A stretch of DNA of 36,013 nt. It comes from Eubacteriales bacterium. Its GTDB lineage: Bacteria > Bacillota > Clostridia > Lachnospirales > Lachnospiraceae. This document shows, piece by piece, positions 1 through 36,013 of the stretch. The stretch covers positions 1-36,013 of the forward strand of contig JAUNDV010000021.1 in assembly GCA_030525875.1 (NCBI GenBank). The letters run 5' to 3'. Under the pieces are notes generated by a model. That model worked only from the letters and a program-made list of their open reading frames with translations, ran no database searches and was not told the origin of the DNA. Position 1 is the first letter of the stretch. The number at the start of each line of letters is the position of its first letter. The position numbers and the translations under genes are program-made.

Positions 1-192
1 CAAGGAAATTCCTGCGTTAGTATTAGAAGCAGTTTTGGAATAGGTTTATTACTTATTATTTTATCTATTGGTATTACATATCTGTATCCTTTTCCTGTTT
101 TAAGATGGAGTATTTTCGTTATAATATCAATTTTTATTATTTTGAAAAGAGAATACTTTTTTAATTTGGTAAAAACAGTTCGAAATAAATAA
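1..192 (+). CDS. C-terminal end of a polytopic membrane protein, probably a polysaccharide flippase (partial)
   Basis: Frame 1 is open from the window edge to a TAA at 190-192, giving the last 63 residues of a protein. Two hydrophobic stretches rich in Ile, Leu and Phe are separated by a short polar turn (about residues 17-31 and 37-49), followed by a basic tail ending KTVRNK. This two-helix end plus cationic tail is common in Wzx/PST-type O-unit flippases. The next genes are polysaccharide biosynthesis genes that often sit beside a flippase, and the gap to the next start is only 18 bases, so it is probably the same operon. Only membrane topology and context support the call; a polymerase or another membrane protein is possible. 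Confidence 0.5.
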   Translation, partial: QGNSCVSIRSSFGIGLLLIILSIGITYLYPFPVLRWSIFVIISIFIILKREYFFNLVKTVRNK

Positions 193-210
193 AAATAGGA
201 GTGATGAGTG

Positions 211-1368
211 ATGATAGGTCTGATAAATATACAATGGTTTGATAATCCAGGAGCAGTTTTACTGGCGTATGGTTTACAAGAGACTATTAAAAAGCTTCAA
301 CCAAATGAAGAAATAGTGATTATAGACTATGCTGCTGGAGGTTCAAAATCAGCAGATATAAGTTTATCGAAACAGTTATTTTATAAGGTAAAAAATAAAG
401 CTGTTAATGCTATTTTTTATTTAAATTCAGACAATAGAAAATTCAGGTATGAACTTAAATGCCGACATGAAAAATATGAAAATTTTAGATCTGAATACCT
501 GAATAGGACGTCAAGGACAACTGAAACTAATTCGGATATTTTTTTGAAAAAATTTTCTGCCTGTATAGTTGGAAGTGATGTGGTTTGGAAACCTGAAATT
601 GCTGAAGAAGAACATTCAAAAATATATTTTTTACAGTTTGCAGGAAAAAATACAAATAAAATCGCTTATGCAGCAAGTATAGGAACGGATAATATGAGTA
701 TTTTGGAAAAGCTGAAACCAACTTATAAAAATCTTATATCAGATTTTGACTTTATTTCTATGAGAGAAGCAACAGGTGCAAAGTATATAGAAAATCTAAC
801 AGACAAAAAAGTATATAATGTATTAGATCCTGTTTTTTTATTAAATGCTGAAACATATATCAGTCTTATTAAAGATATAGCTCTTCCATGCAAACAAAAA
901 TATATATACTTGTATATGCTTACTTATAATGAAGATTTAGTATCATTAGCTATTAAAATTGCTGAAACAAATAATTATAAAATTATTTATGATTTACACA
1001 CAAAAGAAAATGTTATATTAAAAAACAAGTTTAAGGATAATGGAATAGCATCAGTTGCAACAGGACCTCTTGAATTTCTTTCATTGATTAATAATGCTAG
1101 TATAGTTTTATGTGATTCGTTTCATGGTACAGCTTTTTCAATTATTTTACATAAAGAGTTTTACACATTTGGAAACCACAATGGTGGCATAGATATAAGT
1201 ACAAGAATGAAAGAGCTTTTGGAAAAATTTTCGTTAGAAGATAGGTATGTAAATAATAGTACATTTACTATTAGACCAATAGATTATGCTATAGTTGATA
1301 AGAAAATAGAAAATTATCGTAAAGATTCTATTGATTATCTGAAAATGGCACTAAGTAATTCATTTTGA
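211..1368 (+). CDS. Polysaccharide pyruvyl transferase family protein
   Basis: This is a 385-residue protein of the polysaccharide pyruvyl transferase family (PF04230), whose members move a pyruvyl group from phosphoenolpyruvate onto a sugar as a ketal in capsule or exopolysaccharide. Visible hallmarks are the start MIGLINIQWFDNPGAVLLAYG, a central VGSDVVWKPE block, YAASIGTD, SMREATGAKY, VLDPVFLL, and a late CDSFHGTAFSI segment; S-[RE]-E and D-S-F-H-G blocks are typical of the family. I prefer the ATG at 211, 9 bases after AGGAG (197-201), over the in-frame GTG at 208, which would be only 6 bases away. It follows the presumed flippase and precedes a ferredoxin/F420-dehydrogenase-like gene, a pairing common in Clostridia and Bacteroidetes surface polysaccharide loci. 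The acceptor sugar cannot be told. Confidence 0.85.
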   Translation: MIGLINIQWFDNPGAVLLAYGLQETIKKLQPNEEIVIIDYAAGGSKSADISLSKQLFYKVKNKAVNAIFYLNSDNRKFRYELKCRHEKYENFRSEYLNRTSRTTETNSDIFLKKFSACIVGSDVVWKPEIAEEEHSKIYFLQFAGKNTNKIAYAASIGTDNMSILEKLKPTYKNLISDFDFISMREATGAKYIENLTDKKVYNVLDPVFLLNAETYISLIKDIALPCKQKYIYLYMLTYNEDLVSLAIKIAETNNYKIIYDLHTKENVILKNKFKDNGIASVATGPLEFLSLINNASIVLCDSFHGTAFSIILHKEFYTFGNHNGGIDISTRMKELLEKFSLEDRYVNNSTFTIRPIDYAIVDKKIENYRKDSIDYLKMALSNSF

Positions 1369-1479
1369 AACTAATATTATAAAAGATAATATCAATAACG
1401 TATAGAAGGTTAAATTGCATTTACTGAAAATCTAAGACTTGCTTAATGCCTTAAATGATTAAAAAGAGAGATTATAATT

Positions 1480-2673
1480 ATGAGAAATAATATTTCACAA
1501 ATTGAAGATTGCTGTGGATGTGGAGCATGCATGAGTATATGTCCTAAGCAATGCATTTCTTTAAAATATGATAGTGAAGGTTTCTATAAAGCATATATAG
1601 ATGATAGTAGGTGTATTAATTGTGGACTTTGCTTTGACAGATGTCCTGTGAATCCATCAATTACAGGTAAATCAAATGACAAGGCTATAGATATAGTTGC
1701 CTATGCTGCTGCCTCAAAAGATTCTGAAATATATTCAAGAAGTTCATCTGGTGGAATTTTTTCTGTGATTGCAAAAAATGTATTAAGTAAGCATGGCACA
1801 GTATTTGGATGTGGTTTAAATGAAGATTTGAGACCTGTACATATGGCTATCAGAGAAGAAAATGAATTAGATAAGCTCAGAAGAAGTAAGTACGTTCAAA
1901 GCTATATGGGGGATATATACAAGGATGTGAAAGAAAGCCTTGAAAAAGAAACTGACGTTCTTTTTGTTGGTACGCCTTGTCAGATTGCTGGATTAAGAAA
2001 TTACTTAGGAAATGATTACGAGAAGCTTCTAACTATTGATCTTGTATGTCATGGAGTTCCTAGCCCAAAGATGTATATGGATAATATTCATTATATAGAA
2101 GAAAAAAAGAAAGAAAGTTTAAAAAGCTATGATTTTCGCTTGAAATCATTACAGTCAAAGAGATACTTTACATATACATATACATATACATGCGGTAAGT
2201 CTGAAGTCAAGCCTTATTACAAAGATGCATTCTATAATGCATTTTATGATATGCAGTCTCTCAATGAAATTTGTTATAAATGTCCATTTAGCAACATGGA
2301 AAGACAAGGCGATCTGACCATAGGCGATTATGAATGGGGGAAAAAATATCATCAGGAATTTAAAGATTATGATGATATCAGCTGCATTCTATGCAACACA
2401 GAGAAGGGCAGAAGAGCTCTTGATGGAGTAAAGGATGTACTTAATCTTTCTCAGACAAATATAGAATGGATAATCGAAAGAAATAAGAATCTTGTTAGGC
2501 CAACTGTTAGACCAAGTTATAGAAATAAAATTTATGACGATATCAAAAGGCTTGGATATAATAAATGGGCTGACAACTATTTTCATTCATTGCGTTACTA
2601 TAAAAAAACACCATTACTTCAGCCAGCTGTAAAATTAAAAATCAAGTTAAACAAATTGATGGGAAAGGTATAA
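1480..2673 (+). CDS. Ferredoxin / coenzyme F420 hydrogenase-dehydrogenase beta-subunit family protein of polysaccharide locus
   Basis: The 397-residue protein starts with two 4Fe-4S ferredoxin motifs of the form CxxCxxCxxxCP: Cys11, 14, 17, 21 and Cys45, 48, 51, 55. The rest matches the coenzyme F420 hydrogenase/dehydrogenase beta-subunit N- and C-terminal domains, with SSSGGIFS near residue 89, VGTPCQIAGLRNYLG near 164 and DLVCHGVPSP near 188. Family members in capsule loci are usually found beside pyruvyl transferases and are presumed cytoplasmic oxidoreductases; their substrate is not established. The start is supported by AAGAGAG about 8 bases upstream. A 110-base gap separates it from the pyruvyl transferase gene. 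A (ACATAT)3 microsatellite lies inside the gene at 2170-2191 and encodes alternating Tyr-Thr. Confidence 0.85.
   Translation: MRNNISQIEDCCGCGACMSICPKQCISLKYDSEGFYKAYIDDSRCINCGLCFDRCPVNPSITGKSNDKAIDIVAYAAASKDSEIYSRSSSGGIFSVIAKNVLSKHGTVFGCGLNEDLRPVHMAIREENELDKLRRSKYVQSYMGDIYKDVKESLEKETDVLFVGTPCQIAGLRNYLGNDYEKLLTIDLVCHGVPSPKMYMDNIHYIEEKKKESLKSYDFRLKSLQSKRYFTYTYTYTCGKSEVKPYYKDAFYNAFYDMQSLNEICYKCPFSNMERQGDLTIGDYEWGKKYHQEFKDYDDISCILCNTEKGRRALDGVKDVLNLSQTNIEWIIERNKNLVRPTVRPSYRNKIYDDIKRLGYNKWADNYFHSLRYYKKTPLLQPAVKLKIKLNKLMGKV
2170..2191 (+). repeat. In-frame hexanucleotide microsatellite inside the ferredoxin-like gene
   Basis: Three full ACATAT units and a partial fourth (ACAT) run at 2170-2191 and encode a Tyr-Thr alternation. 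The unit is six bases, so gain or loss of one unit would add or remove two residues without a frameshift. Confidence 0.8.
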
Positions 2674-2693
2674 GTGTTTTATATTTTGTAATG

Positions 2694-2702
2694 TGCTATA
2701 CT
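2694..2702 (+). promoter_or_regulatory. Possible extended -10 promoter for the kdsB-like operon
   Basis: The 81-base gap before the kdsB-like gene contains TGCTATACT, which fits an extended -10 element (TGn followed by TATACT at 2697-2702). No good -35 is seen at the expected distance. The element would start a transcript about 45 bases before the ATG at 2755. Confidence 0.35.
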
Positions 2703-2754
2703 ACGTAAAAACATTATATAAATATTTCAAATTTTACTAATGTGAGGTTATAAA

Positions 2755-3501
2755 ATGAAAGTTTTAGGCGTTATTCCAGCTAGATATGGATCAACCCGTT
2801 TGCCGGGAAAAGCACTTAAGGATATTCATGGACATCCAATGGTTTGGTGGGTATATAAAAGAGTCTGCGAGTCAAAAAGACTCGATGAAGTTATTGTGGC
2901 CACAGATGATGATAGAATTAAAGATGCTTGTGATAAAATGGATATTCCTGTTATTATGACATCTGACATTCATCGTGCAGCAGCAAATAGATTGCAGGAA
3001 GTGTCTGAAAGTATAAAGGCGGATTTCTATCTACAGTTAAACGGCGATGAACCATTAATAAATGTTCAGGCTATCGATGCTGCGATTCCGGATTATGTTC
3101 CTCAAGATGTAGAGTTTGGCACAAATATTATTACAGAATTGAATGATCCTGCACAGCTTATGGATCCGTCAAATATTAAGATGGTTTTCGATGATTCAAT
3201 GAAAGCTCTTTATATGTCGAGAACACCGATTCCATATCCATTTAAATCAATTGATTTTCAATATTATAAACATGTTGGTATTATTGGATATAATAAAAAA
3301 ATGCTTGATTTTTATCAGTCATCCAAGCCAGGTAAGTTTGAGCTAATTGAGGGAATTGATACATTGAGGTTTCTTGACTATGGAAAAACGTTGCAATTAT
3401 CTTTAGTTCATGACTGTCACAGTCTATCTGTAGATACAGAGAAAGATTTGGAAATGGTTATTAAGATGATAGAAGAACAGGGGATTAATTATAATGAATA
3501 A
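2755..3501 (+). CDS. KdsB-like CMP-ulosonic acid synthetase (3-deoxy-manno-octulosonate cytidylyltransferase family)
   Basis: This 248-residue protein has the size and fold signature of CMP-Kdo synthetase (KdsB), which uses CTP to activate 3-deoxy-ulosonic acids to CMP-sugars in the cytoplasm. Nucleotide-binding PARYGSTRLPGK is at residues 8-19 and the metal/CTP motif NGDEP at 96-100; later blocks ALYMSRTPIPY and KHVGIIGY match KdsB. Two substrate-side segments differ from E. coli KdsB as I recall it: DHQSGTER corresponds here to IHRAAANR (His73-Arg79), and the LEQLR block is GIDTLR. That suggests the substrate is not standard Kdo, so I give no symbol. The 3' end overlaps the aldolase gene by 8 bases, so the two are probably translationally coupled. 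A Gram-positive host needs no lipid A Kdo; the capsule context fits an unusual acidic sugar. Confidence 0.85.
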   Translation: MKVLGVIPARYGSTRLPGKALKDIHGHPMVWWVYKRVCESKRLDEVIVATDDDRIKDACDKMDIPVIMTSDIHRAAANRLQEVSESIKADFYLQLNGDEPLINVQAIDAAIPDYVPQDVEFGTNIITELNDPAQLMDPSNIKMVFDDSMKALYMSRTPIPYPFKSIDFQYYKHVGIIGYNKKMLDFYQSSKPGKFELIEGIDTLRFLDYGKTLQLSLVHDCHSLSVDTEKDLEMVIKMIEEQGINYNE

Positions 3502-5080
3502 TAATGATCTGAAATTACTTGATTGTACACTTCGAGATGGTGGCTATGTCAATGACTGGAAATGGGGACATGAAGTTGCTAGGAATATAATTCATGCACT
3601 TACCCAGGCAAATGTTGATGTCGTTGAAGTTGGGTTTCTTAGGAATGTAGATACCTATGATCCAGATATTACTGTATGTAATCACATTGAAGAATTAAAT
3701 AAACTTTTACCGGCTGAAACCGGCTCTACTATGTATTCAGCTATGGCTATGCGTAGTAATTATGATATCAATAAATTATCTCCATACTGTGGTAGTGGAA
3801 TAGAAATGATTCGTATTACTGCCCATGATTATGACATTGCTGATGGTATGGATTTTGCTCGTGCTGTAAAAGCAAAGGGATATAAATTAAGTATAAACCC
3901 AATTAATATTATGGGTTACTCTGATGAACGTATACTTTGGATTTTAAAACAAGTAAATGATATTCATCCATATCAGTTTTCAATTGTAGATACTTTTGGA
4001 AGTATGAAACGAAGAGATCTTGATCGTATTGTTAGTCTCGTAGACAATAATCTTGATAAGGATATAAGAGTTTCTCTTCATTTACATGAAAATATGTCTT
4101 TGAGCTGTTGCCTTGCACAAAATTTCATTGATAGACATTTAAACCGTCCTGTAGCTGTTGATGCTAGCCTGATGGGAATGGGAAGAATTCCGGGTAACTT
4201 GCCTATCGAATTAATTGCAGATTATTTAAATGATTATACAGATAAAGCATATGATATTGATTATATGATGGATGCTATACAGGATTATATTGCTCCTATT
4301 AAAGGAGAAACAAAATGGGGCTATACTCCGGCATATTTCTTATCTGCAAAATTTAATTTACATAGAAATTATGCAGAGCACTACTTGGAAAAGGGTGACC
4401 TGACAAACAGAGACATAAACCATATTTTATCTCGCTTTGATAGAAGTAAAACAACAGCATTCGACAAGGAATATGCTGATAAGCTTTACAATGAATATAA
4501 AGAAAACCATATAGACGATTCAATAGCCAGACTTGAATTAGAAAACAAGCTTCAGGGAGAGACAGTCCTTGTCATAGCTCCTGGCTCATCTATTAATCTG
4601 TATGAAAGTAAAATTAAGCAGTTTATTGAAGCTGAAGATCCAGTAGTAATATCAGTCAATTTCTGTCCATCTAATATAAAAGTAGATTATGCTTTCTTCA
4701 GCAATAATAAACGTTATGACCAAGTTGCTGATTACAATTGTAAAGTAATACTTACATCAAATATGGAAAATTGTAATACAGGTGATTATTTAATTGATTA
4801 TAACAGTGTTTCTGGAGCATTCAATCAAGGATGTAACAGCCTTATTATGGTTTTGAAACTTTTAAAGCAGTCTAATGCTTGTCGTATTGTTGCTGCCGGA
4901 GCTGATGGATATGAGATTGGAAAGAATAATTACTTTACAGGAGCTTTCAGAAGCGGTACATCTCATGGCAACGCATTTAATATTGCAGTAACAGATGCAA
5001 TCAAAGCTCTTGGTGTTAAAGTCGAATTTTTAACGCCTTCAGCTTATAATATGAATAGTGACATAGATATTCAGGGGTAA
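3494..5080 (+). CDS. DRE-TIM (HMGL-like) pyruvate-type aldolase fused to a C-terminal domain resembling DUF115/MAF
   Basis: The protein is a 528-residue fusion. Residues 1 to about 340 are an HMGL-like TIM barrel of the 4-hydroxy-2-oxovalerate aldolase type: CTLRDGGY at 11-18 carries the Arg14-Asp15 pair, HLHEN at 196-200 supplies the metal-binding HxH, and a GMGRIPGN glycine loop follows. Family members make or break C-C bonds at the methyl group of a 2-oxo acid such as pyruvate. Residues from about 355 start LVIAPGSSINLYESKI and later show VISVNF, DYAFFSNNKRY and AAGADGY, recalling DUF115/MptE-like domains seen in glycan and flagellin glycosylation proteins; that match is by pattern only. 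The gene overlaps kdsB by 8 bases and is 3 bases from the HAD gene. I infer that it condenses pyruvate with a (phospho)aldose to give the ulosonic acid that KdsB activates, replacing KdsA. Confidence 0.8.
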   Translation: MNNNDLKLLDCTLRDGGYVNDWKWGHEVARNIIHALTQANVDVVEVGFLRNVDTYDPDITVCNHIEELNKLLPAETGSTMYSAMAMRSNYDINKLSPYCGSGIEMIRITAHDYDIADGMDFARAVKAKGYKLSINPINIMGYSDERILWILKQVNDIHPYQFSIVDTFGSMKRRDLDRIVSLVDNNLDKDIRVSLHLHENMSLSCCLAQNFIDRHLNRPVAVDASLMGMGRIPGNLPIELIADYLNDYTDKAYDIDYMMDAIQDYIAPIKGETKWGYTPAYFLSAKFNLHRNYAEHYLEKGDLTNRDINHILSRFDRSKTTAFDKEYADKLYNEYKENHIDDSIARLELENKLQGETVLVIAPGSSINLYESKIKQFIEAEDPVVISVNFCPSNIKVDYAFFSNNKRYDQVADYNCKVILTSNMENCNTGDYLIDYNSVSGAFNQGCNSLIMVLKLLKQSNACRIVAAGADGYEIGKNNYFTGAFRSGTSHGNAFNIAVTDAIKALGVKVEFLTPSAYNMNSDIDIQG

Positions 5081-5083
5081 CTT

Positions 5084-5599
5084 ATGAATAAAAAATTCAA
5101 ACTGGTTATAATTGATGTAGACGGAACCATGACTGATTCTGGAATTTATTATGATGAACATGGTAATGAGCTAAAGAAGTTTTGTACCAAGGATGCAGCC
5201 GGTTTCTTTGCCGCTCATCAGATAGGATTAAAGATTATGGTCTTAACAGGAAGAGAATGTGTAGCCACAACTCGTCGTATGTCCGAGATGAAGGTGGAAT
5301 ATTTATTCCAAAATGTTAAGAATAAAGTTGAATTCCTCAAAAGATTTATGGAAGAAAATGATATTTGTAAAGATGAAATTATCTATATTGGTGATGATTT
5401 GAATGATCTGCCACCAATGAAGTTAGTTGGATATATTGGATGCCCTCAAGATAGCTGTCCAGAAATTAAAGAAATTGCAGATTACGTTAGTACGGTTAAG
5501 GGCGGATATGGTGCAGTAAGAGATGTGATTGAGCATATTCTTCGTGAGTCTGGAGAATGGGAAGAGGCTATATCAAAGGTTTACGGAATAGGTATTTAA
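5084..5599 (+). CDS. KdsC-like HAD phosphatase (3-deoxy-ulosonate 8-phosphate phosphatase family)
   Basis: This 171-residue protein is a cap-less class C0 HAD phosphatase of the KdsC family. The nucleophile motif DVDGTMTD begins at Asp11 with the second Asp at 13, LTGRE supplies motif II, and GDDLND at 103-108 is motif IV. The tail has [14 protein letters not shown], which matches the GG-x-GAVRE end that in KdsC reaches into the neighbouring active site of the tetramer. KdsC removes phosphate from a 3-deoxy-ulosonate phosphate before CMP activation. The gene follows the aldolase by 3 bases and overlaps nothing if the next gene starts at 5602. Together with the KdsB-like and aldolase genes it completes an aldol, dephosphorylation and CMP-activation sequence, so the aldolase product is likely phosphorylated. 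Confidence 0.87.
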
Positions 5600-5601
5600 A
5601 T

Positions 5602-6303
5602 ATGTTGGAACAATTAAAAAAACAGGTGTTCGAGGCTAATTTAGATTTAGTTGCCAAGGGTGTTGTAATATACACATGGGGTAATGTGAGCGGTATTTCA
5701 GATGACAGAAAATATATGGTCATAAAACCATCAGGTGTTGACTATGAAAAAATGTCTCCTGAAAGTATGGTTGTCGTTGATGTTGAAACGGGTATGGTAG
5801 TTGAAGGAGAGTATAAACCATCATCAGATACAGCAACTCATTTGGAGCTTTATAGAGCATTTTCTGATATGAAAGGTATCGTACATACTCACTCTATAAA
5901 TGCAGTTGCATTTGCACAAGCTGGAATTTCAATTCCAGCTTTAGGAACGACCCATGCAGATTATTTCTATGGAGCTATTCCATGCACAAGAGAGCTTACA
6001 AAACAGGAAGTTATGGAAGCTTACGAAGCCAATACCGGTAAGGTTATTGTTGAATGTATCAATGAATTAGGTTATGCTCCAATGTCAATACCGGGAATCA
6101 TTGTGAAAAATCATGGCCCCTTTGCTTGGGGAACAACTCCTTCAAACGCTGTTCATAATGCCGTTGTTATGGAAAATGTTGCTGAAATGGATTTGAAAAC
6201 ATTAATTTTGAATCCAAATGCTGAAATGAAACAATATGTCCTTGATAAGCATTACATGAGAAAGCACGGCCCAAATGCTTATTATGGGCAAGGGAATGTG
6301 TGA
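5602..6303 (+). CDS. araD: L-ribulose-5-phosphate 4-epimerase (class II aldolase fold)
   Basis: The 233-residue protein aligns along its whole length with E. coli AraD, as recalled from memory. It keeps the Zn ligands His95, His97 and His171, Asp120 (in THADYFYG) and the C-terminal Tyr228 (in AYYGQ). The enzyme interconverts L-ribulose 5-phosphate and D-xylulose 5-phosphate by retro-aldol and re-aldol chemistry. I choose the ATG at 5602, because it gives the classical [14 protein letters not shown] start; the earlier ATG at 5557 would overlap the HAD gene by 43 bases. No arabinose genes accompany it. It sits last in the ulosonic-acid cassette, so it probably supplies or reshapes a pentose phosphate for the aldolase, or does a related aldol step. 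The reaction in this pathway is inference. Confidence 0.9.
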
Positions 6304-6312
6304 TATTTTTTT

Positions 6313-6317
6313 GGAGG
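6313..6317 (+). promoter_or_regulatory. Strong ribosome binding site placed before an ATT codon
   Basis: GGAGG at 6313-6317 lies inside the annotated GTG-initiated frame and 6 bases before an ATT codon at 6324. No ATG, GTG or TTG in that frame lies at the right distance downstream. The position suggests that translation of the HEPN gene starts at a rare ATT codon rather than at the unsupported GTG at 6300. Confidence 0.5.
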
Positions 6318-6323
6318 TTAAGT

Positions 6324-7694
6324 ATTATAGATAAGGATATTATTTATGGAAAATTCGAATTTAATAACAAATCATATCCATTTTTCTTTGCTAATTATAT
6401 AATTACTGTTACACAAACTCCATATGAATTCAATAATGATTTCATTAATAATTATCATTTCGATTATCTTAGAGGTGTAGCTAATAACAATAAATATATA
6501 TTCTTTTTAGACTGTGATATTGTTGGTGGACAACTTGGACCAATTAGTCGTAATCTGCAATTAGTCTGTAAAGGATATGTACTATCTGATTCTTCAGAAG
6601 ATTGTTATGATCAAATTAAATTTTTTTCATCTGCTCTTAATGCTTTTTATTCTCCGCACCGAGCTATTGAAATAAATCATAAGGATATTCTTTTTAGTGT
6701 GCAAGGATTAACATTCAAAAATTATGAGGATACATCACGAAAATTTTCATGTATAATAAATGGAGAGCATATTGATTGTATTTTGCTCTTTCGTTCTTCT
6801 GTTACATTAAAACCAGAAGATAGCAGTATTGTCTCTGTTAATACTACTTTTTCAATGAAATTTTCTGAATCTAAATCTGTTACAAAATTAGCTCAATATT
6901 ATCTTTACTTGCATGATTTTTTAGTGTTTGTTAATTTCAGAGCTGATGTTCCAATAGATAATGTGATTCTTTATAAAAAAGTAGAAAATGAAAAATATGC
7001 TAAAATCGGTACAGCTATGTTTTGTCAACGTGATTGTAGACAATATTCCGCAGATAATAAACGAAGCATTTCATATAATGATCTTCCAGACAAATCTCTC
7101 CCTAATATTTTTTCTAGTATAGGAGAACGCAGGGAGCAAAAATGTTATAATCCTTTTTTTATTCCTTTAGATGACAAGGATGCAAGGTATTTTAACAGTG
7201 CTAAATGGTTAATAACAGCAATTAGCTTTGAAGGTGAATTTAATCGAAAATATCCAGAATACAAATACAATAACGATGAGAAATTTAAAAAAGCTAAAGA
7301 TCTTCTAATTTCAACCATTGACAAAGTTGTAGCAGAATCTGAAGTTTCAATAAATAACAGGTCAAATGCAGCACTTAATAGTTTTCGTAACATTATTAGT
7401 CATACAGATACTACAATTAAAGAAAAATTTCAGTTTTGTATGGATAATTATGTAAATGAAATTACTCCTTTAATTAAAAAATATGTTACTGCAGAGGGTA
7501 TTGATAAAGATACCAATTTTTCACAGGCATATTCAGATTATCGCAATAATATTGCACATGGTTCAATTCTACCTATTTCTAAAACAGAGAAAATTACTTT
7601 TCAGTTAATGAAGTGTTTTATATATGCGCTTATTTTAGAGGCTGGCGGAGTCCCACGCGAAAAAATTAAAGACATTATTACACGAATGTTTTAA
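6324..7694 (+). CDS. ApeA-like HEPN-domain protein (putative anti-phage ribonuclease)
   Basis: The frame is open from a GTG at 6300 to a TAA at 7692-7694, giving 456 to 464 residues. The N-terminal two thirds are beta-rich, and the arrangement YGKFEF, then LDCDIVGG, then RNLQLVCKGYVL, recalls the ApeA N-terminal domain. The C-terminal part is helical and holds RNNIAHG with Arg415 and His420 (counted from the GTG), the Rx4H active-site motif of HEPN ribonucleases. ApeA is a known single-gene abortive-infection protein. The start is unclear: the GTG at 6300 overlaps the araD stop and has no ribosome binding site, while GGAGG at 6313-6317 sits 6 bases before an ATT at 6324, which I take as the start. 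No in-frame ATG occurs for almost 190 codons. The AT-rich composition and position after the capsule genes suggest transfer. Confidence 0.6.
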   Translation: MIDKDIIYGKFEFNNKSYPFFFANYIITVTQTPYEFNNDFINNYHFDYLRGVANNNKYIFFLDCDIVGGQLGPISRNLQLVCKGYVLSDSSEDCYDQIKFFSSALNAFYSPHRAIEINHKDILFSVQGLTFKNYEDTSRKFSCIINGEHIDCILLFRSSVTLKPEDSSIVSVNTTFSMKFSESKSVTKLAQYYLYLHDFLVFVNFRADVPIDNVILYKKVENEKYAKIGTAMFCQRDCRQYSADNKRSISYNDLPDKSLPNIFSSIGERREQKCYNPFFIPLDDKDARYFNSAKWLITAISFEGEFNRKYPEYKYNNDEKFKKAKDLLISTIDKVVAESEVSINNRSNAALNSFRNIISHTDTTIKEKFQFCMDNYVNEITPLIKKYVTAEGIDKDTNFSQAYSDYRNNIAHGSILPISKTEKITFQLMKCFIYALILEAGGVPREKIKDIITRMF

Positions 7695-7836
7695 TTTAAA
7701 TCAAACTTCTGTATTTTAGTAAACGCCAAATATGAGTACCTTTTCAGAATTATTAGATGCTGAGATACTAGGCTTATCATTAAAAAATTTAAAAAGTTAA
7801 GTACTTAACTTTTTTGACTTTGCCACAGGAGAAGTC

Positions 7837-7986
7837 ATGAAATTGCACACAAGTTTAGTTGTACAACAAAGCTGTTTAAGTGAATGGGATGAAATGATTA
7901 GAGACTGTCAAAGCAGACCAGAAGTATTGTGTAGCAGCTATCATTGTAGTAATCGCTATTTATTATATGGATATGCCATGCTATAA
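7837..7986 (+). pseudogene. IS66-type accessory protein TnpA remnant
   Basis: The ATG at 7837 follows AGGAG and opens a 49-residue frame. The first 30 residues (MKLHTSLVVQQ, then LSEWDEMIRDCQSRPE) look like the start of the IS66 accessory protein TnpA; the remaining residues do not and probably come from a deletion junction. The same start, with minor changes, recurs at 10263. Confidence 0.6.
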
Positions 7987-8019
7987 TTAAATATAATTTG
8001 TTTTGAAATAGGTGGATTT

Positions 8020-8295
8020 ATGATAATTAAGTATACAGAAGAACAACTTAATACAATAGATAAGTCACTTCTTATTCAGATGTGTCTTAATCTTCAGGAA
8101 GAAATCATAAGATCTAATAATAATATTGATTTGCTTACCAAAGAAATTCAGTCTCTCAATGAGAATATGGATACTATGATGGCACAGCTTGTTCTTTCAA
8201 ACAAAGCTCATTTTGGACGTTCATCTAAAAAGGCAAATGATCCAGCTCAGCTCTCTTTTATAAAAGTTGATGGTTCATTTACAAATGTGAAGTAA
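8020..8295 (+). pseudogene. IS66-type transposase TnpC, N-terminal fragment
   Basis: This 91-residue product has a leucine- and asparagine-rich coiled region followed by LVLSNKAHFGRSSKK, which fits the coiled N-terminus and FGxxSEK motif before the catalytic part of IS66 TnpC (normally about 450-530 residues). The zinc-finger, DDE catalytic domain and C-terminus are absent. A GGTGG ribosome binding site precedes the ATG. It is a truncated gene, not a functional transposase. Confidence 0.75.
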
Positions 8296-8370
8296 GTTAA
8301 AATTGATGTCCATCCATCAACTTGATCACATATACAGCAATGTAAGCAGCAGAGAAAGGTAGCAAAAGTA

Positions 8371-9112
8371 ATGTGTGAATTTAAAATTCAAGAGTTAACA
8401 CTTTTTAATTATAGGAGATTCGAAAATAAAAAATTCATATTAAATCCTCAAATGAATGTTTTTGCTGGAAAGAATGGTTCTGGTAAAACAACTGTATTAG
8501 AAGCTGCCAATGTAATGCTTGGAGCATATCTTGCAGCCTATAAAACTTACGTGCCTTCACGTTTTGTTTATAATATAAAATCAACGGATGTACTACAGAA
8601 AGCGCAAATTTCTGAAGACAACTCAGTTCTTACAACGGGTATGATTTCACAATATCCATGTAAAATCGGTTGTACAGCAAAATGGAATAGATCCCAAGGC
8701 AGATCATTCAGATAATGGGGTTATTCTTCCGTTAGTACTTTATCCCAGTGCAGCAAGATTATGGAAAGATGGAACAGTTCTTCCATTTCAGATGCTTAGT
8801 GACGGCTATAGAAATGTTATAAAGATAATTCTCGATATAGCAACAAGAATGTGTATTTTAAATCCTTATTTAAAAGGAGATGCACTTAAAATGACACCTG
8901 GAATTGTTCTGATAGATGAAATCGATTTAAGCCTTCATCCGACTTGGCAAAAACGTATCATTGGAATTTTAAAAGAACAATTTCCAAAGGTTCAATTTAT
9001 CTGTGCAACTCATTCACCATTTATTATTCAGTCACTTGACGATGGTGAATTAATTACATTAGATCAACCATTAGACACTGAATATTCTGGTGAAGGTATT
9101 GAAGATATTTAG
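8371..9112 (+). pseudogene. Broken RecF/SMC-like AAA ATPase (Septu PtuA-like)
   Basis: Two frames together make one interrupted ATPase. The first (8371-8715) starts MCEFKIQELTLFNYRRFEN and has Walker A GKNGSGKTT at residues 33-41, then stops. Homology resumes one frame over near 8706 (DNGVILPLVLYPSAARLW) and continues through LSDGYRN, Walker B GIVLIDEIDLSLHP and ATHSPFII, ending at 9112. At least one frameshift plus loss of roughly 30 residues is needed near 8690-8715. The second part stops after EGIEDI, where related ATPases continue. ATPases of this type pair with HNH nucleases in Septu-like defence systems, and an HNH-partner fragment follows directly. The reading of the original system is inference. 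Confidence 0.65.
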
Positions 9113-9564
9113 GTAATTATTTATGGCCAGATAGGGATAACATAGCATTAGCTTATTCTTATTTGTATGGAATTCCGGTGGTAAACAAGAATATATTAAA
9201 TAAATTAGATCCATCTGGAAGTTACTATGAAAAAGCAAAAAATACATATGAAATGGTTGATTTGGGAAATGAGCCATCATTAAAAAAAGGAAATAAGGAT
9301 AGAAGATTTTTAAATCGAAATACTGCATATCATAAAGCGTTGAATTCTTTGGAAAATTGGAAGCATATAAAAGAATCACCGGAATTATTTAAAAATGATA
9401 TGATAAAGCAAATTTTGATGACAGCAACAGCAGAAGGCTTCTTTTCTGTTTGGATGACTGTATTCTCTGATGAACCACAAATTTTGTTGGCATTGATTGA
9501 GGATTTTTCAGGAACGAATAAATTATATTATGATAGTAATGGAAAAATCAAGTTATCCCTTTAG
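9103..9564 (+). pseudogene. 5'-truncated partner protein, C-terminal part of an HNH-endonuclease-like gene
   Basis: The frame is open from a TGA at 9100-9102 to 9564, but has no credible start. It begins RYLGNYLWPDRDNIALAYSY and continues to FFSVWMTVFSDEP and LALIEDFSGTN, blocks I associate with the C-terminal half of HNH nucleases encoded beside AAA ATPases. The N-terminal part, where the Cys/His HNH core should be, is missing. The junction with the ATPase fragment at 9100-9112 looks like a deletion that removed the ATPase tail and the nuclease head together. I am sure of the truncation but only moderately sure of the family. Confidence 0.45.
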
Positions 9565-9691
9565 GCTCACTGATATGGATTTGAGCAAAACAATTGACAT
9601 TTTCATGTAAGCAATAATACAACTTTAAGCATGAGATCGGATGGATCGCCTCTTCTTTTAAATTAATGTCAAAAATGAAAAGTATTACGAA

Positions 9692-9850
9692 ATGAATTCC
9701 CCAAGGAGTGGTAGAAGTCATTACATTTTCAGAAAGCAAGGCTTTATGCCAATTACAATACCTAAGCATAAACCAATCAAGAGAGTATATGTAGAAATTG
9801 TAAGACAGGTAGTAGAAAGCGAGGTAAAGGATGATGAAGATACTGAATGA
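9692..9850 (+). pseudogene. hicA: hicA toxin, truncated at the 5' end
   Basis: The frame ending with TGA at 9848-9850 reads SHYIFRKQGF, PITIPKHKPIKRVY and VEIVRQVVE, the C-terminal half of HicA, including the histidine of the G-S-H segment. HicA is an mRNA-cleaving toxin with a double-stranded-RNA-binding-like fold. The frame reaches a stop at 9659-9661, and the 35 or so N-terminal residues of a normal HicA are not recognisable; an ATG at 9692 (MNSPRSGRSHY) could give a 52-residue product. The preceding residues are Gly-Arg-Ser-His rather than Gly-Gly-Ser-His. It overlaps hicB by 20 bases. The toxin is probably inactive. Confidence 0.65.
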
Positions 9851-10124
9851 TTATATGTCCGCACCCTTTCGTATGGACATTGTTGAGGACAAAGATGAAG
9901 GTGGATTTGTAGTTTCATACCCAGATTTACCTGGTTGCATTACCTGTGGCGAAACAATGGAAAGTGCTATAAGAAATGCACAAGATGCAAAAAAAACATG
10001 GATTGAAGCAGCATTGGATTATGGCGGAGTCAGATACAATGTGGAATTATTATCTGATAGGTTGTTAGAAATATTGAACGGGGCTGTTGCAAAAGTAAAT
10101 CAATCTGATTTGATGATTTTGTGA
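9831..10124 (+). CDS. hicB: HicB-family antitoxin, short form
   Basis: The 97-residue protein has the partial RNase H fold signature of HicB: DKDEGGFVVSYPDLPGCITCGETMESAIRN begins at about residue 20 (split here as GGFVVSYPDLPGC and GETMESAIRNAQ) and continues to KKTWIEAAL. HicB binds HicA and represses the operon. The usual C-terminal ribbon-helix-helix or HTH DNA-binding part is not recognisable; after about residue 65 the sequence is an unusual tail ending LMIL. Two ATGs (9831 and 9834) follow GAGGTAAAGG. With its toxin truncated, it may be an orphan left from an island rearrangement. Confidence 0.75.
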   Translation: MMKILNDYMSAPFRMDIVEDKDEGGFVVSYPDLPGCITCGETMESAIRNAQDAKKTWIEAALDYGGVRYNVELLSDRLLEILNGAVAKVNQSDLMIL

Positions 10125-10143
10125 CATCCCCTATTTTTTTTTA

Positions 10144-10375
10144 GTAAACGCCAAATAGTGAATGCCTTTTCAAAATCATTGGATGCTGAGATACTAAGCT
10201 CATCATTATAAAGTCTAAATAGTTTAGTACTTAACTTTTTTGACTTTGCCACATGAGGAGTCATGAAATCTCATACAAGCTTAGTTGCACAACAAACCCG
10301 TTTAAGTGAGTGGGTTGAAATATGGTAATTAAGTATACAGAAGAACAACTGAATAATGTTGATATATTTTTTTAG
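10144..10375 (+). mobile_element. IS66-type insertion sequence remnant B (left end with internal deletion)
   Basis: This second copy starts with GTAAACGCC at 10144 and parallels remnant A through the leader. Its tnpA-like start is at 10263 (MKSHTSLVAQQTRLSEW), stopping at 10328. An internal deletion then joins it straight to the tnpC start at 10322 (IKYTEEQLNN), which stops at 10375. Remnants A and B lie in the same orientation about 2.4 kb apart and bracket the broken ATPase, nuclease and hicAB genes. The 280-base gap before the next gene is almost wholly this remnant. Confidence 0.75.
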
Positions 10376-10387
10376 GATTTATACAAA
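10359..10387 (+). promoter_or_regulatory. Possible promoter formed at the end of IS66 remnant B
   Basis: TTGATA at 10359-10364, a 17-base spacer and TACAAA at 10382-10387 could form a promoter for the gene at 10405. The -35 lies inside the tnpC remnant and the -10 just past it. The -10 match is only fair. Confidence 0.3.
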
Positions 10388-10404
10388 TAAATAGTGGGGT
10401 AAAA

Positions 10405-11847
10405 ATGTTAATAGATGAAATAAGGTCAGGTGAGTCAAAGAATCTTAAGTTTAAGGCAGAGGTTCCCAAGAAGAGCGAAAAATATATAAAAAGTGTTATT
10501 GCATTTGCTAACACAGCAGGGGGCAAGATTATTATTGGTGTGGATGATGAAACACGTGAAATAGTAGGTGTTGATAAGAATGAAGTGTTTAAGATTATGG
10601 ACAACATCACCAACACCATTTCAGATATGTGCTACCCTCAGATATTTCCCAATATTGGGGTAGATACTATTGATGGCAAGAGCGTGATTGTGGTTGAAAT
10701 ATATCCAGGGGCAAGTAGACCATATTACATCAAATCACTTGGAAAAGAGGCAGGTACTTATATTAGAGTTTCGGGAACATCAAGACCTGCTGATGAAGCG
10801 ATAATAAAAGATTTGGAATTGCAGGGAACTAATCTTTCTTTTGATGAGATGGTTTGTGTTGAACAGAAGTATGATGCGAAGGCAGCTGAAATATTATGTA
10901 AGGCTATCAGGAATCATATGGTAGAAGCAACACGAACAAATAGTGAAAAAGAGAAAGTAAAAGATATTACTGTGCAGAATTTGGTTAATTGGGGTGTTCT
11001 GAAAAATATTGAAGGGATATTGGTACCGACAAATGCTTTTGTTTTATTGACGAATAACACATTTCCTTTTGCCAAAATTCAGTGTGCATTATTTAAAGGT
11101 ACTGAAAGGGTTGTATTTATTGATAAGAGAGATTTTGAAGGTCCTTTGTATGAACAGATTGAGGAAGCCTATGAATTTGTACTGAAACATATCAATTTGG
11201 GATCAGAAATAAGTGGGCTTGTCAGAACAGATGCATATGAATTGCCGACAGAAGCTATCAGAGAGGCTATTGTAAATGCTACAACACATAGAAATTTCTT
11301 GGATAGGGCATGTGTACAGGTAGCAGTATATGATGACAGAGTAGAAGTGACTTCTCCGGGAATGCTTTATGGTGGCTTGACAATAGAGCAGATTAAGGAA
11401 GGTGGTTCCAAAATTCGCAATAGATGCATCGCGGAAGTATTTAGCAGGATGAAAATTATCGAAAGCTGGGGAACAGGCATTAAGAGAATGTTCAGTTCCT
11501 GTAAAGAATACGGAATTAGGGAGCCGGAACTATTAGAAATAGGAGATAGTTTCCGGGTTAATTTGTATAGGCCTTCTTATAGTGAAGTGCACCAAAGTGT
11601 ACCAAAAAGTGTACCAAAAAGTGCACCAAATGATATAAATCAAACACAACAAAAAATTATAGAGATGATTTTAAATGATTCCAAAGTAACACAGGCAACA
11701 ATGGCTAAAGAACTGGGAATAACAACGAGCGCGGTTAAGAAAAGTATAAAAGAATTAAGTGATCGAAGGATTTTGAAGCATACTGGTTCATCTAGAAGTG
11801 GATATTGGGAAGTACTGGAAGGTGGAGATGTATCAAATGATAAATAA
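10405..11847 (+). CDS. AlbA/Schlafen-type ATP-binding protein with C-terminal helix-turn-helix
   Basis: The 480-residue protein starts with a Schlafen AlbA_2 domain: E-S-K-N-L-K-F-K near residue 10, FANTAGGKIIIGVDD near 34 and the AGTYIRVSGTSRPA block near 117. A GHKL/HATPase_c_4-like region follows (EAIREAIVNATTHRNF near 290, then RIIESWGTGI-like IIESWGTGIKRMF). The C-terminal 70 residues are a winged HTH with TQATMAKELGITTSAVKKSIKEL. A linker of repeated SVPK units, from a 12-base tandem repeat, joins the parts. Such proteins are usually called ATP-dependent transcriptional regulators or putative DNA-binding proteins, and they often lie in mobile islands; the target is unknown. GGGG about 8 bases before the ATG serves as ribosome binding site. 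Confidence 0.8.
   Translation: MLIDEIRSGESKNLKFKAEVPKKSEKYIKSVIAFANTAGGKIIIGVDDETREIVGVDKNEVFKIMDNITNTISDMCYPQIFPNIGVDTIDGKSVIVVEIYPGASRPYYIKSLGKEAGTYIRVSGTSRPADEAIIKDLELQGTNLSFDEMVCVEQKYDAKAAEILCKAIRNHMVEATRTNSEKEKVKDITVQNLVNWGVLKNIEGILVPTNAFVLLTNNTFPFAKIQCALFKGTERVVFIDKRDFEGPLYEQIEEAYEFVLKHINLGSEISGLVRTDAYELPTEAIREAIVNATTHRNFLDRACVQVAVYDDRVEVTSPGMLYGGLTIEQIKEGGSKIRNRCIAEVFSRMKIIESWGTGIKRMFSSCKEYGIREPELLEIGDSFRVNLYRPSYSEVHQSVPKSVPKSAPNDINQTQQKIIEMILNDSKVTQATMAKELGITTSAVKKSIKELSDRRILKHTGSSRSGYWEVLEGGDVSNDK
11586..11626 (+). repeat. 12-base tandem repeat encoding an SVPK linker
   Basis: About three and a half imperfect units of AGTGTACCAAAA lie between the ATP-binding region and the helix-turn-helix of the AlbA-type protein. 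They encode S-V-P-K steps. Units of twelve bases change linker length by four residues without a frameshift. Confidence 0.75.
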
Positions 11848-11939
11848 CCGTATTATAACCGTATAGAAACAAAAAAGATGATAAAGTTATATTTGATCGA
11901 ATAGATAGAATACCTGTTTTGATTAAAAAATACATATAA

Positions 11940-11955
11940 ATTCCGAAATCGGAAT
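11940..11955. promoter_or_regulatory. Perfect palindrome, possible operator
   Basis: ATTCCGA-AA-TCGGAAT is a perfect 7-base inverted repeat with a 2-base centre, ending 5 bases before the -35 of the promoter at 11961-11989. The placement is typical of an operator for a dimeric regulator. The regulator is unknown; the helix-turn-helix protein encoded just upstream is one candidate. Confidence 0.45.
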
Positions 11956-11960
11956 AAATT

Positions 11961-11989
11961 TTGTAAAAGCAAAAGTAATATAGTATAAT
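11961..11989 (+). promoter_or_regulatory. SigA-type promoter of the AAA_14/DUF4143 gene
   Basis: TTGTAA at 11961-11966, a 17-base spacer and a consensus TATAAT at 11984-11989 precede the ATG at 12021 and its AAAGGAGG ribosome binding site. Confidence 0.7.
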
Positions 11990-12020
11990 GGGAATAAATC
12001 CAAGTAAAGGAGGCATTCAC

Positions 12021-13244
12021 ATGATCATAAGACAAGAATATCTGGAGCAGCTAATAAGTTGGAAAGATGAGATGGTGGTAAAGGTAGTAACCGGAATCAG
12101 ACGCTGCGGCAAGTCTACCTTACTTCTGCAATATCAAGATTATCTTCGTAAAAACGGTATAACTGAAGAACAAATCATTTCTATTAACTTTGAGGAACTG
12201 GAATACGAGCATTTATTAGAATATCATCTGCTTTATAGCTATATCACAGAACGACTTTGCGAAAATAAAATGACATATATCTTTTTGGATGAGATTCAGA
12301 AAGTTCCGGATTTTCAAAAAGCTGTAGACAGCTTATATGTAAAAAAGAACATAGATATTTATATTACAGGTTCAAATGCTTATATGCTGTCCGGTGATCT
12401 TGCAACCTTGCTTACTGGAAGACATGTTGAGATATCTATGCTTCCTTTATCATTTAAAGAATATTTTAGTATTGCTGGTGGGAATCCTGAAGTAGCCTTT
12501 GTAGAATATATGAAAAATGGAGCTTTACCATACATTGCTGTTATGGATAAGACCGAGGAAAAGGTTGATACCTATTTAGAGGGAATTTATAATACAGTCA
12601 TTGTAAAGGACATTGAAGATCGACAGAGCCGTAAAGAAAGTGATCCGGGAAAGCGGAAGATAAACGATATTGCATTGTTAAAGAGCATAGCAAGATTTTT
12701 GGCAAGTTCTATAGGAATCCCTGTTTCTGTTAAATCCGCAGCAGATTATCTTATTTCAAGTGGTCGCAAAGTCTCGCCAAATACTGTAAGTGACTATATG
12801 GAAGCCCTCTCAGAATCATATGTATTTTATCCTGCTGAGCGCTTTGATGTGATTGGAAAACAACTATTAAAAACAAATAAAAAATGGTATATGGTAGATT
12901 TAGGATTGAGAAATCATATCCTGCCAAGGCGAAATTATGATTTAGGCTTTTCTATAGAAAATATTGTTTTCTTTGAATTATTGCGCAGAGGGTATAAGGT
13001 AAATATCGGGAAATATGAAAATTCAGAAATTGACTTTGTTACACAAAAACAAGGTATACTGACTTATTTTCAGGTAACAGCTGATATGACAGCTAAAGCA
13101 ACTTTTGATCGGGAAATGAGCCCCTTCTATAGAATTAAAGATAATTATGAAAAAATAGTTTTGACCTTGGATCGTTTTTCAATAGGAAATTATGAAGGAA
13201 TTAAAGTTATTAATGTATTTGACTGGCTGTTAGAAAATGAATAA
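12021..13244 (+). CDS. AAA_14 / DUF4143 family ATPase
   Basis: The 407-residue protein has an N-terminal AAA_14 ATPase with Walker A GIRRCGKST at 25-33, Walker B IFLDEIQ near 92 and a TGSNAYMLSG sensor region. A DUF4143 part at the C-terminus (ENIVFFELLRRGYKVNIGK, then EIDFVTQ) resembles a PD-(D/E)xK-like fold. The ATG at 12021 is preferred over one at 11988, because AAAGGAGG lies just upstream of 12021. Members of this family are common, often in many copies per genome in Clostridia and Bacteroidetes, and have no settled function. Its own promoter and palindrome suggest independent control. The gene after it begins 16 bases downstream. Confidence 0.85.
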   Translation: MIIRQEYLEQLISWKDEMVVKVVTGIRRCGKSTLLLQYQDYLRKNGITEEQIISINFEELEYEHLLEYHLLYSYITERLCENKMTYIFLDEIQKVPDFQKAVDSLYVKKNIDIYITGSNAYMLSGDLATLLTGRHVEISMLPLSFKEYFSIAGGNPEVAFVEYMKNGALPYIAVMDKTEEKVDTYLEGIYNTVIVKDIEDRQSRKESDPGKRKINDIALLKSIARFLASSIGIPVSVKSAADYLISSGRKVSPNTVSDYMEALSESYVFYPAERFDVIGKQLLKTNKKWYMVDLGLRNHILPRRNYDLGFSIENIVFFELLRRGYKVNIGKYENSEIDFVTQKQGILTYFQVTADMTAKATFDREMSPFYRIKDNYEKIVLTLDRFSIGNYEGIKVINVFDWLLENE

Positions 13245-13260
13245 CAAAGGAATCTATCAA

Positions 13261-14151
13261 ATGAACAACACACCTCATTTCAACAAACATAAGCTCAAAT
13301 ACACAAACAACGACTCCGTCTTTAACATTCACGAAGGTTTAGTTCCATACTTTAGCTTTAAGATGCTGGATGATACCGGACTTTGTAAAAATGCCTTCAC
13401 GACTAAGCTTGGCGGAGTTTCTACAGGCTGTCTTGAGAGTCTTAATTTAACAAGCCGTAAGCCGGGTGAAACAGAGGCCAATATATATGAAAACTACAGA
13501 AGAGTATGTGCAGAGCTTGATGTAGATATCAATTCGATTACACTTTCTGACCAGACCCATACTATCAATGTCCGTCGTATTACAGAAGAAGATATTGGTA
13601 AGGGACTTACAAAGAAGAGAGATTATAATGATATTGATGGTCTTATTACAAATATTCCTGGCGTTACACTTGTAACTTTTTATGCTGACTGTGTTCCTCT
13701 TTATATTCTTGATCCTGTTCATAAAGCAATAGGTCTTAGTCACAGTGGCTGGAGAGGTACTGTGGGAAGAATGGGAAAAGTTACTATAGAGAAAATGCAT
13801 GAGGAATTTGGAACTGATCCTGCTGATTTAATCTGTTGCATTGGACCTAGCATCTGCAGAGAATGTTTTGAAGTAGGTGGAGAGGTTGCCGTGCATTTTC
13901 AGGAATTTGATCAGGTAATCTATGATCAGGATCATAAGCTGCTTGAAAAAGGAGCAAAAATATCCGAGCATAAAAAATATTATGTGGATTTGCACGAGGC
14001 TAACCGCCAAGTCTTCCTTGCAACTGGTGTAAAGCCAGAGCATATAGCGGTTACAAATATCTGCACTCACTGCAATTCTGATCAGCTTTGGTCACATAGA
14101 ACGACTTGTACGAACAGGGGTAATCTGGGAGCATTTTTCTGTCTAAGATAA
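13261..14151 (+). CDS. pgeF: PgeF/YfiH-family multicopper-like purine nucleoside phosphorylase
   Basis: The 296-residue protein belongs to the PgeF (YfiH, formerly polyphenol oxidase/laccase-domain) family, which includes zinc-dependent purine nucleoside phosphorylase/adenosine deaminase enzymes and a peptidoglycan-editing factor. The catalytic metal ligands are visible in SDQTH, FYADCVPL (Cys) and GLSHSGWRGTVG (His), and the C-terminal CTHC and RTTCTNRGN blocks follow. I choose the ATG at 13261, which has AAAGGAA 8 bases upstream; an ATG at 13237 overlaps the previous gene and has no ribosome binding site. This is a chromosomal housekeeping-type gene lying between island genes. Confidence 0.9.
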   Translation: MNNTPHFNKHKLKYTNNDSVFNIHEGLVPYFSFKMLDDTGLCKNAFTTKLGGVSTGCLESLNLTSRKPGETEANIYENYRRVCAELDVDINSITLSDQTHTINVRRITEEDIGKGLTKKRDYNDIDGLITNIPGVTLVTFYADCVPLYILDPVHKAIGLSHSGWRGTVGRMGKVTIEKMHEEFGTDPADLICCIGPSICRECFEVGGEVAVHFQEFDQVIYDQDHKLLEKGAKISEHKKYYVDLHEANRQVFLATGVKPEHIAVTNICTHCNSDQLWSHRTTCTNRGNLGAFFCLR

Positions 14152-14211
14152 GCTTCCCCAGATTGTACAATTATATATAATACTATTATTTCGAAAGGAA
14201 ACATATTTCAA

Positions 14212-14733
14212 ATGAATCTACCTCATATAGGCTTTCGTAATTTAAAAACAGCCTTTGCAGCAGCTCTATGTGCACTCTTATATGCTATAACGGACCGCAA
14301 CCCCACCTTTGCCTGCATTGGTGCTATATTTGGCATGGGTACAGATATGGACAATTCCAAGCTTCATGGAGGGAATCGTCTGTTTGGAACTATTATAGGC
14401 GGTCTTCTTGGAATAGTTTTATTTTGGGTCTATCTGCAATTTTATCCAGAAGCTGGCCATAGTTTTTTTCTTGTGGTTCTGCTCTTTATTGGAGTCATCA
14501 TTTTGATACTTCTCAGCCAGTATTTCTGGGTTGGTGCCGTACAGCCTGGAGGGGTAGTGCTTTGCATTATTTTGTTTAATACCCCGGTTGAAACCTATGT
14601 GAGCTATTCCATAAACCGTATCATAGATACAGGCATAGGTGTTCTTGTAGCTTTGCTTATAAATTATCTGCTGCCACGTCACAGACTTGTAGCATGGAAA
14701 AATAAAATACTTGGGATTGTGAAGGCTAAATAA
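14212..14733 (+). CDS. FUSC-like / aromatic acid exporter family membrane protein
   Basis: The 173-residue protein has five or so hydrophobic segments (near residues 10-27, 58-75, 84-102, 110-123 and 139-157) and the block DRNPTFACIGAIFGMG after the first helix. It resembles the N-terminal membrane part of FUSC/ArAE exporters, which are predicted to export aromatic acids. Family proteins are usually longer with a soluble C-terminal domain; here there is only a short basic end. Such short versions are common in Firmicutes. GAAAGGAAA lies upstream of the ATG. Confidence 0.7.
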   Translation: MNLPHIGFRNLKTAFAAALCALLYAITDRNPTFACIGAIFGMGTDMDNSKLHGGNRLFGTIIGGLLGIVLFWVYLQFYPEAGHSFFLVVLLFIGVIILILLSQYFWVGAVQPGGVVLCIILFNTPVETYVSYSINRIIDTGIGVLVALLINYLLPRHRLVAWKNKILGIVKAK

Positions 14734-14752
14734 ATTAATTGTATATATGGCG

Positions 14753-14777
14753 ATATATGAGTTTTTTTCTCATATAT
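14753..14777 (+). terminator. AT-rich hairpin after the FUSC-like gene
   Basis: ATATATGAG at 14753-14761 and CTCATATAT at 14769-14777 form a 9-base stem around seven T residues. The stem is AT-rich and lacks a proper downstream T-tract, so it is at best a weak terminator. Confidence 0.35.
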
Positions 14778-14797
14778 ATTTACGTAATACGAAAAAG

Positions 14798-14806
14798 TGG
14801 TATAAT
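14798..14806 (+). promoter_or_regulatory. Extended -10 promoter of the ATPase-RloB pair
   Basis: TGGTATAAT matches the extended -10 form (TGn then a consensus TATAAT at 14801-14806). There is no clear -35, as expected of extended -10 promoters. It lies 33 bases before the ATG at 14839. Confidence 0.5.
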
Positions 14807-14838
14807 ATTGTATATAGTAATTGGAGGTACTTGATATT

Positions 14839-16065
14839 ATGTTATGCCAATTTACATTTAAGAATTTCAAAAGTATAAAAGATGAAATGACTTTTGATAT
14901 GCAGGCAACGGCCATATCAGAGCATGAAGATAGAATCATAAAAGATAGAGATGGTGAACTGTATCTGCCAGTTTCTGCTATTTATGGTCCTAATGGTGGT
15001 GGAAAATCAAATGTACTTGAAGCATTACATTCATTAGTAATAAAAATATTACGACCACTATATGCAACTGATGATAGTAATGATCGTTATTTTCAAATGC
15101 GAAGAACTACTATAGAACCATTTGCTTTTGGTGAACAAGAAAAGGAAAAGCCAACGGAATTTGAATTATTCTTTCGCACTAAAGTTGCTGAATATCGCTA
15201 TGTTTTAACAGTAAAAAAAGATATCATTTTATATGAAAGCTTAGACCGTGTAAAATTTGATACAGGTAGAAAATCGGCTCTTTTTGAACGTTCAAAAGAT
15301 AGAATTGAATTGAAAGGAACATTATCAAGGCTTAAAATAAGTGATGAACTATCTGATACATTGACACTGCTTTCTTATTTGGGAATTACACATAAAAAAA
15401 ATGAAGTTGTAAATGATGTTCTTAATTGGTTTGAATACGGAATTGAGTTTTTAAATTATGGAAATCCTATCCAAGAGCTTAAGGTAGCAATCGCTACTTC
15501 TGAAGATGTAAAAAAGCTTTTTTTACAAATGATTCAGGAGATGGATCTAGATATTACAGATTTTAGATTTGAAATAAAGGAAAATGACAGAGTAGTAGTT
15601 TACACCAAACATGTTGTTTGTGATAATGAATTTGAACTTAATTTATCTGAAGAGTCAAGCGGCACACAGAAGCTTTTTGGTCTTTTACCTTTTATTGCAG
15701 ATAGTCTTGTTACAGGAAAGACACTTGTTATTGATGAATTAGATGCTAAAATTCACCCTGCTTTATTGCGGTATATTATAATGTTATTTAATGATATGAA
15801 AATTAATCAACATGGGGCACAATTAATTTTTACATCACATGATTTATCTACAATGAATAGTGATGTATTCAGAAGAGATGAGATTTGGTTTGTCGCAAAG
15901 GGGAATCAGCAGAATTCAAAACTTTATTCTTTAGTTGAATTTAAAACAGAAAATAATAAATCTGTTCGTAAGGACGCTAAATTTGATAAACAGTATCTAG
16001 AAGGTAAATATGGGGCTGATCCATACCTCAGAAAGATTATAGATTGGGGGAAAGTCAATGCCTAA
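14839..16065 (+). CDS. AAA_15/AAA_21 ATPase of an AbiL/RloAB-like defence pair
   Basis: The 408-residue protein is an SMC/RecF-like ATPase. It starts FTFKNFKSIKDEMTFDMQA and has Walker A GPNGGGKSN at 50-58, an ESSGTQKLFGLLP signature, Walker B TLVIDELDAKIHP and FTSHD near the C-terminus. I choose the ATG at 14839, 10 bases after GGAGGT, rather than the TTG at 14821 that begins within that site. The 3' end overlaps the RloB gene by 8 bases. RloA-RloB pairs and the two-component AbiL system have this layout and act as phage abortive infection or are suspected to; assignment here is by pattern. All ATPase motifs look intact. Confidence 0.8.
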   Translation: MLCQFTFKNFKSIKDEMTFDMQATAISEHEDRIIKDRDGELYLPVSAIYGPNGGGKSNVLEALHSLVIKILRPLYATDDSNDRYFQMRRTTIEPFAFGEQEKEKPTEFELFFRTKVAEYRYVLTVKKDIILYESLDRVKFDTGRKSALFERSKDRIELKGTLSRLKISDELSDTLTLLSYLGITHKKNEVVNDVLNWFEYGIEFLNYGNPIQELKVAIATSEDVKKLFLQMIQEMDLDITDFRFEIKENDRVVVYTKHVVCDNEFELNLSEESSGTQKLFGLLPFIADSLVTGKTLVIDELDAKIHPALLRYIIMLFNDMKINQHGAQLIFTSHDLSTMNSDVFRRDEIWFVAKGNQQNSKLYSLVEFKTENNKSVRKDAKFDKQYLEGKYGADPYLRKIIDWGKVNA

Positions 16066-16756
16066 AAAAGCAGGAATGGAAGTATGGAAGAAAAAGCGTT
16101 TACAAGAACATCTTGAAAAGAAAGAATTCAGATATTACATCTTTTGCGAGGGTCAACAAACAGAACCGTCATACTTTCAAGGATTTAAGAATTGTATTGA
16201 GGAAAATCCAATTTATCGTGATATGGTATTGATAGAAATAGAACCATGTCAAGCAGAGACACTGCGAGTTATCGGTATGGCAGAGAAGTATATTAAGAAA
16301 AATAAAATAGATAAAGGCCAAATTTGGTGTGTATATGATAAAGATAGTTTTCCAGCTAAAGATTTTAATGGTGTAGAAAAAAGAGCGGAACTTTTAAATC
16401 AAGAAAATCCAAATTTGCAATACAACACGGCTTGGAGTAATGAATGTATTGAATTTTGGTTTCTTCTTCATTTTGCTTACTATACGTCGAATAATTATCG
16501 AACAGAATATATATCATTTTTGAATGATAAATTTATAAAATTAGGAATTGGAAAATACCAAAAAAATATGAAAGATATATTTACAATTCTTCAAAATAAT
16601 GGCAATCCTAAGTTGGCTATTCGATACGCAAAACGTATTATCAAAGATGGACAAGGGGAGTTACCATCAAATATTGCTCCAGGAACTAAAGTATATGAGT
16701 TAGTAGAGGAACTTGTGAAATATTTTCCGGAAGAAATAAAGAAAAAATATATCTAG
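16058..16756 (+). CDS. RloB-family protein (Toprim-like partner)
   Basis: This 232-residue protein has the RloB start: YYIFCEGQQTEPSYFQGF with the conserved Glu31 and Thr35, then a WCVYDKDSF block and SNECIEFWFLLHF. These acidic motifs resemble a Toprim-type metal site. The gene overlaps the preceding ATPase by 8 bases, indicating coupled production. In AbiL/RloAB-like systems the RloB protein is taken to be the effector controlled by the ATPase. The frame is intact and ends 53 bases before trpS. Confidence 0.82.
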   Translation: MPKKAGMEVWKKKRLQEHLEKKEFRYYIFCEGQQTEPSYFQGFKNCIEENPIYRDMVLIEIEPCQAETLRVIGMAEKYIKKNKIDKGQIWCVYDKDSFPAKDFNGVEKRAELLNQENPNLQYNTAWSNECIEFWFLLHFAYYTSNNYRTEYISFLNDKFIKLGIGKYQKNMKDIFTILQNNGNPKLAIRYAKRIIKDGQGELPSNIAPGTKVYELVEELVKYFPEEIKKKYI

Positions 16757-16809
16757 TTAGATATGAGTTATTTTTTATAAAATATAAATAAATCAGGAGA
16801 TATTTTATT

Positions 16810-17934
16810 ATGGCAGAAAGCAGAAAAAATATTATTTTAACAGGGGATCGACCTACAGGAAGACTTCATATAGGACATTATGTCGGCTCCATTAAGAGGA
16901 GAGTTGCTCTTCAGAACAGTGGTGAATTTGATGACATTTTCATTCTTATAGCAGATGCCCAGGCTCTTACAGATAATGCCGGCAATCCACAGAAGATCAG
17001 AGACAATATAGTTAATGTTGCTCTTGATTATCTGAGCTGTGGACTTGATCCCAAGAAGACAACCATATGCATCCAGTCAGAACTTCCAGCTCTTCCTGAG
17101 CTTGCATTTTACTATATGAATCTTGTTACAACAGCGAGACTTGAGCGTAATCCGACTGTCAAATCAGAGATTAAGATGAGAGGCTATGATGATGGCAGCG
17201 ATACAAACAACAATACCCAGGGTATTCCTGTTGGCTTCTATACCTATCCTATTTCCCAGGCAGCAGATATAACTGCGTTTAAGGCAAATTGTGTACCTGT
17301 AGGTGATGACCAGCTTCCTATGCTTGAGCAATGTAAGGAAATAGTTCACAAATTTAACCAGACCTACGGTGACGTGCTTGTAGATCCTAAGATCCTTCTC
17401 AATGAAAATGAGACCTGCCGCAGACTTCCGGGTACGGATGGAAAGGCTAAGATGAGTAAGTCGCTTGGAAACTGTATTTACCTTTCAGATACAAAGGAAG
17501 ATCTTCACAAGAGAGTTATGTCTATGTATACTGACCCAGATCACATCAATATACAGGATCCGGGCAAGGTTGAGGGAAATGCAGTATTCACTTATCTTAC
17601 TGCTTTTGCAAATGATGAGCATTTTGCTAAATACTTACCTGAGTACAAGAATCTTGATGAAATGAAGGAGCATTACCAGAGAGGCGGTCTTGGTGATGTT
17701 AAATGTAAGAAATTCCTTGAAAAGGTTCTAAATGAGGAGCTTGATCCTATAAGAGAGAGAAGGGCTTACTGGTCACAGCATATTCCTGAGGTATATGAGA
17801 TCTTAAGAAATGGAACAGAGAAGGCAAGATTAGTTACAGATGAGACTCTTAGAGAGGTTAAATCTGCTATGATGATCAACTATTTTGATGATGATGCGCT
17901 TATCAGTGACTGGACAGAGCAGGCTGGAAATTAA
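16810..17934 (+). CDS. trpS: Tryptophan--tRNA ligase
   Basis: This is a 374-residue class I aminoacyl-tRNA synthetase that charges tRNA-Trp. GDRPTGRLHIGHYVGS carries HIGH at residues 20-23, and KMSKS is at 214-218; GDDQ and LERNPTVKSE blocks match TrpRS. It is longer than the common 330-residue form, owing to extra residues in the middle (CRRLPGTDGKAKM) and at the C-terminus. No T-box leader is visible in the 53-base gap upstream. AGGAGA precedes the ATG. The TAA shares one base with the recU start. Confidence 0.97.
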   Translation: MAESRKNIILTGDRPTGRLHIGHYVGSIKRRVALQNSGEFDDIFILIADAQALTDNAGNPQKIRDNIVNVALDYLSCGLDPKKTTICIQSELPALPELAFYYMNLVTTARLERNPTVKSEIKMRGYDDGSDTNNNTQGIPVGFYTYPISQAADITAFKANCVPVGDDQLPMLEQCKEIVHKFNQTYGDVLVDPKILLNENETCRRLPGTDGKAKMSKSLGNCIYLSDTKEDLHKRVMSMYTDPDHINIQDPGKVEGNAVFTYLTAFANDEHFAKYLPEYKNLDEMKEHYQRGGLGDVKCKKFLEKVLNEELDPIRERRAYWSQHIPEVYEILRNGTEKARLVTDETLREVKSAMMINYFDDDALISDWTEQAGN

Positions 17935-18470
17935 TGTGTGCCTGGAACGGACATGGGCTGAGAGGCTCCATGCTGGAGGATATCATAAACCGCACAAATG
18001 AGAGCTACAGAGTTAAAAATCTCTGTGTTATCCAGAAAATTCCCACGCCGATAACTCCGGTCGAAATGAATAAGAAGAGACAGATAACTCTCGCATATTT
18101 TGATATGAAGAGTACTGTAGACTATATTGGTACAGTTCAGGGCATTCCTGTCTGCTTTGATGCCAAAGAATGTGCAACCGACACATTTCCGCTTCAAAAC
18201 ATTCATGAGCATCAGATTAGCTTTATGCATGATTTTGAAAGGCAGCAGGGAGTTGCCTTCCTCATCGTTTACTATACGGTGAGAGACGAGATGTACTATA
18301 TTCCATTTAGGGATATTTATTCATTTTGGGAAAGGATGGAAAGTGGCGGCAGAAAGTCCTTCAGATATGAGGAAGTAGATAAATCCTATAAAGTTGAAAG
18401 AAAAGGCGAGTTTTTGTGTCATTATCTTGAGGCTCTTGATAAAGACTTAAGGCTAAGAAAGAACATATAA
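17934..18470 (+). CDS. recU: Holliday junction resolvase RecU
   Basis: The 178-residue protein matches RecU, which cuts Holliday junctions in Firmicutes. Hallmarks are GSMLEDIIN, PTPITPVEM, the active-site region STVDYIGTVQG with FDAKECAT, TFPLQNIHEHQISFM, and FYFWDR-like SFWERMESGGRKSF. The N-terminal GSMLED matches GMSFED of B. subtilis RecU. The gene is shorter than the B. subtilis protein (about 206) because it lacks the N-terminal extension. The ATG overlaps the trpS stop by one base, so the two are coupled; in many Firmicutes recU neighbours a penicillin-binding protein gene instead. Confidence 0.92.
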   Translation: MCAWNGHGLRGSMLEDIINRTNESYRVKNLCVIQKIPTPITPVEMNKKRQITLAYFDMKSTVDYIGTVQGIPVCFDAKECATDTFPLQNIHEHQISFMHDFERQQGVAFLIVYYTVRDEMYYIPFRDIYSFWERMESGGRKSFRYEEVDKSYKVERKGEFLCHYLEALDKDLRLRKNI

Positions 18471-18531
18471 AAGACATGCACTAATCACTTGTGAAAACTT
18501 GTAAAAATTAAGAAAAAGGATATAAAAATAC

Positions 18532-18560
18532 TTGACAAAAATATTAACATCTGATAAATT
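18532..18560 (+). promoter_or_regulatory. Promoter of the rplU-rpmA operon
   Basis: A perfect TTGACA at 18532-18537, a 17-base spacer and TAAATT at 18555-18560 give a strong SigA-type promoter about 100 bases before the rplU start. Confidence 0.85.
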
Positions 18561-18566
18561 ACTCTA

Positions 18567-18648
18567 GTATGCCGCTTAAGAAAGGTATAAGTTTTGTGTG
18601 CATTTTTTATAGCAGACAAACACCCGTTTTAGCGAGTAATGATAAAGA
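18567..18648 (+). ncRNA. Candidate ribosomal protein L21 leader
   Basis: The transcribed region before rplU can fold into an outer stem CGCT (18573-18576) with AGCG (18631-18634), enclosing TTTGTGTGC (18593-18601) paired with GCAGACAAA (18612-18620) with one mismatch. Position and shape fit the L21 leader known from Firmicutes, through which L21 is thought to control its own operon. I could not compare it with the Rfam model. Confidence 0.6.
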
Positions 18649-18662
18649 AGGAGGTACCTGAA

Positions 18663-18971
18663 ATGTACGCAATTATTGCAACAGGCGGAAAGCAGTACAA
18701 GGTAGCCGAAGGAGATGTCATTAGAGTTGAGAAGCTCGGAGCAGAAGCTGGACAGACAGTAACTTTTGATCAGGTTCTTGCAATCGGTGGAGAGACTCTC
18801 ACTGTAGGAAGCCCATTAGTAGAAGGCGCAACAGTTACAGCTACAGTTACAAAGGAAGGCAAGGCTAAGAAGGTAATCGTATACAAGTACAAGAGAAAAA
18901 CCGGTTATCACAAGAAGAACGGCCACAGACAGCTTTTCACAGAAGTTAAGATTGAAAAGATTTCAAAGTAA
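18663..18971 (+). CDS. rplU: 50S ribosomal protein L21
   Basis: The 102-residue protein is bL21: [14 protein letters not shown] at the start, DQVLAIGG and [14 protein letters not shown] in the middle, and [15 protein letters not shown] at the end. I choose the ATG at 18663, 8 bases after AAGGAGG, instead of an in-frame GTG/ATG codon near 18639. The next gene, rpmA, begins 35 bases later; the small protease gene prp that separates them in most Firmicutes is absent. Confidence 0.97.
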
Positions 18972-19006
18972 ATTCCTTATTCACACACAAAAGGAGGTGT
19001 TAAAAC

Positions 19007-19276
19007 ATGGCTCATAAGAAAGGTATGGGTTCTACCAAGAACGGAAGAGACAGTAATTCCCAGCGTCTTGGTGCAAAGAGATCAGACGGACAGTTCGTTT
19101 TAGCAGGTAATATCCTTTACAGACAGCGTGGAACACACATCCATCCTGGCACAAATGTAGGTATCGGTAAGGATGACACTTTATTTGCGAAGGTAGATGG
19201 TATTGTCAGATATGAGAGAAAGGGAAGAGACCGCAAGCAGGTTTCTGTATACCCTGAGGTTGCAGCAGCTGACTAA
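19007..19276 (+). CDS. rpmA: 50S ribosomal protein L27
   Basis: The 89-residue protein is bL27. It begins [20 protein letters not shown] and ends [12 protein letters not shown]. The N-terminal extension (about nine residues, M-L-x-x-x-L-Q-x-F-A) that Prp protease removes in most Firmicutes is missing: a strong AAAGGAGG sits 8 bases before this ATG, so no extended form is possible. The loss agrees with the absence of prp between rplU and rpmA. Confidence 0.97.
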
Positions 19277-19325
19277 TTTCCAAACTGAGTAAAATTTATA
19301 AAACGATTTTGTTTAGAAACCAATG

Positions 19326-19360
19326 GGACTGTGTTATAATATAACATGGTCCTATTTTTT
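19326..19360 (+). terminator. Rho-independent terminator of rplU-rpmA
   Basis: GGACTGTGTT and AACATGGTCC pair (two G-U pairs) around a seven-base loop, followed by TATTTTTT. It ends 29 bases before the obg start, so obg may be expressed by read-through or by a promoter within this hairpin (TATAAT at 19335-19340 lacks a good -35). Confidence 0.85.
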
Positions 19361-19389
19361 ACTAACACTTTTATGAACGGAGAGATTAT

Positions 19390-20676
19390 ATGTTTGCTGA
19401 TACAGCGAAAGTATTTATAAAAAGCGGTAAGGGCGGAAATGGCCACGTGTCTTTCAGACGTGAGTTATTTGTTCCTAATGGCGGTCCTGACGGAGGAGAT
19501 GGTGGCAAGGGCGGAGACCTTATTTTTGAAGTTGATAAGGGCATGAATACTCTTGTTGAATTCCGTCACAAGAGAAAATATATTGCAGAGGATGGAGAAG
19601 AAGGCGGCAAGAAGCGTATGCATGGTAAGAACGGCAAGGATCTTGTTGTAAAAGTACCATATGGAACCGTAGTACGTGAAGCCAAGACTGGAAGAGTAGT
19701 TACAGATATGTCAGGCGACAATCTCAGGGAGGTTATCCTCAAAGGTGGCAGAGGTGGTCAGGGCAATATGCATTATGCTACAGCTACCATGCAGGCGCCA
19801 AAGTATGCCCAGCCGGGTAAGCCGGGACAGGAGCTCGAGGTTCGTCTTGAACTTAAGGTTATCGCTGATGTAGGACTTGTTGGTTTTCCTAATGTAGGTA
19901 AGTCGACCCTTATTAGCATGTCCTCAAATGCCAGACCTGAGATAGCAAACTATCATTTTACAACTCTTAGTCCTCATTTAGGTGTTGTAGACCTTGGAGA
20001 AGATTCATTTGTTATGGCTGATATCCCGGGTCTTATTGAAGGTGCCTCTGAAGGAGTTGGTCTTGGACATGATTTCCTTAGACATATCGATAGATGCAGA
20101 CTGCTTGTTCACGTCGTAGATGCAGCTTCAGTAGAGGGAAGAGATCCTATAGATGACATAGAGAAGATCAATAAGGAGCTTGAAAATTACAATCCTGAGC
20201 TTTTAAATCGTCCTATGATTATTGTTGCAAATAAGATGGATGCATGGTTTGATGATGGAGAATCAGAAAATCCTGTAAAGAGGATCAAAGATAAATATGA
20301 ATCACAGGGAATCCCGGTATATGAGATTTCAGCAGCTACAAATACTGGCGTAAGAGAGCTTCTCTATGCTATTTCTGACATGCTCAAGACCTGTGAGAAG
20401 AATACAAAGATATATGACAAGGAATATGATGTGGATGCACATATGGATGATGAGCTTCCACTTAATGTATATAAGGAATCTGCTCATGTATATGTAGTTG
20501 AAGGACCTAGAGTTGAAAAGATGATGGGTTATACAAATCTCGAATCAGAAAAGGGCTTCAATTTCTTCCAGAATTATATGAAGGAACAGAAGATTATTGA
20601 CGAACTTAAGAAGCTTGGACTTGCTGAGGGCGATACAGTTAGAGTAGATGGATTGGAGTTTGAATATTATGACTAG
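19390..20676 (+). CDS. obg: GTPase Obg (CgtA)
   Basis: The 428-residue protein is the ribosome-assembly GTPase Obg. The glycine-rich Obg domain (PNGGPDGGDGGKGG, then GGRGGQGNMHYA) covers residues 1 to about 158. The G domain has G1 GFPNVGKST at 165-173, G3 DIPGLIEGASEGVGLGH and G4 NKMD. A C-terminal OCT domain ends with the acidic GLEFEYYD. The 3' end overlaps yhbY by 8 bases. Confidence 0.98.
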   Translation: MFADTAKVFIKSGKGGNGHVSFRRELFVPNGGPDGGDGGKGGDLIFEVDKGMNTLVEFRHKRKYIAEDGEEGGKKRMHGKNGKDLVVKVPYGTVVREAKTGRVVTDMSGDNLREVILKGGRGGQGNMHYATATMQAPKYAQPGKPGQELEVRLELKVIADVGLVGFPNVGKSTLISMSSNARPEIANYHFTTLSPHLGVVDLGEDSFVMADIPGLIEGASEGVGLGHDFLRHIDRCRLLVHVVDAASVEGRDPIDDIEKINKELENYNPELLNRPMIIVANKMDAWFDDGESENPVKRIKDKYESQGIPVYEISAATNTGVRELLYAISDMLKTCEKNTKIYDKEYDVDAHMDDELPLNVYKESAHVYVVEGPRVEKMMGYTNLESEKGFNFFQNYMKEQKIIDELKKLGLAEGDTVRVDGLEFEYYD

Positions 20677-20962
20677 TAAACAGAGAAGCATGCTCAAGGG
20701 ACTTGCTATGACCATGGATCCTATTTTCCAGATTGGAAAGAGTGGACTTACACCTGAGTTAACTGAAGCAGTAAAGGATGCCCTTGACAAGAGAGAGCTT
20801 ATAAAGATAAATCTTTTAAAGAATTGTGATGACGATAAAAATGAAATCGCAAATACACTTGCAGAAAGAACTAACTCTGAGCTTGTACAGGTTATAGGCA
20901 AAAAGATAGTTTTATTCAAGTACCAGAAGGATGCAAAAAAGAGAAAAATAGAATTAGATTAA
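20669..20962 (+). CDS. yhbY: YhbY-family RNA-binding (CRM domain) protein
   Basis: This 97-residue CRM-domain protein (MTSKQRSMLKGLAMTMDPIF, then IGKSGLTPELTEAV and VQVIGKKIVLFKY) binds the pre-50S subunit. I choose the ATG at 20669, which overlaps the obg stop by 8 bases, over an earlier in-frame codon at 20648. The Obg-YhbY pair is widespread in Firmicutes and fits a shared role in large-subunit assembly. Confidence 0.93.
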   Translation: MTSKQRSMLKGLAMTMDPIFQIGKSGLTPELTEAVKDALDKRELIKINLLKNCDDDKNEIANTLAERTNSELVQVIGKKIVLFKYQKDAKKRKIELD

Positions 20963-21022
20963 TTAGATTAATCGTTAAAAATCAATTATATTTAATTAAT
21001 CATTGATTATATAAGGGGTATT

Positions 21023-21601
21023 ATGTACGATTTCACACTTCTTAGAGAGGAAATAAAAAGCAATCTTCCTTCAAAAAGATATGAACACACACTTGGTGTT
21101 TCATATACTGCCTGTGCTCTTGCTATGGCACATCAGGAAGATATTTATAAAGCTCAGCTTGCAGGACTTCTGCATGACTGTGCCAAGGCTTACAAGGGAG
21201 AGGAGCTTATAAAGCTGTGCTTAAAGCATGGTATTAAGCTTACTGATTCAGCTATTGCTGCATCTCAGGTTGTTCATGCAATTTATGGGGCATATCTTGC
21301 CGAGCAGAAGTATAATATTAAGGATGAAGACATTTTAAACGCTGTCAGATACCACACTACAGGACGCAGCGATATGTCTAAACTTGAGAAGATAGTTTAC
21401 ATCGCAGATTATATAGAGCCTCTAAGAAATCAGGTTTCAAACTTAAATGAAATCAGAGAACTTGCGTTTAAGGATCTTGACCTTTGTATGTATACGATTC
21501 TTAAGCAGACTGTAGATTATCTTAGTGAACATACCTCAAATATAGATGAAGATACTATCTCAGCACTTTTATTTTATAAGGAGAAAGCAAATGACAGATA
21601 A
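21023..21601 (+). CDS. yqeK: YqeK-type HD hydrolase (diadenosine tetraphosphatase, symmetrical)
   Basis: The 192-residue HD-domain protein has His22 (in YEHTLGVS), HD at residues 51-52 (GLLHDCAK) and a later IADYIEPLRNQ with metal ligands. YqeK hydrolyses Ap4A to two ADP using an iron site. The usual order nadD-yqeK-rsfS is altered here: nadD follows rsfS. The gene overlaps rsfS by 11 bases. Confidence 0.93.
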   Translation: MYDFTLLREEIKSNLPSKRYEHTLGVSYTACALAMAHQEDIYKAQLAGLLHDCAKAYKGEELIKLCLKHGIKLTDSAIAASQVVHAIYGAYLAEQKYNIKDEDILNAVRYHTTGRSDMSKLEKIVYIADYIEPLRNQVSNLNEIRELAFKDLDLCMYTILKQTVDYLSEHTSNIDEDTISALLFYKEKANDR

Positions 21602-21950
21602 TAAGATCAAAGAACTAGTTAAGCTTGCATATGAGACACTTGATTCAAAAAAGGCAAGTGATATTTCAGTTTTGGATATACATGAGCTTTCAGTTATTGC
21701 GGACTATTTCATAGTTGCTTCAGCTGACAATTTACGTCAGACTACTGCAATCTGCGACGAGCTTGAAAATAAGCTTGGAAAGGCTGGCTTTGAATGCCGT
21801 CAGGTAGAGGGAAGAAGTTCAGCAAATTGGATTTTAATGGACTACAATGATGTTATAATTCACATTTTTGATAAAGAAAACAGACTTTTCTATGATATCG
21901 AGCGTATCTGGAAAGATGGAAAGAAGATCGTAGATATAGATTCATTATGA
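21591..21950 (+). CDS. rsfS: Ribosomal silencing factor RsfS
   Basis: The 119-residue protein matches RsfS (YbeB/Iojap), which binds L14 and blocks subunit joining. It shows KKASDISVLDI, YFIVASADN, RQVEGRSSANWILMDYNDVIIHIF and a YDIERIW end. I choose the ATG at 21591, after AAGGAG; an upstream in-frame start at 21546 lies deep inside yqeK. It overlaps nadD by 4 bases (ATGA). Confidence 0.96.
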   Translation: MTDNKIKELVKLAYETLDSKKASDISVLDIHELSVIADYFIVASADNLRQTTAICDELENKLGKAGFECRQVEGRSSANWILMDYNDVIIHIFDKENRLFYDIERIWKDGKKIVDIDSL

Positions 21951-22558
21951 AAATAGGCATTATAGGAGGTACCTTTGATCCTATACATTTGGGACATCTT
22001 AGGATTGCAGAGCAGGCCTCCGCTGAATTTAGACTTGACGAAGTATGGTTTATGCCTGCCGGAGATCCATATTTCAAAGAACAGCTTAAGGTAACTCCGG
22101 CAAATATACGTCTGGAGATGACAAAGCTTTGTATCCTGGATACTAATAAGAACTATCAGGTAAGCGATATAGAAGTTCTTAGGAAGGGTAAGACCTATAC
22201 CTCAGATACACTTACAGAGCTTTGTTACAAATATCCGGAGCATGATTTTTATTTCATAATAGGTCTGGATTCTCTTTTCCAGCTACATAAATGGCACAGA
22301 CCTGATATTATACTTGACTCTGCTGTGATTTTATGTGCTGCAAGGGATGACTACATCGATGAAGATATAACAAAGAGTATTGATACTCTAAAGAAATTAT
22401 ATCCTCATACAAAATGCAATATAAGAATCCTGCATAGTAACAAAATAGATATTTCATCCACTAAGATACGGGAAGCAGTAAAGGCTGGAATAGACATTAA
22501 ACCTTATGTTACTAAATCTGTTTTTGAGTACATTAATCAACACGGTCTGTATATTTAA
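21947..22558 (+). CDS. nadD: Nicotinate-nucleotide adenylyltransferase
   Basis: The 203-residue enzyme of NAD synthesis transfers AMP to nicotinate mononucleotide. GGTFDPIHLGH at residues 7-17 holds the nucleotide-binding H-x-G-H, and ISSTKIRE near the C-terminus is the second signature; FIIGLDS lies between. The 4-base overlap with rsfS shows coupling. Its place after rsfS, rather than between yhbY and yqeK, is unusual for the group. Confidence 0.96.
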   Translation: MKIGIIGGTFDPIHLGHLRIAEQASAEFRLDEVWFMPAGDPYFKEQLKVTPANIRLEMTKLCILDTNKNYQVSDIEVLRKGKTYTSDTLTELCYKYPEHDFYFIIGLDSLFQLHKWHRPDIILDSAVILCAARDDYIDEDITKSIDTLKKLYPHTKCNIRILHSNKIDISSTKIREAVKAGIDIKPYVTKSVFEYINQHGLYI

Positions 22559-22602
22559 ACTGATTATTTTTATTGAATTTTTATCGAAATTAGATTTGAT
22601 GG

Positions 22603-22631
22603 TTGACATACAAACTCAAATTTAAGATAAT
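22603..22631 (+). promoter_or_regulatory. SigA-type promoter of sepF
   Basis: TTGACA at 22603-22608, a 17-base spacer and GATAAT at 22626-22631 precede the sepF ATG by about 55 bases. Confidence 0.8.
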
Positions 22632-22685
22632 ATTGTGTAATGCTATTCGAATAAAAACGAATAATTGTGTTAGGAGTAAAATAAT

Positions 22686-23249
22686 ATGAGTGGTGTATTA
22701 AGAAATATAGCTAATAAATTCAATTTTTCTCAGGATAACGAGGATGACGATTACTTCCTTGACAATGACTATGATTATGATCAGGAAGATGATGGCAGCT
22801 ATTATTCTGAAGATGATGAACCTATAGCACGACCATCCTTCTTTGGAAGAAAGTCTAATTCTGACAAGAGCCAGACACAGAAGACAGGTGGATTTCTTAA
22901 TAGAAAAATAGTTCCAATCGATGGCGGTGCCAGAGATATGGAAGTTACAATGATTAAACCTACATCTATGGACGATTCCAGAAATATCTGTGATCAGCTT
23001 TTAGAAGGCAAGGCCGTAGTTTTAAATATGGAAGGTATGAATACAGATACCGCACAGCGTATTATAGATTTCACCTTAGGTGCTATTTATTCAATGGATG
23101 GTGATCTTCAGATGATATCTCAGTTCATATTCATTGCAACACCTAGAAATGTTGAGCTTTCAGGAGATTTTCAGTCCAGTTTCCAAAATATGGTAGCAGA
23201 GAAGACTAATAAACCATATTCATTTGGAGGTATGCGTTTTAATGCCTGA
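22686..23249 (+). CDS. sepF: Cell division protein SepF
   Basis: The 187-residue protein has an N-terminal amphipathic helix (SGVLRNIANKFNF), a long very acidic linker (about residues 18-48) and a C-terminal SepF domain with DARN-type SRNICDQLLEGKAVVLNMEGM and RIIDFTLGAIYSMDGDLQ. SepF anchors FtsZ to the membrane. The acidic linker is rich in Asp, Glu and Tyr. It starts a likely operon with lspA and rluD rather than the ylm cluster seen in Bacilli. Confidence 0.9.
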   Translation: MSGVLRNIANKFNFSQDNEDDDYFLDNDYDYDQEDDGSYYSEDDEPIARPSFFGRKSNSDKSQTQKTGGFLNRKIVPIDGGARDMEVTMIKPTSMDDSRNICDQLLEGKAVVLNMEGMNTDTAQRIIDFTLGAIYSMDGDLQMISQFIFIATPRNVELSGDFQSSFQNMVAEKTNKPYSFGGMRFNA

Positions 23250-23751
23250 TTCATCCAAAGCAGTTGTCAGGAAGATTTTAACTGCACTTTTCATCATTGT
23301 CGTTTTAATAGGATTTGATCAATGGACTAAGAAGCTTGCAGTAGAATATTTAATGAATAAGCCTTCAATACCTCTGATCAAAGATGTGTTGGAGCTTACT
23401 TATGTTGAGAATTTTGGTGCAGCATTTGGCATGATGCAGGGAAAGCATGGATTTTTCACTATAATTGCGATTTGTGTAACACTTTTCCTGTTATTTGCAA
23501 TTGCTGTAATACCTCTTACAAAGAGATATATACCTCTTATGCTGAGCTTTGTTTTTATCATAGCCGGAGCTTTGGGCAATCTTGTTGACAGGGTCTTACA
23601 TACTTATGTTGTGGATTTTATATATTTTAAACTGATTGATTTTCCTGTTTTTAATGTAGCTGATATATATATAAGTGTTTCCTGTGCAGTTCTGGTGCTG
23701 CTTGTTATGTTTTACTATAAAGATGAGGAACTGAATTTCAAATTTAGATAG
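23242..23751 (+). CDS. lspA: Lipoprotein signal peptidase
   Basis: The 169-residue membrane protease has four hydrophobic segments and the catalytic Asp116 (GNLVDRV) and Asp141 (VFNVADIYI); FDQWTKK and VENFGAAFGM also match LspA. I choose the ATG at 23242, preceded by GGAGGT and overlapping sepF by 8 bases; an in-frame TTG at 23224 lies inside the ribosome binding site. Confidence 0.95.
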   Translation: MPDSSKAVVRKILTALFIIVVLIGFDQWTKKLAVEYLMNKPSIPLIKDVLELTYVENFGAAFGMMQGKHGFFTIIAICVTLFLLFAIAVIPLTKRYIPLMLSFVFIIAGALGNLVDRVLHTYVVDFIYFKLIDFPVFNVADIYISVSCAVLVLLVMFYYKDEELNFKFR

Positions 23752-23757
23752 TTATAT

Positions 23758-24729
23758 ATGCTAGACAACAAAATTATCAAATATACCAATAAAGATAAAA
23801 TAAGACTTGACTCATATCTTGCAGCTGAATGCTCAGATATGAGTCGTTCTCGTATTCAGAAAATGATAAAGGATGCCGATATCAAGGTCAATAATGCTAA
23901 AGTTAAATCAGGCTATATGCTTTCAGAGGGAGATGAAATTGAGCTTACTATTTCCGAACCTGAGGAAATCAATATAAAAGCAGAAGATATCCCACTTGAT
24001 ATAGTATATGAGGATGACGATGTCATTATCGTAAACAAACCTAAAAATATGGTAGTCCACCCAGCAAATGGGCATTATAGCGGCACACTTGTAAATGCAC
24101 TTATGTATCATTGTAAGGACAGCCTTTCCGGAATAAATGGGGAGCTGCGTCCTGGTATAGTTCACAGAATTGATAAGGACACTACAGGTCTTCTTATTGC
24201 CTGCAAAAATGATAAAGCACACAATTCTATTGCAATGCAGCTTAGTGAGCACAGTATTACAAGGAGATATCTGGCTCTATGCTATGGCAATATAAAGGAA
24301 GACAGCGGAGTTATAGATAAACGGATTGACAGATCCGATAAGGATAGAAAGAAAATGGCTGTGACCACTATAGGCCGTGGAAGAGAAGCCATAACCCACT
24401 ATCGTGTAATAGAAAGATTTGGAGATGCAACTCTAGTTGAGTGCCGTCTTGAAACAGGAAGGACTCATCAGATAAGAGTGCATATGTCATATATAAAGCA
24501 TCCGCTCTTAGGTGATGAGACCTATGGAATAAAGAAGGAAAATGATAAAGCAAACGGACAGTATCTGCATGCTGCTGTTCTTGGCTTTATTCATCCTACA
24601 ACTCACGAATATATGGAATTTACAGCACCGCTTCCAGATTATTTTCTTAAGAAGCTAAGACAGCTTGGTAGCAGGCTTGATAAGGATGACTATATAAAAC
24701 AATTCTACGGATATAAATCAGAGGACTAA
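23758..24729 (+). CDS. rluD: RluD-family 23S rRNA pseudouridine synthase
   Basis: The 323-residue protein has an N-terminal S4 domain (about 18-75) and a RluA-type catalytic domain with HRIDKDTTGLL, where Asp139 is the catalytic residue; RTHQIRVH is near the C-terminal third. It modifies uridines in 23S rRNA; the exact target cannot be told from sequence alone. The lspA-rluD pair is a common arrangement. Confidence 0.9.
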   Translation: MLDNKIIKYTNKDKIRLDSYLAAECSDMSRSRIQKMIKDADIKVNNAKVKSGYMLSEGDEIELTISEPEEINIKAEDIPLDIVYEDDDVIIVNKPKNMVVHPANGHYSGTLVNALMYHCKDSLSGINGELRPGIVHRIDKDTTGLLIACKNDKAHNSIAMQLSEHSITRRYLALCYGNIKEDSGVIDKRIDRSDKDRKKMAVTTIGRGREAITHYRVIERFGDATLVECRLETGRTHQIRVHMSYIKHPLLGDETYGIKKENDKANGQYLHAAVLGFIHPTTHEYMEFTAPLPDYFLKKLRQLGSRLDKDDYIKQFYGYKSED

Positions 24730-24731
24730 GC

Positions 24732-26861
24732 ATGAAAAAGGAAATGAGTAAAAAACAAATATTCGTCATATCTCTGATATCGCTTATTTTATTATCACTT
24801 ATCATCGGAGCTGACTTATTTTTAAGATCTGGTAAAATGGAGCTTCCTAAGCCGGTAAATACAGAGGAAACTGTAGCTTCTGATGACAATTTTGATTATA
24901 GCTATGCTAAGATTAATTCAGCTCTTGATCTTGAAGTAGAAACAGTTTATGAGCCAGGACCTACTGAGCTTAATCTGGCATTTTTCTATCCTGAGGGAGT
25001 AGATGAAAGCAATGTAATTAATTCTTATGCAGGTCAGATCTATAGTGAACTTTCTACACTTGAGGCAAAATATCTTGCCTCATTTTATGATTTTTCTGAC
25101 CTTTCACCACTTAAGCTTGCAAATCAGCTGGGACTTTCAGCACAGGCAGTAACAGGTAAATTTAATCCTGAGGATAGCTCACATAATGTATCTGATCCTC
25201 AAAGCTGGACTATAGACAGCTTCAAAAATGTACATGTTCTTTTTTATGATGGAGATGGAAATCGTATAAACGACTATTCTTCTGTACAGGAAATACTTTC
25301 CATGGCTTCTGTATATTCTTATTATCATGATCTTTATGATGCCGAAGCAATGAAGGATTATGCCGTTAAGCTGTTTGATGCCTCAAAGTCAGACAGTATC
25401 AATATCGGTGAAGTATATTATTGCAATGGCTGTCTTAACCGCTCGGTTGAGCAGGAGGCACTCGAAGTTATAGAATACGAAGAAAAGCAGAAGCAGATTC
25501 AGGAAGAGATAGCCACTGCACTTAGAGAGCATAGAGAAACAAAAAATATAGACTATGAGGCAGAATACTTAGATGATCAGGCTACAACTTATAGCTCAAA
25601 TACTGTAAACTCAGGCAATGAAGCTTCTGGTAACTTATCTTCAGGTAATTTAGCTTCGGATGATTCAGCTTCAGGAAATTCAGCAAATTCCATGCAGCAA
25701 GCTAATACTTCAGAAAGCAACTCACAGACTCCTGTTGAATCTATTGCCATCAATACATCTGATGGTCTTGTAATTGTGCCTGTAAATCCTGTTTCCCAGG
25801 GTTCTATTTCTATAGAAGATAATTCTGGTTTTAGCTCAGCTACCACCGGTTCAGATAAAGAAGAGAGCTCTAACTATAATGGAGGAGTACCTGCTGGTGT
25901 TGAAACAATGCCACAGACAGAGGAAGTTGTAACTGAGAATTCAACTGAAAATGTAGATGAAAGTCAGGCCGTAGCTTCACAAGCTGAGGCTAATATACAG
26001 GAATCTGCACAGGAAACAGCGCCTCAGTCAAATCCTGTTCCTAATACAGGAGATATTTCAATCGCAACACAGGAAGCTCAGACTGCAGCACAGCCACCTG
26101 CACAAACTCAGGCACCTCAGGTTAAAAAGAAAGAAGCTCCTCTTTGCCCGGGACATGTAGATGTATATATACGTATTAAGGTAAAAGGTATTGATGACAA
26201 GAACAGCCTTTTTAAAGCTGATACTATAGGCAATGATAAGGCAAACTTCAATGACAGATGGCAGGGCTGGACAGAGGACAAGATAGAGCAGGTCAAAACA
26301 TTAAATTCCTATGACTGGATTGAAAAATACGGTCTTACACTTTCTGCTTTAAGCAGCGGTGAATCTCTTACAGCTGAAGAGATAAAAGCATATATGGACA
26401 GACTTCCAGCGGATATAAGCAAGGAAAGACGTGCTGTAGTTGAATTTGCCTTAAACTCTGTTGGCAAGGTTCCTTACTATTGGGGAGGAAAGCCTGCGTG
26501 TCCAGGTTATGAAGGAAATAATTTCAATAAGATAACTTACCCTGATCATAAGGGAAGAATACTTAAAGGTCTGGACTGCTCAGGCTGGATAAACTGGGTA
26601 TACCGCTCGGCACTCAATATTTCTATGGAAGCCGAGAGTACAGGTACACTCATCGGTACAGGACGAAAAATTAAAAGGGCAGACCTTAAACCGGGAGATA
26701 TAATAATCCGAACAGGTCAGGATGCACATGTGGTTATGTTCCTCGAATGGACCAAGGATGGAAAAATGCTTGTAGTCCATGAATCAGCAGGAGTTACAAA
26801 TAATGTAACTGTTTCAGAAATGACGGCAAACTGGCCATATTACAGAAATTTATTAGACTGA
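24732..26861 (+). CDS. Membrane-anchored or secreted protein with C-terminal NlpC/P60 domain
   Basis: The 709-residue protein has an N-terminal hydrophobic helix at about residues 9-31, without a clear signal-peptidase site, so it may stay anchored. The long middle is low-complexity, rich in Ser, Asn, Glu, Gln and Ala (about 290-470), including repeated SGN steps. The C-terminal 150 residues are an NlpC/P60 (C40) peptidase: Cys616 in GLDCSGW, His666 in DAHVVMF and His683 in VHESAG. These enzymes usually cut cell-wall peptides. A pair CNGC lies near residue 233. Two bases separate it from rluD. Substrate and partners are unknown. Confidence 0.8.
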   Translation: MKKEMSKKQIFVISLISLILLSLIIGADLFLRSGKMELPKPVNTEETVASDDNFDYSYAKINSALDLEVETVYEPGPTELNLAFFYPEGVDESNVINSYAGQIYSELSTLEAKYLASFYDFSDLSPLKLANQLGLSAQAVTGKFNPEDSSHNVSDPQSWTIDSFKNVHVLFYDGDGNRINDYSSVQEILSMASVYSYYHDLYDAEAMKDYAVKLFDASKSDSINIGEVYYCNGCLNRSVEQEALEVIEYEEKQKQIQEEIATALREHRETKNIDYEAEYLDDQATTYSSNTVNSGNEASGNLSSGNLASDDSASGNSANSMQQANTSESNSQTPVESIAINTSDGLVIVPVNPVSQGSISIEDNSGFSSATTGSDKEESSNYNGGVPAGVETMPQTEEVVTENSTENVDESQAVASQAEANIQESAQETAPQSNPVPNTGDISIATQEAQTAAQPPAQTQAPQVKKKEAPLCPGHVDVYIRIKVKGIDDKNSLFKADTIGNDKANFNDRWQGWTEDKIEQVKTLNSYDWIEKYGLTLSALSSGESLTAEEIKAYMDRLPADISKERRAVVEFALNSVGKVPYYWGGKPACPGYEGNNFNKITYPDHKGRILKGLDCSGWINWVYRSALNISMEAESTGTLIGTGRKIKRADLKPGDIIIRTGQDAHVVMFLEWTKDGKMLVVHESAGVTNNVTVSEMTANWPYYRNLLD

Positions 26862-26878
26862 TATAATTGGAGTTTATA

Positions 26879-28003
26879 ATGAATAAAAAGGAAATTAGCG
26901 AAATAAAAAAACAGTTTACTAAGGCAAAAAAATGTATTACAAGAATCTGCGGCTGTTATTTTGATATTGATGGAAATAAAAAATTAAAATATACAACTTC
27001 CTTTTTAAATATACCTGAAGAAGAGGATCAGAAATATTTAAAGATATTCAGCTCAGTATTTTCAGGAAAAATAGGAAAGACCTTACATTGCTGCAGCTAT
27101 GATAAAAATGAGGAAATGCACGGCACAGCACACAGACTTCTCATGTCATTGAGAGATAGTGAATTAACTAACGAAACTGTTATCAATGCTTTTTATGACC
27201 ACATTATTGAAAAACTTCCTAAATCCCAATCCTACCTGATACTTCTTGCGCATTGTCTGTATGATGTTCCTGTGAAAGGCGATGATGGCTTTATGCAATC
27301 AGATGAGTCGGATAGCAGCTATTCCTATATCGTATGCGCAGTATGTCCTGTAGAACTTAGCGACAGCGGACTTAGCTATAATGAAGAGGAAAATAAAATA
27401 GAAAACCGTTTCAGGGACTGGATTGTTTCCATGCCTCAAAGAGGCTTCCTCTTCCCCGCATTTACAGATAGAAGCACAGATATACATTCTCTTTTGTACT
27501 ATACAAAGAAGCAGGAATATCTGGAGGATAGTTTCCTCAATGAAGGCTTTGGTCTGGATACACCAGCTCCAGTCAAGGAGGAAAAAGAGAACTTTGAAGC
27601 TGTTCTTACAAGACTTGGAGCTGAGTCTCCAATGGATTTGGATGTGGTAAATCAGATTTCTGAGGAAATTGAGAAAAATATAGAAGTCCACAAGGATGAC
27701 TCTGAGCCATTAAAGCTTGATAAAAATGATATTAAAAATATTCTTGGCAGAAGCGGAGTTTCAGAAAAAGCAATGTCAGAGTTTGATGAGATTTATTCTT
27801 CCTGCTGTGAGAATAATACATTTTTAGCTGAAAATATTTCTTCAGGACGTAAGCTAAATATAACTGTCAAGGATATAAAAATTTCTGTTCCGAAAGAATC
27901 CATGGGCTTTGTAGAAACAAGGATAATTGATGGTAAAAAATGTCTTGTAATTACAGCTGACGATGAAATCAGTCTCAACGGAATACCTGTAGATATAATT
28001 TAA
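26879..28003 (+). CDS. DUF4317 domain-containing protein
   Basis: The 374-residue protein matches the DUF4317 family from its start MNKKEISEIKKQFTKAK and IRICGCYFD-like TRICGCYFD through VCPVELSDSGLSY and SLLYYTKK. The family is common in Lachnospiraceae and has no known function. I choose the ATG at 26879, with GGAG 8 bases upstream, over a TTG at 26867. The residues are polar and soluble in character, with no signal peptide or membrane segment. It lies between the NlpC/P60 gene and fliB in one direction. Confidence 0.85.
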   Translation: MNKKEISEIKKQFTKAKKCITRICGCYFDIDGNKKLKYTTSFLNIPEEEDQKYLKIFSSVFSGKIGKTLHCCSYDKNEEMHGTAHRLLMSLRDSELTNETVINAFYDHIIEKLPKSQSYLILLAHCLYDVPVKGDDGFMQSDESDSSYSYIVCAVCPVELSDSGLSYNEEENKIENRFRDWIVSMPQRGFLFPAFTDRSTDIHSLLYYTKKQEYLEDSFLNEGFGLDTPAPVKEEKENFEAVLTRLGAESPMDLDVVNQISEEIEKNIEVHKDDSEPLKLDKNDIKNILGRSGVSEKAMSEFDEIYSSCCENNTFLAENISSGRKLNITVKDIKISVPKESMGFVETRIIDGKKCLVITADDEISLNGIPVDII

Positions 28004-28015
28004 AGGATAAAAATT

Positions 28016-29167
28016 ATGAATGAACAAATGCTTAAGCTATATACACCAGATTATTACAAAGCATTCAAATGCAAGGCAGGAAAATGTACTGATACCTGCT
28101 GTACAGCCTGGGAAATAGATATAGATGACAATACATACAAGCTATATAAAACTAAGGCTGAGGAACTAGAGAAAAGCGGAAGTGATCCAGATTTTGCAAA
28201 AAAGCTCAAAGCCTGTATAGTAGAGGATGAAGCTATACATTTTGATTTAAGTGGAAGAACCTATTGTCCTTTTTTTACTGAAGATGGTCTTTGTGAAATT
28301 CAGTTAAAAATGGGAGAAGAAGCGCTCTGCCAGATTTGTAATGATCATCCGAGATATTACGAATATTTTCCTGACAGAAAGGAAGCTGGTGTAGGGCTTT
28401 GCTGTGAAGCTGCCTGCGAGCTTATAATGTTTAATGAAGAGCCTGTTTCCTTTGTAGAAGAGTATTTTCCTGCTAAAGATTTGCTGGGTGATGATTTCGA
28501 AGCTTCTGATAGTGTTCTGGAAGATGAGGAATACAGAAAGAAAGAGGAAAGCTTTAATGCTCTAAATGATTTTCTCTTTGATGCAAGAGCGTCTTTACTT
28601 GAAATTCTTCAAAATAGGAATTTAAATCTGTCACACAGAGTTAGTCTTATGATTAAGGATGCAGAATACATTCAGGATATGATGGAAGATGCGCTGCTCT
28701 TTGGTGAGGAATTAAGAAATCCATATGAGATTCTAGATGAGATAGAGGCTTCTGAGGATGAGTGCAGCTATGACCTCGATGAGATTAAGGCTTTGCTAAA
28801 AGATCATTCTAAAGCAATACCACTAAAAAATGAATGGCATGAGCTCATACTAAAACTTGATGACGATATTGCAAAGCTTATAGAGCTTGAAGCATCATTC
28901 CGTGAAAAATATAAAGATGCTGATTTAAGATATGAGCAGCTACTTAGCTATTTCATTTTCAGGTATGCATGTAAAGCTTTATACGATGGAGATTTTTATA
29001 CCAAGGTAAAATTTGCCATAGACAGTATTTGCCTTATACATCTGATTGAGGTCTATGCATATTCTAAAAATGTTGAGCTTAACAGAGAGAATTTAATACG
29101 TATTGCCTCAGCCTATTCAAAGGAAATTGAATACTCTGAGGAAAATATGAACATGTTTATGTATTAA
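28016..29167 (+). CDS. fliB: Flagellin lysine-N-methylase family protein
   Basis: The 383-residue protein is of the FliB type. It starts with YKAFKCKAGKCTDTCCTAWEIDID and carries further cysteine blocks (YCPFF, CEIQ, CQICNDHPRYYE and LCCEAACELI) that fit the metal-binding pattern of the family. FliB methylates lysines of flagellin in Salmonella; in Clostridia the family also occurs without known targets. No flagellin gene is present in the window. GGA precedes the ATG and a terminator follows the stop. Confidence 0.85.
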   Translation: MNEQMLKLYTPDYYKAFKCKAGKCTDTCCTAWEIDIDDNTYKLYKTKAEELEKSGSDPDFAKKLKACIVEDEAIHFDLSGRTYCPFFTEDGLCEIQLKMGEEALCQICNDHPRYYEYFPDRKEAGVGLCCEAACELIMFNEEPVSFVEEYFPAKDLLGDDFEASDSVLEDEEYRKKEESFNALNDFLFDARASLLEILQNRNLNLSHRVSLMIKDAEYIQDMMEDALLFGEELRNPYEILDEIEASEDECSYDLDEIKALLKDHSKAIPLKNEWHELILKLDDDIAKLIELEASFREKYKDADLRYEQLLSYFIFRYACKALYDGDFYTKVKFAIDSICLIHLIEVYAYSKNVELNRENLIRIASAYSKEIEYSEENMNMFMY

Positions 29168-29193
29168 GTAAGAATATTATATTATTAAATATT

Positions 29194-29223
29194 AAAGGGA
29201 CGATAAAATGTCGTCTCTTTTTT
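29194..29223 (+). terminator. Rho-independent terminator after fliB
   Basis: GGGACGA and TCGTCTC pair (one G-U) around a short loop, flanked by AAA and a T6 tract. It separates the preceding operon from the ABC transporter. Confidence 0.85.
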
Positions 29224-29238
29224 GTTGACAAAATATTG

Positions 29239-29267
29239 TTGACAAAAGCACTTTAGAAAGCTAAAAT
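29239..29267 (+). promoter_or_regulatory. SigA-type promoter of the amino-acid ABC transporter
   Basis: TTGACA at 29239-29244, a 17-base spacer and TAAAAT at 29262-29267 lie 37 bases before the ATG. A second TTGACA at 29225-29230, in a direct repeat of TTGTTGACAAAA, has no matching -10. Confidence 0.8.
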
Positions 29268-29303
29268 GCTAGCAAAAGAAAGTACAATCAGGAGGAAAAT
29301 TTT

Positions 29304-30071
29304 ATGAAAAAGCTATCAGTATTTTTATTAACCGCACTTACAGCTATCTGCCTTGCAGGCTGTGGTAAAAAGGAAGAATCACAGAGCCTAATAGTAGGAT
29401 TCGACCAGGAATTTCCTCCTATGGGATTTATAGGTGAAGATGGTGAATATACCGGCTTTGATCTTGAACTTGCCGAGGAAGTGGCAAAGCGTCTGGAACT
29501 TGATTACAAGGCTCAGCCTATAGCCTGGGATTCAAAGGATGTAGAGCTTGAAAGCGGAAATATAGACTGCATTTGGAATGGCTTTACCATGACAGGAAGA
29601 GAGGACAAATATACCTGGTCCGAGCCTTACATGGAAAACTCACAGGTATTTGTTGTAAATGCTGATTCTGGTATTAAGTCCATAGCTGATCTCAAAGGCA
29701 AAATAGTAGAGGTCCAGATGGATTCATCAGGTTTAAAGGCCCTTGAAGCTAATCCTGATATACTAAACAGTTTTGAACAGCTCATTACAACACCTGATTA
29801 TAATACAGCATTTATGGATCTTCAGCAAGGCGCTGTTGATGCTATATGCATGGATGTTATCGTAGCAGGATACCAGATAAACGAAAGAAAGGCCGATATG
29901 GTCATACTGGATGAGTCACTTTCCTCAGAGCTCTATGCCATTGGCTTTAAGAAAGGAAATACCGGGCTTAGAGATAAGGTCAATAAATGCTTAAAGGAAA
30001 TGAAGGATGATGGCACATTAGCCCAGATAAGCAATAAATGGTTTTCTAAGGATATAACTATTATTAAATAA
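29304..30071 (+). CDS. Polar amino-acid ABC transporter, substrate-binding lipoprotein
   Basis: The 255-residue protein has a lipoprotein signal with lipobox LAGC (Cys20) and a periplasmic-binding-protein type 2 fold (GFDQEFPPMGFIGEDGEYTG, then DLELAEEVAKRL and IDCIWNGFTMT). It resembles the SBP_bac_3 family for polar amino acids such as glutamine, cystine or arginine. It would be anchored in the membrane outer face and hand substrate to the permease that follows. The exact ligand is not visible. Confidence 0.9.
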   Translation: MKKLSVFLLTALTAICLAGCGKKEESQSLIVGFDQEFPPMGFIGEDGEYTGFDLELAEEVAKRLELDYKAQPIAWDSKDVELESGNIDCIWNGFTMTGREDKYTWSEPYMENSQVFVVNADSGIKSIADLKGKIVEVQMDSSGLKALEANPDILNSFEQLITTPDYNTAFMDLQQGAVDAICMDVIVAGYQINERKADMVILDESLSSELYAIGFKKGNTGLRDKVNKCLKEMKDDGTLAQISNKWFSKDITIIK

Positions 30072-30083
30072 GGAATGGATTGT

Positions 30084-30734
30084 ATGTCATTTTCACAGAT
30101 AATTTTAGAACTTCTTAAAGGTTTTGGAGTAACTATCAATATATTTTTTATAACTGTAGTATTTTCCCTGCCCCTTGGATTATTAATTTCATTTGGAAGA
30201 ATGTCTTCAAATAATTTTATAAAAGCTATAATACGTGCCTATATCTCTATTATGAGAGGCACACCACTGATGCTTCAGCTAATAGTTGTTTATTTCGGAC
30301 CATATTATCTTTTTAGAGTGCAGATGGGAACTAGCTACAGAATGACAGCTATATACCTGGCCTTTATCATAAATTATGCCGCATATTTTGCTGAAATATA
30401 TAGAAGCGGAATTCAGTCAATGGATAGAGGGCAGTATGAAGCGGCACAGCTTCTTGGCTATGGAAGAGCTTCAAGCTTCTTTAGGATTATACTTCCCCAG
30501 GTTATAAAGAGAATCCTTCCTTCCATTACAAATGAAGTTATTACTCTTGTAAAGGATACAGCATTTGCATTTACCTTATCTGTTATGGAAATGTTTACCA
30601 TGGCAAAAGCCATAGCGGCAAGAGAAACCAGCCTTGTACCACTTTTTATAGCAGGTGCATTTTACTATATATTTAACTATGCTGTGGCTTTTATATTTGA
30701 ATATTTTGAAAAGAAAATGAATTATTACAAATAA
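30084..30734 (+). CDS. Polar amino-acid ABC transporter permease
   Basis: The 216-residue membrane protein is of the HisMQ type with an EAA loop (EAAQLLGYGRASSFFRIILPQ). It has several hydrophobic segments, starting near residue 15. I choose the ATG at 30084, 9 bases after AAGGA, over the ATG at 30075, which would abut the ribosome binding site. It lies between the binding protein and ATPase genes of one operon. Confidence 0.92.
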   Translation: MSFSQIILELLKGFGVTINIFFITVVFSLPLGLLISFGRMSSNNFIKAIIRAYISIMRGTPLMLQLIVVYFGPYYLFRVQMGTSYRMTAIYLAFIINYAAYFAEIYRSGIQSMDRGQYEAAQLLGYGRASSFFRIILPQVIKRILPSITNEVITLVKDTAFAFTLSVMEMFTMAKAIAARETSLVPLFIAGAFYYIFNYAVAFIFEYFEKKMNYYK

Positions 30735-30749
30735 TAAAGAGAGTAAGAT

Positions 30750-31430
30750 ATGAAGGTATTAGAAATAAAAAATCTAAGTAAAAGCTTTGACAATATTGAG
30801 GTTCTTAAATCTGTGTCAGTGGAAGTGTCAAAGGGCGAAGTTATTTCCATAATAGGTCCCTCTGGCTCAGGTAAGTCTACATTATTAAGATGTGCAACCA
30901 GTCTTGAAGACATAGATAATGGCAGTATAGATTTTAAAAGTTCAAGTTTTGGCATGGTGTTTCAGCATTTTAATCTATTTTCTCACTGGAATGTACTAAA
31001 GAATATAACAGATGCTCCTATACATGTTCAGAAGAGGAATAAAGATGAGGTACTTTTAGAAGGAAGGATGCTGCTTAAACGGATAGGACTTTCCGATAAA
31101 GAAAGTGCTTATCCGTTCCAGCTTTCTGGAGGGCAGAAGCAAAGAGTAGCTATAGCAAGAGCACTTGCCATGAAGCCGGATATTTTATTTTTTGATGAGC
31201 CAACCTCAGCCCTGGATCCAGAGCTTACTAAGGAAGTTCTAAATGTTATCAAATCACTTAAGGAACTAAATATAGCCATGGTCATAGTTACACATGAGAT
31301 TGGCTTTGCTATGGAAATATCCGACAGAATAATATTTATGGAAAATGGCAAAATACAAGTAGAAGGAACTCCAGCATATATCAGGAGCTCAGAAAATGAA
31401 CGTCTCAAAAGCTTTATTAACAGCTTTTAA
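30750..31430 (+). CDS. Polar amino-acid ABC transporter ATP-binding protein (GlnQ-like)
   Basis: The 226-residue ATPase has Walker A GPSGSGKST at 36-44, signature LSGGQ at 125-129, Walker B FDEP with Asp149 and Glu150, and a HE switch (VTHE). It is slightly shorter than the usual 240, lacking about 12 residues between Walker A and the Q-loop (GMVFQ). It completes the importer encoded upstream. Confidence 0.93.
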   Translation: MKVLEIKNLSKSFDNIEVLKSVSVEVSKGEVISIIGPSGSGKSTLLRCATSLEDIDNGSIDFKSSSFGMVFQHFNLFSHWNVLKNITDAPIHVQKRNKDEVLLEGRMLLKRIGLSDKESAYPFQLSGGQKQRVAIARALAMKPDILFFDEPTSALDPELTKEVLNVIKSLKELNIAMVIVTHEIGFAMEISDRIIFMENGKIQVEGTPAYIRSSENERLKSFINSF

Positions 31431-31509
31431 AATATAAACAATAGCTGGATTTACTTAAAAATAACTAGACTTATTATCATAAATAAAAATACTTAGGGAG
31501 GAATTTACG

Positions 31510-32592
31510 ATGAACAAAATTTATAATTTCAGTGCTGGTCCAGCCTGTCTTCCAAAGAAAGTTCTTATGGAAGCTGCTGATGAAATGCTTGATTATAAGG
31601 GCTGTGGCATGTCCGTTATGGAGATGAGTCATCGTTCCTCCATATTTCAGGAAATTATTGATGAGGCTGAACTTAGATTACGCAGACTTATGAATATACC
31701 GGATAATTACAAGGTCTTATTCCTACAAGGTGGTGCCTCACAGCAGTTTGCTGCTATCCCAATGAATTTAATGAATAATGGCGTTGCTGACTATATTGTT
31801 ACAGGTCAGTGGGCAAAAAAGGCGGCAAAAGAAGCGGCAAAATATGGAAAGGTAAATATTATTGCATCTTCAGAAGATAAGAACTTTAGCTATATCCCAG
31901 ACTGTGAGGATTTATGTATTGATGAAAATGCTGATTATGTATATATATGCGAAAACAATACTATTTATGGTACAAAATTTTGGAAATTACCTAATACAAA
32001 AGGGAAAGACCTTGTAGCGGATGTATCCAGCTGTTTCTTATCAGAACCTGTAGATGTATCAGACTACGCTCTTATTTACGGTGGTGTACAAAAAAACATA
32101 GGCCCAGCAGGAGTTGTTATAGTTATTATCCGGGAGGATTTGATCAGGGACGAGCTTCCTGACTATGTACCAACTATGCTTAAATACAAAACCCAGTCCG
32201 ATGCAGGATCGCTGTATAATACCCCTTCCTGCTATGGGATATACATATGTGGCAAGGTTTTTAAATGGCTAGAGGAGCTAGGAGGTCTTGAAGCAATATA
32301 TGATTTAAACAAAAAGAAGGCAGAGCTTTTATATGATTTTCTTGATAAATCCAAGCTATTTTCAAATCCTGTAGAAAAATCCAGCCGTTCTATAATGAAT
32401 GTTACCTTTGTAACTGGAAATGAAGAGCTTGATAAAAAATTTGTAAAAGAAGCTTCTGAAAATGGTTTTGTTAATCTAAAAGGTCACAGAAGTGTAGGTG
32501 GTATGAGAGCCTCTATATACAATGCAATGCCATATGAAGGCGTAGAAGCACTTGTAAACTTTATGCACACCTTTGAAATAAAAAACAGATAA
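31510..32592 (+). CDS. serC: Phosphoserine aminotransferase
   Basis: The 360-residue PLP enzyme converts 3-phosphohydroxypyruvate to phosphoserine. It starts YNFSAGPACLPKKVL, has the HRSS substrate block near residue 40 and the PLP Lys195 in GGVQKNIGPAG, and ends with GHRSVGGMRASIYNAMP. AGGGAGGAA is the ribosome binding site. It is followed by serA after 18 bases. The 79-base gap before it has no clear promoter. Confidence 0.97.
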   Translation: MNKIYNFSAGPACLPKKVLMEAADEMLDYKGCGMSVMEMSHRSSIFQEIIDEAELRLRRLMNIPDNYKVLFLQGGASQQFAAIPMNLMNNGVADYIVTGQWAKKAAKEAAKYGKVNIIASSEDKNFSYIPDCEDLCIDENADYVYICENNTIYGTKFWKLPNTKGKDLVADVSSCFLSEPVDVSDYALIYGGVQKNIGPAGVVIVIIREDLIRDELPDYVPTMLKYKTQSDAGSLYNTPSCYGIYICGKVFKWLEELGGLEAIYDLNKKKAELLYDFLDKSKLFSNPVEKSSRSIMNVTFVTGNEELDKKFVKEASENGFVNLKGHRSVGGMRASIYNAMPYEGVEALVNFMHTFEIKNR

Positions 32593-32610
32593 TAAACAGG
32601 AGCATTTCAA

Positions 32611-33783
32611 ATGAAAAATATATATTGTCTTAATAATATGAGTGAAAAAGGTCTTAAACGATTAAAGGATGATTATACCTTGTCGGATAAAATTGAGCAG
32701 TCTCAGGGCATACTTGTCCGCTCTGCCGAAATGAAAGAAATGTGCTTTAGTGATGAGCTTCTTGCAATAGCAAGAGCCGGCGCCGGAGTAAATAATATCC
32801 CTTTGGATGTCTGTGCCGACAAAGGAATAGTGGTTTTTAATACACCCGGTGCAAATGCAAATGGCGTAAAAGAACTTTTTCTTGCCGGTATGCTTATGTC
32901 AGCAAGGGATATAGTCGGTGGAATAGAGTGGTGCAAGGAAAATAAAAATAATGACAGCATAAAAAAGGATGCAGAAAAAGCAAAGAAAGCATTTTCAGGA
33001 ACAGAGCTTAAAGGTAAAAAGCTTGGAGTAATAGGCCTTGGAGCTATTGGCTGTGAAATCGCCAATACTGCCGTTGCTCTTGGCATGGAGGTTTACGGTT
33101 ATGATCCTTATATCTCTGTAAATGCAGCCTGGAATCTAAACCGCAATATAAAGCATATAATGTCCCCTGATAGCATATATAGCGACTGCGATTATATCAG
33201 TATTCATGTTCCGGTCACAGAAAACACAAAGGGCATGATAGGTGATGTCCAAATTGCACAGATGAAAAACACAGCTGTTTTATTAAACTATTCAAGAGAT
33301 ATAATCGTAGATGAAGCAGCCGTTTCGGAAGCACTTAAAAATAAAAAGTTAAGATATTATGTAACTGATTTTCCTAATCCACTTGTCATGAAAATGGAAA
33401 ATGTAATCGTTACTCCTCATCTTGGCGCTTCAACAGAAGAATCAGAGGATAATTGCGCTGTAATGGCTGTAGATGAGTTAACAGATTATATAGATAATGG
33501 AAATATTAGAAATTCTGTTAATTATCCAGGTTGTGACATGGGTATTTGCACTACAGAGGCTAGAATAGCCGTACTTCACAAAAATATTCCTAACATGCTT
33601 GGACAGATAACAGCTGCACTTGCCGGGCAAGGAGCTAATATCGCTGATCTTACAAACAAGGTAAGAGGGGATTATGCCTACGCCCTTATTGATTTAAATA
33701 CTGTTCCAAGCAAAATGACTATAGATAAGATCAAAGGTATAAAGGGAGTATGTAAGGTCAGGGTAGTTAACGGAGGGGATTAA
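32611..33783 (+). CDS. serA: D-3-phosphoglycerate dehydrogenase
   Basis: The 390-residue enzyme is the first step of serine synthesis. It has a catalytic domain (IARAGAGVNNIPLD near residue 50), NAD-binding GVIGLGAIGCEIA (about 140), the active-site TPHLGAS region, and a C-terminal ACT domain (NIPNMLGQITAAL near residue 325) that may sense serine. It is the short, single-ACT form. Next to serC and the DUF1015 gene, it forms a serine operon. Confidence 0.94.
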   Translation: MKNIYCLNNMSEKGLKRLKDDYTLSDKIEQSQGILVRSAEMKEMCFSDELLAIARAGAGVNNIPLDVCADKGIVVFNTPGANANGVKELFLAGMLMSARDIVGGIEWCKENKNNDSIKKDAEKAKKAFSGTELKGKKLGVIGLGAIGCEIANTAVALGMEVYGYDPYISVNAAWNLNRNIKHIMSPDSIYSDCDYISIHVPVTENTKGMIGDVQIAQMKNTAVLLNYSRDIIVDEAAVSEALKNKKLRYYVTDFPNPLVMKMENVIVTPHLGASTEESEDNCAVMAVDELTDYIDNGNIRNSVNYPGCDMGICTTEARIAVLHKNIPNMLGQITAALAGQGANIADLTNKVRGDYAYALIDLNTVPSKMTIDKIKGIKGVCKVRVVNGGD

Positions 33784-33784
33784 T

Positions 33785-35134
33785 ATGGCAAATATAAAAA
33801 ACTTTAAAGCATTAAGACCTTCAAATACAGATAATGCGAAACTTATATCAGCTCTGCCCTATGATGTTTACGATTCAGAATCGGCAAGAGCTGAAGTAGC
33901 AAATAATCCTTATTCATTTCTTGCAATCGATAGAGCAGAAACCTTATTACCTGTTGGCACGGATATATACAGCGACTTGGTATATGAAAAAGCAACTCAT
34001 GTCTTTAATAAAATGATTGATGATGGCATTTTTATAAGAGATATTGAAGCCTGCTACTACATTTACTCACTATGTATGGATGGAAGAACTCAGACAGGTC
34101 TTGTAGCCTGTACAGCCGTCGATGATTATTTAAATGGCATATGCAAAAAGCATGAAAATACTGTCCTTGCAAAAGAAAATGACCGCATAAAACATGTTAG
34201 AAGTCTTAAAGCACAGACCGGACCTATTTTTCTGACGTACAAAAATGTCAAATCAATAGATGAAATAATTTCTAAGGAGCTGACAAACGAACCTATATAT
34301 GATTTCACTGCGGAAGACGGTATCAGGCATACTGTATGGAAAATATCCAATCCTTATACTATTTCACTTATAGGAAAGGAATTTAGCGAAAAAGTTCCTT
34401 ATACTTATATAGCAGACGGACACCACAGGGCAGCAGCTGCTGTTAAAAATGCTCTTGAGCTTCGTGGTAATACAAATATTTTAACTAGGCGAAGTGAAGA
34501 GACGAGTCATGTTTCAGATAAATATCAAGGCACAAATAAGAATCCATGTACAGATATGAATCAAGACTCTGATAAGGAATATGATTATTTTCTTTCCATT
34601 CTCTTTCCTGATAATGAGCTTATGATAATGGACTATAACCGTGTTATCAATGATCTTAACGGGTTGACAGCTACAGAGATTCTTGAAAAACTTTCAAGAA
34701 AATTCAAGCTATCGGTAATAGAGGAAATAGCAGATGGAATTCCTGAAAGAAAGCCTGAGATGAAAGGTCATTTTCATATTTACTTAGATAAGATCTGGTA
34801 TGAAATGAGTATTAGAGATGAAGTACTTGCGAAAATCCAGGCTGATGTTATTGACAGTCTTGATGTTTCCATAATACAAAATTATGTGCTTGAAGATTTA
34901 TTTGATATATCGGATCCAAGAACTGATAAGAGGGTGAATTTTGTAGGTGGAATCAAGGGTATCAAGGTACTTAAGGAGATGGCTGACAAAGCCAATGGCA
35001 TGGCTATATCAATGTTTCCTACCTCTATTTATGAAATTATGGTGGCAGCAGACCAAAATAAACTTATGCCTCCAAAATCCACCTGGTTTGAGCCCAAGCT
35101 AAGGAGTGGTTTACTTATACATACAATGTATTGA
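33785..35134 (+). CDS. DUF1015 domain-containing protein
   Basis: The 449-residue protein matches DUF1015: FKALRPSNTDN at the start, SALPYDVYDSESAR near 22, then HVRSLKAQTGPIFLTY and YIADGHHRAAAAV near 211 with a His-rich loop that looks like a catalytic or metal site. The family often neighbours serA and serC in Clostridia, which suggests a part in serine or related metabolism, but no activity is established. A polar insert with many Asn, Asp, Ser and Lys lies at about 235-260. It starts one base after the serA stop. Confidence 0.88.
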   Translation: MANIKNFKALRPSNTDNAKLISALPYDVYDSESARAEVANNPYSFLAIDRAETLLPVGTDIYSDLVYEKATHVFNKMIDDGIFIRDIEACYYIYSLCMDGRTQTGLVACTAVDDYLNGICKKHENTVLAKENDRIKHVRSLKAQTGPIFLTYKNVKSIDEIISKELTNEPIYDFTAEDGIRHTVWKISNPYTISLIGKEFSEKVPYTYIADGHHRAAAAVKNALELRGNTNILTRRSEETSHVSDKYQGTNKNPCTDMNQDSDKEYDYFLSILFPDNELMIMDYNRVINDLNGLTATEILEKLSRKFKLSVIEEIADGIPERKPEMKGHFHIYLDKIWYEMSIRDEVLAKIQADVIDSLDVSIIQNYVLEDLFDISDPRTDKRVNFVGGIKGIKVLKEMADKANGMAISMFPTSIYEIMVAADQNKLMPPKSTWFEPKLRSGLLIHTMY

Positions 35135-35159
35135 CACTGTAAATAAGAAAATATACAAT
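35131..35159 (+). promoter_or_regulatory. SigA-type promoter of the acidic TPR-like gene
   Basis: TTGACA at 35131-35136, overlapping the DUF1015 stop, a 17-base spacer and TACAAT at 35154-35159 precede the ATG at 35188 and its GGAGG. Confidence 0.8.
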
Positions 35160-35187
35160 GGATGTATTTAATCGGAGGTAGTTTATT

Positions 35188-35847
35188 ATGAATACTGCAA
35201 AATGGAATGAATTCTTTACTCTCGTAGATGACTGCTATGGATGCATGATGGGAGATGAGGATTCTGATTATGGAAGCTGGCTAAAATCCTTTGAAATGTT
35301 CAAAGAGCTGGTTAAAGAAGAAAGAAAGGCTGATCCTTCATTTGCTCCTGAATTTGTTATGATAGATGAAGCTATGGATTTTGATTCTGATATTGAGGAC
35401 TGGCTTACAGAATGTCTTGATGAAATGGATATAAATGAAGAATATGATACACTTCTTTCTATGTGTGATGACATGTTAGAGCTCTTCATATGGCCTGACG
35501 ATGTGGGCTCAGATATCAGATTCCTTAAGGCAAGAACAATGGCTGCACTTAATAAAAATGTCGAGTGTGTAGATTTCTGCAAGAATTGGTTCAATGATGA
35601 GCCTCAAAATGTCATTGCAGCTACAGCCTATATCTATGCGCTTATAGGAGTAGAAGAATATGACAAGGCCAAGGAAATAGTTGATTTATTTATCAATGAA
35701 GATACAAAATGCTGTCTTGAAAATGACTTGATATTTATAGCAGCTGCAACTTTGTATCAGCTTACAGGTGATCTTGAAAAAGCCGAACAGCTAAAAAATG
35801 AGATAGAAGCTTTTGATCTTAGTATAAATGAAGATGGTGTTTTGTAA
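35188..35847 (+). CDS. Acidic TPR-like protein of unknown function
   Basis: I do not recognise this 219-residue protein. It is strongly acidic, with no signal peptide or membrane segment. The second half has helical pairs of TPR type (VIAATAYIYALIGVEEYDKAKEIV and LIFIAAATLYQLTGDLEKAEQL). The first half has many Asp and Glu with several Met and Cys. GGAGG precedes the ATG. It has its own promoter and is not obviously tied to the serine operon. Confidence 0.75.
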   Translation: MNTAKWNEFFTLVDDCYGCMMGDEDSDYGSWLKSFEMFKELVKEERKADPSFAPEFVMIDEAMDFDSDIEDWLTECLDEMDINEEYDTLLSMCDDMLELFIWPDDVGSDIRFLKARTMAALNKNVECVDFCKNWFNDEPQNVIAATAYIYALIGVEEYDKAKEIVDLFINEDTKCCLENDLIFIAAATLYQLTGDLEKAEQLKNEIEAFDLSINEDGVL

Positions 35848-35880
35848 GTAGGACATATTTTATTTTATTGAATAGTTCTA

Positions 35881-35909
35881 TTGACTTTTCTTTTTCTGCT
35901 TGATAGTAT
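35881..35909 (+). promoter_or_regulatory. SigA-type promoter at the window end
   Basis: TTGACT at 35881-35886, a 17-base spacer and TAGTAT at 35904-35909 would start a transcript near 35917, which reaches a strong terminator within about 85 bases. Confidence 0.6.
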
Positions 35910-35916
35910 ACTAATA

Positions 35917-36001
35917 TAGAAAGTTTACCGCTGACCGATATGCGGTATATAAATGGTTGGGTTGAAAGTTTAGTCCTTCGCCGAAAGGCGAGGGACTTTT
36001 T
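35917..36001 (+). ncRNA. Candidate short structured RNA or attenuated leader
   Basis: After the promoter, ACCGC (35927-35931) and GCGGT (35942-35946) form a stem with a ten-base loop. The loop bases TGACC can pair with GGTTG at 35955-35959, giving an H-type pseudoknot. GAAAGTTTA occurs twice, once at each flank (about 35919 and 35964). A strong terminator ends the unit. No coding frame fits. I know no riboswitch class that it clearly matches. It may be a small RNA or a ligand-gated leader for a gene beyond the window. Confidence 0.45.
35972..36001 (+). terminator. Rho-independent terminator with GAAA loop
   Basis: AGTCCTTCGCC and GGCGAGGGACT form an 11-base stem with one G-U pair around GAAA, then TTTTT. 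It is the strongest hairpin in the window. Confidence 0.9.
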
Positions 36002-36013
36002 CCATATTTCTGC

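Follow-up and report, generated by a model that had tools for sequence, protein, structure and literature searches.

The question raised by this locus is how a CMP-activated 3-deoxy-2-ulosonic acid might be made from a gene set in which a CMP-sugar synthetase is encoded next to a pyruvate-type aldolase. To our knowledge, every established biosynthesis of a CMP-activated ulosonic acid starts from one of two PEP-dependent synthases, KdsA or NeuB. Among the titles listed by searches of the open-access literature, which leaves most subscription papers outside, none dealt with a CMP-ulosonate synthetase supplied by a pyruvate aldolase; several of these searches matched thousands of papers or ranked unrelated ones, which makes them weak evidence of absence. 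The window (the whole stretch of DNA analysed, 36,013 nt) is the entire contig C20 of the assembly, and sequence upstream of base 1 is therefore cut off. An earlier note had described four genes in tight order, encoding a KdsB-like synthetase, a pyruvate-type aldolase, a KdsC-like phosphatase and AraD. The four ORFs, with an overlap of 8 bases and gaps of 3 and 2 bases in that order, were reproduced, and the four family assignments are backed by profile matches (Table 1). The aldolase gene encodes two domains, which the note had overlooked. FrhB-type/ferredoxin proteins, one of which is encoded upstream, are frequent in polysaccharide loci. The AraD ORF has a second in-frame ATG at 5557 and overlaps a downstream 464-aa ORF, which gave no Pfam, NCBIfam or PADLOC match, by 4 bases.

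Table 1. Features of the locus in window coordinates.
Feature	Position	Strand	Basis and remarks
Polysaccharide pyruvyl transferase-like protein	208..1368	+	PF04230, 107 bits; surface-polysaccharide context
Ferredoxin/FrhB-type protein	1480..2673	+	PF04432 and Fer4 families; context
KdsB-like CTP:ulosonate cytidylyltransferase, altered sugar pocket	2755..3501	+	248 aa; PF02348, TIGR00466, pocket comparison
Aldolase domain, DmpG-type metal-dependent pyruvate aldolase (by fold and active-site residues)	3494..4510	+	Residues about 1-339 of the 528-aa ORF 3494-5080
C-terminal domain of the aldolase, sialyltransferase/Maf/MptE fold	4511..5080	+	Residues about 340-528
KdsC/Kdn-9-P-phosphatase-like HAD phosphatase	5084..5599	+	171 aa; TIGR01670
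AraD-like L-ribulose-5-phosphate 4-epimerase	5602..6303	+	233 aa from ATG 5602; PRK08193; accessory, outside the conserved core

The synthetase scores 155.2 bits against PF02348 and passes the curated kdsB model TIGR00466 (161.3 bits; cut-off 155.2), and it misses the PRK05450.1-1 equivalog (143.6 versus 281). Its catalytic core, RRKDERERD, is identical to that of E. coli at the positions that we take to form the core (Arg10, Arg15, Lys19, Asp100, Glu101, Arg157, Glu207, Arg213 and Asp235 in E. coli numbering). The Kdo pocket was scored at positions 98, 181, 183, 185, 210 and 211, where the canonical residues are QHGYEQ and the window has NHGIDT; those other than Gln98 are presumed by us to contact the sugar. 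All ten control KdsBs without an aldolase have QHGYEQ, compared with none of the 47 scorable aldolase-partnered synthetases; the controls are 10 of 71 matched plasmid records, picked among the 30 matches listed, and the count leaves out L041 (KdsB lost by the overlap filter) and L094 (truncated row). Two controls, L170 and L177, carry no annotation. A third, L179, annotated as manno-octulosonate cytidylyltransferase and adjoining kdsA, combines the QHGYEQ pocket with a different core, RRKDAKERN. The NHGIDT pocket is common to six other loci (L032, L033 and L066-L069), and that of L042 is one residue away from QHGYEQ, which leaves Kdo as a possible product of its clade. In E. coli KdsB, Gln98 forms a hydrogen bond with the sugar (PMC2901514); the window has Asn at this position. 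None of the KdsB residue names looked for occurs in the text of PMC3149649, which leaves Gln98 as the sole contact drawn from a paper. Given the changed pocket, the sugar activated by the window enzyme probably differs from ordinary Kdo.

Structure runs were performed on the window and related loci (16 and 10 sequences), with 33 regions fetched from genomes left out. The aldolase domain (PF00682, 61 bits) has a DmpG-like fold over 326 residues, in which Arg14, Asp15, His196 and His198 align to Arg17, Asp18, His200 and His202 of 1nvm. These Arg-Asp and His-x-His residues, which belong to the active site in DmpG, are kept in 37 of 37 aligned rows; DmpG His21 aligns to Tyr18. The scores are far under the curated cut-offs for 4-hydroxy-2-oxovalerate aldolases (60.6 versus 286 for TIGR03217 and 71.5 versus 229), and the enzyme would thus work like, without being filed as, such an aldolase. 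Judged by its fold and active-site residues, the domain is a DmpG-type pyruvate aldolase. Catabolism of the HMG-CoA-lyase kind was also considered and is not favoured by the fold ranking.

The C-terminal domain shares the sialyltransferase/Maf/MptE fold and resembles Maf and CstII. Pro363-Gly364, Asn389, Asn404, Arg407 and Asp471-Gly472 are near invariant in its alignment. PF01973 gave no match to the window domain; viral stand-alone homologues scored 23.8 to 31.5 bits, under the cut-off of 34.6. Its probable ligand is a cytidine nucleotide or a CMP-sugar.

The phosphatase passes TIGR01670 (131.5 versus 106.95), falls under both NF058599 (Kdn-9-P phosphatase; 146.3 versus 180) and the KdsC equivalog PRK09484 (133.8 versus 208), and has the expected GGxGAVR tail as GGYGAVR. 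A KdsC or other HAD phosphatase was found in 11 of the 14 KdsB-type cassettes, the window included, and three have no recognised phosphatase. A KdsC profile search of the fusion loci described below found none; the HAD protein of the Leisingera cassette escapes this profile. AraD scores 169.5 bits against PF00596, passes the PRK08193 subfamily (360.9 versus 257) and misses the TIGR00760 equivalog (343.2 versus 389.1). His95, His97, His171, Asp120 and Tyr228, listed by the earlier note, are all present, and we take them to have zinc-binding or catalytic roles.

In the host assembly (1.83 Mb, 97.75% complete; MAGs can miss genes), the best profile match for KdsA was 117.8 bits against a cut-off of 314 and that for KdsD/KpsF isomerase was 25.6 bits against 203.7; neither exceeds its cut-off. 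The best NeuB match, at 39.8 bits, is weak, though above Pfam's low cut-off of 22.1. The best KdsA and NeuB matches are one gene of the DAHP_synth_1 family on contig C25 (PF00793, 268.5 bits). Co-occurrence was analysed in 195 genomes, the host's own and 194 relatives. In all eight genomes with KdsB of at least 100 bits, one contig carries both this gene and the aldolase (five of five over the curated cut-off; hypergeometric 1.3e-7, not corrected for relatedness), and seven of the eight are without KdsA over its cut-off. Neither NeuB of at least 100 bits nor KdsA over cut-off occurs in 11 of 20 cassette genomes; elsewhere in the genome, such a NeuB was found in nine of the 20 and such a KdsA in two. 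The PF03102 cut-off of 22.1 bits is passed by 17 of the 20; in eight of these, the sole matches score 37.9 to 42.1 bits and fall where the KdsA profile matches as well.

Neighbourhoods were taken for the strongest 33 of the 81 aldolase places listed outside the window. Aldolase and CMP-synthetase form a single polypeptide in 40 of 62 viral-contig loci, and the synthetase is adjacent in 11 more; the 40 include near-identical contigs, with 28 distinct aldolase-domain sequences in the tree. A terminase was found on five of six tested fusion contigs over 100 kb. No named phage with the fusion was found among 50,697 phage records (nine matches, none covering 80% of the query; one match in another search). 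In fusion locus L096, the aldolase is joined to a NeuA-like domain. Among named hosts, Leisingera caerulea S216 has three consecutive genes for aldolase, KdsB and HAD (K3726_RS21635, the aldolase, to K3726_RS21640 and K3726_RS21645). An alternative partner, an acetolactate-synthase-like ThDP enzyme usually accompanied by CDP-glucose genes, was found in 13 of 39 bacterial and 10 of 62 viral loci; from this context the ThDP enzymes appear to be YerE-like. Such enzymes act on CDP-keto-sugars, and one of them, ErwE, prefers 4-hydroxy-2-oxo acid donors (PMC12247030). Seven of the 39 bacterial loci have neither a CMP-synthetase nor a ThDP enzyme, and five of these adjoin the housekeeping gene trmK. 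On the aldolase tree, which comes from a quick search and has several long branches, partner type switches often (18 changes). Clustering was seen for the labels KdsB, ThDP and fusion but not for NeuA-like (a value as low in 148 of 500 shuffles), NeuA-like partners being assigned by clustering and the residues at positions 100-101, not by Pfam.

Two components admit other roles. It is unlikely that AraD is an essential fourth enzyme, setting the pentose stereochemistry or epimerising the ulosonate at C4 by the same retro-aldol chemistry. Its gene follows the phosphatase after only 2 bases, it is the sole class II aldolase of the genome, and the genome is without AraA and thus without ordinary arabinose catabolism. 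However, among 169 collected loci AraD was absent from all bar two containing the window's own stretch, and the loci without it include the six that share the NHGIDT pocket, all of which have sequence downstream of the aldolase. Directly past AraD, moreover, the GC content falls from 0.376 to 0.28, and this stretch has a Pfam-less gene and fragments of a broken PtuA-like gene. Since no other locus has it, AraD is not part of the core; it is an add-on that the core pathway can do without. The four-gene cassette of the earlier note is thereby reduced to synthetase, aldolase and phosphatase. It seems doubtful that the C-terminal domain functions as a glycosyltransferase, with one polypeptide both making and transferring the sugar. 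The Maf/CstII-like fold is consistent with such a function, as are the stand-alone homologues of three viral loci, which immediately precede the aldolase in L095 and L121 and lie at a distance of one gene in L136. His491 lies where we would expect the catalytic base of CstII, by sequence order relative to the CstII motif rather than superposition. Yet of the 31 rows that have a letter at this position, just 5 have histidine, all of them close kin, while other positions are near invariant, and the domain is retained in aldolases with no CMP-sugar gene nearby. A general transferase role was rejected on the histidine; a feedback sensor or docking unit would be the most likely function.

As for the pathway, the cassette likely provides a surface polysaccharide with a CMP-activated 3-deoxy-2-ulosonic acid that is made without KdsA or NeuB. 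In this reading, the DmpG-type aldolase would join pyruvate and a phosphorylated aldose, the KdsC-like phosphatase, by its family, would strip the phosphate from the resulting 3-deoxy-2-ulosonate, and the KdsB-like enzyme, with its intact core, would couple the free acid to CMP. Glycosyltransferases past the contig end, elsewhere in the locus, would use the product. The central idea of the earlier note (pyruvate aldolase, phosphatase, CMP activation) survives in this form, shorn of AraD. It accords with the genome searches, the co-occurrence and viral fusions, the DmpG fold and active site, the pocket switch, the frequent phosphatase, the sialyltransferase fold, and the ThDP/CDP-glucose partners together with the donor preference of ErwE. 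Against it stand the low aldolase scores and Tyr18, the seven bacterial loci with neither partner, the cassettes and fusions without a phosphatase, and the cassette genomes that do have NeuB or KdsA. Ordinary Kdo, made from pyruvate and D-arabinose-5-phosphate with KdsC and KdsB acting as in Gram-negatives, would suit a synthetase over the kdsB equivalog cut-off and a KdsC-type phosphatase; it is nevertheless improbable, as no KdsD over cut-off would supply arabinose-5-phosphate and the pocket departs from QHGYEQ, including at Gln98. The aldolase product might instead be used otherwise, for example for a ThDP-dependent branched sugar or in catabolism, with KdsB and KdsC activating a sugar from another source. 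The ThDP and CDP-glucose neighbours and the frequent partner switching fit this, but no ThDP gene adjoins the window cassette among the large ORFs examined on the contig, aldolase-synthetase fusions exist and 11 of 20 cassette genomes lack both synthases at the levels given, which makes it very unlikely.

More tentatively, the two-domain aldolases may be general, modular suppliers of 4-hydroxy-2-oxo acids to the glycans of cell surfaces and phages. With a re-specified CMP-synthetase, coupled or fused, they would yield various non-Kdo 3-deoxy-ulosonic acids with no PEP-dependent synthase involved, and with a ThDP ligase, long-branched CDP-sugars; the sialyltransferase-fold domain would sense the cytidine-activated end product, and some phages would carry a single aldolase-synthetase enzyme. 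If the proposed route is correct, it is a second solution to CMP-ulosonic acids, these genes are misannotated where they are labelled as Kdo synthesis, and gut Lachnospiraceae, spirochaetes, roseobacters and phages are predicted to bear undescribed acidic sugars. In that case the viral fusion enzyme would offer a ready-made way to convert pyruvate, sugar and CTP into CMP-sugars.

The cassette shares with the KdsD-KdsA-KdsC-KdsB pathway a KdsC-type phosphatase, a KdsB-type synthetase and the order of phospho-ulosonate, dephosphorylation and CMP activation, but has a pyruvate aldolase in place of PEP-dependent KdsA, no KdsD isomerase and a changed KdsB pocket. DmpG/BphI 4-hydroxy-2-oxovalerate aldolases have the same fold, Arg-Asp and His-x-His; unlike them, the window enzyme has Tyr for His21, an extra C-terminal domain, a CMP-synthetase rather than acetaldehyde dehydrogenase as neighbour, and scores below the curated cut-offs. 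The resemblance to YerE/ErwE branched CDP-sugar synthesis (erwiniose, caryophyllose) is that relatives of the window aldolase lie beside ThDP and CDP-glucose genes and that ErwE uses 4-hydroxy-2-oxo acids (PMC12247030), whereas the window cassette includes a CMP-synthetase and adjoins neither a ThDP enzyme nor CDP-glucose genes. The Maf/CstII superfamily and MptE share the fold of the C-terminal domain, which differs in being fused to an aldolase and in not conserving the expected base histidine. The NeuB/NeuA nonulosonate and Bacteroides Kdn pathways also use CMP activation, the window phosphatase comes near NF058599, and some aldolase loci have a NeuA-like partner, but these pathways depend on a NeuB-type synthase that the window cassette does not have. 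The two-step logic of pyruvate aldolase and CMP-synthetase is that of one-pot chemoenzymatic CMP-sialic acid synthesis with NanA; there, chemists put a catabolic enzyme to an artificial use, whereas the pair described here, from another aldolase class, is apparently natural, biosynthetic and sometimes fused.

The window comprises contig C20 in full, from an assembly of 1.83 Mb with a completeness of 97.75%. The coordinates, overlaps, motifs and residues described for the cassette in an earlier note were all upheld. In a protein search the closest named loci were from Lachnospiraceae/Lachnoclostridium MAGs (75, 72 and 70% identity), followed by MAGs of Spirochaetaceae (69%), Fretibacterium (64%) and Treponema (57%).

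Cassette genes and other features of the window
Feature	Position	Remarks
Pyruvyl-transferase-like gene	208-1368	
Ferredoxin/FrhB-like gene	1480-2673	
KdsB-like gene	2755-3501	
Aldolase gene	3494-5080	
KdsC-like gene	5084-5599	
AraD-like gene	5602-6303	
Unknown 464-aa ORF	6300-7694	4-base overlap with AraD; GC 0.28; no match in Pfam, NCBIfam or PADLOC
Apparently broken Septu-like ATPase gene	8371-9112	Two short ORFs, one resembling the N-terminus and the other a later portion of PtuA-type ATPases
AAA_14/DUF4143 ATPase	11988-13244	PADLOC candidate PDC-S01, 505.5 bits
AAA ATPase and RloB-like pair	14821-16753	Candidate AbiL defence system; PADLOC AbiLi 286.8 bits, AbiLii 101.2 bits

The note had described a cassette without KdsA and KdsD. 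In profile searches of the whole window genome neither passed its cut-off (best 117.8 bits against 314 and 25.6 against 203.7 bits, respectively). The only NeuB match in this genome (39.8 bits; Pfam cut-off 22.1) lies at a DAHP_synth_1-family gene also matched by the KdsA profile. Among 20 genomes with aldolase and CMP-synthetase, KdsA passed its cut-off in two, NeuB reached at least 100 bits in nine and 11 had neither. The low NeuB cut-off was passed by 17 of the 20; in eight of these the sole matches were weak (37.9 to 42.1 bits) and coincided with sub-threshold KdsA matches.

Linkage was surveyed in the window's genome and 194 relatives, 195 genomes in all. The kdsB profile gave eight matches of at least 100 bits, five of them over cut-off (next best 61.3 bits), and all eight genomes carry an aldolase on the same contig, adjoining in six and within about 7 kb in two. 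Aldolase matches of E = 1e-55 or better occur in 30 genomes (hypergeometric P = 1.3e-7 for the co-occurrence, ignoring relatedness of the genomes). KdsA exceeded its cut-off in four genomes, only one of which belongs to the KdsB set, so that KdsA and KdsB are mostly uncoupled among these 195. In 39 further bacterial loci (33 of 81 other places from the survey and six from the protein search) the aldolase partner was KdsB-type in 13, NeuA-like in six, a ThDP enzyme in 13 and none of these in seven. Of the 14 KdsB-type cassettes, counting the window, 11 include a HAD phosphatase, either KdsC-type or other. Polysialyltransferase-like genes (PF07388) were noted in three of these loci, two confirmed by search. 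On a Leisingera caerulea S216 plasmid, aldolase, KdsB-like and HAD genes (K3726_RS21635, K3726_RS21640 and K3726_RS21645) are consecutive within a glycosyltransferase region, and Leisingera sp. M527 has the same arrangement. The L. caerulea HAD is missed by the KdsC profile, so repeated recruitment of the phosphatase is probable.

Among 62 loci found by scanning viral contigs with the aldolase alignment, aldolase and cytidylyltransferase form a single polypeptide in 40 (535-589 aa, save one incomplete); the synthetase adjoins in 11, a ThDP enzyme adjoins in ten and one is interrupted by a contig end. Terminase was found in six of 20 viral records tested, including five of six fusion contigs over 100 kb, so at least these contigs are phage. 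No such fusion turned up in a search of 50,697 named phage records. Among the matches listed, Synechococcus phage S-SCSM2R (PQ898602.1, 211906-212604) has annotated KdsB beside KdsA; the ordinary PEP-type pair is therefore also phage-borne.

Six sugar-pocket positions of KdsB were scored (E. coli numbers 98, 181, 183, 185, 210 and 211), the last five of which we take to be sugar contacts. In E. coli KdsB, Gln98 hydrogen-bonds the sugar (PMC2901514). The signature QHGYEQ was found in all ten control KdsBs without an aldolase within 3 kb (four beside annotated kdsA or KpsF-type genes), in five PDB KdsBs (three read by eye) and in none of 47 scorable aldolase-partnered KdsB-type rows (48 in total; near copies are included, so counts are not independent). 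QQCYEI occupies 30 rows, including viral fusions, the relatives L036 and L038 and Leisingera, and NHGIDT seven (the window and loci L032, L033 and L066-L069); MVGQDL, QQGYEI and QQCYEL have two each, and four signatures are single. The pocket of locus L042, QHGYEP, is one residue away from QHGYEQ. Nine core residues of E. coli KdsB recur unchanged in Leisingera and the window. The analysis shows the residue switch itself, along with gene content, linkage, the fusions and a predicted fold; judged from the pocket residues, the sugar of aldolase-partnered KdsBs is probably not Kdo. MVGQDL (L065:5823-6554 and L070:7259-7987) suggests yet another sugar.

As an alternative partner the aldolase has a ThDP enzyme resembling acetolactate synthase, which usually lies with CDP-glucose genes; a HAD phosphatase is often added in both contexts. 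The 4-hydroxy-2-oxo acids include the 3-deoxy-2-ulosonic acids. PMC12247030 describes the coupling of CDP-3,6-dideoxy-4-keto-glucose with a 2-oxo acid by YerE and a preference of the related ErwE for 4-hydroxy-2-oxo acids. From their context, we infer that the ThDP enzymes beside aldolase relatives are YerE/ErwE kin. Because a 3-deoxy-2-ulosonic acid belongs to the class favoured by ErwE, both contexts call for the kind of compound that a DmpG-type aldolase makes. In L168, a Desulfobaculum bizertense plasmid, a one-domain aldolase relative adjoins RfbH and a split transketolase pair, possibly a further carbon-ligase partner. In five loci of the window's genus (L039, L040, L043, L048 and L056) a trmK-type gene adjoins the aldolase relative, with dnaG- and NIF3-type genes nearby in four and a uridine-kinase-like gene in three; no sugar-nucleotide genes were recognized near these relatives (neighbours called by family search for L048 and by cluster for the others). 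In L060:6466-9666 (- strand), a single 1066-aa reading frame combines an aldolase domain with a GT2-type stretch.

AraD retains its expected residues and is the sole class II aldolase in the window genome, which has no AraA. It appears in no other locus examined, including the six others with the NHGIDT pocket. We therefore reduce the four-gene pathway of the earlier note to a three-gene core with AraD as an accessory; AraD may supply a pentose or epimerize the product, or it may have no connection with the pathway. Context and fold lend good support to the logic of the proposed pathway. We infer pyruvate use, the acceptor, the product and the sensor role proposed for the C-terminal sialyltransferase-fold domain of the aldolase. 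The three-gene cassette is a new variant within CMP-ulosonate synthesis, not a categorically new system.
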